A stretch of DNA of 64,000 nt from Neoarius graeffei (taxonomy: Eukaryota; Chordata; Actinopteri; Siluriformes; Ariidae), in contig NC_083582.1 in the NCBI RefSeq assembly GCF_027579695.1, forward strand, positions 352,378 to 416,377, written 5' to 3'. This document shows, one piece after another, positions 1-64,000 of this stretch; the stretch's first letter is position 1; each line of letters starts with the position of its first letter. Made by a program: the position numbers and the translations under genes. The notes beneath the pieces were generated by a model. That model was not told where the DNA came from. It worked only from the letters and a program-made list of their open reading frames with translations, and did not search any database.

Positions 1-1885
1 CCACCTCAATCTACTCAAACTCTGGAATGAGGAGGTCCCCGTGGTATTGGTGTTGGTGGTTGCAGAGAAGGCAGAGCTTGGGCCGGAGGTTCCAAAGGGA
101 ACATTGACATCGTGTACCTCTCCGGTCCCCTGTGGAGACCACCTCTCCCCAACCCAACTCACGGAGGTTGCCCAGTTGCAGACCGAATTTTTGGACATGT
201 TCTCGCCCCTGCCCGGCCGCACCCGCCTCATAGAACACCACATTGAGATGCCCCCGGGGGTGGTAGTGCGCAGCTGCCCTTACAGGCTGCCCGAACACAA
301 GAAAAAGGTGGTTCAGGAAGAACTCAAGGCCATGCTCAAAATAGGCATTGTTGAGGAGTCCCACAGTGACTGGAGCAGCCCAGTGGTCTTGGTTCCCAAG
401 GCCGATGGGTCGGTCCGGTTCTGTGTGGACTATAGAAAAGTCAACGCAGTGTCTAAATTTGATGCGTACCCAATGCCTCGTATTGACGAGTTGCTGGATT
501 GACTAGGCACGGCTCGCTTTTATTCGACACTGGATTTGACAAAGGGTTATGGGCAGATCCCCTTGACTCCACTATCCCAAGAAAAAACAGCCTCTTCCAC
601 ACCGTTTGGCTTACACCAATTTGTCACACTTCCTTTAGGGTTGTTTGGGGTGCCTGCTATGTTCCAGCGGCCTATGGACAAGGTCCTCCACCCCCACGCC
701 ACCTATGCGGCCGCGTACTTGGACGACATTATAATCTATAGTAACGACTGGCTGCGGCACCTGCAACAGCTAAAGGGCCATCCTTGGGTCACTGAGGCGA
801 GCGGGTCTCACAGTCAACCCAAAGAAGTGTGCGATTGGGCGGGTGGAAGTACGGTATCTGGGCTTCCACTTGGGCAATGGGCAGGTGTGTCCCCAAATTA
901 ATAAGACAGCAGCGATTGTGGCCTGCCTGAGGCCCAAGACCAAAAAGAGGGTGAGACATTTCCTGGGGCTGGCTGGCTATTATCATAGGTTTATACCTAA
1001 TTATTCGGATGTCACCAGCCCACTGACTGATCTTACTAAAAAGGGAGCACCAGATCTGGTCCAGTGGATGGAGCTATGCCAGCGGGCTTTCTCTGAGGTG
1101 AAGGCTGCACTGTGCGGGGGGCCATTGTTACCATCCCCTGACTTTTCTCTCCCCTTTATGTTGCAGACGGACGCCTCGGACAGAGGGCTGGGGGCCGTTC
1201 TGTCCCAGGAGGTGGAGGGAGAGGACCGTCCTGTGCTGTACATCAGCAGGAAGCTGTCGGTGCGTGAGGGGCGCTACAGCACCATAGAAAAGGAGTGCCT
1301 AGACATCAAGTGGGCGGTCCTCGCCCTCCGCTACTACCTCCTGGGGCGCCCTTTCACCCTCTGTTCGGACCACGCGCCCCTCCAGTGGCTGCACCACATG
1401 AAGGATGCCAACACGCGGATCACCCGTTGGTATCTGGCACTCCAGCACTTTAATTTCAAGGTGATCCACAGGCCGGGGGCGCAGATGGTCGTGGCGGACT
1501 TCCTCTCCCGTCAAGGGGGGGGGGGTAAGTCGGCTGCAGGCCGGACGGCTGCCCGGCCTGAGTCGGGCGGTGGGGGTATGTGGCAGAGGGGGTGTGGTCA
1601 AGCGTCGGTCTGTGAATGGAGGGCGGAGTCAGGGAAGGTCAGTGGCAGAATCACTGCACCTGATGTCTGTTAACCTGTGTTTGTATGTCTTCCCCAGTGA
1701 CCATGCCCTATATAAGGAGAGAGAGCGCAGAGGAAGGGAGCTCTCTCCCCAACCAGAACGCTTGAGTGTATGTGCACGTGTGTGACTGGGAGAGTGTCAG
1801 TAAAAGCTGAAAAGCTAAATAAAAGAGTTTTTGAAAACTCAGTTCTGGCCTGCCGTGCTTCTGTGCTCCACCCACCTGCTCAACA
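1..1885 (+). mobile_element. Ty3/Gypsy element (Gmr1-like), 3' part, broken
   Basis: This is the 3' portion of a Ty3/Gypsy LTR retrotransposon that enters from the left edge. It starts in a region homologous to the end of an integrase (HLNLLKLWNEE-like at 1-40). It then runs through a linker, reverse transcriptase (VLVPKADGSVRFCVDYRKVN-like around 395-455 and YLDDIIIYS around 716-745), RNase H (QTDASDRGLGAVLSQE around 1165-1212), and on to a 3' LTR. Integrase lying before RT is the order known from Gmr1-type fish Gypsy elements, not from standard Gypsy. The coding region is broken in a few places, so it is a fossil. A Tc1-like transposon begins two bases after the apparent LTR end, so the true LTR terminus may lie beyond that insertion. 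Family assignment is confident; the Gmr1 label is from memory of the family. Confidence 0.88.
1579..1885 (+). repeat. 3' LTR of the Gypsy element
   Basis: The LTR begins TGTGGCAG directly after a purine-rich tract (GGCGGTGGGGGTA) that fits a polypurine tract. A TATA-like CTATATAAGG lies near 1708-1717 and an AATAAA signal near 1817, so promoter and polyadenylation parts are visible. The last bases that can be assigned are CAACA at 1881-1885. The 5' LTR is outside the window, so LTR divergence cannot be used for dating. Confidence 0.75.
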
Positions 1886-1887
1886 TA

Positions 1888-3496
1888 CAACCCCGATTCC
1901 AAAAAAGTTGGGACAAAGTACAAATTGTAAATAAAAACGGAATGCAATAATTTACAAATCTCAAAAACTGATATTGTATTCACAATAGAACATAGACAAC
2001 ATATTAAATGTCGAAAGTGAGACATTTTGAAATTTTATGCCAAATATTGGCTCATTTAAAATTTCATGACAGCAACACATCTCAAAAAAGTTGGGACAGG
2101 GGCAATAAGAGGCTGGAAAAGTTAAAGGTACAAAAAAGGAACAGCTGGAGGAACAAATTGCAACTCATTAGGTCAATTGGCAATAGGTCATTAACATGAC
2201 TGGGTATAAAAAGAGCATCTTGGAGTGGCAGCGGCTCTCAGAAGTAAAGATGGGAAGAGGATCACCAATCTCCCTAATTCTGCGCCGACAAATAGTGGAG
2301 CAATATCAGAAAGGAGTTCGACAATGTAAAATTGCAAAGAGTTTGAACATATCATCATCATCTAAAGTGCATAATATCATCAAATCATCAAAAGATTCAG
2401 AGAATCTGGAAGAATCTATGTGCGTAAGGGTCAAGGCCAGAAAACCATACTGGGTGCCCGTGATCTTTGAGCCCTTAGACGGCACTGCATCACATACAGG
2501 CATACTTCTGTATTGGAAATCACAAAATGGGCTCAGGAATATTTCCAAAGAACATTATCTGTGAACACAATTCACTGTGCCATCCGCCATTGCCAGCTAA
2601 AACTCTATAGTTCAAAGAAGAAGCCGTATCTAAACATAATCCAGAAGCACAGACGTCTTCTCTGGGCCAAGGCTCATTTAAAATGGACTGTGGCAAAGTG
2701 GAAAACTGTTCTGTGGTCAGACGAATCAAAATTTGAAGTTCTTTATGGAAATCAGGGACGCCGTGTCATTCGGACTAAAGAGGAGAAGGACGACCCAAGT
2801 TGTTATCAGTGCTCAGTTCAGAAGCCTGCATCTCTGATGGTATGGGGTTGCATTAGTGCGTGTGGCATGGGCAGCTTACACATCTGGAAAGACACCATAA
2901 ATGCTGAAAGTATATCCAGGTTCTAGAGCAACATATGCTCCCATCCAGACGACATCTCTTTCAGGGAAGACCTTGCATTTTCCAACATGACAATGCCAAA
3001 CCACATACTGCATCAATTACAGCATCATGGCTGCGTAGAAGAAGGGTCCGGGTACTGAACTAGCCAGCCTGCAGTCCAGATCTTTCACCCATAGAAAACA
3101 TTTGGCGCATCATAAAATGGAAGATACGACAAAAAAGACCTAAGACAGTTGAGCAACTAGAATCCTACATTAGACAAGAATGGGTTAACATTCCTATCCC
3201 TAAACTTGAGCAACTTGTCTCCTCAGTCCCCAGACGTTTACAGACTGTTGTAAAGAGAAAAGGGGATGTCTCATAGTGGTAAACATGACCATGTCCCAAC
3301 TTTGAGATGTGTTGTCATGAAATTTAAAATCACCTCATTTTTCTCTTTAAATGATACATCTTCTCAGTTTAAACATTTGATATGTTATCTATGCTCTATT
3401 CTGAATAAAATATGGAATTTTGAAACTTCCACATCATTGCATTCCGTTTTTATTTACAATTTGTACTTTGTCCCAACTTTTTTGGAATCAGGGTTG
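1888..3496 (+). mobile_element. Tc1-like DNA transposon with long inverted repeats
   Basis: A 1.6-kb Tc1/mariner element is flanked by TA at 1886-1887 and 3497-3498. Its ends are CAACCCCGATTCCAAAAAAG and the inverse of CTTTTTTGGAATCAGGGTTG. The inverted repeats continue inward for well over 100 bp, with matching stretches such as TTGTAAATAAAAACGGAATG. It encodes a decayed transposase on the + strand. It sits immediately after the Gypsy LTR, so it probably inserted into or next to it. Confidence 0.9.
2250..3276 (+). pseudogene. Tc1-like transposase, decayed
   Basis: This codes for a Tc1-family transposase of about 340 codons. The ATG at 2250 begins MGRGSPISLILRRQIVEQY, an N-terminal paired-like helix-turn-helix. 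Further on, WSDESKFEV around 2715 supplies the first catalytic Asp, MVWGCISACG is the usual central motif, and the end reads KRKGDVS then stop at 3274-3276. The reading frame changes between about 2460 and 2530. Later stops occur near 2925 and 3060, and the second catalytic Asp region reads out of frame. The copy cannot make active protein. It has no link with its neighbours beyond the shared insertion site. Confidence 0.85.
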
Positions 3497-3559
3497 TACT
3501 ACACTTGTTATCTACAGGGTTACGTAAATTGTCACTTAAGTTGTCTGACCTTAAATGAG

Positions 3560-3745
3560 TAGTTTGAATTTTTGTTAGATATTTTCAGTTTTGTCATTGA
3601 AAAAATTCATGAAGTCCTTGCTACTAAATACTGCAGGTCTGCACGTGTCTATTGTGGTCTTATTCCTGGTTAATTTTGCAACAATTTTAAATAGGAATCT
3701 AGGGTTATTTTTGTAGAGCCAATATTTTTTGCGAGCTTTCCTTAC
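3560..3745 (-). mobile_element. LINE fragment (EN-RT linker region)
   Basis: Read on the minus strand, this stretch resembles the linker between endonuclease and reverse transcriptase of a vertebrate LINE: NPRFLFKIVAKLTRNKTT, then SSKDFMNFFNDKTENI. This 'PRFLF...FNDK' pattern is common in fish LINE ORF2 proteins. Only about 60 codons remain and stops follow on both sides. It abuts a second LINE fragment of a different part of ORF2, so it is a scrap rather than a functional copy. Confidence 0.5.
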
Positions 3746-3779
3746 CACACTGTCTGTGTGTTGTCCAAGAGAGGTCCTC

Positions 3780-4215
3780 TGTGATGTTCACACCAATGAA
3801 CTTGAAGCTGCTGACCCTTTAAACCTCAGCTTCGTTGATGTAGATGGGCTAGGTGTGCCCTCCCTTGCTGTCTCCTTTAGTCCATCATCATCTCATTAGT
3901 TTTACTGACGTTGAGAGGGAGGTTGTTGTCCTGAGACCAGCTGGCTAACGCCTTCACTTCCTCTCTGCATGCCATCTCATCGTTGTCCATAAGGAGGCCC
4001 AAGATGGTTGTGTCGTCAGCAAACTTGATGATGATGATGGCACTGTTTTTTTCAGTACAGTCGTGGGCGAACAAGGAGTACATGAGGGGACTGAGCACAC
4101 AGCCCTGTGGTGCACCTGTGTTCAGGATCAGTGAGGAGGAAGTGTGGCTATCGATTATCACCACCTAGGGTCTGCCTGTCAGAAAGTCAAAGATCCACCT
4201 GCAAATGGTCATCAG
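3780..4215 (-). mobile_element. CR1/L2/Rex1-type LINE reverse transcriptase fragment
   Basis: On the minus strand the open frame at 3877-4164 shows core reverse transcriptase motifs: TGAPQGCVLSPLMYSLF (motif B region), then IIKFADDTTILG with the catalytic ADD box, then EEVKALASWSQDNNLPLNVSKT. These are the palm and thumb of a CR1/L2/Rex1-type LINE ORF2. The usual 'YRK' end of the thumb is replaced by a run of Met/Asp codons. Nothing upstream or downstream of the element remains, so it is a 5'- and 3'-truncated dead copy of about 0.4 kb. Confidence 0.82.
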
Positions 4216-5262
4216 CTCATGGAATCATGAAATATTTCATCATGATTGCATTTTCTCTGCTCACAACAAGAAAGTTTGTACTTATTAAATGCAAATTTGC
4301 ACCTAAATTCTTTTAAGATCTTGCAACCTGATTTGATTTTGATGGGAAAGATCGCACAAATAATACTATATATTAAGGTCATATATAAAGATGACCCCAT
4401 ACATATCTGTTCTACACTTCATTTTTAATGAAGAAAAATATGCCACAACCCATTGCATATTTGGTTCAATTCCACTTTGGTAATTGCACTCACATATACA
4501 GACAGAAACAAAAGGCAGAGAGACTACTTCTCAGTTTGCAGTCAACAAGCTTCAATTCAACTTTCAATAATTCACTTTTGTTTGATTGTATTGATATAGT
4601 GCTTTGGGCAATGAATTGAAATAAATGCAACACCAACAATTCAGGAGTTCCATTAATGACCATGTTCAGATTCCGTTAAGGAAATGGTCATACACGTCCT
4701 GTATTTCATTTGCCAAGTGATTTGCTGAACATTTTGCTCATTTTGAACATTTACAAGACAGTATGTTCCTTTTGGAATATGCAGATTGGTGTGTGAGAAA
4801 ATTACCCTGAGGCACTCTGAACTAACATAGCCTGATAATGTTTTTTTTTTTTAAACTTTGCCAGGAAATCAGATGTTGGAAGAACAGCTGGATACACTGG
4901 CACACATTTGGCCTGGTGTAGTGAAAACCCAGATGCATACCCTTTCCTCATGTACAGGTTTGAGCCCATGGTGTTAAGAATAGCTTTAACGCTGAACAGT
5001 GGCTGCTGTGGTCAGATTCAGAGTTCAGTCTTTGTGCTTTGTTGGAGTTAACATACAACCAGCCCAGGACCTTAGATGGGGTAAGAGAGAGCTAAGTTCA
5101 GTAATCCAGGAGTCAATCCTGGAATATTCTGCTCTGTCATCAGACTTCTTGTCCCATCACAACACCTGGCAGCAAAAGGATTCATGAAAGCAAGAGCCTA
5201 TGGAATGAGGATTTCACTCAAGGTCATGTGACTTGCAAATAGCGTGGCACAGCAAAGATGCA
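4216..5262. other. AT-rich stretch without recognised features
   Basis: I recognise no coding region, terminal repeat or RNA gene here. The stretch includes a poly-T run near 4840-4852. Near 5104-5120 is a short inverted repeat, CCAGGAGTCAATCCTGG, that resembles the T-arm of the tRNA relic about 150 bases downstream. It may contain old unrecognisable repeats. Confidence 0.4.
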
Positions 5263-5334
5263 TTCCCATACCAGGAGTCAATCCCAGGCCAGCTGTGTGA
5301 AAACCAGGAATCCTGACCACTAGACCATATGGTA
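5263..5334 (-). pseudogene. tRNA-Glu(UUC) relic
   Basis: The 72-base minus-strand sequence matches tRNA-Glu over its whole length. It begins TACCATATGGTCTAGTGGTC (acceptor, D-arm and A box), carries TTTTCAC in the anticodon loop (anticodon TTC), and ends CTCCTGGTATGGGAA. The expected start is TCCCATA, so one acceptor pair is lost. The anticodon stem (CCTGG / ACAGC) and the B box (GGGATTGACTCC instead of GGTTCGAxTCC) are both damaged. It is most likely a pseudogene or a tRNA-derived SINE head rather than a working tRNA. No SINE body was recognised next to it. Confidence 0.7.
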
Positions 5335-5698
5335 CAGCCTTGAAGTGTAAAGGCCACCTTTGAAGTGCTTCGGCCATTGGTGAGAACCCTGGAGTTTTCC
5401 AGAAATGTAGCGGTCAGTTTTTATTTTATTTAGTTGTGTGGCTAGCGGGTTGAAATTTGTTGTTGTTAGCAAGTATATAATCCAGAATATTGCATGGGAT
5501 AAAAGAGAGCCGCACCGGCCACAAGCCAAACCTAGAATCTTCTCATCCATAACAAGACACAATATCTCTTATCTATTTCAGGATGGCTGACTCCACCCTG
5601 ATTCAAGATGGCTGCCAGCAGGTTGTTTTGAATTTCAGCTCTGTGCTTAAGTGAGGTTTTTCTACTGTTAATCTGAATGTGATTTGAAACTTTCTTAT

Positions 5699-7854
5699 AT
5701 GGACAAAGCAGCAAATATGAGTAAAAACAGAAGTAATAAAGTAGTTGGATATAATCATCAGGGAAATCAGATTAATGACCCTGTAAGAAATAGGCTGCAG
5801 TCCAGTATGTTAGCAAAGCATATACAACAGGTGGGAGACATAGACACATACACCAGTGATATTGGGCCTGACCCTGGCAACTCTAACACCAAAGCTAAGC
5901 TGGAATATCTTACAAAAGCTCTGGATTTTGTTTTTCACCAGCTGATTGATATAACAAATTCATTTGGATATACACAGGAGGACTTCACTGAACTACAAGC
6001 TAAGGTCGACAGCTGCACTGATTCTGTAAGTAAGATCTATGATGAAATGTCCACTCTCAAAAGTGAAAAAGAGCTGAGAGAGTATATCTATAAACTTGAG
6101 GCACAATCTCGCAGAGACAATCTCTTGTTTAATGGCATACCTGAGAGCGAAGGGGAGATATGGGCACAATGTCAGGATAAAGTTCGACAAGTTCTGAAGG
6201 AAAAAATGAAAATGTCTGCTGTGGATAACATTGTGACATTATGAGATGTCATAGGCTTGGCACAAAACAAAATCTCTCTAGAAAACCTCAGACAATTATT
6301 GTGAAATTTCACTGGTATGGTGATCGGGAAAATGTGTGGAATGCAAGGCGTGTGAGCTGAAAGGGACTAATGTTTTTGTGGATGAAGACATTCCAGTTGC
6401 AATACAAAACCGCAGGCAAATTCTGCGACCTATCCTCACTGAGGCACGTAAACAGGGAAAAAGGGCAATACTCAGTGTAGATAAGCTAAACATTGATGGC
6501 CATATCTACACCACAGAGACACTCTCTAGGCTCCCAGATGACCTCCATCCTCACAAAATCTTCTCTCCATCCAAAGACAATATCACCGCCTTTTACTCAG
6601 GTGCCAGTCCTCTCTCTAATTTCTACAAATCTCCCATAACAGAAGATGGCTTTGTGTACCATTCTGCAGAACAGCTGTTTCAGTACAAGAAATGCTCATT
6701 TTTCAATGACCATAAGAGTGCTGCAGAAGTGAGAAAAGCATCTACACCTTCTGAATGCCACAGGCTTGGACAACAAGTCAAAAACTACAACAGATCTGAA
6801 TGGGAAAAGAACTGTATTGACATTATGCATGATGTGTGTATGAAGAAATTTCAACAGAATGACTCAATAATGAACTTCCTGATACAAACTGGTTCAAATG
6901 AGCTTGTAGAAGCATCAAAAAATGACAAATTCTGGGGATGTGGGATTGCGCGATCAAACAAAATTGTCTTTAAAGGTGGGGTAGGAGATTTTGGAATAAC
7001 GGTTCTTGCAAGCCATATTTTGAAAAGAAACACGCCCGCCCTTGCCATGCTCCCACCCCCGCGTCTCCACCCCTCCTCCCCCTTAGAGCAGAGTGTAGAG
7101 AGCTTGAAAAAATAGCTCAAACTTTCTCATTTAAACTGTGTTTTCAGCCCCAATTTTCACTCCACATACACAATTTTCTCAAAAGTAGTAGCCACACTTG
7201 TCCTGATTCACACAATGTGTCTACCTACACGATAGGACTTGCAGTTTTTGAATGAGAAGCCTGAAAGTGAGGAGAGCACAGCCGCCCAGCTCATAGACTT
7301 CCATTAAAAAACTTGCCAGAAAAGTCACTCGTATTTAACTCGCTCTAGTGACCTCATTTTTTTACACTACAAACAAAAAAATTACATCAGTGCGTTCAGG
7401 AGATCCTTGTGGCACTCACTGTGAAAGAATTTTGTGAATACCTCCTTCCGTTTTCATGTAAATCCCCGTTGTTTGGAGGAAGCGCACTGAGAGAATCCTG
7501 TGCTTTCTGTGTGACACTGATCGCTCTCTCTCTCACACACACACACAGAAGGGCCGGGCTGCTCGGGCTTCAGTCTGATTGACGTGTCAGTATCCAATCA
7601 TTTTGAGGTGGTACCTCGATATGATTGGATGGCGTTTTTCCTTTATTTTACACTGTAGACTGGATTAAAATATTTCGTTTTTGGGTCAAACCTTCTATTG
7701 TACTGCTTGCAACATGGGTGTGAGGAGCTTTTCAAGCAATATGGTAAAAATACTCCTGAAAAAAATCTCCTACCCCACCTTCAACAGAGATAAGTGGGAT
7801 GGTCGCAACAATTTGGGGCGTATCCTAATGAAAGTCAGGGAACATCTAACCTGA
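5699..7854 (+). pseudogene. LINE ORF1: coiled coil + L1-like RNA-binding region + NADAR domain
   Basis: The ORF begins with the ATG at 5699 (MDKAANMSKNRSNK). An acidic, coiled-coil-like part (about 5880-6090) leads to a region typical of L1 ORF1 RNA-binding domains: YKLEAQSRRDNLLFNGIPES, then IIVKFHWYGDRENVWNARR and GKRAILSVDKLNIDGHIY. From about 6582 a NADAR (YbiA-like) domain follows: ITAFYSGASPLSNFYKS, HSAEQLFQYKKC, DKFWGCGI. After a MITE insertion at 6974-7780 the domain's usual ending resumes as WDGRNNLGRILMKVREHL with a stop at 7852-7854. NADAR domains bind or process ADP-ribose-type molecules; what one does in a retrotransposon is unknown. Frame changes lie near 6240 and near 6355. ORF1 is otherwise well kept. 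Confidence 0.85.
6974..7780. mobile_element. TTAA-type MITE (Kolobok-like) inside the NADAR codons
   Basis: An 807-bp non-autonomous element with ends AGGTGGGGTAGGAGATTTT and the inverse AAATCTCCTACCCCACCT. The left flank is TTAA (6970-6973) and the right flank is TCAA (7781-7784), which fits a TTAA duplication with one later change. Removing the element restores an uninterrupted reading of the NADAR end (KIVF joined to NRDKWDGRNN). TTAA duplication and AGG ends fit Kolobok; piggyBac (CCC ends) fits less well. No transposase remains inside. Confidence 0.78.
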
Positions 7855-8494
7855 GCCCACAAGTAAAATAGTATCAGTTAAATAATAAGATTATGTGCCA
7901 GGTGCCCTTATAAAGCACTTAATGATTTGTCAAATATTATGTTAGTCATTATATATGAGGTATATCAGTTTTTTTTGTTTGTTTTTTTATCTCATATTTT
8001 ATTTAAACTACCTATTAAATACTTGTGTATTAATGAACATATCTAAAACTATGTCTGCCATACACATATATGTACTGATTTGTTTATCAAATATTGTGTT
8101 GAAGCAATCAGTCTGTTGAATAATCTAATGTACTCCTTCAAACAATTAGTGTGTCTCACAAATAATACCAATTGCAAATGTCATGATCTCTAGTTTAGCT
8201 TATTTCAGTATTGAAGCATCAGATCATACAGGATTAACCACACTGACACAGTATAAGCATCGATTCAAATGAATAAATGCATGTCAGCAATTGTATGTAG
8301 CTGTAATTGGTTCACTTGCATGTGTGTTCCAATTTATTGTTACCTGTACTATTTTATACTGTATTTCTTACTAGTTTCCTCCTTTGCAGGTTTCTTTGTT
8401 TATGCAACATTTTACACTTATGGCTTATTGTACAAATGCTTTATTATAATGTTATTGATTTTGTCACATTTTGTTTCATTACCTTACATAAGTT
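7855..8494. other. Spacer between LINE ORF1 and ORF2
   Basis: AT-rich sequence between the stop of ORF1 and the first plausible ATG of ORF2. It contains T-runs near 7968-7990. Open frames of 60-80 codons here are low-complexity and match nothing I recognise. It probably belongs to the LINE as an inter-ORF region. Confidence 0.5.
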
Positions 8495-10949
8495 ATGATC
8501 CTGGATGATGATATTTTAAAACATGCAGGTGGTGTTGAATGTAATTCTCTAACTCACATAATGCATAGTAATGTATCAGATGATGATGAGGATCACCAAA
8601 TTGAATTTATAAAACATTCACCTTATTATGACTATGATGCATTTAAGGATTTAACTGATAAAAAGAAAAATGTATTTGTAATATTTAGCACTAATATTCA
8701 ATCAATTAATGCAAAATTTAATGAATTTAATCTGTTTATAGAATCCTTACAAGTAACTGATTTTCACTTCAATGTTATATGCATACAAGAAAGCTGGCTG
8801 TCTGCAAAATCTGATAAATCACAATTACAGTTAAAAAACTATGTAATGTTGGATCAACCCAAATCCTGTAGCCAGTATGGTGGTCTCGTTACTTATATAC
8901 ACAGTGACTTTGACTATGAAATTTTGATGAAATTAGATTATTTTTCTACGTGGGAAGGGCAGGTTATCAAAGTAAGTAACAAAGGTTCTAAGAAAAAACC
9001 AATAATCATTGTTAATATTTATAGGCCCCTAAGAGAACTAATTGCAGATTACTCCAGTTTTACTTCTGAACTTTCAACTATACTAAACCAATTAGATAAA
9101 AATAGTAATATAATACTGGCTGGTGACTACAATATTGACCTACTTAAAGTTAACTCAAAAAATCACATCAGTGACTACTTTGATATGCTGACAAGCTATA
9201 GTTACTACCCAAAAATCACTCTTCCAACACGTTTCTCAAATAAACATGGTAGCCTCATAGATAACTTCTTCTGTAAATTATCTGAAGAAACCATTAGCAC
9301 TAGTTCTGGTATATTATTGACTAAATTTTCAGATCATCAACCATATTTTACCTTTTTAGACAACTACCTTATCACTAAACAAAGATCAAAATATGTTAGC
9401 CTATCACTGCAAAACACTGAGACCATCAACAAATTTAAAGATGAAATTGCATCTCTTTTGCAAAAGCATAATATTAACACAGACAATAATGTTGATCCAA
9501 ATGAGACATATTTACTACTACACGATGTCATACAACAAGCTAAGAAAAAGCATCTTCCTACGAAAATAGTCAAATTCAACAAGTATAAACACAAAAAATC
9601 AGCATGGCTGACTGAAGGCATTTTAAGATCAATAAAATACAGAGATAAATTATATAGAATAAAAAAAATCAACAGACCCTGAATCTCAAGAGTACATTAA
9701 AGCTAAAACTAATTTAGATACTTACAGCAACATCATTAGGAAACTTATCCGCATCTGTCAGTGTAAATATTACAACCAGCTTTTTGACAAGTATAAGTCA
9801 GATATTAAAAAAAACATGGAAAGCAATAAATAATATTCTCAATAGGACAAGTAAAAAGAAAGATTTTCCAATTTATTCCAGAGATAATGACAAAATTATA
9901 ACTGACAAATTAACTATTGCTGAAAAATTTAATGACTTTTTTATTAATATTGGAGGAAATTTAGCAAAAGGCCTAACATCATCCAATCCACTTGACTTTA
10001 AAAAATACCTAAAAATTAATGTTCAGTGTAAACTTTCTTTTCACACTGTTTCTCAGAATGACATTGAAAAAATTATAGATAAGTTAGCACCTAAAACCAG
10101 TTATGGATTCGATGAAATATCTACAAAGCTATTAAAAAGTATTAAATCTGTACTATTGTCACCAATTTTAATTATAGTTAATCAAATGATAACCACTGGT
10201 ATTTTTCCAAATTTGTTAAAAATAGCCAAAGTCACTCCTGTCTATAAAAAAGATGATGAAACACAGTTCTCAAACTACCGCCCCATTTCATTACTTCCTT
10301 CTATGTCAAAAATATTTGAAAAAATTATATATAATCAACTTTATGACTATTTTCATGCTAATAAATTATTTATAAATTCTCAATATGGCTTCCGATCTAA
10401 TCACTCAACAGAATTTGCAGTTCTTGAACTAACTGATTGACTTATCTATGAGCTTGATAATAATAATATACCATTTAGTGTTTTTTTAGACCTTTCTAAA
10501 GCGTTTGACACCTTAGATCATACTATACTTAAAATTAAACTAAGTCATTATGGAATACAAGGTCTATCTCTATTACTCTTGAAAAACTATTTATCCAATC
10601 AGAAGCAATATGTATCATTTGAAGATCATAACTCATCTCATCAATCTTTAAACATAGGTGTTCCCCAAGTATCCATTCTTGGCCCCCTACTTTTTTTATT
10701 ATTTATATGAATGATATAACAGCAAGTAGTAAGCTTTTCTCATTCATAATATATGCAGATGACACAACCTTACAAACAACTGTCAAAATAGATTTAAATA
10801 ATGAACAAATTACAAACATTTCTACAGTAAATGATGAATTACAGAAAGTAAACAACTGGTTGCTGTTGAATAAGTTATCACTGAATGTTAATAAATCTAA
10901 ATTCATTGTATTTCATACACCACAAAAATCAGTTGGGCACATTGATCTC

Positions 10950-11311
10950 ATCTCATCTCATTATCTCTAGCCGCTTTATCCTTCTACAGGGTCGCAGGCA
11001 AGCTGGAGCCTATCCCAGCTGACTATGGGCAAAAGGCGGGGTACACCCTGGACAAGTCGCCAGGTCATCACAGGGCTGACACATAGACAACCATTCACAC
11101 TCACATTCACACCTACGGTCAATTTAGAGTCACCAGTTAACCTAACCTGCATGTCTTTGGACTGTGGGGGAAACCGGAGCACCCGGAGGAAACCCACGCG
11201 GACACGGGGAGAACATGCAAACTCCACACAGAAAGGCCCTCGCAGGCCCCGGGGCTCGAACCCAGGACCTTCTTGCTGTGAGGCGACAGCGCTAACCACT
11301 ACACCACCGTG
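10950..11311 (-). mobile_element. tRNA-derived SINE, copy 1, in LINE ORF2
   Basis: A full SINE in minus orientation. Its tRNA-like head (near 11311) reads GTGTAGTGGTTAGCGCTGTC (A box) and GGTTCGAGCC (B box) on the minus strand. The body contains the typical AACCTAACCTGCATGTCTTT stretch, and the tail end near 10950 is a run of ATCTC units. It is bounded by a 17-bp duplication, TTGGGCACATTGATCTC, at 10933-10949 and 11312-11328, the mark of LINE-mediated insertion. It is younger than the LINE ORF2 it interrupts. Confidence 0.92.
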
Positions 11312-11391
11312 TTGGGCACATTGATCTCCAAATAAACAATACTTCTATTGAAAGAGTCAGTACATTCAATTTTCTTGGTCTAACAATAAAT

Positions 11392-11756
11392 CTCATCTCA
11401 TCTCATTATCTCTAGCCGCTTTATCCTGTTCTACAGGGTCGCAAGCAAGCTGGAGCCTATCCCAGCTGACTACGGGCGAAAGGCGGGGTACACCCTGGAC
11501 AAGTCACCAGGTCATCACAGGGCTGACACATAGACACAGACAACCATTCACACTCACACCTACGGTCAATTTAGAGTCACCAGTTAACCTAACCTGCATG
11601 TCTTTGGGGGAAACCGGAGCACCCGGAGGAAACCCACGCGGACACGGGGAGAACATGCAAACTCCGCACAGAAAGGCCCTCACCGGCCACAGAGCTCGAA
11701 CCCGGACCTTCTTGCTGTGAGGCGACAGCGCTAACCACTACATCACCGTGCCACCC
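11392..11756 (-). mobile_element. tRNA-derived SINE, copy 2, in LINE ORF2
   Basis: Second copy of the same SINE family, same orientation, about 80 bases downstream of copy 1. The target duplication CTAACAATAAAT lies at 11380-11391 and 11757-11768. It is about 10 bp shorter in the body than copy 1 around GTCTTTGG. Together the two copies interrupt adjoining codons of ORF2. Confidence 0.92.
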
Positions 11757-12869
11757 CTAACAATAAATGAAAACCTCAATTGGAAAGATCATGTTGACAA
11801 AATTGCAAACAAAATTTCTAAAACTTTAGGCATACTAAACAGATTAAAAAGTATTTTACCCCTTGATGCAAAAATAAAGATTTACAATTCTCTTGTGTTA
11901 TCACATCTAAACTTTGGTATCTTACTTTGGGGATTTAATTGTGAACAGATTTTTAAGATTCAGAAGAAAATTATTAGAGTCATTTCATGTGCTAAATATA
12001 ATTGTCATACAGAACCCTTGTTTAAGAACCTCCATTTGTTGAAGCTTGAAGATATTTTCTACTTACAGAAGCTTAAATTCTATTTCAAATATCATGAAGG
12101 CACTCTTCCCAGCTATTTTCAATCTCTACCTTTTAATATTGTAACTCCAATTCATAAAACACGCTCATCAAGTCAAATTTATCAACCAAGCACTAAACAC
12201 AAATTTGCTGAAAAATGTGTTAGATATGATCTACCTCAAACTATTAAATCCACACCAAAAATCATTCTAGAAAAGGTTCATACACATAGTCTTCAAGGGA
12301 TCTCTTCATATGTTAAACGCTATATCATTCAGAACTATAGTGTGAGCTGTAATATTGTGAATTGTTATATATGTTCTAGATAGATGTTCTTCATATATAT
12401 AAAATAATATTGTTTATACACCACTGACTGCATGCCTACTATTATGTATAATGCTTAAGTATGTTATATATGCAAGATTGTTCAAAAGTGACATTGCTAT
12501 GTGTAAATTTATCAAGATAAGTCAAATGTGAATTTTACCACAAACCTAAACATTGTATTATGAAAATCTAAAAAAAAGTTAATTACAAATATTTTATGTT
12601 CCTGCAGGGAGCCTAAGGTGGCCTGCATGATAGCGGTTTTATTTTCATTACCTTAATGTAGGTCCTCTGGATCTTTCATATTTCCTATTTCAAGTATTTT
12701 TGCTTTTTTATGCTTTATGTATGTTTGTTGAAGATCCAAATAAATAAATGAATTCTGAAAAATTCTGAATTCTCTTGCTTCACTCAGCTGATTTCTCCAT
12801 GGCAAAGTTCACATCCATGCCCAGGTTTGATTTTTGTTGGAGTTTCAAACAACTTTACACTGTCCCATT

Positions 12870-13090
12870 TCTAAGGGGCTGCAGGAGTGATATCGTGGCC
12901 AAAAACATCCAGAACTGAGTGGAGATGTTATCTGTAATAAAAATGTTCCCTCTCTCAAAGGGTTGTTGGTCATAGCCCATGGTCCTTACTGATGTTTCCA
13001 TTAGGCCACCAGAGAAAGCGAAAAAAATCTTGGTCTTCCTCAGCAACCCTCACCTGGTGAAACATGGCTTGAATGTCGACATTGAGCGAT
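12870..13090 (-). mobile_element. BEL/Pao retroelement fragment (reverse transcriptase region)
   Basis: The minus strand encodes a short run homologous to BEL/Pao reverse transcriptase, with the hallmark [20 protein letters not shown] around 13010-13066 and the following PNGNIS. About 70 codons are recognisable and the piece is broken. No LTRs were seen. It is an old fragment. Confidence 0.75.
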
Positions 13091-13139
13091 TCCATAATTT
13101 CTCCATCTACTTTATCTGGGAAAATGCCATTAATTAAAA

Positions 13140-13241
13140 GGGTGTACCCCGCCTTTTGCCCATAGTCAGCTGGGATAGGCTCCAGCTTGCCTGCGACCCT
13201 GTAGAACAGGATAAAGCCACTAGAGATAATGAGATGAGATT
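13140..13241 (+). repeat. SINE 3' fragment
   Basis: This is the tail third of the same SINE family as at 10950-11756, in the opposite orientation: GGTGTACCCCGCCTTTTGCC through AGATAATGAGATGAGAT. The tRNA head is missing, as expected for a 5'-truncated copy. Confidence 0.85.
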
Positions 13242-13619
13242 TAATTTTATGATTTTGAGTTATGTTTCATGAAGCCAGAAAGTTCAGCTGCTAAAAATTT
13301 TTGTGTCATATTTGCTCGAAAAAAAAAAAAAAAGCTGGGTGAACATTGTCTAAGTCTGGTGATTCCATAATTTTTGCCAGGGGTTGTACACTCATGGACA
13401 TGAATGTGATAGCAATATCGGTCTTTCAAGGATTTCTTCTGTGGTACAATGATGGTACAACATACATCTTTAATGGGGGAGGGGGACACCAACCAATAAT
13501 CTGGTCCACAACTTTTAATTTATTTTGAGTTTTCTGAAGTCAACTACTGAACCTGATCTAAGCTTGAGCCAAGCCATGTTTGGTTGATGTGGCCAGAATT
13601 GTAGCAGTTGGGTGGTCAG
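13242..13619. other. Unassigned repeat-like sequence
   Basis: No coding or terminal-repeat signal that I can support. It contains an A-run at 13320-13334. The phrase GGTGATTCCATAATTTTTGCC resembles fish interspersed repeats, but I cannot name a family. Confidence 0.35.
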
Positions 13620-13835
13620 TTCCTTTCTGTGCACTCATGCACACCTACAGTCTGGGCAATTTAGAGTAGCCAGTTAACCTAATTACATGTCTTTAGAGGA
13701 AACCAGAGCACCCAGAGAAGACCCACACAGACAGAACATGCAAACTTTACACAAAACGGCCCCTCCCACCAGGTTTGAACCCAGAACCTTCTTACTGTGC
13801 AGTAACAGCATTAACCACTAATTGTCTTGGCCAGC
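13620..13835 (-). repeat. Old, diverged SINE copy
   Basis: A decayed minus-strand member of the same SINE family. It shares AGCCAGTTAACCTAATTACA, GGAAACCAGAGCACCCAG, the GAACATGCAAACT stretch and GGTTTGAACCC (B box region) with the younger copies, but with many substitutions and short losses. It is clearly older than copies 1 and 2. Confidence 0.75.
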
Positions 13836-14029
13836 CCTAAGGGTCCCATCTGCATCTCATCATTGCTGAGGAGTGTGCTCCCATCACCCAATCAAGCATC
13901 CACCCAGAGCAGGTCATGATATTTTACCATATTAACATGCCATTGTGTGTTATGCCTGATGTAAAGACTCTCATCTCTGCGAGCCTACCACACAGATTTA
14001 ATACTTGTCATTTTTAGGGCATACCTAAT

Positions 14030-14497
14030 GTGTTTTCTTTCTCTCTCTCTCTCTCTCCCCCCCATCTGTCCCTCTGAGTTAGATGTTGATCCTGGGATTG
14101 AGATGCTGGCCTCTTCTGCCCCTCGGACCTGCTTGATCCATCCTGGTGCCCTGTGTCTGGTCGGAGTTTTATCGCCCCACTCCTGTGAAGGACGGCTGCA
14201 TGAGGACAGTTGAGGGTTATACCTGTTAAAACTGTTTATATTATAGTCAGGCTGTCTGTTGTTGCCCAAATGAGGATGGGTTCCCTTTTGAGTCTGGTTC
14301 CTCTCGAGGTTTCTTCCTCATGTCATCTGAGGGAGTTTTTCCTTGCCACCGTCGCCACAGGCTTGCTCATTGGGGATAGATTAGGGATAAAATTAGCTCA
14401 TGTTTTAAGTCGTTCAAATTCTGTAAAGCTGCTTTGCGACAGTGTTTATTGTTAAAAGCACTGTACAAATAAATTTGATTTGATTTGATTTGAACCA
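14030..14497 (+). repeat. Non-autonomous fish repeat with LINE-like tail
   Basis: The stretch contains GGTTCCTCTCGAGGTTTCTT, TTTTTCCTTGCCACCGTCGC and CTGCTTTGCGACAGTGTTTA, and ends AAATAAATTTGATTTGATTT. I recall this arrangement as a very common interspersed repeat in catfish-like fishes. The TTTGA-type terminal units resemble those of L2/CR1-type tails. It begins near a (CT)n run at 14036-14058. A degraded copy on the other strand lies at about 25710-25905. No ORF; exact class (SINE or MITE) is undecided. Confidence 0.65.
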
Positions 14498-14823
14498 CCA
14501 CACCAACATGCTGCCCTAAAAGTATACCTCCAGGGTATACTTTTATACATATACACACAGCATCCCTAATATTTGTTTAAATATCAGCTTGGACAGACAC
14601 CATTTGTAGACATCAAGATTTTGATAGAAAGCTGCTTGGGCATTGGTGCAATAGAAAAACATTCACCTTGTCATCTGGAAATTGTGAGTTCAAATACTGA
14701 TATTGTCAAAAGTCAGGAAGGGAGGGGTGTCAAGCAACAAGTGTCTGTGAGCTCATATGTAGGGAAGTGTTATGCTATATGAGCAGCAGTTCAAATAGAT
14801 GCTGGCTTTCTGTGCCTTAGAGG
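14498..14823. other. Flank of the IS3EU-like element; possible SINE head
   Basis: ACCACACCAACATGCTGCCC at about 14503-14522 looks like the tRNA end of the local SINE family. TCATCTGGAAATTGTGAGTTC near 14670 is vaguely tRNA-like. Otherwise nothing recognised. This is the left target flank of the transposon starting at 14830. Confidence 0.4.
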
Positions 14824-14895
14824 AGTCTTTATGAAGGTAGGATAGTGCCATATATCCGAAGAAGAGCAGACTATGATTTGCACTTGTAAAACCCG

Positions 14896-15060
14896 TAATT
14901 CGCAACTTGTGAATGCGCATCTCAGAGTTTGTAAGTGTAACTTCAGATCCACACATCTGCAAAAAGCAAACTGCAAGCATATTTCACAACTTGTGAAAGC
15001 GCATCTTCGAATTTGCACTTGTAACTTCAGATCTGCAAAGCTGCACAACAGGATTTGCAT
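14896..15060 (+). repeat. Two imperfect subterminal tandem units in the TIR
   Basis: Units starting near 14899 and 14985 share ACTTGTGAAxGCGCATCT, TGTAACTTCAGATC and GCAAAxxGC-type segments. The same pair is present inverted in the right arm (about 24179-24343). Repeated subterminal motifs of this kind are often transposase-binding sites; that role is inference. Confidence 0.6.
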
Positions 15061-15229
15061 GTGCAGGTTCCTATTTGCTCGCTCAGTTGCGTCATCCTTC
15101 TCACGTGATTTTTGGCACGATTCACTCGGATGGATTTGAAGGAAACGATTTGCGCGCAGAGACCAGGAATGCCTGTTCTACCACTTTTGTCCAGGAGGTG
15201 GCAGTGTGGTTATTGGCCATGCAAAGTCG

Positions 15230-15237
15230 TATATAGG
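15230..15237 (+). promoter_or_regulatory. TATA-like box in left TIR
   Basis: TATATAGG lies about 66-73 bases upstream of the ATG of the TIR-encoded first exon. The inverted twin lies at 24002-24009. It is the best visible core-promoter candidate for the HECT gene (left) and the transposase gene (right). Confidence 0.5.
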
Positions 15238-15302
15238 GATAATATCTCAATAAACGGCTCTGTGGCCATGAATCTTGGTCTGCGACACGGCGCCACGAAA
15301 GC

Positions 15303-18300
15303 ATGGAGGGAAGAGGTGTTCAACAACGTGTAAGTAACATTATGGTTTAAATGTCTTATAGTTGACTAACTCTGTAATATACACGGTTAGTGAAATTATC
15401 CTATTTGAGGTAATGTGCACGTAAAAGCAGCCTTGAAGAATGAGGTAATTAGGCTATCTTGACAGGCTAAGTTGGCTAACTATATTGTAATACACGTGTA
15501 GTAACATTTACAGTTAGCGAAATTATCCTAATAGAGCAAATGTGCGAGCGATACAGCTTGAAGAGTATAGGTAGTTATCCTGAGAAGCTACGTTAGCTAA
15601 CTGTATATAATTGTGCTTGTAACATACGTGTAGTAGGCTAACGTTTCACATCAGTGGCGGGCTGACCATCAGGAGCATCGTGACGATTCCCACATATGTC
15701 GATGGGCAACATTAGATTGCAAATATCCAAGTTAGCTAATCAGTCCCTCCAGGATTGCGTTGGCCTTTTTGTGATTTTTGCGGCCTAAAATATCTTGTTT
15801 CGCGGCACCCTTTAAAAATGCAGTGAATGTTGTAATGTGTATAGGCATACGGGAGCAAGTGAAAGTTTAAGTATGTGGAAACATTTAAATTCCGTCAGTC
15901 ATTACGTTTTTCACGTTTCTTTTCCAAACAGGTCAGTATACGGGATGCAGCACAGAACCTCCTCTCTGTCTTGCAACCTATTGTCCAGCAATTGCCAGAT
16001 GAACCTGTGGGAACATCTCAACCGCAAAGTAACCTAACTGCAGGGCAACAGCCTACAGTTCATCAGGAAATGACCAGGTTTGACCTTTGAAAATCATATT
16101 AACCAAAATAAACTGTTCAACAAATGAGGAGGAAATAAACACCATCCACTTTGTGCACATGCACCTGTCCCTATCTTGTAATACTCAGTGGTAATATTTG
16201 TGGCATTGGTAATTGCTGACTAATTGCTGGTGATTGCTGACCTTGTATTTTTGACTTGTGCTTTTCTGATACTAACTCAGCTGAACTTTGAATACTCAAA
16301 TTTACACCCTTGATATTTCATCATGTGAAAGTTGTCACAGTCAGTAAAATGGGAGCTGCAGTGCTTCAACACATGAATTGAATAGAAATATCAATGACTA
16401 TACTACAGCTGCAAAAAATGGTTTCTTAAGTCAACAAAATGACTGAATGTCTTTTTTTTTTTAAGGTCATTTCCTGGATTGTTCCAGAGAGGTCAAAGAG
16501 GTAGAAAGAGGCCATATGTTGGAGTAAGGCAAAATGTCTCGGTCTCCAAGACATGCTCTTTTATTTTTTACCTGCTTCCAAAGACCATGAGCCGCACACC
16601 ACAGCCGTCTGATGAAGTATCCTATTTGATGTCAGGGCTTGGCCGGAGGAATGTTTCTATGTCAGAGGACAGTGACCATACCCAGGTACAAACTAATTTA
16701 CAGCTGATCTTATATTAGCATTTCGGCCTGTATCAGATCTGTCTTGAGCTTAAGTTGTATCTTCTCTTAGATCACATCACTTCTAACCCAAGAGTTTCCC
16801 AAAATGGGGAATTTAACTGGGGGATGGCTCCTCTACAAAGCCTCAGGTAGCATTTACTGAACTAGACCTCACGTTATTCAAATAAGATTAAAATTATTAT
16901 GAAAGAGTAATATAAATCTGTGTGTGTGTGTTCTTTTTGTATAGGAGGCACTGGACAACGCAAGCTAAGCTTGCTTCCACCCGAAGCAGAGGGGTACTCT
17001 GCCAGACAGTTAAAAATTGCTTCTAACAATGGCAAAAACACACTATTCATTATGCCTCTGCAAGAAGAACTTGATACAACTCCCCTCCCACAAGATGACA
17101 GTTTCTTTTCAAAAATGCCAAAAAGTGACTGTAAAAAATGTGGGTCAAGCATGCCGGTGCATGTTCTGCTAGTCCATCTGGAGAAATGTCAAGGGACACT
17201 ACAGGTTCACTATTTTACTAACAAACCTATAATGATGATAAATATCTGTACTTTTATGTCCAGCGCATTAATAGGCCTGCTATTTACAACACAGTAGCCT
17301 ATACAGTTGTTGACAAGGTTCATGATGAGGTGTAAATGACTTCTTGAATTTTTCTGGTGTACTTTTTAACGTTATGAATCTGTTAAATACTAACAAATAT
17401 ATTAATAATATAACTGTACTGCTTAGGTTATCACTACACTTATCAAGTACATAAAGTAATTTTTCCCGTAGAGGTTGTCTTTCAATAATGATGTCCCTTT
17501 TAAAGTGAAAATTCTCTCTTTGATTGTATTTCTGGAATGTAGTAACGCACAGTATGTGTTAATAGTTTCAATTTCCTTCAAAATCCAGGACTCTGAAGCA
17601 TGTGATGAGATCCCAGAGGACAATGCAACATGTCCAGTGTGTTCATGTGTATTCTCCTCTGCCACAATTGAAATGCATGCCAGCATGTGTGGTGAGAGGT
17701 AAGTACTTTGATTTATTCAGTCAGTTTAGAAATGACTAAAGTTATGTACAATAGTCCATCCAAAAATAATCGAAAAGAGTTGTGTAACATACATGGTTGT
17801 CATTATTGTTACTGTGTATATCACAGAAAAATCTGATCATCAGAAACATGTGTCACACTCATGGACTTCCTTCACCACTCTCTGGACATTTGTGTTTTGG
17901 CCACTAGATGTCGCCCTTGTGGGCTAGCCTCATGTGATGTTACCTTTCCTATTGTGTCCTTGGTTGATTACTCTCACCTGCACCCTGTTACTCTGGTCAT
18001 GTGCCTGCCTTGCCACCCATTAGCCATTTTGTATTTAAGCCATGTGTTTCATTCAGTCGTTGCTGAGTCTTCGAGGAGAACACAGTAAGGAACTCTCTCT
18101 TGTTTTCACTGGTTTCCTTGTTCTGAAGTACCTATGCCCTGTTCCGCCTATGTTTTGCCTTATGGATCTTCTGTGCTTTTTGTGGACTGAAATCACCTTT
18201 TGGATTACCTGTTAAACTTACCTCGTGGAATATTTCTGTTTGGATTTTCTGTGTTTTTTGTGAACTGGATTTGCCTATTCTTTTCCTGTTGACCCGCTGT

Positions 18301-21092
18301 GCTAACTGGAATTATCTGTTTGAGAAACTGAGCTTTTGCCTTGAGTTACTATTGGAATAAACCCATGCACTAAAGACTTTCGTTAGCCTGCTATTGAGTC
18401 GTACCATTCTCAGCTCAGTAGACTGGTGGGTTGTCCACAGATTACCACCTGGGAGACCTGGGTTCTAAGAACCAAGTGTAACAACATGGATATTATCTAC
18501 ATTTATAATCAATCTTTTACTTCTGTAGGGTAACATTTTATTTACATGTGCTACCATAAGAGTGACATGACACTACTTACTGTTTTGGAAAAAGAAACGG
18601 GTTTGTGAATGTCAGAATTACATTAATCATTGTGTTGTATTTATACTACTAGGGACATCGATCCATCAGATGGCACAGTTGGAGGCGAGTTGGAGGCCCT
18701 AGAAGGTCCATCCAGAAGTTTCTCAGTAGTAGCACCCACTGATTCTACTACAGATGGTATAACAAGATTTGTTAACAAGTGTAATTGGAAAAAATATTTA
18801 TGGGATACACACATTCAATCTGACTTATTTTTCCTCACTCTACTATTTGAACAGAGTGGCAAGTAGCCTCGGACCCTGCTAAAGCTGCCATACTGTTCAG
18901 AGAGGCTCTTCTCAAAACGCATGACTCTGGACCCCCACTGTGTTTAAGGATGGATTTAAGAGAGAGCCCAGAAGGACAGGACAATTGTTGCATTCTATAA
19001 AGCACACCAAAAAAACTGGGCAGGTCCATTGAATTGCAAATTGGAGGGTAAGAATTACACAAACTTAAAAATTATGTGCTCTATTGAATTGAACACTTCT
19101 CATGTCCATCCTAGGGGACACTGCTATTGGAGAGGGGGTGACCCGTTTCTTCTTCTCCATCTGCATGCAAAAGCTGAGATCAGGCTTTTCTTTGAACTGT
19201 GGTGAATATAATTTTATTCTGTGCATTTTTTTTGTTTTTTTAAGAATTGTATTCAATGAACAGAATGTTCATCTGTTAAGGTTGGTATATTTGTCATTTT
19301 GAATGCAGGAAATGCCAATATCACTCAGCTTTTTGAGGGTGAGCCAGACTACTTGGTTCCTTCGTCATCACTGCTCGTTGACAGCGACCTTTTCCAGATG
19401 GCTGGAAGGATGCTGGGACATAGTTTTCTCCATGGTGGCCCAGGTTTTGTGGGAATGAGCCAGGCAATACTACACATCCTCCTTGGCGGAAGCCTTGACG
19501 TGGCAACTGTAACCATAAAGGACTGCCCAGATGTCGACATTCGTGAAACAATCACTTTGGTGTGTTGAGTTGAAATAACTGTTGGCCTTGCATTGTCCAA
19601 AACGGTGAACATTTTCCAAATGTCATGCTTGCATTGTTTCTGTTTTTACAGCTTGATGGAACATCAGAGCTATCAGAACAAGAGAAAGCGCGTGTTCAGA
19701 ATTTGGCCTTTGCATGGGACCTTCCCAGAGTAACTGAAAATAACCAAAGATGGTTATGTGAAAAAATGCTTCTTCATTCTGTGAGTCCTACTTTGCAGTT
19801 ACTGTATTACTAGAGAGCAGTACTGTAGATGGAGCAAAAGATTCAATGTGCACTTAGTCTAGGCATTTAACACTTGTGCCTCAATTACAGATTTTTTCCC
19901 GTTAGGGTTCCTTGGGGAGAAATCTGTCCACATAAAAAGACTGCCATAACAGATAATGAGTTTATTTTTAACCAACATTAGTCCTGTTAACATGTATAAA
20001 ATATAAATTAATTTTCAGGATTTCAATTCTATTTTAAATGTGTTTCATATGGGTTTTTAATGGAAAAAATAATTATTCACAATCACAGCATTTAGCAACA
20101 GCATTTACTAAGTGATGTTCCGTTTCATGGCCATGTCGATAGCTAATTCCTCAAACCTTATTTTATACAAGACGTTATCCATGGACCAAGGACACTGCAT
20201 TCCTAACATAAAAATATTTCTCATTTTTAAAGGTCATTGGACGCACCACCAGACAAGTGAAGCAACTGCGCAAGGGTCTAAAAGAGACTCATCTCTGGCA
20301 TCTCATGACAGAAAAACCTGATGTGGTACCCTTAATTTTTCCAAGGGAGAAGGATGCCTCATTGACTTCAGAGGTAAAACAAAAATGCTTAAGTGCCAAG
20401 TGCATAGCCTTTAAGGGGAACTGTGGTTGATCTCAGATCTAACTCTAACCTTCTGAAAATGTTTCAAGGCCATTCTACGTGTAATTACCTGGCCCAGTGC
20501 TACAGATGACGACTCTGAAGATGAATGTCCAGTCGAAACTACAAGTCGCATAACAGGATACCTTCGTGAATTTATTGAGAATGGTAGGTGACCAGTTATT
20601 TGTAACGTCTAAAGAATATTTTCTATATTTTACTTTGTCATGTAAACGTGCTGTGTCAGTTAATGTCTGACTGTTCTCGGTTTACGTCCATGTCCACTCA
20701 TAATCAGTATTAAGTGTCTTAGTATTAGTATCTTATACCATCCATATACATGCTGCAGCTAATACTGATTATGACTGGACATGGATGTAAACAGAGACCA
20801 CCCAACTTCAATTTGTTCAAGAATCCATCATTTTGTAAAGTATGGTCAACAGACATCTGGTCTTTCACCTGCAGCATCCAGCAATGACTGGAAAGAACTG
20901 CTGTGTTTTTGGACTGGATGGGAGGTCTTGCCCCGTGAACTCATTGTCGCGATGACTTCATCAAAGTACCCAAGAGCAGCAACTTGTTTTGAAACACTCT
21001 GTCTTCCCACTCATTACACTGATTTCAGGCAGTTTCAAAAGGACCTAGAGGCGTGCATCAAAACAAGCAACACTGGATTTGGACTCATATAA
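15303..21092 (+). CDS. HECT-domain E3 ubiquitin ligase (G2E3-like), cargo of the transposon
   Basis: Predicted spliced gene. The first exon (15303-15329, MEGRGVQQR, donor GTAAGT) lies in the left TIR. Further exons with good AG/GT borders and matching phase are 15932-16077, 16466-16685, 16771-16846, 16945-17204, 17589-17698, 18653-18756 and about 18853-19049. Then come about 19115-19200, 19309-19560, 19652-19780, 20233-20373, 20469-20581 and 20876-21092. The N-terminal half has RSFPGLFQRGQRGRKRP and two Cys/His clusters (CKKCGSS...HLEKC; CPVC...H...C). The C-terminal half is a HECT domain: GEGVTRFFFSICM, LFEGEPDYLVPSSS, AGRMLGHSFLHGGPGF, and the end AATCFETLCLPTHY...GFGLI, where the Cys is the expected thioester residue. 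The family resembles fish 'G2/M-phase E3 ligase-like' proteins. Exon 8 needs a 1-base frame shift near 18950-18980 to stay open, so this copy may be dead. Substrates are unknown. Confidence 0.8.
17851..18483 (+). repeat. Solo LTR in an intron of the HECT gene
   Basis: A 633-bp solo LTR starting TGTCACAC and ending GTGTAACA, flanked by the 5-bp duplication ACATG (17846-17850 and 18484-18488). TATTTAAG near 18030 and AATAAA near 18356 fit promoter and polyadenylation parts in + orientation. No internal retroviral or retrotransposon sequence remains, so the family (Gypsy or ERV-type) cannot be fixed. It is younger than the transposon. Confidence 0.85.
20674..20803. repeat. Hairpin-forming inverted repeat in an intron
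   Basis: GTTTACGTCCATGTCCACTC at about 20679 is mirrored by GACTGGACATGGATGTAAAC near 20773, and CATAATCAGTATTA by TAATACTGATTATG. The arms are about 40 bp with a loop of about 45 bp, in the last intron of the HECT gene. It may be a tiny MITE remnant. Confidence 0.65.
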
Positions 21093-21350
21093 CAAGTGAC
21101 ACAGGCATAAAGTTATTTTGATTGACTTTCTACAGTATATGCAACCTTTCATGTAATTTCATTCAATTTTTTAAGGTTTAGGTTCTCTGGAATGACTGTT
21201 TTTGTCTTTGTAGAAGCACTGCCTGTTAAGTGTGTCAACATCTAAAAAGTGAAGAAGGGAAAAAAAACATTAAAAGCACTGTAAAACATCAGCATGTTTA
21301 TTTATTTAAGTAACAAAAGTGGACATTAACATTGTGGTAACTACAATATT

Positions 21351-23936
21351 TTAACTTGCAAGCATATTCTGCACCACTTGCAGAGTTGCCAGGTACTGGT
21401 CTGTGCCAAAGGACAAAGATGGAGCCGTTGGATTGACCCTTTGTTTCAACTCCTCCATTTGTGCACTGCTCAAAGGGCAAGCAATTGAAGGCACAGTAAC
21501 CCCAGGGTTTGGATCTGTTCTCAGTCCACTGCTTTCCCAGTCAAGCAGGGGAATGTTTAGCACCTGAAAGTGATATTAAAACAAAGTCATGATCCCATGT
21601 GAAACACTTGTTCACTATCTTGGGATAAAATGTATATTTTAAAAAGGTGCAGTCTTCTTCTCCAATCTAAAAAAATCTTTATGTTGGAAAACTGGTTTAG
21701 AACAGTACATTATTTCAGTCTCAAGAGCACAGAAAGGAGTGTCATAATTTGACTGTGGAACAATACAAAAATCCATTTGCCAGAATGGCAAATTGCACCT
21801 TATAGCTGTCTGTGTAGATTCTCATTCATCCAGGTCATGGTAGTCAAAGGAGTTAAGTTGTAAGCAACTGGACTTCTTGTTGGAGCTTGAAGACATTTCA
21901 CCTTTTATCCAAAAGGATTCTTCAGTTCTGGCCTGATGTTGGAAACCAGGAGTTATATCTCACTCCAATTCACACCTTGACGGGTAACTCATGACCCCTT
22001 TGTCATGGAAATGAGGGGTGTGGTTCACACCTCCAGTGATCCAGAGATATAATTCCTGGTTTTCAAACATCAGGCCAGAACTGAAAAAGCCTTGGGGATA
22101 AAAGGTGAACGGTCTTCAAGCTCCAACAAGAAGTCCAGTTGCTTACAACTTAACTCCTTTGACTATCTTCCACACAGTTATGTAAACTCCTTTAGTTCGG
22201 TGGTTGTGAATATCACCACTTTTAATTAAACATCAGGCATGATTAAACAAAAAAAAAAACTAACCTGATCAGTTTGTGATTGGTGTCAATGTGCATGAGA
22301 AACCTTGGGCTCGGAACAAAGTAGCTCCGTCTCACCACACACCCAAGGTTTATCATGCGGGAATACACACCAAGGGTGTCCACCCTATGCAGTGATGCTC
22401 GGATACGATCCCACTGCACTTTGTGTCCTTCTGCCTCCAATGCCCCTTTCATCATGCGGTATCCTGCATGTGGCATCCTGGTTTTAATCTCAGACACAAT
22501 CCCATCAAGCTGCTCATTTGAGAGGTTGCTGTAGGAGGCCCTAACACTAAGGTTGAACTCCTCCATCCGCCGACGCACTGTTCTGATGGACACCCCAAGT
22601 AAATCAGCAATTGTCAGTACAGGGAACGACAACTCCAACAGGCTGCTTATTTGCTCGTCAGAAATGAGTGTCTTTGGGTGCCCTCTTGCACCTTGCTCCA
22701 TACTCAATGCTGTTACTTTTTCTTGATCGATCTCAGTGTTGATCGTATGGTCCAGTTCATCTATTCCTGCAATTACCTCTGCTGGAATAGTGACTTGACC
22801 TGCTATGGCACTGAGAAAAACTCTCTCCTGACAACATACAAACTGCATGAAGTCCATGTCCAGGTGTGGCTGTTGCAGGACATGTTCCAGGCGTGTAAGC
22901 AGTCTTTGAAGGACATGACGCAACAGTGCCTGTAAATAAAAGACAATTTTCCATTGTTATTGTACTATACATGAAAGGCACTTAGCAAACATACATAGGT
23001 TCTGCATCAGTTACTGCACTTTTATCTCCCTTAACAATGGGATTCTCTTCCTTGATTGGCTGATGGGGTGGCCATTAACGTCGTATAAATGGCCTACCTT
23101 TGAAGTAGTCCCCAAAAAAGTAATCACCGTTCCATATCAATGCACTTATGAATGGTAACAATAACAGTAGTAAAGTACCGGTAGCCAAATAACTATTGAC
23201 TGACAAATCATGGACAGCGGAGAAAATATCGAAAAACCATAGTCGTATAAACATGTTTATATGTCTAGGGGAAAATGATGTACAAAATAGATTTAAAAAT
23301 GGTCTCTCCTTATGTCAATTAAGTTCTCTGTTTGAATATCGTTTTTTTCCTGAAAAACAGGAGGGAAAGCCGCCAATAGTCACTGCAGCACTCAGGAAAA
23401 AATAATACTGCTCCTCTCCTCTCTCAGTGGAGGTGGATACTCTGTGCAGCCCAAAGACAGGCAGCGCGTTTTAATATACCACAATCCAATGTTGCCCATT
23501 GTCATAGGTGTGTTTAATTGCTTACTATATTATTGCTGGTGAAGTTGACTGTTTAAATCAGGCTAACTGTCAGGCCACCAGGAGTGGTCCTGATGGTCAG
23601 CTCGCCACTACTGTGAAACGTTAGCCTACTATATACAGTTAGCTAACGTAGCTTCTCAAGATAACTACCTATACTCTTCAAGCTGTATCGCTCGCACATT
23701 TGCTCTATTAGGATAATTTCGCTAACTGTAAATGTTACTACACGTGTATTACAATATAGTTAGCCAACTTAGCCTGTCAAGATAGCCTAATTACCTCATT
23801 CTTCAAGGCTGCTTTTACGTGCACATTACCTCAAATAGGATAATTTCACTAACCGTGTATATTACAGAGTTAGTCAACTATAAGACATTTAAACCATAAT
23901 GTTACTTACACGTTGTTGAACACCTCTTCCCTCCAT
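21351..23936 (-). pseudogene. IS3EU-like transposase gene lacking its DDE core
   Basis: Minus-strand gene with a candidate first exon in the right TIR (23936-23910, MEGRGVQQR, donor GTAAGT), a main exon at 22929-22265 and a last exon at 21563-21351. The main exon joins in phase (ALLRHVLQRLLTRLEHVLQQ). It contains a helix-turn-helix (FPVLTIADLLGVSIRTVRRR), a second DNA-binding part (ELDGIV/SNLSNEQ, RIRASLHRVDTLG), and the start of the integrase-like catalytic domain (FLMHIDTNHKLIR, where the Asp is the first catalytic residue expected). The rest of the core ('HGxIDGxSR' and beyond) is not found between 22260 and 21570. A fold-back element occupies part of that interval. The last exon encodes a short tail, LNIPLLDWESSG. 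This copy could not cut DNA by itself and would need help in trans. Confidence 0.75.
21838..22172. mobile_element. Fold-back (palindromic) MITE
   Basis: Left arm (about 21838-21965) and right arm (about 22053-22172) are inverted copies sharing GTCAAAGGAGTTAAGTTGTA, AGCAACTGGACTTCTTGTTG and TTCAGTTCTGGCCTGATGTT, with a spacer of about 90 bp. Related phrases (AGCAACTGGACTTGCTT, ATTCTCAGTCATCCAGGTCA) occur at the end of the Penelope element near 57120-57200. This copy may therefore be a Penelope-derived fold-back rather than a DNA-transposon MITE. Confidence 0.7.
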
Positions 23937-24409
23937 GCTTTCGTGGCGCCGTGTCGCAGACCAAGATTCATGGCCACAGAGCCGTTTATTGAGATATTAT
24001 CCCTATATACGACTTTGCATGGCCAATAACCACACTGCCACCTCCTGGACAAAAGTGGTAGAACAGGCATTCCTGGTCTCTGCGCGCAAATCGTTTCCTT
24101 CAAATCCATCCGAGTGAATCGTGCCAAAAATCACGTGAGAAGGATGACGCAACTGAGCGAGCAAATAGGAACCTGCACATGCAAATCCTGTTGTGCAGCT
24201 TTGCAGATCTGAAGTTACAAGTGCAAATTCGAAGATGCGCTTTCACAAGTTGTGAAATATGCTTGCAGTTTGCTTTTTGCAGATGTGTGGATCTGAAGTT
24301 ACACTTACAAACTCTGAGATGCGCATTCACAAGTTGCGAATTACGGGTTTTACAAGTGCAAATCATAGTCTGCTCTTCTTCGGATATATGGCACTATCCT
24401 ACCTTCATA
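23580..24409 (-). repeat. Right long terminal inverted repeat
   Basis: Inverted copy of 14830-15685, nearly identical in the outer 0.78 kb. It carries the twin first exon (23936-23910) and twin TATA-like box (24002-24009) facing the transposase gene. The inner end near 23580 fades with CTGACCATCAGGA-type homology. Confidence 0.92.
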
Positions 24410-24493
24410 AGTCTTTATTATTCTGCCCACTTTGTGCTTTGCACCAGTTCCACTGGAAGCAAACCAGCCACAGAGAATTTTAGCTTCTAGCAG

Positions 24494-24531
24494 CAAAAAC
24501 AAACAAACAAACAAACAAACAAACAAACAAA
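24494..24531. repeat. (CAAA)n microsatellite
   Basis: About nine AAAC units, 85 bp outside the right end of the IS3EU-like element. Confidence 0.9.
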
Positions 24532-24639
24532 AAAACAAAACAAAAAACAGCACAGACAACCAAATGGGTTCAGGCATGTAATATTATTACACTTTTTAAA
24601 ACGACATTTTAATTGTTGTTAGTAGAAGTGTGTTGGGGT

Positions 24640-25325
24640 TGGGTTGGGATAGGCGTCCTCCACCCTGAAACTCCAGTCCAGGTGGTGGCGGTAACGCGTC
24701 CAGTAGCTGCTTCTCCAACCGACAGAAAACACTGGAGAAGAAAAAACCGCTGCTCGCCTGAACAGCTTTAGCCCCTCGAGTTATAAAAATAAAAGCACGT
24801 TATTGTGTCTGGCTCTGAGGATTTAAAACCCTGAGGTAAGTTAAACTGAAGGTGTGTGGTCGAGTTCCAATACATCCCCACTTTACTGTTTTAGTGAACT
24901 CCGTTCAGTCTGAAATAATGCCGTGTGCACTCTCGGTAGTGCACTACTTATCCACTCAGGAGAGAGCTGTAGTTTGGCTAACCTGCTTAGTTGTATATTG
25001 AAAGTATTTAAATAATCTTCACTTAAAGTTAATTTCCATCACATTATTATTATTATTATTATTATTATTTTTGCTAAATTGCGATTTCCTCTTAATTATA
25101 GCTTTTATTTCTCAGCTTGATTTCTTACAGACTTTTTTTTTCCCTCGTTTTTTTTATTTTATATATAAGCCAATCAGGCAGCGTCATCCCCTCTGCAGGA
25201 TGTTAAGCCGGAAGCTTTACACATTGAACATGAAAACAGATGAAATCATAGCGGACTATTTTAGGCATGGTTTCCCAAATCTGGAGATCTCGCTACTGGA
25301 AGAATCGTATGGTGTTGAGCTCTAA
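24640..25325 (+). other. Promoter-like GC-rich stretch and short HTH-like ORF
   Basis: GTGGTGGCGGTAACGCGTCC at about 24680 and a locally CpG-rich context resemble the first exon of fish transposon or host genes. CCTGAGGTAAGTT near 24831 is a good splice donor. Downstream, an ORF ends at 25325; its last part, MKTDEIIADYFRHGFPNLEI, resembles the N-terminal helix-turn-helix of fish integrase-core proteins but stops soon after. A (ATT)n run lies at about 25042-25070. It could be a second, truncated IS3EU/integrase-type gene or the 5' end of a host gene. I cannot decide. Confidence 0.35.
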
Positions 25326-25709
25326 GCCTCTGATCCCTGGAGAGAGAACTCTAACAGTTAGCTCTGGCAGCAATGAAATCTGTTACTTTGGCTAAAGGCC
25401 CAACTCACAAAGCTCTGCGTCCTGTTTTTGCAATGGTTTTATTCTTAAAGTTGTGACCAGAAGTAATTTGTATCTCCACTGCCTTGATGCTTCTATCAGG
25501 CTGTTGGTGTGCTCGCTGCTATTCTTCATCCGCCATACTGTCTTCTGTTCACAAAAAAAGTTACACCTCGAAGAAGTGTAGATTGTTCACTGAGGGTCAT
25601 CCTAATTGTGTCATAACTGATCATGATTTAGCTGAGTTCATGTGAAGATTGGAAAGCATTGTTATTACCTCTATCAAGGAGGTTGTGTTTTCGGTGCAGT
25701 TTTTTGTCC
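25326..25709. other. No recognised feature
   Basis: No coding, terminal-repeat or RNA signal that I can support. An A-run lies near 25552. Confidence 0.4.
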
Positions 25710-25905
25710 AATAAATTGACTTGATTTTTGTATAATGCTTTTAACAATAGCCATTGTTGCAAACAAGTTTGACAGAAAAATACAGATTTTAAATATATTA
25801 CTTAATAAATGTATCCTTGATGAGCAAGTCTGAGGTGACAGTGGAAAGAGAAAAACTCCTTGAGATGACCTCGAAAGGGAACCCATCTTTATTTGGATGA
25901 TGACC
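25710..25905 (-). repeat. Diverged copy of the 14030-14497 repeat
   Basis: On the minus strand: GGGTTCCCTTTCGAGGTCAT, AAGGAGTTTTTCTCTTTCCA, CTTGCTCATCAAGGATA and CAATGGCTATTGTTAAAAGC. All match the younger copy at 14280-14470 in order, with many changes. Confidence 0.7.
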
Positions 25906-26045
25906 GATTGCATGATTTATAAATAACTTCCTTCTATAAGTGTGTCCGATATGGTCAAAAAAATGCAATTGTATAACCAGGAAACTCATTAGAGTTTTAA
26001 CAGGAAGATTATTTTTTTGATGTTATCAACTGTTCATTGAATTAA

Positions 26046-27266
26046 ATGGGCTCGTGGAGGCTTCCGGATGTTGTATCCGCAGCCTTTCTCGAAATGAACC
26101 CTCGGCACGTAAATATAGCCTCCTGGGAGAAAGCCCCATTTCAGCGCTTTTCCCAGTGCGTCGTTTTGCTAATGAGAAGCAGGAGGCGGGGAAGGGTAGA
26201 GGGTGGGGGCAGGCCATGGGGGGAGGGGCTTGACCAAGCTGCGTGCACACATACTCGCTGCTATCAGCGCCTGTAGCCATGCTGCTAAGACAAAACCCCG
26301 TTCTCCCTCGGACTCCTTTTGTAAACTCAACGTGACACAGAGAACAGAGTGAGAGAGTGTTCGGAGTGGTAGTTTACGAACATATAATACCCTAGGCTTG
26401 AACACGCACTCTATAACCAAAGAGGATAGAAGCAGCAACTACAGCAACATAGCGCTTATCCAACAGAAGACATGCATTGCGGAGCAATAGTCAAACATAA
26501 GCTCATAAGTTACAGTCAATTTCCAGACTAAACTCAGTTTAACATAGCATGCTGCATGCTCTTTAGTTTTGTAGCGCAGATTACCTGGCTAACTGCAGGA
26601 AGCGGTTAGCTGCACAGCTAATGTAGCCATTGCTAGGCTAACGCACCGATTTTAAAACACGGCAAAACGACCAGTTATACACTTACTTGTTCGGTGTTTG
26701 TGGCTGATGCGGCAGGGATGCTTGGTACGGACCCAGGCTTCAGTGACAGTTGATGTGCAAAACCTGCCCTGTACTGTCCCAAGTTGTGGAAACATTCCTC
26801 AGGAAAATGCTTCCAACAAACACACACCGTCTTAGGTAGACTCGACGGCGTATTATTGAAGTAAATAAAATTAAGCCACTGCGTCTTCAGGGGCTGTCCC
26901 GTCGGCAGTAAAAACAGACTCTTTTCTGTGTTGTCACATCCATGTACAGCGCAATTTCCATGTTTCGCTCGCTTAGGTGATGCCATGTTGTTGTGTCCTC
27001 TATGGTCTCCTCACTACAACTGGGCGGGGCAATCCATACAGTGGGTGGGAATCCAGGGGGGGGGCGTGGGTGTCATCTCCCCTGCTGACGTAGTAAAGGG
27101 AAGAGCTTATCAACGTGCCGTTTTGATGCGCCATTCTCAAATGTTGGACATAGTTTAGTTTACACATTATGAAATTTCTAGCCACTGGGGTGACTTAAGA
27201 AGGTCAGAGGAACTCATTTTAACGTTAAAAAACCTCAGAAAGTGAAAATTTCATGCCATGGGACCT
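26046..27266 (-). mobile_element. TTAA-type element with THAP exon (Kolobok-like)
   Basis: The 1.22-kb element lies between TTAA at 26042-26045 and TTAA at 27267-27270. The right end, read on the minus strand, is AGGTCCCATGGCATGAAATT, a terminus I know from fish repeats. The left end (ATGGGCTCGTGG) matches it only weakly. A THAP exon sits on the minus strand. TTAA plus THAP argues for Kolobok; a P-element (8-bp duplication) is less likely. It abuts the Gypsy integrase fragment at 27271. Confidence 0.65.
26675..26986 (-). CDS. THAP-domain exon of a transposase
   Basis: The open frame starts MASPKRAKHGNCAVHGCDNT and continues with a C2CH THAP zinc finger: CAVHGC, then W at about residue 37, CVCWKHFPEECF (Cys and His ligands), and a hydrophobic end. 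It then runs through KPGSVPSIPA before a likely splice donor (CACCGAACAAGTAAGTG, just after TEQ). THAP domains bind DNA in P- and Kolobok-type transposases and in domesticated host genes. The catalytic part is not present in the element, so this is a leftover first exon. Confidence 0.8.
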   Translation of the reverse strand: MASPKRAKHGNCAVHGCDNTEKSLFLLPTGQPLKTQWLNFIYFNNTPSSLPKTVCVCWKHFPEECFHNLGQYRAGFAHQLSLKPGSVPSIPAASATNTEQVSV

Positions 27267-27270
27267 TTAA

Positions 27271-27433
27271 GTGTTTGGTTAAATCATTCGATCAGCCTGT
27301 CCATTTGCGGATGATGAACACTAATACAAATCAATTTAATCCCCAATAATTTGTGTAATTTGTGCAGTGTATGTGACAAATTTAGTGCCTTGATCAGTCA
27401 GAATGTCTTTTGGAATCCCGACTCAGGAGATAA
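27271..27433 (-). pseudogene. Gypsy integrase fragment (catalytic region)
   Basis: Minus-strand homology to the Gypsy integrase core: ILTDQGTKFV and ANGQADR can be recognised. It lies between the THAP element (to 27270) and the 3' end of the LINE (from 27443), whose target duplication (TGCAAAATT) begins at 27434. Broken fossil. Confidence 0.75.
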
Positions 27434-29653
27434 TGCAAAATTGAATCGAATGCCTTTATTGTCATTGCACAGATATACAACGAAATTTCAGTGCAACTCC
27501 TCAAGTGGTATATCCAGTATAAAAATAAAAGTCTAATGTTAAATAAGTGTAATATAAAAAATATATTAAAACACATTTAAAATTTTAAAAAGGCTAATAT
27601 AAAATAAGTAATATAAAACGGCACACATCACATACAGCAGACATTGACATAAAACAAGTTAATATATAGATGAGTAATTACACTTGTATTGGACAGTCCA
27701 GAGAATATTGCACATACTTCAATGAAGAGTTGAGTTGTTTTATGGCACTTGGATAAAAACTCTTCATGAGTCTGGAGGTGGGGGCCTGTATGAAGCTACA
27801 GTGCCTTCCAGAAGGCAGCAGCATAAACAGGCTGTTTCCTGGGTGAGAACAGTCCTTAATGATGTTTTCTGCATGGCGCAAGCATCTGGTGTTATACATA
27901 TCTGTCAGTGAGGGCAGCTGTGTCCGTATAATGTCCTGTGCCAACTTCCTGGCTCTCTCCAGAGCCTTTTTGTCAGCCATGGTGCAGCTCTTAAACCACA
28001 CCAAGATGTCGTGGGTGATGATGCTTTCCACAGAACATTTGTAAAAGGACAACAGCAGTTTCTGGGACAGGTTGACTTTTCTCAGTGACCTCAAAAAGTA
28101 CAGTCTCTGCTGTGCTTTTTTTCATAAGAGCAGTGGTGTTAAATAGTCCATGTGAGGTCCTGAGAGATATGTGTTCTCAAGAATCTGAAGTTGCTGACCC
28201 TCTGCACAATGTCCCATTTGATGTAAAGAGGGGCAGGTTCCTGCCTCTTCATCTGAAAATCTATCACCAACTCCTTTGTTTTAGAGGAATTGAGTACCAG
28301 GTTGTTGTCAGAACACCAAGCAGTGAGTTTCTGAACTTCATCCCTTTAGGCAGTCTTGTCGTTATTATGTATCAGTCCTACTACAGTAGTGTCGTCTGCG
28401 AATTTAATAATGATGTTGCTGTCATGGACAGGTGTACAGTCATGGGTGTATAGGGTGTATAGTAAAGGACTCGGTACACAGCCCTGGGGGGGCACCAGTA
28501 CTGAGGGCCAGGACTGAGGAGTGGTGGAACCCCAGCCTAACTGACTGTGGACGGTCTGTTAAGTCCTTGATCTATCTGCAGATGTGATGGCTGACACCCA
28601 GACTGTAAAGTTTGGACATCATTCTGCTGGGTGTGATAATATTAAAAGCAGAACTAAAGTTCACGAACAACATTCTTACATATGCACCGGGTCATTCCAC
28701 ATGTGTCAACACGCTGTGGAGGGCTGTGTTGATGGCATCTCCTGTTGACCTGTTGGCTCTGTATGCAAATTGATGCTGATCCAAACTGGGAGGGGGAGAG
28801 GCTTTGATGTGTTTTAGCATTAGCCTTTCAAAGAACTTCATAACCATTGAGGTAAGAGCTACAGGTCTGTAGTCACGTAGGCTGCTGACAGATGGTTTCT
28901 TAGGGATGGGCACAATGGTGGCAGATCTGAAGCATTTGGGGACAGTACAGGAGGCTAGAGAGAGGTTGAAGATAGAAGTGAATACCTCAGTCAGCTGGTC
29001 CGCTCAGCCCTTCAGTACTCTTCCTGGGATACCGTTGGGACTGGCAGCCTTCCTGGGGTTCACACCATGGAGCATTCTCCTGATCACCTCCATACTCACC
29101 GTGAGTGCCAGGTCATTCATGGGTGATAACAGTGTGGACCCAGTCTCTGCCTCAGTCACCTCAAAACGTGCAAAGAAATGGTTGAGCTCCTCAGCTAGGT
29201 TCCTGCTGGTACTGGTGTTTGAATTTGTGGAGCCCTTAAGGTTTGTGGGGTGCTGGATTCCCTGCCAGATGCGCTGGGGGTCCCCCTCACAGAAGTGTCC
29301 CTCGATTTTCCTACTGTAGGCTGCTTTTGCCTCTTTGATGCCCCTTTTTAGGTTGGGTCTGGCAACGCTGTACACTTCCATGTTGCCAGATCTAAAGGCT
29401 GTGTCACGGTCTCTCAGCTGCTGGACATCCCTGGTCATCCACAGTTTGTTGTTTTGATAACATCATATTCATTTCTCAACAGTGACCTTTTTCACTACAA
29501 GTATGAATGTAAAACAAAACCATGGATGTATAGTCCTCTAAATCCTGTTGTGCAAATGGGTCCCAATTGGTGCACTCAAAGCAGTCCTGCAGTTGTGGAA
29601 TTGCGTTCTCAGGCAAAATCCTTGTGTCTCTCACTCTAGGCATAGTTTTCTTA

Positions 29654-30902
29654 TGCCGCTTTTCCACTACAAACGCGGCTGAGCCGTGCCGTGCTGAGTC
29701 GAGCTGAGTCGAGCTGAGCGGGGCTGTTGGAGTTGCATTTCGACTACAACCGCGCTGAACCGTGCTGGCTGGAAGTGGGTGGACACATTGGGTGGAGTTA
29801 GCGAAAGTGGGTGGACGTCACGTGATGTCGTTAAGCAGCGCAAACAGTGACATCAGTGACAGTGGCGGAACAAGTCAGAGCCGGGCCGGGGGCGGGGCAA
29901 ATGACCGGGCCCTTTATTAAAGCTTATCATAACATCATTTTAGGCTACAAAATGTCCGCAACTGCGGTGTTTACCAATTTCAACACTACCGGGTGCAACT
30001 ATGTTATTTAGTACATCAAGTCCTTCAAACGAACATGTAACTCAGAAACAAAAAACATTAGGATACTGTACATGGCTCATAATAAAACATCAATAGCCTA
30101 TACTGCGCACATTATTTGAAGGGCATACGAATGAGCGCTCAGAGGTTGCAACGGTGACAGGAAGAGTCAGAAATAAAAGGAGGGCGGTGCAAACCTCACT
30201 GAATGCACTGTGTTTACCAATTTCAACGTTATTTTGTACATTAAGTCCTTCAAACGAACATGTAACTCAGAAACAAAAAAACATTAGGTGACATACTGTA
30301 CATGGCTCATAATAAAACATCAATAGCCTACTGCGCGCATTATTTGAAGGGCATACGACGAGCCTTGCGCTCCGCGAACTCGTCCACGATGCTCTGTATG
30401 TCACTGATTCAGTGATCTTTTAAGCGGTAGTCTCACGACCCGGATAGTAAACAATAAACATGGATGACATGGAGTCGTTAGTGTTGCTGGTCTTGGTGCT
30501 GTGGCTTGTTGTCACCGACAACACCAACAGATACTGGCAAGAGCGTATAGATGAGGCGAGGCGCATAAGGCTTCAGAAATTCTCGTAATTCGTAATTATT
30601 CTTCTTCCGGGTTTGCGGTGTTTACAGATCCCAGCGCGCTCGCGGGGCGTGTGTGGGCATGTGAGGACACGCCTCCTCACCAATCAGTGCACAGGGGAGT
30701 GTCTGCTCACGCCCCCAACCTCAGTTGGCACGGCTTGGCTCGCTTCAGCCCCACTCCAAAACGGTGCGAGTTTTAGGGGCTAAGCAGGGCTGAAACGAGC
30801 TGAGTCGTGCTGGTTTTTGGTAGTCGAAACGCGAGCCGTGTCGGGCTGAAGTGAGCTGAAGCGAGCTGAAGTGAGCTGAAAAAGGGTAGTGGAAAAGGGC
30901 CA
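29654..30902. mobile_element. PIF/Harbinger non-autonomous element
   Basis: Ends TGCCGCTTTTCCACTAC and TGGCCCTTTTCCACTAC (inverted) with TTA on both sides (29651-29653 and 30903-30905), as expected for PIF/Harbinger. GCTGAGC-type repeats form extended subterminal regions at both ends. Inside, a segment of about 160 bp is present twice (about 29960-30135 and 30210-30365). A small ORF lies at 30460-30588. No DDE transposase is seen. Confidence 0.87.
30460..30588 (+). CDS. Short ORF in Harbinger element
   Basis: A 42-residue open frame beginning MDDMESLVLLVLVLWLVVTD and ending RIRLQKFS, lying near the right end of the element. It resembles the opening exon of a fish Harbinger protein, but I cannot show a domain. 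It may be a remnant first exon; function unknown. Confidence 0.35.
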   Translation: MDDMESLVLLVLVLWLVVTDNTNRYWQERIDEARRIRLQKFS

Positions 30903-31472
30903 TTAGTGAGAGGTCTATACGCTGGGGTGAGAAAGAGGGATAAATGGTCAGACTGGCCTAAGTGAGGATGGGCAGAGACTTTATAGCCTTCCCTAATGTT
31001 ACTGTATACGTGGTCCAGTGTGTTTTGACCTCTCATTGGACATGTAACATGCTGGTGGAATTTAGGGAGGACAGTCTGTAGGTTTACATGATTAAAGTCC
31101 CCAGCCGCAATAAAAATCCCAACGGGATGCAAAGACTGCAGTATGCTAATGGCTGTTAGCAAGATGTTTAATGCTACATTAGCATTAGTGCTGGGTGGTA
31201 TGTAAACAGCCATGACAATAACAACGGTAAACTCACGCGGCAGACAGAAAGGCTGGTATCTCAGTGTGACAAACTCCAGATCAGGTGAGCAGTGTCTCTC
31301 AATCACTGTCGCATTTGTACACCACCTGTTGTTAGAGTAGATGCACAGCCCGCCGCCTCTGCTCTTACCGGACTCACCGTTTCTGTCAGCCCGGTGTGCT
31401 GTGCGTCCCGTTAGCATGATAGCCTTGTCCGGGACTCCCGAGTGCAGCTACGTCTCTGTTATCACCATCAGC

Positions 31473-32969
31473 CAGTGGTTACGTTAGACTTTTTTATTGT
31501 CCGTCATTTTGACGGACAGGGTCGTAAAAATTCTGTCATTGTCCATTATTATCTGTCATTTTATTTTAACTTTTAAATGACAATGTATATAGGCTATAAA
31601 TGCTATATATTTAATAACTTGTGTTTTCATGGACTCATTTTCATTTAAAAATTAATTCACAGAACAAGCTTGTATTATTTAATCATTTATTTATGTATTT
31701 ATGATGCAAAAAGATGAACAGAGATTCTGACGTTCGGTCACTTGTGAACCCATTTTCCCTCCGCTAAAATCATTGCGGCTGTTGTGCCTTAACGGGCATA
31801 TGAACAGTGTTATTTTACAACGTAGCAAGACAATTGCAGTTAAAATATGAACAGTCCACTACAACGATTTAAGTGACAATCTAATTTGACCTGTTTGCGT
31901 GAGCTCAAAACTTCCTTCTGGCCCGCATGGATTTAAATTGGGAGCTCGCTTGTGCATAATCAAAGTCGTCAATGGACACTGCTGCCGAGGCAATTGTCAT
32001 TAAATTTTGTGTCTTTGCCTCGGACAGACGACTTCTCATTGACGTTTTAATTTTATTCTGAAGGCTGAACCCGCGCTCTGCTGCGACACTGGAGACTGGA
32101 ATAACCAGCGCCACTTCAGCCAAAGTTCTGAAGTCGGGAAACATTTCTCCCAGGGAAGTGATCAGAAGCCGGCAAGAGCCTCTGAAAGTTGGATTTCCCG
32201 ACCCTGCTAGTACTCTCTTCATAGGGAGGAAATCCTGCAGCATGCGGTCTTTCTGCACCAGTGGTGCAGCTGCACCCCGCGGTGACCCGTAGTGGGCTGA
32301 CACAGAAGGTCTTAAATAAAACGAAGTTATGTTTAAATGTTAGTTTGTCTACCCGTGCTCTCATTAAAATGATAGTTTAGCAGATATTCGAGCAGTGATG
32401 TTCCTAAGCTTCCTAAGTTTGCTGGGGAAGAATACAATAAATCGACATTTGTTTCATTTAAAAACAAGAAAACAACTAGCCTAAATGAGCGCTATTGTAC
32501 AGGCAGGGAAACGACACAAACAACCCAATGCATCTCTTTTTTTTTAATAGCAAAAATGACATGTCTTCTGCAGAGAAGGGAAACATTAATACAGCTCACT
32601 GTGCTAGTGGTTAGAAAAGTCAGAGCGCGGTCAGGAGCGCGATGGGGGGAACAGCCTTGCGCAGTGGCTACAATGTATACATGAGTAGCCTATGCACTGA
32701 ACATCAAGACTGCCGCAACGTCGGCTCAGATTGAAAGTGACGGCAGTGAAGACTATGTATACTGTATGTAAGAAAACTCTGCCACAACTTGCCAATAATT
32801 TCAATTGTGTGTTTCATTATGTTTTATTATTGTTATTATTAGGCTATTATTGTTATTGGTAATGGTAACGGTAAACATCCGTCAAAATGACCGACGGCCT
32901 TCAGATTTTTCCGTCATAGCTAAAAAAAATCCGTCAATGACGGACAATTGTCGGTTAATGCGACCTATG
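31473..32969 (-). mobile_element. hAT element inside the LINE endonuclease region
   Basis: Flanked by the 8-bp duplication CCATCAGC (31465-31472 and 32970-32977). The ends CAGTGGTTACGTTAGAC and CATAGGTCGCATTAACC (inverted) match in part, and both lead to TTGTCCGTCA. It carries the C-terminal part of a hAT transposase on the minus strand and is otherwise deleted (1.5 kb). AT-rich remainder. Confidence 0.88.
31905..32303 (-). pseudogene. hAT transposase C-terminal dimerisation region
   Basis: The open frame of 132 codons includes FPDFRTLAEVALVIPVSSVA and AERGFSLQNKIKTSMRSRL, the hAT C-terminal dimerisation signature. It ends with a basic SMRARRKF. The BED finger and catalytic parts are missing, so it is the 3' exon left in a shortened element. 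Confidence 0.82.
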
Positions 32970-33411
32970 CCATCAGCAAGCAGCTTTGTACTGATTTTTG
33001 TGCATTAATGATCAGCATTAGCTCATCCATCTTATTATTAAGCGATCTGGCGTTGGTCAGGAAGATGCTGGATAGCACTGGCCTGTGCGGGGCTTTCCTC
33101 AGTCGGGCCTGAATGCCGGCTCTGCAGTCGCGGTTCTGGCATTGTTCCCTGCGCTGCCTCTTGCGTCTTCCACCCGGTATGGTGATCCACGAACACTCCG
33201 CTGGTCATGCGATCTCTGGCGGCAGATAGTCGATGTAAAAACTTTTGGTGAAATCCGAGTCACCGCACAGTGTCCCAGTCCTTAACAAGTCTTGCCATTT
33301 GTATGTCAAGGTTCCCGCCGATGAAAAAAACAAACAAGACAGACAAAAGGAACAGCCGCATCGAGGAGAGTGAAGTTGCTGCATTCTTATGCGCCACCAT
33401 CTTGCAAAGTT

Positions 33412-33488
33412 CATGGGAAGAGCACCTCCACAACACTGTGTGCTGAGCTATTGCGGAGAGGCGCTGCTTCCAGGTATCACGTTGCATG
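33412..33488 (-). pseudogene. Gypsy integrase fragment between LINE and hAT
   Basis: About 25 codons of Gypsy integrase (YPEAxPLRN-type text on the minus strand) lie between the 5' end of the LINE and the left duplication of the 15-kb hAT. The same gene continues at 48600 on the other side of the hAT. Broken fossil; this is the key piece that ties the stack together. Confidence 0.7.
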
Positions 33489-34226
33489 ATCCACAATAGG
33501 GCTGAACGATTTTAAGAAAAAATTGAATTGCAATTTTTCTGGCAGATATTTCGATTTCAACCACAATTTTTTTTTCTTTAAATCGAGTTTCAGTGCAAAT
33601 TAATTAATACAATGAATTCCATAAAGCTAATGCAAGAATGAAAACTGAGGTCAACAGATTTCAAATGTAGGCCTGTTTATTGAGTGCCTGAGGAACAAGT
33701 TATAATAAAATAAAAAGAGAGCCATCTTTCTTAAGTAAACTTTTGCTTCTTTTACTTTTCCCATCTACAACATATCAGACATAAAAAAAGGTTGATCAAT
33801 GGCTCAGCAGCATCAAAATATTGCACTTTTGTAAAAGAATGTACATAAGCATTATAATAAACAACAAAGTAGAGCAAAAAAGTCTTACCTTAAAAGTAGT
33901 GCAAGAATGGCTCAAGGGAGCTAGCTTATGAATATTAACAACATCAGCAGCAGTTACAGAAATTCAACCCCTGTACTCAGAAGCCTGTGCTTCTTTTTCA
34001 CACAAAGTGGCAAGAGGAAATGAAATGTAATGGTAGTAAAAATAAAACATAATAATAAAAAACGTACAAACAAGGGCGTAAAAATGGTGTTGATATTGGT
34101 GGGGACATAATTTGGCCAAGTGCCCCAGTGCGCCATGGTTGTCGCACGAAATGTGGCCTACACTGTACAAATGATTGGTTGTCCATTCCTTTGTGTTATT
34201 TTGATTTTTAGCACCAGGTACACTTA

Positions 34227-35032
34227 GGCCGAATCCCATTTCACCCCTTGGACCAACCCCTTAGCCCTTCCCCTCCATTTTGCGCGTTCACGTGAAGGGG
34301 TAGGGGTATCCCAATCCCAGTTAACGCGGAGGGGTAGGGGAAGGGGGAGGGCTTCTTTACCCCTCCAAACGGAGATTTTCCTGGAGCTGACTCCGAACGA
34401 AGGGGTTTGAGTGATTTCCCACAATGCCATGCGGATTTCAGCGAGATTTCATGCGGATTTCAGAAAGATGGCGGTTCCCGCGGCGAAAGATTGTCATAAA
34501 TGTATTTTCTCTTATTTACATGTTTTAAGTTGTTATCCAGAGGAAACACGCCGCTTGATTCGCTTTCGAGCTGAGAATGAGCAGCGATTTCTGAAATCCA
34601 AGCTGCTGCTAAAAAGCTTTGGGAGTGAGTATTGTTTTTGGTTGCTTTACTGCGTACGTTTTGTTCTGTTATTCTCGCTTTTATTGTTTACATGAGTGTT
34701 CTGACACCTCATTCTGTCGGATGTGGTGCACGAAGCGCCAAAGATATCCCATTCAGTGGTGTTAGTTAACAAATCACACCCTGCCAGCAGAGATTTCTGG
34801 TTCTGCCTCTGGCTCTGACTGTAGCGGCTGGTCGCAGCCAATGACGCATTTGGTCGCGTTTTGCTAACGTAAACGCTGACGGAGGTACGCGATGACGTAT
34901 GCGATCGTTGAAGGGCTATCCCAATACGTAAGGGTTGAATTTCAAGCCCTATCCCTTGTAGCTCAGTTTCAAGGGGAAGGGCCAAGGGGAAGGCGGAGGG
35001 GTAGGGGTAGAAATTAGAATTGGGATTGGGCC
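34227..35032. mobile_element. PIF/Harbinger element with Myb/SANT-like exon
   Basis: TTA lies on both sides (34224-34226, 35033-35035). Ends are GGCCGAATCCCATTTC and, inverted, GGCCCAATCCCAATTC. GGGGTAGGGG-type blocks form the subterminal regions. On the + strand, MAVPAAKDCHKCIFSYLHVL from about 34468, then ETRRLIRFRAENEQRFLKSK, looks like the first part of a Myb/SANT-like DNA-binding protein as used by Harbinger elements. A splice donor-like GGGAGTGAGT follows near 34620. No transposase remains. Confidence 0.85.
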
Positions 35033-35459
35033 TTAGACTTAGGCTAATATCTGCATGTATACGGGCAATACATTATCACACAGAGAAAGTGGACATTGAA
35101 GTTGCTGTGAATTTCGCTGTAGTGGATGACCTACCCAAAATACAACAACACAGTCAATCAAAATTATGTGCTGCTGCTTCATTTTCACACAACTTTTACT
35201 ATTTTCACACATTTGAAACATCATGTGCTTCCTTTTGAGTTACTGCAATTTCAGAATCTGGAAGTAATGTAGGTATGGGTGGTAGAAGTGTGAAGAGTTT
35301 TGGTAGTTGTAGTGCATTTTGCAAAAATGTTTATTCATTAAGTTGAAAGGGTTAAGTGACAATTGTTTCACATTTTTACATTTTCACATTTTATTGCAGA
35401 GGTTACATACATACGCATATACACATGCATATATACATATGCATATACATGCAAACAAT

Positions 35460-35831
35460 CTCATCTCATTATCTCTAGCCGCTTTATCCTTCTACAGGGT
35501 CGCAGGCAAGCTGGAGCCTATCCCAGCTGACTATGGGCGAAAGGCGGGGTACACCCTGGACAAGTCGCCAGGTCATCACAGGGCTGACACATAGACACAG
35601 ACAACCATTCACACTCACATTCACACCTACGGTCAATTTAGAGTCACCAGTTAACCTAACCTGCATGTCTTTGGACTGTGGGGGAAACCGGAGCACCCGG
35701 AGGAAACCCACGCGGACACGGGGAGAACATGCAAACTCCACACAGAAAGGCCCTCGCCGGCCCCAGGGCTCGAACCCAGGACCTTCTTGCTGTGAGGCGA
35801 CAGCGCTAACCACTACACCACCGTGCTGCCC
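35460..35831 (-). mobile_element. tRNA-derived SINE, copy 3
   Basis: Full-length copy of the family seen at 10950-11756, minus orientation, with A and B boxes near 35770-35815. The duplication CATGCAAACAAT lies at 35448-35459 and 35832-35843. Confidence 0.93.
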
Positions 35832-35900
35832 CATGCAAACAATGAGCAAGAAAAAAGTAAATATAAGTAAACATTTAGCATTACCTACAAGCATTTATTA

Positions 35901-35967
35901 GTGTGTGTGTGTGAGAGAGAGAGAGACAGACATAGAGAGAGAGACAGACATAGAGAGAGAGAGAGAT
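35901..35967. repeat. Simple repeat (GT)n, (GA)n, GACA units
   Basis: A (GT)n run passes into GAGA tracts with two AGAGAGAGACAGACAT-type units. Confidence 0.9.
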
Positions 35968-37055
35968 TGCAAACAGAAACTCCTTGCTGTTACAGGATCA
36001 TATGACAAAAATGTGGCCTATTTACTACCCAACTCTTTGACAAAAGAGCCAAATGCATGGCGGCGGCGATCATTTCTACAGCTAAACTACTGGCATATGT
36101 CTTTAATGTTAAGATCATCCAAACTCTTCTGGTGGATATGACACACAGCAGCATGGTTCAACCGTGCCTGTGTCATAGTTGACCTGAGCCACGTTTTCAG
36201 TCTCCTCAGAGCACTGAAACTTCGCTCGGACTCTGATGAAGACACAGGCATGACCAATAACAGCCTTAAAAGGATTTCTACCTGATCAAATAGGCCCCTG
36301 ACCTCAGGTCCCATGCTTCTAAATAGACCGGCTGCATCTGAGATGGACTGTATTTGGTACTTTGTGTGAAACATTGTCAGCTGCACTTTAAGAGTGACAC
36401 TGTTAAGCTCTGGATACTCACTTACAACAGAACTCACTTCCCCTGTCATCAAAACATTCTCAAGTTCCTGTAAGATTTTCAAATCAGGCTGGCTAAATCT
36501 TACTTCAAATTGGGTATCCACACAATCCAACATTTTGTAGTATTCTGCCCTGTACCATTCCTCTGGTGTTTTTGCAACATGGTGGCTTGCCCCTCCAGTA
36601 TAGCGCTTTGGAGGTTGCCTTTGGTGGGGTACCTGAATTGGTTTGATCTCAAGGGAGTCAATCATTTCCACTGCTTTATTAAAAATGTCCTGAAACCTTG
36701 TCTCACTCCTGTAAACTCTAACAGTGGACCTCACATGACCAACTGCATCCATCATGCCAGAAACTGTCTCAGTTCGCTTTTGTAGGGACTTATTTAGAAC
36801 TTCCAGGACCTCAAAAATCTCAACTGAGAAAAGAAGGCCAAGCACTGTCTTCCCCTTTTCAAATCTCTCTCTCAGCCCATTGGCCTTTGCCCCTGAGCTT
36901 GTGGAATTGTTGGCACCCATCTCCTCTAAACTGGATAATACACTCTCGTACTGCGAGAGCACAGCTCTGATTGCAGGCCCCCTCACTGTCCACCTGGTTG
37001 GCAGGGGCTTCAAAGTTTGGGAGAATAGCAGGGTACAAATAATTTACAGCAGGGT

Positions 37056-37111
37056 GCAAAATGGTAAAATGTCTGCCAGTGGCAGACATAATGCACGCAA
37101 AGCGTGCAGAT
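37056..37111. repeat. Two adjacent perfect hairpins near an element end
   Basis: GTCTGCC-AGT-GGCAGAC and GCACGC-AAA-GCGTGC lie side by side about 40 bases from the left end of the composite insert. A similar hairpin pair occurs at the start of the hAT at the right edge of the window. Such subterminal hairpins probably belong to one hAT group. Confidence 0.7.
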
Positions 37112-37623
37112 ATATAGATATATATATATAGATATAGATAGAGAGAGAGATATGCAAGTATGAATTTTTCATGGGGTGGGATGGTTTGGAACAGGCCATC
37201 TAAAATTGGGATAACATTTACCCGGGACGGGTATTTGAGGCGGGTCGTCTAGCTTAAGCTTGATTAGCGTTGTTACGCACGCCAGTGTTTCCCACAGAAA
37301 TTTTGGAGACTATGGGGGCAGCCCATGGGGGAGGTTCGGGGGTTGTTTAAAATTGAGTGATATGTTAAATATTAAGTTATTACTGAAAAACTATTGATTA
37401 AAAAAAACAGACACTGAGAAATGATCCTATAAACAACTTCACCAATATAAAAGATTACCAGGACTACAAAAAATGCAGAAAAATAGGCTTTACTTATCCA
37501 AATGCACCTGTTGGTTCAAAAGTTAAAGTGCAGAGAACCTCACAGCACAACATGAAGTTACCTTAAAATATAATATAAATGCCTCAGCTTTCATGTAAGA
37601 AAAAAAACTATTAATACTAGTAC

Positions 37624-38387
37624 TAGGGATGTCCCGATCCGATCACGTGATCGGAAATCGGGCCCGATCACATGGTTTCAGACTCGATCGGAATCGGGCA
37701 TTGCCTCCCGATCAGGGATCGGATATATATCTATATAATATATTCTCATTTTTAACACATCAATAGCTATGCGTTGGCACAGAGTGAGACCAGACCTCTT
37801 GTCTCAACACAGCAACATCAACGCGTGCGGCATGACATCACTTTGTAGTGGAGACGCTATTGGTTATTGGCTGCCTGTTGCCGGCAAAGTTGAACACGGA
37901 AGCAGTTCGAAGCGGAAAGCAAAGCATGAGATCTTTTTTTTGTTGTTGTTGGATGACAAAAGAAACGGGCTCAAACCTGAAAGGGTAGAAATGCTTGTTT
38001 TCATCAAGAAAAACGTTCATTTCCTTAATTGAAATTACTGTACACCACTGAGAGATGCGTTCTTAAAAGCAAATTACCGGCACTGTGGCACTTTATTTTT
38101 TTTTGTTTACATTCCTGCCAGGTATTTTAAGGTTATTTTTTTAAATTTGTTATTTATTGTTCAAACTGCCTCACGTAAGTGCTCTGTTTGCTAACGGAGT
38201 TGTTGGATGTTAAAATAAGGTGTTAAATAAAAAATGAGGAACATCCTGGATCCGTTTCTTTCCTCGTCTTTATTATTTTTTATGGATTATAAGAAGTATC
38301 GGATCGGGACTCGGTATCGGCAGATACTCAAAATCAAATGATCGGTATCGGATCGGAGGGCAAAAAAACCTGATCGGGACATCCCTA
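37624..38387. mobile_element. hAT MITE (GGGATGTCCCGATC family)
   Basis: The 764-bp element has ends TAGGGATGTCCCGATC and the exact inverse GATCGGGACATCCCTA, flanked by ACTAGTAC (37616-37623 and 38388-38395). GATCGG repeats fill both ends. Inside, GLKPERVEMLVFIKKNVHF is the C-terminus of a BED-type hAT transposase, so it is an internally deleted derivative of an autonomous hAT. Confidence 0.93.
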
Positions 38388-39124
38388 ACTAGTACTGTGT
38401 GCAGGCAGTCTCTCCTGAAGACTAAATTAAACAATAATTATAAACTAATAAAATAAATGTCTCAGGCTTCATAGAAGAAAAAAAAACAATTTGAACAGAA
38501 TCTCACAGTATGATGCTGAAGCTGCCTAAACAATGGAAAATAAAATACCATTTTGGCAAAAACGTTGGCATCCATTAATTTCTTGTATTAAAACCCTTTA
38601 GTGCATAAGATGGGTCTAAATAGACCCGGCAGAGTTTAAAATTTTCTATATCTTTATCATAATACATTTTTTTTGCTCAATACTCCATTAATTCCTCAAT
38701 TGACTTGTTTATGTCCCTTAGAAAGCTTCATTTCATTTTTGGCATCATTGCATTTTATGTAAAAATACCTTTTTTGTTAATACCCCTTTAATGCATAACA
38801 TGGGTCTAAAAAGACCTGTATTCATTTTCTATGCAATTTCACCAAAGGCTTAGTTTTTCTTAGCTATATTGTAAAATGATCTTGATTCCTCATGCAATAA
38901 TGCATCTTTTTATGATTTATGGAGTATTTATTCCCAGCACCAATACTTAATTTTCATACTTTATGGTTACTCTTTGAAGTAGAAGACATTTTACATAATT
39001 ATGTATTATTTAGACACATGGATCTAAAAAGACCCGCTTTCATTTTCTATGTAATACTGTTCAAGGATCAGTTCTTTGCAGTATTTTCTTTGGCAAAAAT
39101 GTATAGCAGTCCCAGCATTTTTCT

Positions 39125-39655
39125 GTCTACCTAGAAGACCCACATAGGGGCCATTTGGCCCGACCGCTTTTCCCCAATACACTAATCACTCATTTTGTTA
39201 TGGTAATGAGGCTGTTAGTGGCAGTGTATGAGGTGAGGGGGTCACATTTCACACACTTCACACTTCAGTGGTGAAGTCATGTTGGCTACTTCTGTGTGAA
39301 TGTGAGAATGAGGAATAAAAACACATTCTATTCTAAAATGTGAACATGTGAATGTCCCATGTGACCATAACGACTCATGTGACTGCAACCAGACAATTGT
39401 TTGATGGATAAATAACTCAGTGCACATGGACTATCGCTTCAGTTCCCTCAAGAATTTTGTGGTGAAAGAAGCTCCTCTCCAAGGAACGAAGATGCAGAGA
39501 TTCAACATTCAACAGGCATTGTAAGATTTCATTTCTAAGCTGTAAGGTAACTAACAGCCACATTTCCATAACAAAATGAATGTCTACAGGGAGGACTTGG
39601 GGCCAATTGGCCCTCTTGTGGGTTTTCTAGGTAAAAAGGCCAAATGGCCCCTGTC
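39125..39655. repeat. Inverted repeat around a 0.25-kb core inside the piggyBac region
   Basis: CACATAGGGGCCATTTGGCC and CTCATTTTGTTATGGTAATG on the left are mirrored on the right by GGCCAAATGGCCCCTGTC and CATTTCCATAACAAAATGA. It may be a MITE of the same piggyBac group or its old terminal repeats. Confidence 0.6.
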
Positions 39656-40070
39656 TGGGACTTCTAAATCATTCAAAATTACAATTATTTCATATCTGAC
39701 TTATGATATTTAAATTATTTAAAAGTATAAAACAATACATTGATTCGGAGCATTGCATGAAAAGAGTTTATTCAAAGACTTACTGTAACAAGAACTTATT
39801 TTCTGAATGACATATTCAGAAATAATTCTGAATGAATCTAATTCTGATTCTATAATTCTGAATGAATTCTGAATGAATTCTGAATGTTTTACATAAAACA
39901 TGTAAAACAGTAAAATGACTGTGACTGAGATTGTAAAATATGAATACTAAACAGTAAATTGATAATGTCAGTGAACCACTATAAAACGGACCTGGTATGT
40001 AAATACACTAAGTAAAACTGCATATAATCATGGGAAAAGGTCAGTATTGACCTACATTGTTACAGCTTTC

Positions 40071-40575
40071 TCAGTTCTTGCACATTTCACAAATCACCTG
40101 AGTGAATTTGTGTTCTTTGCACACAGGCCGTGCACATCGGGAGCATGAGTGAGACACTTTTTTTGTCTCGCGCATAGGGACACAGGCTGCACCTCTTTCT
40201 CTTACTCTGCAAGACACGGTTTGGCTCCTGTGGCTGGATGAACTGCCTCTGTAAGCCACACATCTCCATTGCCTGAATGACATGCTTCTGCAGATGGAGA
40301 CTGGTCTCCAGTCGCCTCCTCATGTGAGGCATGATTAGCTCTTGAGCCAATTCCTTGATGAAGAGGCGCCGGGCATTTGGCACACCACCCATATAATCAG
40401 GGTGATGTGCTGTAAAAACAGTGAATGCATTCAGAGCAGCAACATCGACCACATTTTGCCAGAGCACCATAGGCCACCTCCTTGTTCGCCGCTTTGATGT
40501 GTATGTTTGGACCATTTGGTCCATGAGATCCACGCCTCCTTTGGTTTTATTGTAGTACTGTATGACCTCTGGCAT
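40071..40575 (-). pseudogene. piggyBac transposase C-terminal region
   Basis: The frame contains YNKTKGGVDLMDQMVQTYTS and WPMVLWQNVVDVAALNAF, typical of the piggyBac catalytic region's last part (third catalytic Asp in GGVDLMD). Then come PHMRRRLETS and a Cys-rich end, RCSLCPYARDKK. A 1-base frame change near 40180 is needed to reach the normal ending SRCARPVCKEHKFTQVICEM of the cross-brace zinc domain. The N-terminal two thirds are missing. Confidence 0.85.
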
Positions 40576-40804
40576 GTCATTTTGGAGTTTTGAAGTTCTG
40601 ATTCTTCACAATCAACAGGTCAACAGTGATCAACAGTGGTCCGCAGTATTTGTGTTCCTGACTGGAAACAGTTGCAAATATATTTTAGTTCCTAATGTGA
40701 GTCACTTTAGATCCATGTCTGCAATAATAGATCAATTATTTGTCTGTGCTTGTTTATAATATATAAAATAAATAATAGTGTTGTACATAGAAAACTACCT
40801 AATT

Positions 40805-41294
40805 TATGACATTTTAATCCATTTCCTATTTAAAATATAATAATTGTGGAAGTTGTAACTGGAAAAAAACAACAACAACTTACATTTCCATTATAAATGA
40901 ATGCGGGTCTTTTTAGACCCATGTCTAGAAATTAGTGTAGTAATTCCAAATCCATGTAGAAAAATAAAAAATCACTTTCCTTACATTAAGGAGTACCTAA
41001 ATAATTACTTTTATAAGTATAATGGGATTAATTGTATTGGTTTTAGAAGTTTTGAGAGTGAATATAACATTAATGCTTGGAATTACATTGGAAATGAATG
41101 CGGGTCTATTTAGACCCGCATTCATTTCCAATGTAATTCCAAGCATTAATGTTATATTCACTCTCAAAACTTCTAAAACCAATACAATTAATCCCATTAT
41201 ACTTATAAAAGTATATATGACATTTTAATCCATTTCCTATTTAAAATATAATAATTGTGGAAGTTGTAACTGGAAAAAAACAACAACAACTTAC
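40805..41294. repeat. 79-bp direct repeats flanking a palindrome
   Basis: 40805-40883 and 41216-41294 are identical over 79 bp, both starting TATGACATTTTAATCC and ending CAACAACAACTTAC. Between them lie a GGGTCTTTTTAGACCC copy and the palindrome 41007-41212, which abuts the second repeat. The second repeat is followed by degenerate ACTTACGTTCAAAACAACA units to about 41345. Confidence 0.9.
41007..41212. repeat. 206-bp near-perfect palindrome
   Basis: The axis lies between 41109 and 41110 (GGGTCTA-TT-TAGACCC). Arms of 103 bp start ACTTTTATAAGTATAATGGG and match their mirror with essentially no change. It would extrude as a cruciform. The lack of decay in an AT-rich palindrome implies recent origin, gene conversion or an assembly effect. 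Confidence 0.92.
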
Positions 41295-41610
41295 GTTCAA
41301 AACAACAACTTACGTTCAAAACAACAACAACTTATGTTCAAAACCCGCCAAAATGCACTTAAAACCGCCCAGATTGGGCGGGAAACCTCCCAATCTGGCA
41401 ACACAGGTGGCAGTAATGGCTGCACTCGTGTCAAGGATGTAAACACAGTTGACGTGGCAACGGACATACATGACATAGTGGATGTAATTTACGTTCACAA
41501 CTTTTTTTGCTGTCAGAAATATTTAATATTAAATTTTGTGACTCGACTGACAATAGCCGGCGGCATAACAAGCCATAGCCGGCGATTTGCCGCCAGTGAC
41601 CGGCTACTTT
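41295..41610. other. Remainder of composite insert
   Basis: It contains GGGCGGGAAACCTCCCAATC and the phrase CAATCTGGCAACAC, which are common inside hAT elements, and a right end with GCCGGC repeats. No ORF that I can support. Confidence 0.4.
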
Positions 41611-42050
41611 TGAGACCGCTGGGTTGGGCAGAGAGGTCTCAGTGATGCCGATGGTCCCTCTGAGGATGCGACTGCTGCAGAAAACATACCTTTAAATTTT
41701 CCTGACAGCTTACTTAATGTGCCCAATTCATGGACCCACTGCAAAGCATCCTGAATTAAAGGGCTTGACTGACATGTTGACTGTGTGATTAAATTAACGC
41801 AGTGTGCCGCATAGTGCATGTAGAGTGCCAATGACTGCTGCCTCTTCATTTCAGCTTGCACTCCTGAGTGTACACCTGACATATTGGCAGCGCCATCATA
41901 GGTTTGTCCCCTTAAACCAGAAATGGGAATGTTCAGCCTTAACAGAACATCCCTGGCCACTCTAGCAATTGCCTCTCCTGTAGTACCAGTACCTGAGACC
42001 TCATATAAACCTATAAAAGCTTCATGTGGTACTAGGTCTTGGTCCACGTA

Positions 42051-43629
42051 CAGTGGTGCTTGAAAGTTTGTGAACCCTTTAGAATTTTCTATATTTCTGC
42101 ATAAATATGACCGAAAACATCATCAGATTTCCACACAAGTCCTAAAAGTAGATAAAGAGAACCCACTTAAACAAATGAGACAAAAATATTATACTTGGTC
42201 AATTACTTATTGAGGAAAATGATCCAATATTACATATCTGTGAGTGGCAAAAGTATGTGAACCCCTAGGATTAGCAGTTAATTTGAAGGTGAAATTAGAG
42301 TCAGGTGTTTTCAATCAGTGGGATGACAGGTGTGAGTAGGCACCCTGTTTTATTTAAAGAACAGGGCTCTATCAACATCTGATCTTCACAACACATGTTT
42401 GTGGAAGTGTATCATGCCACGAACAAAGGAGATTTCTGAGGACCTCAGAAAAAGCGTTGTTGATGCTCATCAGGCTGGAAAAGGTTACAAAACCATCTCT
42501 AAAGAGTTTGGACTCCATGAACAAATGGAGGAAATTCAAGACCATTGTTACCCTCCCCAGGAGTGGTCGACCAACAAAGATCACTCCAAGAGCAAGGCGT
42601 GTAATAGCCGGCGAGGTCACAAAGGACCCCAGGGTAACTTCTAAGCAACTGAAGGCCTCTCTCACATTGGCTAATGTTAATGTTCATGAGTCCACCATCA
42701 GGAGAACACTGAACAACAATGGTGTGCATGGCAGGGTTGCAAGGAGAAAGTCACTGCTCTCCAAAAAGAACATTGCTGCTCGTCTGTAGTTTGCTAAAGA
42801 TCACGTGGACAAGCCAGAAGGCTATTGAAAATGTTTTGTGGACAGATGAGACCAAAATAGAACTTTTTGGTTTAAATGAGAAGCGTTATGTTTGGAGAAA
42901 GGAAAAACACTGCATTCCAGCATAAGAACCTTATCCCATCTGTGAAACATGGTGGTGGTAGTATCATGGTTTGGGCCTGTTTTGCTGCATCTGGGCCAGG
43001 ACAGCTTGCCATCATTGCTGGAACAATGAATTCTGAATTATACCAGTGAATTCTAAAGGAAATTGTCAGGACATCTGTCCATCTCAAGAGAAGGTGGGTC
43101 ATGCAGCAAGACAACGACCCTAAGCACACAAGTCGTTCTACCAAAGAATGGTTAAAGAAGAATAAAGTTAATGTTTTGGAATGGCCAAGTCAAAGTCCTG
43201 ACCTTAATCCAATCGAAATGTTGTGGCTCCAGGACCTGAAGTGAGCAGTTCATGTGAGGAAACCCACCAACATCCTAGAGTTGAAGCTGTTCTGTACGGA
43301 GGAATGGGCTAAAATTCCTCCAAGCCGGTGTGCAGGACTGATCAACAGTTACCGGAAACGTTTAGTTGCAGTTATTGCTGCACAAGGGGGTCACACCAGA
43401 TACTGAAAGCAAAGGTTCACATACTTTTGCCACTCACAGATATATAATATTGGATCATTTTCCTCAATAAATAAATGACCAAGTATAATATTTTTGCCTC
43501 ATTTGTTTGACTGGGTTCTCTTTATCTACTTTTAGGACTTGTGTGAAAATCTGATGATGTTTTCAGTCATATTATTTATGCAGAAATATAGAAAATTCTA
43601 AAGGGTTCACAAACTTTCAAGCACCACTG
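42051..43629 (+). mobile_element. Tc1-like transposon
   Basis: TA lies on both sides (42049-42050, 43630-43631). Ends CAGTGGTGCTTGAAAGTTTG and the exact inverse. The inverted repeats extend about 200 bp (CCTTTAGAATTTTCTATATT, AATATTATACTTGGTCA). It inserted in the ZMYM-type transposase. Confidence 0.93.
42414..43406 (+). pseudogene. Tc1-like transposase, decayed
   Basis: Starts MPRTKEISEDLRKSVVDAHQ (N-terminal helix-turn-helix). Next comes a frame change near 42520, SGRPTKITPRARRVIAGEVT (second DNA-binding domain with the GRP hook), STIRRTLNNNGVHGRVARRK, and a stop near 42787. The catalytic half follows with ADETK-like text near 42845, KHGGGSIMVW-like text near 42950 and QDNDPKHTS-like text near 43110. 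The end QGGHTRY stops at about 43406. Several frame changes and stops make it inactive. Confidence 0.87.
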
Positions 43630-45585
43630 TATCTGATGCATCCTGCTCTACACCAGAGATATCTTGAGTACCATCAATAATGATGGAGTACTGCAAGACA
43701 GGGAAAGCTTGTATCGATTTTGCAATATCTCTGACAATGCTATTTCCCAACAACTGCATTATTTCATTTTGCACTAGTGGAGATGTGTAATCACAAGACC
43801 CGGTTAGCCAGTCAGAGAGGCGGGCATCCTCTTTGGCTTTGTGTTTCAAATGTTGGTAAACATTACCTTCATCATCACTGTGTCCACGTAATGCCAAGCC
43901 CTGTCTAGCAAGGAATTTTATGGAACCTACAATGCTTTGTAGGCAGTATCTGCCATTTTCTTGCTGTCTTGCTAATGCACTTGAAAGTTGTGCATCTACT
44001 GGGGTACCTTCCTGACTACACACAGTGATTGCATGATGGTGAGCTTTGCTATTCTGATGACATTAAAACCTAAGGAGAGCATTTTTCCAATTAGAGAATC
44101 CTCTGGAGGAGAAGGCTGGGTCTGCCTTTTTGGACAGTGCACTCTTATTTATTGTGTATGTTTTTACACAGTGGAAGCAAAGAATTCCCTTTACTGTTTG
44201 GCTATAATGAAGCCACGGGTATTGTCTGTACCAATGTTCCTGAAAATGTAGGACCTTATCAGACAGTTTTTGAACAGGAATGGTTTTTGGATGAGGCTGA
44301 TTTGGCTTGGACTGGATATCCAGGCTGTCTCCTACGCTACTCTGTTCTCCACTGCCGTCTCCCTCACTTCTACACTCTCTGATGCTGCCTGGAACAGTTT
44401 CCTAAGAAAAAGGCCACACTCAATTAACCAATGGTTTCTTCTTGAAAATATGAAACAGGCAATGTGTATGTTTTTAATGAAAACATTCATAAGACCACAT
44501 AGCATTGTAGAAGGTCAAGCTTATGCTGATAGCTCACCTGAGACTCACACTGTCCTCTCCCTGAACTACAACCTGGCAGGCTTTCTGTTGTTGCATCCTA
44601 TTCAAATAACATAATGTCTGTTTTGGCTTTAAATGGCACATGATGCATTGCACAATGTACATGTAATCAGTAAAGGGCACATTTAGTCTACATATAAGTC
44701 TACAGTATATGCTTCAATTTACCTGTAATGAAGACTGTTCTACGGGGTTGCTTTGTTGTGGACTACACGGCGTTAAAAGTGTTTACTATGAAAGTTGTTC
44801 GATTAAATTGTGACATAGGCCTAACTACGGTGTATACAACTGCTAGATGTTAAGGTGTTTTTGCCTTCTGAGGCAGAAGCTAAACAATTGGAGTCGAGCG
44901 CTTGGCAGAAGAAAATGTCACTGTCTGAAGAGGTTCTCTAACAAGGCTATTTTGTTTTGAATAGCTTACCGTTGACTGGGTAGAATAATGTCTTATGTCC
45001 TCCTTACGTTTTCTTTTATTGCCCAACATCACTGCCTGTGTGCTGTTTTGCTGTAGCAGCGAGCTGGATGCTGATTTTACCGCTTGCTACTGCTTACAGC
45101 CAATGACAACAAAAAACCATAGCAACGTCAAGGCAACGGGAGGTGGGCCAATCAAAGCTTCATAAAGCTTTTTTACCTGTCCCCACCAATAGTCAGCCAT
45201 CTTTGAGAGGTCTGTTCACAACTGAAAATCAGCTGAAAGCGATACCGCGTTTGGTGTTTTTATTCAGCGTTTCCCGCATCGCGGCTTCTCCATTCAAAAA
45301 TGGTATGGACATTTTAAACTCAGCTGAATATTGGTATGGACGCGTCCATACCGTCTATACGCATTTTTACGCCCATACGTACAAATGACCCTGCATTTTC
45401 CCCATCTACAAAAGATGTCAAACATTAAAATTGGTTAAATTATTTTACATCTATTCTGTAAACAAAAGATAAGTAATAGCAAAAAGAGAAACATCTTTTT
45501 TTAAATGAACAAAGACACCATGTCAGGGTAGGGTGCAGAACAACAACAAAAATCAATAATTCTTCCCTTTCATCTCTACACCACT

Positions 45586-48321
45586 TCAGAGATTTTTGGC
45601 CAAGAAAACCAACATGTCGACCTTTGCTGGTTTTAGACTTGCACGCTGACATGTGACAATATTGCCACTGGCACTGAACAGTCTCTCTGATGGTGAGCTT
45701 GTAGCTGGTATGCAAAGGTACTTCCGAGCCAATTTGCTCAGCCATGGAAAGTTGACATGGTGCACTCTCCACCAGGCCAGTGGATCTTGCTCTCCATCAA
45801 TAGGAGTTATGAGGTAGTTGTCCAGTTCTGCTTTAATGGTATCCTCCAACTGCACAGTAGAGGAGGAAGCAGGGACAGGGTTAGGGTTAGCTTTTGCTTT
45901 CGCTTTCCTGTAGAGGTGGATGGTGGTTCTTCTGCTGCACTCGGGGGCATGGGATGGGTTGTGACACAAGCCCTCTGCTCCTGCAACACACAGGAATAAG
46001 AGCCATCAATGTTTTGCTGTCAGTTGTGATTAAGACCAACCACCAGGCATTTTGTGTGTAAAAGTTTAAAAATGCCAGTAGTATAGTAAAAATATAAATT
46101 GTATTTGTGTAACATTTTGTATTACGAAACAAAGAAACAGGACAGCTTACCTTTTGTGCCATCTGTTCCATTTCCATCTTCACTCTGTCTTTGATGTATG
46201 GGACATTCTCTTCACTGATGTAGGCCGTCTTGAATCTCGGATCAAGGAATGATGTGATGTCCAGGAGCTCCTGTGTCACTGGGTCATTGTATTTGTCTTC
46301 AATGTAGTGGAGAGCTCTTGATTTTATCTCCTTGGTCAGATCCGTGTTCTGGTCACTTTCAGCAAGCGTTGATGTTCTTAGGAGATGAAGCACTGGCTTC
46401 AGGTATGACACGCTTACGTAGTCCTCACCTGAGAGGGCGTCTGTGAACTCCTGAAGAGGACCAAGGGCAACGTTTATGGATTCAAGGACATCTGTGTCTT
46501 GCCAAGTGGGGACCAGGTGCCGTGTCTTTCTGTCTTCAGACAGAACCTGGCACAGTGCCTTGCTCTGCTCCAACACCCTCCCAATCATTTTCTGCCGTGA
46601 GCCCCATCGTGTCGGACATTCAGTAATCAGTGAGTGTTCAGGTAAGTCCTGCTGTGCCTGTTTTAGCGCCGCCTTCTTCTTCCAGCTGTGAGTGAAGACC
46701 CCAACCAGCTGCTTGCAAAGTCCTGTGGCCCTTTTGACTCTTTGGTCATCTTTGACAGCATTTTCTGGGGAAAAAAACATTACATGAGTATTACAGTCTG
46801 AAAAGCCATAAGGATAGCTCATAACACAGTATCCATAATATACAATGACTGTATACAGTCATTAATAATATATACCATTGATTACATCTGTTGTCATCTT
46901 GTAAGAAAAAGCATTCAGAGGAAAAAAAAATGCCACTGCATCTCTCTGCCCCTAGGCATTCCACAGTTAAACACAAGCAGTATTGGGAGACTTTAAAGTT
47001 TACCCATGAAAGGATTAATTTTTCTAGTCTTCTCACAACCCGTCTTAAAATGCAGATGATCCACGAGTTACACATATGTATATTGAAAACCTGTGTTCTT
47101 GAAGCATTTTGCAATAAACTTGTGTGAAATTAATGCAAAATATTGAATATAAAGCTGCTAATGGCGATAGACAGCCTTTCTATGGCGTTTGTATTGTTAA
47201 AGTAGCCTTGCGCTAACAGTTTGTCAGCTAACGACAGCTTGACGGCAAACTTGTCAGTGTTTCGTTTTTTCCCCTCCCAAACTGTATTTCAGTGTTCCGA
47301 AACAAAGTCAAGACCTACTTCAGGCAAACAAATTATGATTGTTACCGGTAAACTGACTTTAAGGGACAGAGAGGGCAGAGTAATATAGCAGAGACTAGAG
47401 GGACTCTGCAAAGGTAATACACACTCTTAATTACAAAAATACACACTCGCACAAACACAGGTTCCTGTACTTACCAATTGCAAGATGCAGTCTGTGTCCG
47501 AAACACTGCAGTCTGGTCCATTGGTTAAGTTCCACTGCTTTTATCATATTTGTAGCGTTGTCTGTTGTTATGCACGTCTGGGCCTCTTCTTTTAGACCCC
47601 AGCTTGACAAACACTCTTTCAGCCCCATGGCAATATTCTCTCCGGTGTGGTCAGTGGGGAAGTATGCGGTCTGCAGGCAGCGACTTCTCAACTCGAAGTT
47701 GGCATTGACGAAATGCACCGTCAGACTCATATATGGCTCGGTCGTTCTGCTTGACCACATATCAGTAGTTGACGCATAAAACTCAATATCTTCCAGCTCT
47801 TTCGCCACCTTGGCCTTACATTCTGCGTAGAGCTGTGGGATGGCAACCTGATTAAAGTATGTGCAGGAGGGCAGAACATACCTCTTATCCATTGTGCGGA
47901 GTAAACTTTTAAACGAGTCTTTGGTGACCGTGTTTACAGGCACCATGTCCTTCGTAATGTAGTTTGTTACTGCAGCAGTTATCTCCTTGTGTCTTTGGCT
48001 ACTTCTGTCATACGGAGTTACACTGGCAAAAGAAGTTGTAATTGTCTGTTTGGCCGAAGTACTTTCACTACTACTAGACGTCTCGTGGGTCTTTTTCGCC
48101 ATGCACTCTTCATGCAAATTCACGTGGTGAACTTTCAAGTGGCGGTATAAATTAGTAGTGTTTCCACCGGATGTAGCCACTTTTGCATGACATGTTTTGC
48201 ACAGCACCTGTTTCTGATGTTCATCTGAGGCTTCAAATCCAAAATACTGCCAAATGGCCGACGTGCTGTTTTTCTTTGGGATCAAATCCCCTGACTCCGC
48301 TTCAGCTCTTGCTTCAGCCAT
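45586..48321 (-). CDS. BED-finger hAT transposase (ZBED-type), three exons
   Basis: Exons 48321-47475, 46764-46151 and about 45985-45586 have consensus borders (GTAAGT / CAG) and matching phase at both joints. Exon 1 starts MAEARAEAESGDLIPKKNST and has a BED finger (IWQYFGF, CKTCHAKV, NLYRHLKVHH). It continues into the RNase-H-like core (STTDMWSSRTTEPYMSLTVH, where the Asp is the first catalytic residue; DNATNMIKAVEL). Exon 2 carries CPTRWGSRQKMIGRVLEQ and FLDPRFKT. Exon 3 ends with the dimerisation motif SSPSERLFSASGNIVTCQRA. One frame change occurs in exon 3 near 45870-45890, in a CTAACCCTAACCCT run. Otherwise it is open, about 600 residues as usual for the family. Confidence 0.85.
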
Positions 48322-48599
48322 GTCTGAAATTGAATGACCAGCTACACTGATTGGAGTGGATAACACGTGACCTGTCCATGCGCAGCATGCAGCTTCTTGA
48401 TTGGTGGCTGACACAGAGTGTTTTTACACCATGCTGGGGCAATACACAGAGCATACATGTGTGAAATTATTGACGAAACAAAACATGGGTCAGTTTAGGA
48501 GCACTGAGAAAAAACGCGGCTTTGACGATCCCAAAATCGTGTTGTCGGAGATCGCGATTTTCGGTCGAAAATGATAGATCGTTCAGCCCTAATCCACAA

Positions 48600-48990
48600 T
48601 GACTAATACAAAGCGATACCCGCATGCAGATCAATCTAATGGCCTGATGAGATCCATGCCAGTTCTTTCTAAGGGGATCTCCATCCGTGGCAATGGACTT
48701 AATGGCACTTTTGGTGTGGCTGCTGGATTTACCAGCTGACATTCATGACAAGCCGCACACCACTTGCGGTCATCGGCACGAATCCCTGGCCAACAGAAAC
48801 GGGCCATGAGTTGATTTAGTGTTTTATTCTGCCCCAAATGCCCAGCCATAGGATTATGATGAGCCACATGGAATAAAAGTTCCCTGTGGCTCTTTGGGAC
48901 CAACATCTGTGTTATCTTTTCCTTAGTTTGAGTGTCCTGCGTCACTCAATACAGCCTATCCTTGATACAAAAATGCAGGCAGGAAAGCGC
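48600..48990 (-). pseudogene. Gypsy integrase fragment (zinc-binding and start of core)
   Basis: The zinc-binding HHCC region is clear: HHNPMAGHLGQNKTLN, FCWPGIRADDRKWCAACHEC. It is followed by PLPRMEIPLERTGMDLI, the start of the core. It runs up to the right duplication of the 15-kb hAT. It lies directly after protease, showing the INT-before-RT order. Broken fossil. Confidence 0.85.
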
Positions 48991-49057
48991 AATATTAGGC
49001 TGGAGGATTTGACCATCAATTACTTTCACTTGGTCAAAGGTGTGTCTCAGAGACTCG

Positions 49058-49692
49058 TCACAAGCCTGCTCCAATGGGAAGTTCCCTAAGGGATTCCCCA
49101 GAGAGGAAGGAGGGCTCTCCCCACTCTGTGTTGTCATGACGTGGAACTGACGCAGAAGTGCCTGAGGCCGCCTCCCCAGCCAATGTTGTGGCAGGATCCT
49201 CCAGGGATGTGCTACTGCCGGACTCGCCCACGATTATTTGTTTCATTAATGTTTTAAACCCTGGCCAGTCGGTCCCCAGGATCAGTGTGTGAGTGAGACT
49301 CGAACTAACTGCGGTCTCTATGCTATGCTTTTCTCCACACAAGTGGATAGTGGTGGGCATCAGCGGATATTTTTGTACATCACTGTGCACACACTTAACC
49401 TTCACCAAACGTTCATTGCCCAGTGCCCCGCATGGAGTCAGGCTTTGATGTATGGAGGTCTGATTATAACCTGAATCCACCAAAGCCTGATGTGTACCCC
49501 CTTGAATACTCACAGCTATCCTGCACACCCCTGCTCGATCAGGGGAAGCCTGAAGTGCATCGGGGACACGAACCAGTAGCCCCGCCTCCTTCCGGAAGTG
49601 CTAATTCCCCACTTTCCCTTCACATTTACATACCTGCCCGGTTCTGGTGGGCATGGATGAGTTCATTTGAGAGGGTTAATGGCAGTACAGAC
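49058..49692 (-). pseudogene. Gypsy protease and upstream gag end
   Basis: Retroviral-type aspartic protease: GTHQALVDSGYNQTSIHQSL (ALVDSG at the active site) and HTLILGTDWPGF (the ILG flap end). It follows a short end of gag and precedes a linker leading to integrase. Broken fossil. The upstream limit is the left end of a second BED-finger hAT at 49693. Confidence 0.82.
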
Positions 49693-50056
49693 TAGGGCTG
49701 CACAATTAATCATAATAAAATCGCGATCTCGATTCACACCTCTATGCAATCTCATTTCTAAATGTCAATGATTTCTTCTGCAGTTTATTACATAAGCTGC
49801 ATCAAAACAAGTGCTCCTTCTTTTCCAAAGGGAATCTCAAGCGCCCCCTAATTCTGCATCATCTTGGCTTTCTCCCTCAACCAATGACAATGCAGCTTTT
49901 CACCATGTGGTGCAGTGTAGCAGAAAGGTGGTAGTAGAGGAGCAGAGCGAATGAGTGTGAGAGAGCAGCAGAGAAAAGTTTATGGTAAGAGGAAATAAAA
50001 AAAAAAAAAAAAAACCTGAAATGAATCCAGAAGAAAACCCAACTGATGATGGTGCA

Positions 50057-51866
50057 CAGGCCTGCCGACAGGGGGGGACAAACGGGTATGTTGTCCCGGG
50101 CCCAGGAATGGGGAGGGCCCAGAACTGGGCTCTCATGAAGTTGCGATTATTTTATTTCATTTCAAAATGTGTTGATTTGGGGGAGAAATGTGCTATATTT
50201 GCGTTCAATAAATGATTTCTAGATCTTTTGCCTTTATCGTCTTTGAAAAAGGCGTCAAGAACCCCCTACCACCCCTAATGCAAAAATGGTTTGGTCTGAC
50301 TCTTTGATTAAGGGGAAAAAACGATATCGTTCGATCATAGCGCTTCGACAATCAGCGTGCGTGCCATTTGCCAACATGCACAAGTCAGGAGCACAGAAAA
50401 GAAAAGAGAAAAAGAGAGGAAGAAACCAAGAGACTCAGGGGCTCACTGCATAAATATTTTAAAGATTCGGATGATGCAGCAGGTACTAGCAAAGGCAGTG
50501 CAGCTGAGCCAGGTAAGACACAGCTAACTTTTTCCAGCCCCGTAAAGTAACCCCAACCAAGGCACACGCGGCACACAATTCATGTTACAAACGAGGGGAG
50601 AGCAAGTCACACTGAACACCATATCAAACGCACAGGGCATTGAATCATTTCATAACCACAACGGCTTAATAACATTTGTGTTTCATATATCTGATTGAAG
50701 CTAAGAATATTCACATTAGCCCGCAATCATATCCCGCCGTTTCTCGAGCCGTGTGTTGTTCTCTGCTTTTCACACTGGACAGTACGCACGCACGCACAAC
50801 AAAAGTCCGGCGCATTGCATTTCGCACCTGAATAGTTGCAGACTAAGGAAATGTTAAAACTGTAAAAATGTTGAAATGCTAAAATGAAATGGTTGTTGAC
50901 CGGTTGAATGGTTTTTGAATACTTGTCATTTAAGGGTTGGAGTGAGTAGAGACTGGGATAAGCAGTGATGGGAATAACGGCATTAGAAATAAACGGCGTT
51001 ACTAACGGCGTTACTTTTTTTAGTAACGAGTAATCTAACTAATTACTTTTTACATCGTTATAACGCCGTTCCCGTTACTTACAATAAAATACTATGCGTT
51101 ACTTTATTAAAGCTGTTCTCATCTGGCACGCTGCTCATTCAGCCTTTCTTTCCTCTGCTTTCGTGTGGGGCGGGGAGACGCGAGACAACGGCACAGTAAG
51201 CCAATCAGAGTAGATTTGGACAGCATACGTAGGTAGGTCACGCCTACTGCACTACTGCGCGCTCTTTCAATCAGAAGACCCAGCGATGGCGAGCGGTCAG
51301 CCCAGCACTGCGCTTTCACATTGGAAATACAGCCATTGCTTTTCATTACTTGAAATAAAAGGCAAAAATGTCTACGTGCAATGCACATTATGTCGAGGAA
51401 CAAAGCGTTTGTCCTCGTCAGTGGCCAGTAATTAGTAACATAATTTTAATAACTACAAAAATATATTAAATTTGATAGATGTCTTATCTCACATTGTCCC
51501 ACAAAAATATTAATATAGTGTAGATAACGTTACTAATTGGTTCTGTTAAGTGTCCATTTCAGTCATTAAACACATTTAACATTCACTTTTATTATGATTA
51601 CACTAATTGAATTTGATTTTTTTTGAGGGGGAACAAAATGTAACGGAATAATTACTTTCCCTGGTAATTAGTTACTTTTATGACAAAGTAACTCTGTTAC
51701 TAACTCAGTTACTTTTTGGGAAAAGTAACTATAACTAATTACTTTTTGAAAGTAACGTGCCCAACACTGGGGATAAGAGAGGTGGGTGTGTGTGTGGGTT
51801 GGCCCGGGGGGGGGGCCCATTCAGAGCATTTTGTCCCGGGCCCAGCCAAAGCTGTCAGCGGCCCTG
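50057..51866 (+). mobile_element. hAT MITE holding another hAT MITE
   Basis: Ends CAGGCCTGCCGACAG and, inverted, CAGGGCCGCTGACAG. Flanks are ATGGTGCA (50049-50056) and GTGGTGCA (51867-51874), 7 of 8 identical. Near 50376, KSGAQKRKEKKR then RLRGSLHKYFKDSDDAAG resembles a first exon of a TTF/ZMYM-type hAT, with one frame change. It lies in the BED exon of the host hAT. Confidence 0.85.
50963..51769 (+). mobile_element. hAT MITE (CAGTGxTGGG family)
   Basis: The 807-bp element is flanked by GGGATAAG (50955-50962 and 51770-51777). Ends are CAGTGATGGGAATAACGGC and, inverted, CAGTGTTGGGCACGTTAC. GTTACT-type tracts fill both ends. At about 51286 MASGQPSTALSHWKYSHCFS, then VQCTLCRGTKRLSSS, is the first exon with a BED-like finger of the parent transposase. 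Confidence 0.93.
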
Positions 51867-51906
51867 GTGGTGCAAACCAAGTGAACAATCCCACTGTGCT
51901 CATACC

Positions 51907-52881
51907 CAGGGGCGCAGCTGGGGGGGGGAAGTTAGGACGATTCTAAGGGCCTGGTACTGACAGGGGGGCCTGTGAGGGATATTAATATTATTTTAATAGT
52001 ATTGCCTTGTGTAAGTCTTTGAAATAAAATATTTCATCTGTTAAAATAAGTAAATTATACATGGCTATGATTTGCTATAACATTTTTCTTGAATTATTTA
52101 TGATATTGTCATTTCACCCCTCCACCCTTTTTACTAATGGTACAGTCTGATTCTGGGCGTGGAACACGTGAAATGTGTAGCTCTGTGTATGCACAGCGCT
52201 ATTAGCGCAGCTTAGAGCAGCTGTCAGTTTTTCTCCGTGCGCAACAGAGGTGTGCATTCTAGAAGTTGCTAAGCAGGAGCAGGTGTGATAAATTATGAAG
52301 CCCGGATATCACACTGTGTGTGAAAAAAAAATCACCTTTTTTCATAGGTATCTTTATTGTATAATTAAGTCTAGATGTTTTGCCATTGTTCATGTGTGGA
52401 TTTGTTGATATTGTTAAGTATTTAACTTTAATATTTTGCACATTTAGCTGTGGTCATAGATATCATTGCTATTGTTCATGTATGGATTTATTGATACTGT
52501 TGCTAAGTATTTAACTTGAATATTTGAACATTTGCTGTGTTTTCTAATAAATGTGTGATGCCTAAAAGAAACCAAAAACACTTGGTGGATTTCTTGCAGT
52601 GCACTCTGTAATTGTATCAAAAAACTAGTGTAGTTATTCATCAAGGCATACATTTGATCACATACAATAAGTCAATAAATGGAGGAAACAAAGGAATACA
52701 TTTTGTAATCCTGATTATTGATGATGTTTGCTGGAGGGCTCTGGAGTCTCCATAATGTGCATACAGAATGTTATAAATCCATACTGATACAGTGATGCAT
52801 GCAATTTCTCTCAACACAAACATTTGGATTGAATGAACTCCATAGGCTACTGAGTGGCCTAATAATAGTTGCTCATAAAAG

Positions 52882-52918
<37 letters not shown>

Positions 52919-53175
52919 TTCCATATATATCATGGAATTTTCATTTTAAGGCAACAGTCTATTCAGTCCAATTCTGACAGTTCTGCATTTAAAATGTTCA
53001 TATACCAAATAATTGTATCACCTAAACTTGCTAGGTAGCTGATCACATGCATAGTAAAGTAGAAGTGCCAGCCAAAAACAGACTTCAAATTAAGTTGCTT
53101 GAGCTTGAAAATTTTACCGAGGGGGCCCTAAATTGTAATCTTTCATAGGGCCCAAGATTTCTAGCGGCGCCCCTG
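51907..53175. mobile_element. hAT MITE (CAGGGGCGC family)
   Basis: The 1269-bp element is flanked by CTCATACC (51899-51906 and 53176-53183). Ends are CAGGGGCGCAGCTGGGGG and, inverted, CAGGGGCGCCGCTAG. The interior is AT-rich with a (TA)n run at about 52893-52919. Within it, two related segments (about 52380-52420 and 52460-52500) repeat TTGTTCATGTxTGGATTT. No ORF. Confidence 0.93.
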
Positions 53176-53702
53176 CTCATACCAAAAAAAGGTTCCATTC
53201 AGTGGTGTGGAAATATTTTGGATTTAGGCAAGATGATGATAGTCAATCTCAAATACATTGTAAGCAGTGTTTTGACATATCAATTTTTTTATTAGCTTTT
53301 TACCATAGCAAGCTCTATATACAGTGCTCAGCATAAATGAGTACACCCCCTTTGAAAAGTAACATTTTAAACAATATCTCAATGAACACAAACAATTTCC
53401 AAAATGTTGACAAGACAAAGTTTAATATAACATCTGTTTAACTTATAATGTGAAAGTAAGATTAATAATATAACTTGGATTACACATTTTTTCAGTTTTA
53501 CTCAAATTAGGGTGGTGCAAAAATGAGTACACCCCACAACAAAAACTACTACATCTAGTACTTTGTATGGCCTCCATGATTTTTAATGACAGCACCAAGT
53601 CTTCTCGGCATGGAGTGAACAAGTTGGCGACATTTTGCAACATCAATCTTTTTCCATTCTTCAACAATGATGTCTTTTTAGTGACCGGATGCTGGATGGA
53701 GA

Positions 53703-54716
53703 GTGATGTTCAACTTGTCTCTTCAGAATTCCCCAAAGAAAATAATTTCTTTACGCCACAAAGGTGAAAGCTACAAGAAGATCAGCAAAGCTTTACTTAC
53801 CAGTCAGGATACTGTAGCAAAAGTGTTACAAAAATTTAAGAAAGATGGAACTGCAACCATCTCACAGAGACATCCAGGTCGTCCACCGAAGTTAACACCT
53901 CGACAGGAGCATCTTCTGATGAGAAGGGTTGAAGAAAATCGGCATGCAAGTTCACTGCAGTTATCTAAAGAAGTAGAAAGCCAAACTGGGGTGACCATTT
54001 CCCGTGACACAATACGGCGTACACTGCAGAGGAACGGCATGCATGGATGCTGTCCACGAAAGAAGCTCTCCTAAAGCCCAGGCACAAAAAAGCCTGCCTA
54101 GAGTTTGCCAGGGCCCATGCTGACAAAGATGAAGACGACTACTGGGACTCTATACTCTGGAGTGATGAGACCAAGATAAATGTTTTTGGAACTGATGGCT
54201 TCAAAACTGTATGGGGTCGTAAAGGTGAGGAATACAAAGAAAAATGCATGGTGCCTACAGTGAAACATGGTGGTGGCAGTGTCCTTACGTGGGGCTGCAT
54301 GAGTGCTGCTGGTGTCGGGGAGCTGCATTTCATTGATGGCATCATGAATTCACAGATATATTGCTCTATACTGAAAGAGAAGATGCTACCATCACTCCGT
54401 GCCCTTGGTCGTCATGCACTTTTCGAACATGACTAAACACACAGCTAAGGACACTGTTGGATTTCTGAAGAAGAACAGGGTGAAAGTGATTCAGTGGCCA
54501 AGTACGTCTCCTGATCTGAACCCAATCGAACACCTATGGGGAATTCTGAAGAGACAAGTTGAGCATCACTCTCCGTCCAGCATCCAGTCACTAAAAGAGG
54601 TCATTGTTAAAGAATGGAAAAAGATTGATGTTGCAAAATGTTGCCAACTTGTTCATTCCATGCCTAGAAGACTTGGTGCTGTCATTAAAAATCATGGAGG
54701 CCATACAAAGTACTAG
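53703..54716 (+). pseudogene. Tc1-like transposase, nearly whole
   Basis: It contains IISLRHKGESYKKISKALLT (helix-turn-helix), TISQRHPGRPPKLTPRQEHL (second DNA-binding domain), RDTIRRTLQRNGMHG, LWSDETKINVFG (first catalytic Asp), KHGGGSVLTWGCMSAAGVGE, and [20 protein letters not shown] (catalytic Glu). The end is VIKNHGGHTKY at 54716. A small loss around the second catalytic motif (FEHD then stop at 54434) and a frame change near 54070 break it; the catalytic Asp itself (HD) is still present. One of the better-kept transposases here. Confidence 0.9.
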
Positions 54717-54809
54717 ATGTAGTAGTTTTTGTTGTGGGGTGTACTCATTTTTGCACCACCCTAATTTGAGTAACTGAAAAAATGTGTAACCTAAGTTTTA
54801 TTATTAACC

Positions 54810-55168
54810 ATGAGCGGCACAGTGGTGTAGTGGTTACCACGGTCGCCCCACAGCAAGAAGGTTCTGGGTTCAAACCCGGCGGCCGGCAAGGGCCTTTCTA
54901 TGTGGAGTTTGCATGTTCTCCCCGTGTCTGCATGGGTTTCCCCCATAATCCAAAGATGTGGTTAGATTTATGGGACAGCCTTGGGCTGAGGTGCCCTTGA
55001 GCGAAGCACCTAATTCCCAACTGCTCCCTGGGTGCTGTTAGCATGGCTGCCCACTGCTCTGGGTATGGGTGTGTGCTCATTGCTCACGTGCATGTGTGTG
55101 TTCACTGCTTCAGATGGGTTAAATGCAGAGAGGAAATTTCACAAGTGTGTGTTGAATCAAGTTGTGCT
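54810..55168 (+). mobile_element. tRNA-derived SINE, second family, inside Tc1
   Basis: The tRNA head GTGTAGTGGTTACCACGGTC and GGGTTCAAACCC (A and B boxes) is related to the first SINE family. The body then differs: TGCCCTTGAGCGAAGCACCT, CCCTGGGTGCTGTTAGCATG, and GATGGGTTAAATGCAGAGAG. The borders follow from comparison with the Tc1 inverted repeat it interrupts. A partial copy of the same family lies at 56236-57078. Confidence 0.85.
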
Positions 55169-55344
55169 TTCTTACTTTCATCTAAAGTTAAACAGATGTT
55201 ATTAAACTTTGTCTTGTCAACATTTTGGAAATTGTGTTCATTGAGATATTGTTTAAAATGTTACTCATTTACGCTGAGCACTGTATGTACATACATTATG
55301 GCTTGGAAAGCACTACAGCTTGTGCCAATTACAGTGGCCCCATT

Positions 55345-55518
55345 GTACAATCTGCATGTCTTTGAACTGTGGGGGAAACCGGAGCACCCGGAGGAAACTC
55401 ACGCAGACACGGGGAGAACATGCAAACTCCACACAGAAAGGCCCCTCTTGGTCGCGGGGTTCGAACCCGGAACCTTCTTGCCATGAGGCGACAGTGATGA
55501 CCACTACACCACCATGGT
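55345..55518 (-). repeat. SINE head fragment (first family)
   Basis: Minus-strand tRNA head and upper body (GGTGTAGTGGTCATCACTGT through GACATGCAGATT), without the 3' half. It lies in the interrupted BED-finger hAT. Confidence 0.85.
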
Positions 55519-55837
55519 ACATCAGCACCACATGGTAACAACACCAATTTATACAATCCCCTTAAACGTCACCACAGAGTACAATATGACGAAGCTGTAA
55601 AGGACAAAAAAACAGCAAGTGAAACAATGTCTGTTGCCCGACAGCACAGACACTGATGACCGAAACCTTGCACAATGCATCACCATACCCATCAAGCTTC
55701 CATAGGCATAAGGAGATAACAGAGGCGATCACATCACTTAGCCAAAGATATGGCCTCCATTAACACCGTACAAAACAAGGGATTTAGGAAAATGATCAAC
55801 ACCTTGGACAAGCGCTACTCAATGCCCTCCCACAACT

Positions 55838-56230
55838 GTGGGAAAGATGGCTTGCTTCAGGTGGGGGTACTCCAGCCTGCTGGTGGCCGGGATCTGTCGA
55901 GCCAGAAGCTGGACTTCCCCCAACAGGAGTGGCAGAAGGCGAGCCGCCCACTGAGAGGTTGACCACAAGCTCGCCTCCGTGACACACTCGGACAGTTCAA
56001 GGAAGGCGTTGGGATTGTCCTGGGGGCCCATCTTCACCAGCTGGACGGGCACGCTGGCTGCAGGGACGATCGCTGGAGCACCCGCAGACTGCATCCAGCT
56101 CCGTATCACCTGCGGGTCCTTGCTTAGGCTTCAAGCAGAGCCTGGAAGCACCAGCCCTGATCGACTGTCAGCGCAACAAGGGCGTGCTGCTGGTGCTGGA
56201 GGTTTTTGGCGAGCGTTTGGAAGAGCTCTT
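55838..56230 (-). pseudogene. Gypsy gag fragment
   Basis: Minus-strand open frame with MGPQDNPNAFLELSE, WAARLLPLLLGEVQLLARQI and LEYPHLKQAIF, which match the gag capsid-like region of fish Gypsy elements. It is the upstream partner of the protease at 49.5 kb, now separated by the second BED-finger hAT. Broken fossil. Confidence 0.78.
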
Positions 56231-56235
56231 TAAAG

Positions 56236-57078
56236 AAAAAGAAGCCTTTATTTGTCGCATGCACACTCAAGAACAGTGAAATTCATCCTCTGCATTTAAC
56301 CCATCTGAAGCAGTGAACATGCCCACGCGCACACACCCAGAGCAGTGGGCAGCCATACTACAGCACCTAGGGGATCAGTTTGTCAGGAGTGGTGAGCTGA
56401 GGTGAAGTGAGGACCCAAGAGCAGACTCAGAAAACAGGCAGTGTAAAGAGAGAACTTCTTTTAATGAAGTATATGGCAGAAAGGCAAAAGGTACAGTAGG
56501 GCTTAAGCAAAAATTGGTAGTCAAAAAACAGGCCAGGAGGTCAAAAACACAGAGGAGCAGGTAGACATGATCAGGGACAAAAAACAGGACAGAAAAATCT
56601 TCACAAAAACTGATGAACACAGGGACAAGGGAAATCCAGGCAGAGGTTGCAAAAGGCACAATTCAAAATAACAGGCAGGCAAAAAACAGGGACAAAAAAA
56701 TGGACAGAAAAACTTGACAAAAAACAAGGAGAAATTCAGGCAGGGGGACTCAAGAGACCCAATACCAATGAGTTGTAGTGAGGTGAGGAAAGTCTACTAG
56801 GGACAGTCTGGCAAATGGAGTAGCTCTAAACAGTTCTTAAAAAGCCCTGGCTGATGGGAGAGGAGTGGTAGCAGGTGTGGGAGTGCTGCTTCAGGAAATG
56901 GCCTTCAGCAAGGCAGGACTGAATTTCTGTCCTGGATCCGGCCTGGAGCCGGCATGAAAGTCCCACAATCTAAGGCATGGGTGGACTGGGCCAGACTGTG
57001 ACACAGTTAGGGGTTAGGTAGCTTGCACAAGGGCACTTCAGCCCAAGGCTGCCCCATGTTAACCTAATTGCATGTCTG
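56236..57078 (-). mobile_element. SINE (second family) split by a solo LTR
   Basis: The SINE body is seen on both sides of the LTR. AATTCATCCTCTGCATTTAAC to AGCAGTGGGCAGCCATACTA lies at 56279-56360, and GTAGCTTGCACAAGGGCACT to CTAATTGCATGTCT lies at 57018-57077. Together they follow the order of the copy at 54810-55168, in reverse orientation. The tRNA head is missing. Confidence 0.8.
56381..57003 (-). repeat. Solo LTR inside a SINE
   Basis: A 623-bp LTR starting TGTCAGGAGTGG and ending GACTGTGACA, flanked by CAGTT (56376-56380 and 57004-57008). The minus orientation is suggested by TGTCACAGTCTGGCC as the 5' end, but promoter signals are weak. No internal sequence remains; Gypsy or ERV type cannot be decided. 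Confidence 0.88.
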
Positions 57079-57433
57079 GTTTGGATCCCATGGTGATGTA
57101 CATTCCTCAGTCATGTCTGTGAAGATTCTCAGTCATCCAGGTCAACTGTGGGTGGTAAAAGAGAGCAACTGGACTTGCTTGAAGATTCTTGAAGACGTTT
57201 CACCTCTCATCCGAAAGGCTTCTTCAGTTCTGTCTGACTGGTAGGGAGCATCAGGTATTTATCCTCTCATGGATGAAAAGCTCATCTAAGGTGTCGTTGA
57301 GTCCTCCTGTTGGTGTGGGTCACTGGGGGCTGGTTGTGAACGGCCTCGAGAGAGTCGTTAGGATGATCAATGGATTGCCCTTTAGGATGATCAATGGAAT
57401 GCTGATTCTCTCTGTCCTCCTGTGAGTCACTAA

Positions 57434-58124
57434 GGCTACGTTTACATTACGTCGAATCAGCGGATCATCAGATTAATGTTCTTAAAATGATTCGCGTTTA
57501 CACTAAAACTGTTAGCCGTGCACACAGCAACACCAATACGCGGATACGCTCGGCTCCGCAGGCATCCTGCGCTCCAAATCACTCCGCCCTGAACAGCGAG
57601 TGCCCTCTGGAGGGTGCGCACTCCGGCCCTGCGCAGCTCACAGAGCGCGCGAGTGAAGTGAACAAGCCACGATTCGGGACTGAGCCGCTGTGTGTGAGAT
57701 CCCAGCGCATATCACTTATTACTTGCAAGTGGAAGGATGGCAAGCCTAAAGACAATCATAACTACACAATGGGCAGTATTTTCATCAGTATTTGCAGTAT
57801 TTTCATACTTTTATACTCTTTAATGAAAGGTGATACAAGGCGGAAGTCTGCGCCGTTTTTCAGCAGTCGCGTCACATGACCAACGCCAGCGAATCAGGAA
57901 GGTGGATGTCACAGTGACGTTGTCCAATGAGACGCCAGCTAGAGCTCAGCACAGCGTATTCGCGTAATCTCAATGTTTACACAGCACCGGAGCTGATACG
58001 ATCTAGATTGAATACGTGGACGCTGGCGGATTCCCGTTTCCCCGCTTTTTCAGGGGGGTTAATGTAAACGGACAGTGCATCCGCGAAGAAAACGAGACAG
58101 ATACGGTCTAGTGTAAACGTAGCC
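57434..58124. mobile_element. PIF/Harbinger-type MITE in Penelope
   Basis: The 691-bp element has ends GGCTACGTTTACATTA and, inverted, GGCTACGTTTACACTA. It is flanked by TAA (57431-57433 and 58125-58127), a TWA-type duplication. AATCAGCGGAT- and GATACG-type subterminal repeats are present. No transposase seen. Confidence 0.88.
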
Positions 58125-58127
58125 TAA

Positions 58128-59330
58128 AAACAGCTGGGTTTTGGTGTGCATTCAGTTGTCTGGGAAGTGTGCCAAGGACCGCATTGTAGGTGGCTGATAA
58201 ATGGTGTCTTAGACCCCCACCTCTGTTCAGTGATGGCCATTCCAGGTTGACAAAAATGGCTTCTTTAACTTCTCGTTCATACCAACGATCCTCTCTGGCT
58301 AAAAGGCGTACATTGCAATCCTGAAATGAGTGTCCTTTGTTGTTAAGATGAAGGTAGACAGCAGAGTCCTGGCCTGAGGAACTGGCTCTCCTGTGTTGAG
58401 CCATGCGCCTGTGAAGCGGTTGTTTTGTCTTCCCAATATACGAGTCCGTGCATTCCCCACTGCACTGAATGGTACGTTGTCCTGTTTGTGTCTGGGTATT
58501 CTGTCCTTAGGGTGGACCAGTTTCTGCTTCAGAGTGTTATTGGGTCTGAAATGTACCGGAATGTTGTGTTTGTAGAAGATCCTCCTGAGTTTCTCAGATA
58601 GACCAGAAATGTAGGGAATGACAATGTTCTTGCGTTTGTTCCTGTTATCCTCCTTGTCCATTCTGTTCCTTTTTCTGCTCTTGAGGAAAGACCAGTTGGG
58701 ATACCCGCAGTTCTGAAGTGCTTTCTTGATGTGATTCTGCTCCTTCTCTTTTCCTTCTATCGTTGTAGGGATATTCTGAGCCCTGTGTTGCAAGGTCCTA
58801 ATGACCCCCAATTTGTGTTCCAGTGGGTGGTGAGAGTCAAAGAGTCGGTACTGGTCTGTGTGTGTGGGTTTCTGGTAGACCTCGATGCTCAGGCTTCTGT
58901 CTTGTCTAATGTGTACATCACAATCCAAGAAGGCTAGATTATTCCCACTGACGTCCTCCTGAGTGAAGTTGATGTTAATATCCACTGCATTGATGTGCTT
59001 AGAGAAGGCTTCCACCTCATGGGTTTTGATTTTAACCCAGGTGTCATCCACATATCTGAACCAGTGGCTGGGAGCAACTCCTGAAAAAGTGGTCAAAGCT
59101 TTATGTTCCACTTCCTCCATGTAAAGGTTGGCCACAATAGGGGATGAGCCCATGGTGCATCCATGCTTCTGTCTGTAGAAACTTTCATTAAACTGGAAAT
59201 AAGTGGTAGTCAGGCAGAAGTCAAGCAGGGTGCAAATCTGGTCCGTGGGGAGATTCGTTCTATCCCATAAGGTGCTGTCTCGAAGGAGTCGTTTTCTAAC
59301 AGATTCAACTGCTTCTGTGCACCCACAGTT
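58128..59330 (-). pseudogene. Penelope RT and GIY-YIG endonuclease
   Basis: The frame begins inside the RT: FNESFYRQKHGCTMGSSPIV (motif B), HWFRYVDDTWVKI (catalytic YVDD), FLDCDVHIRQD, VYQKPTHTDQYRLFDSHHPL. Then come the linker and a GIY-YIG part with QCSGECTDSYIGKTKQPLHR-like text in the stretch from about 58400. The remainder (58108-58404: SSGQDSAVYLHLNNKGHSF, REVKEAIFVNLEWPSLNRGG) carries the conserved Glu of the nuclease. Penelope elements prime at nicked DNA. The copy lacks the N-terminal half of RT and is broken. Confidence 0.85.
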
Positions 59331-59344
59331 TACATTCCTCAGTC

Positions 59345-59361
59345 CTGGGTTTTGGCACCAG
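59345..59361 (-). promoter_or_regulatory. Primer-binding-site-like sequence of the Gypsy element
   Basis: TGGTGCCAAAACCCAGG, read on the minus strand, directly follows the LTR. TGGTGCC plus an AAACCC core is a common tRNA primer-binding pattern in fish LTR elements. Exact tRNA not assigned. Confidence 0.6.
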
Positions 59362-59606
59362 TGTAACAACTTTTTAACTTTGGTAAAAGCAGAGGAATGG
59401 GAAGCAGGGTTCAGAACAGGTTAGTTCTTTTATTTTCATACACTTTTCAGTGACAAACACACACGCAACGGCATGTCACAACTCTCTCATTCCTGACTGT
59501 CTGAAAGACATACCGAGACACAGGTTAATAGACAACCAGTAATTTGACACAGGTGCACCTCATCACATGTTACCTGCTGGTTCAACCTGCCTCCTCACCT
59601 TTCACA
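59362..59606 (-). repeat. 5' LTR of the minus-strand Gypsy element
   Basis: Read on the minus strand it begins TGTGAAAGGTGAGG and ends AAAAAGTTGTTACA, with AAAATAAAAG as polyadenylation signal region. It is followed by the primer-binding-site-like sequence. About 245 bp. Its partner LTR is not in the window. Confidence 0.75.
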
Positions 59607-59827
59607 GCCGACGCTCGATCACGATCGATAATTGCAGCATCCCAGCAACTATGGAAAGCATATATTTAATTGAAAATGGTACAAAGACAACATATCAAAT
59701 GCTGATATTGAGATTTTATTTGTTTATAAAAATATCTGCTAATTTTGAGTTTGATGTCAGCATCATGTATGTAAAAAAAAGAAATTAACATCTTACAATA
59801 TTGTTTGAAAGTCTAGAATAAGATATT
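59607..59827. other. Unassigned
   Basis: CACGATCGATAATTGCAGC and AT-rich sequence. It includes ATCAAATGCTGATATTGAGA, possibly a repeat tail; no family named. Confidence 0.35.
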
Positions 59828-60229
59828 TTATTTTACAAAAAGTAACATTTCAGATATTGTTTTAACAATAAAAAGCTGTATAAATGATGCCGTGCAAATA
59901 GCAGTGTCCTTGGGGTTGTTGAGACATGGAGGGCTGGGAATACCATCTTGCCAACAGTTCAGGTAGGAGTCCTTTGAGAGTAAATGCTTTGGCTCTCGCA
60001 ACATTTCTGTTGTGTGGTTGTTGTTGTTTTTTTTTCTAAACTGTTCTTCCGTGTCAGGACTCTTTGGGAGGGGGGAGAAGGTATATTCCAACATGTAGCT
60101 GACGCTAGGCCACAAATCTGCACCATCACTCCAATCATTTCGAGGAATTTTGTATGGATCATAACCACTAATAAACTCTAATTTCTCCATATATCTATCC
60201 TTTGCTTCTTTCTGACAAAGATTATCCAA
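59828..60229 (-). pseudogene. N-terminal fragment of a YqaJ/SWIM-type transposon gene (tentative)
   Basis: The minus-strand frame (ARDRY-like: KEAKDRYMEKLEFISGYDPY, KIPRNDWSDGADLWPSVSYM) resembles the N-terminal exon of large fish and invertebrate proteins with SWIM and YqaJ-exonuclease domains. In those the usual text is 'RYxEKL...DPYxIPxxxW...LPxVTYxDIxNYL'. The match fades after SYM, and the rest of the frame is low complexity. No YqaJ domain follows. It is a scrap; the assignment is from pattern memory. Confidence 0.4.
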
Positions 60230-60554
60230 GTAATACGGTAGTACAGCTTTTTTTTTTTAGCTGTAGTTTTCTTCAGGCAATAGACACCGGACATATTCGC
60301 TTGGCTTCAGTATGTGAACAGTATGTAAGCAAAGTTTGCTTATCCCCCCAGGCATAGCCTAGCTACAGTTGCTAAGGCAAATGTGATGTCAGTGCAAGGG
60401 TGCTTGCCCACGCACTGAAGTGTCATGGTACCAGTGCAACAGCAAACTGCCTGAGGGCGTTTTGTTGTGGTTGGGGATTTCCCGGGGGTATTTCTGGTCT
60501 GCCTGAGTGTATCATTGGATATTGGATATTGAGTATCCAATAATAGGACTACCA
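60230..60554. other. Unassigned, with a short hairpin
   Basis: TATTGGATA-TTGAG-TATCCAATA forms a perfect 9-bp hairpin at 60520-60542. Nothing else recognised. It may belong to the LINE's 5' region. Confidence 0.4.
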
Positions 60555-62856
60555 CAAAAGAAGATGGCACCTGCCCTGTCGGCGACTTGCTACCTGTAGA
60601 GTGATCGTTTGTTTGTCAGTCTTGTTTCTCAAACACAATTCATTGTTTAACGTCAAAAATCACAAGCAACATGTTTGGACTTAAGGTGAACATATGTGTG
60701 CTACTGTGGTTTATTTTGTGGAGTGGATGTATCCGTTTTGGAATACAATGTCTCGGAGTGGCTGATACGGCTGCGGTTGTCTCCTACACTGTGGGAGAGT
60801 TGTGCAGCATTCGGGATAGAATGATCAACGATGACTGTCCAAAATGGGATTTACCCCCGGAGATGAAACGGAGGAAAAGAGGCCGACGCAGTGGTGTAAA
60901 GGTTCGAAACAGACACATGAAGCACAAGCCTGTTCTCCCGTCTGTGATTATGGGAAACGTGCGCTCCATAGTCAACAAAGTTGATGAATTAGCGTCGCTG
61001 GTGAGGTATAACAGACTATACCGACAGTGCAGCCTTCTGTGCTTTACGGAAACTTGGCTTACGGATTGCATTACTATGGCTTATATGGAAATGGATGGAT
61101 TTACAATGATCCGACATGATAGGGATCCTGAGAAGGCAGGCAAGAAATTGGGCGGTGGTGTCTGCCTGTACGTTAACAATCAGTGGTGTCATCCTGGACA
61201 CATTACGGAAAAGCACAGAGTGTGTGACCCAAACATTGAACTACTGGCGGTGAGTTGCAGACCCTATTTCCTTCCACGGGAGTTTACGAATGTCATTGTA
61301 ATCGTAACATACATCCCACCATCTGCCAATGCTAAATTGGCAACTGACTTGATATCAAGAGTTGTCCATGAACTTCAGAGTCACACAACAGACGCTCTCA
61401 TTGTGATTAATGGTGATTTTAATCACTGTACCCTCTCCGCGTCGCTGCCCTCATTTAGGCAGTTTGTCAACTGCCCAACGAGGGGCGAAAAAACTATTGA
61501 CCTTTTTTATGCAAATATTAAAGATAGCTACAAATCTACTGACCTCCCTCCACTTGGGAGGTCGGACCATAATCTAGTGCTCCTTTCCTCGAAGTACACC
61601 ACTTTGGCTCGTAGACAGCCTGTTTCTACAAAAACAGTGCGTGTATGGTCAAAGGGGGCGTGTCAGGATTTGCAAGACTGTCTGGAGTGTACCGATTGGT
61701 CTGTTTTCTATGATGAAGACTCTAAAGAGGTGGATTGTGTGACTGACTGTGTTACTGATTATATTAAATTCTGTACGGATTTGCTTATCCCATGTAAAAC
61801 TATAAAACTTTATTCTAACAATAAGCCATGGATTACTAAGGACATTAAGGATGCAATTAATGAAAAGAAAGCTGCCTTCATGAGTAAGAACAAGGACAGG
61901 ATCAGAGTGGCACAAAAGAATGTAAAGGTTGCCATTAGGCAAGGAAAGAATAAATACAAGGACAGAGTTGAGAATAAACTACAGGAGTGTGACACCAAAG
62001 GTTTATGGAATGGACTTAAATCAATAACAGGGTTTGGTCCTGTCACTAGCAACCTGAATGGGGAAACATTCACACCTGATGAGGCTAACCTTTTTTATGC
62101 AAGATTTGATTGCACTGTGAACTCAACTGATCATCACATACCAGTGCATTACATTACACCATTACAGGAGGAAGAGGGGCATCCATCTCTCTATCCTCCA
62201 GTAACCATTACTGTTGAGGAGGTACGCTCTCAGCTAAGAAAGCTCAATGTAAATAAGGCCCCTGGTCCAGATGGGATCATGCCACGTGTCCTTAAAGTAT
62301 GTGCTGATCAGTTGTGTGATGTTTTACATTATTTGTTTACCTTGTCCTTGTCTGTCTCAAAAGTCCCTGCTATATGGAAAACATCCTGTATTGTGCCAGT
62401 GCCTAAGAAACCCAATGCCAAGGCTCTTAAAGACTTGAGACCCATTGCCTTGATCTCCCATGTCATGAAGTGCTTTGAGAGGACAATACTGGGGCACCTG
62501 AGGGCACAGGTCAGTGCCTTTCAGGACCCGCTGCAATTTGCTTACCGGGAGGGTGTTGGTACGGATGATGCTCTTATTTATTTGTTGCACAGGGTGTACA
62601 GCCATTTGGAGACCTCTGCTGCTTCTGTGAGAATAATGTTTTTTGATTTTTCTAGTGCTTTTAATACCCTACAACCTCACATTTTAGCCAAAAAGCTTTA
62701 TGGTTTTAGTCTTCACAAATCCACTGTAGGTTGGATCACTGACTACCTCACATGTAGACCGCAATATGTAAGAATACAAAATAGCACTTCTGAGACTATT
62801 AAGACAAACATAGGGGCACCACAAGGAACGGTGTTATCTCCTTTTTTATTTACTTT
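60555..62856 (+). mobile_element. CR1/L2/Rex1-type LINE, young, cut by hAT
   Basis: Starts near AAAGAAGATGGCACC, has a 0.1-kb leader and one long open frame of 729 codons to the hAT insertion at 62857. No stop or frame change is seen over 2.2 kb, so it is the youngest LINE here. The rest of the RT and the 3' end should lie beyond the hAT, outside the window. Confidence 0.88.
60671..62856 (+). CDS. LINE ORF2: endonuclease and reverse transcriptase, open but interrupted
   Basis: ATG at 60671 followed by a hydrophobic segment (VNICVLLWFILWSGCIRFGI). AP endonuclease: IMGNVRSIVNKVDELASLVR, CFTETWLTDCI, GGGVCLYVNNQWC, VTYIPPSANAK, INGDFNHCTL, LGRSDHNLVLL. A linker (NNKPWITKDIKDAINEKKAA) follows, then reverse transcriptase: LNVNKAPGPDGIMPRVLKVC, VPVPKKPNAKALKDLRPIAL, FAYREGVGTDDALIYLL, MFFDFSSAFNTLQP and GAPQGTVLSPFLFTF (motif B). 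The catalytic ADD motif would follow but is cut off by the hAT insertion. The last seven in-frame codons and stop (to 62881) are hAT sequence. All visible endonuclease residues (N, E, D/N, SDH) are present. Confidence 0.9.
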
Positions 62857-62909
62857 CAGGGATGTGAGTGACAAATTTTAAAAAAAGAGGAAAATTTTTA
62901 GGCTCAACA

Positions 62910-62950
62910 GACGACCCCGAAGGGGTCGTCACGACAACGAAGTTGTCATG
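62910..62950. repeat. Two perfect hairpins with GAA loops in the hAT end
   Basis: GACGACCCC-GAA-GGGGTCGTC and GACAAC-GAA-GTTGTC lie next to each other about 55 bases from the hAT tip. They resemble the hairpin pair at 37056-37111. Confidence 0.85.
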
Positions 62951-63829
62951 GGGAGGGTATGGGAGGGTGTGCCCTCCCATTGGTGGGGATCTGGGGGGTC
63001 TCCCCCACGAAAATTTTTGTAAAAAGGACTTAAAATGGTGACACTTTAAGCACATAAAATGTAAAATTTCTAAATTAGCACATTTCAGTTTAAAAAATGT
63101 TTTTGTCAAATTTCATGGTGCTTTAGTGATACATGTTTCAGAACTTTACAAAAAAATTTTGAAAATGAGAAAAAAGTGTCATGTTTCAGGTTTGGGGTGC
63201 CGTGTCTGGCCTTAAGTCTGAAAAATGTTACCATTGATACCAAACTACCACCACTACAAATGTCATGTTAGGCCATATGAAAATAATTTCTTGTTTCTCA
63301 TCACTATTTTTCCTCAAAATGGGTAGGACGGGCTTATTTTATTTTTATTTTATTTTGTTTTATTTTTCTGCTATGTGGGGGATAAAACACGAAAAATTGG
63401 AATGGTTGGAGCAGACTCTGGTTTCAGAGGCATGACGCTAAATTACCAGTGTAAAAAAAAAATGTTTATGGTGGGTCAATTTTTTTTGGTTCGGGCTGTA
63501 ATGACTATGAGGAACAAGAATATAATTTTATGTGGCCTTACATAACTAGCAATAAAATTTAAACCCTGCCACCAGTTCACATGTACTTACTCTCTTCAAT
63601 CAGACCTAACACCTGAAAAATTAATGGCTAAATAAAATTCCACACTTTCTGTGAAGTTTATACTTGCAATATAATTTCAGATTAAACCTAATCATTGTTC
63701 AAATGTATCTGTAAATATTAAATGTGCTAGTGATAAATTAGATTGGAATTATCACATTATTTTCAGAGAACTAAAAATTTCATTCAAAAAGTAACAGTGA
63801 AGGTAATGTTTTTAATACGTAGGATAAAA

Positions 63830-63831
<2 letters not shown>

Positions 63832-63860
<29 letters not shown>
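63832..63860. repeat. (ATT)n microsatellite
   Basis: About nine ATT units within the hAT element. Confidence 0.9.
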
Positions 63861-64000
63861 GATGCCTACCTGGCAATGCATAGTTAGTCTTCTGAATCTC
63901 AACTCGACTCCTGTGTTTTTCGCTTTTCACGTGTCCACTGAGAGTCACAAATCCACGCCGTCCGTAGTTCAGTTCACAGCAACACAATTTGCAACGTGCG

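Follow-up and report, generated by a model that had tools for sequence, protein, structure and literature searches.

The window, a stretch of 64,000 nucleotides from Neoarius graeffei, is best explained as carrying an internally damaged copy of an IS3EU-type element, whose normal gene set consists of a DDE transposase gene and a convergent, spliced gene for a HECT E3 ubiquitin ligase (probability of about 0.88), and this copy is probably recent. HECT belongs to an IS3EU-type lineage as its second, resident gene, and is not a local capture, because it accompanies the transposase gene in 15 of 15 copies, recurs in convergent pairing, encodes proteins that have starts in common with the transposases, and has diverged in correlation with them. 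The complete 9.58-kb element described in the sequence-only reading, with an AGTCTT target site duplication (TSD), TAT..ATA ends, and terminal inverted repeats (TIRs) of ~0.8 kb, was verified in the sequence in all of these features (Table 1). The two TIR arms of the window copy are identical over the outer 750 bp and have one difference over 780 bp, and the 69-nt subrepeats are possible, putative binding sites of the transposase.

Table 1. Features of the element in the window (positions in the window).
Feature	Position	Strand	Remarks
Left TSD	14824..14829		AGTCTT
Whole element	14830..24409		9,580 bp; ends TATGAAGG..CCTTCATA
Left TIR	14830..15609	+	780 bp; promoter-like sequence and first coding exon
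Two direct 69-nt subrepeats	14896..15048		80% alike; outer TIR; mirror copy at 24191-24343
ATTGG	15212		Left TIR; pattern only
Promoter-like motif TATATAGGG	15230		Left TIR; pattern only
HECT exon 1	15303..15329	+	Encodes MEGRGVQQR; inside left TIR
HECT exon 2	15932-16077	+	Exon model; exons 2-7 with tblastn of relatives
HECT exon 3	16466-16685	+
HECT exon 4	16771-16846	+
HECT exon 5	16945-17204	+	C2HC zinc-finger-like motif (by eye)
HECT exon 6	17589-17698	+	C2HC zinc-finger-like motif (by eye)
HECT exon 7	18653-18756	+
HECT exon 8	18855..19047	+	Frameshifted in window copy
HECT exon 9	19115-19201	+
HECT exon 10	19309-19559	+
HECT exon 11	19652-19780	+
HECT exon 12	20233-20373	+
HECT exon 13	20469-20583	+
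HECT exon 14	20875-21092	+
HECT exons 9-14 together	19115..21092	+	HECT domain to catalytic Cys, then stop
Transposase last exon	21351..21563	-	Stop at low end
Gap	21564..22264		Relatives' DDE-core exons missing
Foldback repeat	21841-22165		105-bp arms; within the gap
Transposase exon 2	22265..22929	-	HTH-like region and first catalytic D (HIDTNH)
Right TIR	23630..24409	-	99.87% identity to left TIR across 780 bp
Transposase exon 1	23910..23936	-	MEGRGVQQR, sequence same as HECT exon 1; inside right TIR
Right TSD	24410..24415		AGTCTT

The termini, the TSD, and the type of DDE transposase suggest the IS3EU-type label. In the available part of one source, IS3EU elements have TA..TA ends, usually a 6-bp TSD, and an IS3-like DDE transposase; a HECT gene is not mentioned there, whereas the window element, which is alike in ends, TSD length, and DDE type, has one (PMC10045372). 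Ends of the TA..TA (TAY..RTA) type were found in the 13 complete-ended copies of the window's family (TATGAAGG..CCTTCATA) and in the C6 family (TATGGTGTTA..TAACACCATA), and TSDs of 6 bp were found for both the window copy (AGTCTT) and the C6 family (TCCTCT).

The plus-strand gene has 14 exons, and its introns (13/13) are GT-AG with phases that are continuous except at exon 8, where a frameshift is followed by a frame that runs into a stop; in copies C2c and C22a, the frame of exon 8 is open. The HECT domain (PF00632) was detected by Pfam in the window protein model (E = 1.7e-14, residues 423-691), TCFETLCLP aligns with the catalytic-Cys motif of AREL1, and a profile of the HECT relatives aligns with the motifs of both AREL1 and ITCH. 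In addition to the C-lobe catalytic Cys seen in the sequence, the predicted structure of the relative P0003 has the bilobal fold, for which VIA alignments over about 368-748 are better evidence than the low whole-model TM-scores, which probably result from disordered parts of the model; that another fold family is missing from the fold-match lists excludes nothing. The spliced HECT gene of about 14 exons in the sequence-only reading was thus confirmed in its exons, domain, and C-lobe, but its frame is broken in exon 8.

The minus-strand gene, previously described as IS3/integrase-like, retains this identity, as full-length relatives have the PF24764 integrase core in Pfam, although the window copy is without the second D and the E. 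In the relative P0128, the residues are D/D/E with 34 residues from the second D to the E, and the N-terminal part of the transposase has weak helix-turn-helix matches in a profile scan. When the transposase alignment was searched as a profile against the PDB, two hits were found, both weak, and the matches of a fold search include retroviral-integrase and Mu transpososomes. Of the 15 copies with both ends, 4 retain the DDE core. The window copy has lost it and is non-autonomous because its transposase is without residues ~231-405 of the relatives, a stretch that includes both the second D and the E. With its core missing and HECT exon 8 broken, the window copy is ruled out as an autonomous element.

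A point missed in the earlier description is that exon 1 of both genes sits in the TIR of the window copy, and because the TIR includes this first coding exon, the HECT and transposase proteins both begin with MEGRGVQQR. The public protein P0121 begins MEGRGVQQRALLRH, and ten further pairs of HECT and transposase proteins (with nine transposases) have common starts of at least 8 residues. Only starts of this length were counted because shorter ones are near chance level: common starts of at least 5 residues were seen in 13 pairs compared with 1-6 in 30 shuffles, and those of at least 6 residues occurred in 93 of 200 shuffles. A TIR-encoded first exon is not universal, as the 385-bp TIR of the C6 family stops short of the likely start codons. 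In the window's family, the two genes are read inward from the two ends of the element, and the TIR extends over promoter-like sequence as well as the first coding exon. Both genes thus have one common 5' end, from which transcription may start, and co-expression of HECT and transposase is predicted.

The window and 22 fetched loci were compared, and 15 of these 23 have both ends; HECT matches in this survey were counted only at more than 60% identity. The sequence-only reading had considered that other copies might lack the HECT gene and that it might be unique here, which failed when tested, as all 15 two-ended copies retain exons of both genes in convergent orientation. Eight loci without a complete end pair are outside this count: six (C25, C18b, C8, C16, C28, and C22b) have no coding match, C21b has HECT only, and C2d has both genes in part. 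TSDs, compared in 13 copies (C3 and C24 are 3 and 28 nt short at one end and were excluded), match in six and do not match in seven, and those of C2a and C2b match only when an extra outer 61 bp is included. Among the copies examined, none was confirmed with both frames and both first exons intact; transposase exon 2 is frameshifted in C2c and has a stop in C18a, a stop adjoins the transposase E in C6, and in C22a the transposase-side exon 1 is absent at two or fewer mismatches.

The HECT gene might be a decaying passenger, kept without selection only through the youth of the copies, since breaks interrupt its frame in the window copy as well as in three of the five modelled copies (it is open in C2c and C22a), and a 6-kb class of copies holds the last HECT exon alone. 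However, the catalytic Cys is kept in 99 of 102 HECT proteins and the first-finger ligands in 89/91 to 93/98, in families that differ by up to 76%, which is unexpected without selection and makes a passenger very improbable.

The pairing is not confined to the window's family. Among the matches listed for other families of the same genome (the window's family being left out), 19 of 38 HECT loci lie at most 30 kb from a transposase locus, and 19/19 of these are convergent (0.05 expected); for the remaining 19 HECT loci, and for 34 of the 53 transposase loci, no partner is among the matches listed. Besides the 19 pairs, four loci read as DNA have both genes, one of them between matching 6-bp duplications, and three of the partnerless loci, when read as DNA, have the partner (C23 with one transposase exon only). 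Protein evidence extends the pairing to other fish, including those of other orders. The divergences of HECT and transposase are correlated (Mantel r 0.77), although the value drops to 0.58 (90 of 10,000) once the most diverged group is removed, and the pairs examined show that HECT has stayed with the transposase as many teleost families diverged. The HECT N-lobe exon of the deep C9 lineage, searched by itself, has no match in Pfam or PDB; it was called HECT on the basis of minus-strand tblastn matches to HECT relatives (1.5e-8 and 3.4e-8 at best) and an HMM of A1 (1e-9 and 1e-8), and one weak plus-strand tblastn match at the locus (3e-4) was regarded as chance. In viral contigs, 3 pattern-matching stretches for the transposase P0128 and 21 for the HECT protein P0003 were found, and none was confirmed.

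Capture of host genes by transposable elements is common, and cellular relatives of the HECT domain include AREL1 and ITCH. That the window element captured a host gene once, or holds a nested insertion, either being irrelevant to the family, is nevertheless scarcely credible, as the same pairing is found in the 15 two-ended copies, in further families, and in fish of other orders, with identical orientation wherever DNA was read and with HECT and transposase divergences that track each other. A capture unique to the window locus is refuted by these copies and by the pairing in other families, whereas HECT as a resident gene of the lineage could well go back to a single old capture by an ancestor.

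The resident ligase would be made alongside the transposase and may aid the spread of the element. We tentatively favor a role in counter-defence, in which a host silencing or restriction protein, such as a chromatin silencing, small-RNA, or DNA-repair factor, is marked for removal. In the available part of one source, TET/JBP genes are described in transposons that include fungal IS3EU, and in the author's view these genes help them escape silencing (PMC12730594). HECT is also more diverged than the transposase in four of the six closest family comparisons (0.26 v 0.19, 0.40 v 0.31, 0.39 v 0.27, and 0.25 v 0.17), but not in the remaining pair of comparisons (0.34 v 0.35 in both), although these divergences are of whole proteins including linkers and are not a selection test. 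The C2HC fingers of relatives come near XAF1_C and RNF125 in profile matches that are weak (under the curated cut-off or at E 0.005) and are no proof of function. A second possibility, which we hold with slightly less confidence, is that the ligase acts on the transposase itself, limiting its dose or marking the stable strand-transfer complex left after integration for disassembly, which would allow DNA repair to finish. Mu requires ClpX for transpososome disassembly, and the transpososomes among the fold matches are consistent with this role, as is the co-expression predicted from the common 5' end; however, the greater divergence of HECT in four of six comparisons fits host targets at least equally well. 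Other roles make up the rest.

The idea that G2E3-like genes of fish are transposon cargo is supported for these relatives because copy C21a is the best mapping position of one NCBI gene of N. graeffei (P0001) with the name 'G2/M phase-specific E3 ubiquitin-protein ligase-like', and names of this type are borne by 16 of the 120 HECT relatives among the matches listed; this support does not reach as far as all fish G2E3-like genes or true G2E3. Transposon genes are thus probably present among the fish genes that are annotated as ordinary ubiquitin ligases. G2E3 proper has PHD/RING-type fingers N-terminal to HECT, whereas a Pfam scan of the window model (E ≤ 1) gave HECT only and no PHD-type domain, and C2HC-like fingers (by eye), with weak profile matches in relatives, occupy this place. 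The HECT C-terminus is common to the window gene, G2E3, and the fish G2E3-like genes. It is unlikely that HECT is ancestral and obligate in a whole vertebrate IS3EU lineage, co-expressed via TIRs that bear, in some families, one promoter and first coding exon for both genes, and used for anti-silencing or transpososome recycling, with the lineage-specific G2E3-like expansions of fish being these genes and some host HECTs, possibly G2E3, derived from them.

In maize MuDR, the genes are read convergently from TIR promoters, and the TIRs are shorter and are not known to have a common coding exon; the window element resembles it in gene arrangement. In the available part of the source, MuDR likewise combines a transposase and a second helper gene within one TIR element, with excision requiring only MURA and insertion requiring mudrA and mudrB, but it has no ubiquitin ligase, and MURB is a helper of unknown function (PMC2563033). 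Fungal IS3EU elements, as far as the available text goes, have a 6-bp TSD, TAYGG..CCRTA ends, and TET/JBP and alpha-kinase genes, and share with the window element the superfamily label and an accessory enzyme gene (alpha-kinase) opposite to the transposase; they differ in their accessory genes and in being from fungi and not fish, and HECT is unmentioned (PMC12730594). Intons are complex fungal IS3EU derivatives with several conserved proteins, described in a talk that also mentions transposons with host-derived proteins; unlike the window element, they are fungal, and the available text gives five to six proteins for Entons and Intons without mention of HECT (Kapitonov, PMC3520738). No HECT gene in IS3EU was found in the open-access PMC literature mentioning IS3EU, and Repbase or Dfam entries may already note one.

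G2E3-like annotations in fish may be transposon genes, which bears on gene-family counts, RNA-seq studies, and orthology. A TIR with a first coding exon accounts for the identical N-terminus of two unrelated proteins of one element, and such a common N-terminus is a mark by which the genes of an element can be paired from protein data alone. Viruses and bacterial pathogens are well known to use ubiquitin ligases for counter-defence, and a lineage of DNA transposons in which a HECT ligase is retained opposite the transposase would be the transposon counterpart of the pathogen ligases. With two genes, conserved active sites, and many similar copies in one genome, the element offers a testable system and opens the question of what a jumping gene uses a ubiquitin ligase for.

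The 9.58-kb element proposed in the sequence-only reading, with an AGTCTT target-site duplication (TSD) and terminal inverted repeats (TIRs) of about 0.8 kb, was confirmed in the window: its TIRs have no differences over the outer 750 bp and are 99.87% identical across 780 bp. The plus-strand gene of about 14 exons ending in a HECT C-lobe was likewise borne out. It has 14 exons, GT-AG boundaries at all 13 introns, and continuous phases save for a break at exon 8, where the window copy has a frameshift. The protein matches Pfam HECT (profile scan, E = 1.7e-14), its C-terminal part can be aligned to AREL1 at the catalytic TCF..L motif, and a profile built from its HECT relatives aligns with AREL1 and ITCH. 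For the minus-strand gene, described as an IS3/integrase-like transposase, the identity holds through its full-length relatives, which contain the PF24764 integrase core, and the window copy itself lacks the region bearing the second D and E. A foldback repeat (21841-22165; 105-bp arms, 93%) occupies the site of the absent transposase core exons. Mobile elements are abundant across the window, and open frames at 774-1673, 8492-12383, 45887-48423, and 60605-62881 look by eye like reverse-transcriptase and hAT-type transposon genes.

Features of the window element and of HECT/transposase loci of other families in the Neoarius graeffei genome
Feature	Position	Strand	Description
Element	14830-24409	.	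AGTCTT on both sides; ends TATGAAGG..CCTTCATA
HECT exon 1	15303-15329	+	Inside TIR; phase 0 splice to own second exon
Transposase exon 1	23910-23936	-	Inside TIR; phase 0 splice to own second exon
C6 locus (paired in list)		transposase +, HECT -	TIRs 385 bp, 94% alike; TSD TCCTCT on both sides; ends TATGGTGTTA..TAACACCATA
C17 locus ("single" in list)		convergent	Both genes; inverted repeats at least 369 bp
C23 locus ("single" in list)		HECT +, transposase -	Transposase last exon only; nested repeats beyond
C9 locus (L042, L043)	C9:32420500-32434000	transposase +, HECT pieces -	Between inverted repeats of ~1.36-1.4 kb, 92% alike

A 161-bp TIR query against the 2.34-Gb N. graeffei genome gave at least 80 matches (40 of 43 candidates scored), and 22 loci besides the window were fetched as DNA. 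Sister copies without a HECT gene, which would make the ligase a local capture, were looked for; all 15 two-ended copies, including the window copy and two with 3 and 28 nt missing from one end, carry convergent HECT and transposase exons. The 6-bp TSDs match in 6 of the 13 copies with complete ends (AGTCTT, CATACA, CAGGGG, CAAAGA, AATGTG, and GATCAA; CAGGGG and CAAAGA only with an extra outer 61 bp counted in) and not in the other 7. The DDE core is kept in copies C6, C2c, C18a, and C22a of this family, with a stop beside the E in C6, a stop in exon 2 of C18a, and a frameshift in exon 2 of C2c. Among five copies modelled, C2c (694 aa) and C22a have an uninterrupted HECT frame between start and stop, and the frame is shifted in C18a, C21a, and C9; no single fully intact copy was found among the copies examined. 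A class of ~6-7 kb (C10, C3, C2a, C2b, and C26; L010, L012, L015, L016, and L019) has TIR ends, only the last HECT exon, and a partial transposase, and is non-autonomous. C2a and C2b have an additional outer 61 bp at one end, within the TSD. From these observations, we infer that the two-gene unit has moved recently, with internal deletions, in the manner of autonomous/non-autonomous families.

The TIR contains ATGGAGGGAAGAGGTGTTCAACAACGT followed by a GTAAGT donor, and TATATA (a pattern only) lies 73 nt before ATGGAGGGAAGAGGTGTTCAACAACGT. Because the TIR sits at both ends, the two genes have the same first exon in sequence and yet different second exons. The public Neoarius protein P0121 begins MEGRGVQQRALLRH, the predicted transposase junction, and exon 1 is present at both ends in 9 of the 15 two-ended copies (at most two mismatches). 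When 120 HECT and 202 transposase proteins were compared (14-residue window allowing one mismatch), ten pairs from other fish shared 8-14 N-terminal residues and diverged afterwards; the longest shared start in 200 shuffles was 8, reached once. Two of these pairs use one transposase, giving nine element types. Six pairs come from single species (Acanthochromis, Carassius auratus, Triplophysa rosa, Trichomycterus, Nothobranchius, and Leuciscus), three from related species, and one has a transposase source without a species name. Consecutive gene names occur in three HECT/transposase pairs (Triplophysa LOC130563200/201, Astyanax AMEX_G24213/24214, and Misgurnus LOC129441489/490), the Triplophysa pair having both marks.

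The two genes have been inherited together. Across 13 pairs (the window; nine pairs with a shared start, each with its own transposase; one pair with a 5-residue shared start; and two by consecutive names), HECT and transposase distance matrices were correlated (Mantel r = 0.77; none of 10,000 permutations as high), with r = 0.86 among the ten pairs that share an exon, window included, and r = 0.58 (90/10,000) for the nine pairs remaining once the most diverged group was removed. Counting only proteins that reach each column, the HECT catalytic Cys is conserved in 99/102 and the transposase D/D/E in 200/200, 130/134, and 128/136. On the same basis, conservation of the four ligands is 89/91, 91/92, 94/96, and 93/98 for the first finger and 68/76, 71/77, 69/96, and 71/98 for the second. 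The structure model of the HECT relative P0003 resembles HECT structures of HUWE1, UBR5, and SMURF, and P0128, a relative of the transposase, has a predicted fold like those of IstA, TnsB, foamy-virus integrase, and Mu. Model m0340a5cd3060 has a confidently predicted N-terminal domain (residues 102-209) whose strand/helix order seems ubiquitin-like by eye.

The arrangement extends to other families in the same genome. Among the matches listed (HECT searches, 60/331 and 64/345 candidates scored; transposase searches, 90/638 and 89/609), and with the window's family excluded, 19 of the 38 HECT loci have one of the 53 transposase loci within 30 kb, and all 19 neighbouring pairs are convergent (0.05 expected by chance). 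Four further loci were inspected as DNA (see table), and a partner was thus present in all three inspected "singles", as one transposase exon only at C23. The C9 locus at 32.42 Mb belongs to a deep transposase lineage without a partner in the listed matches; its HECT pieces give weaker matches (1.5e-8 at best by tblastn, 1e-9 by HMM), and its HECT N-lobe exon has no Pfam match. By eye, this HECT gene is more canonical in type, and tandem repeats lie at one end of the locus. A TIR-encoded first exon is not universal, as the 385-bp TIR of the C6 family ends short of likely start codons.

Two Larimichthys crocea proteins (P0123 and P0207) are 95% and 98% identical to exon 2 of the window transposase over 197 and 100 residues, and most other fish transposases among the matches listed are ~40-65% identical to the catfish one. 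This closeness points to either horizontal transfer between distant fish or contamination. Some relatives have clearly incorrect public names: a transposase from Labeo rohita and one HECT protein are named after unrelated bacterial or archaeal proteins (P0067, P0129).

In its ends, 6-bp TSD, and IS3-like DDE transposase, the window element agrees with the IS3EU superfamily, for which one account gives TA..TA ends, mostly 6-bp TSDs, and such a transposase (PMC10045372). HECT is unmentioned in that account, in a fungal IS3EU account (PMC12730594), and in all 35 open-access papers naming IS3EU, a search that Repbase entries lay outside. A 2012 meeting report mentions IS3EU-derived Intons and, in general terms, transposons with host-derived proteins (PMC3520738). 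MuDR offers a parallel, as its helper gene is required for insertion (PMC2563033).

Beyond the observed gene arrangement, TIR exon, co-inheritance, and conserved active sites, the promoters of both genes may lie inside the TIRs, in which case expression of transposase and ligase would be coupled. The ligase could act on the transposase, a reading we favour slightly less than removal of a host repressor. Our slight preference for the latter comes from TET/JBP genes, thought to counter silencing, that are borne by fungal IS3EU and other elements (PMC12730594), and from HECT divergence exceeding that of the transposase in four of the six closest comparisons (0.26 v 0.19, 0.40 v 0.31, 0.39 v 0.27, and 0.25 v 0.17), although the other two show no excess (0.34 v 0.35, twice). 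Whichever its target, the ligase would promote the spread of the element.
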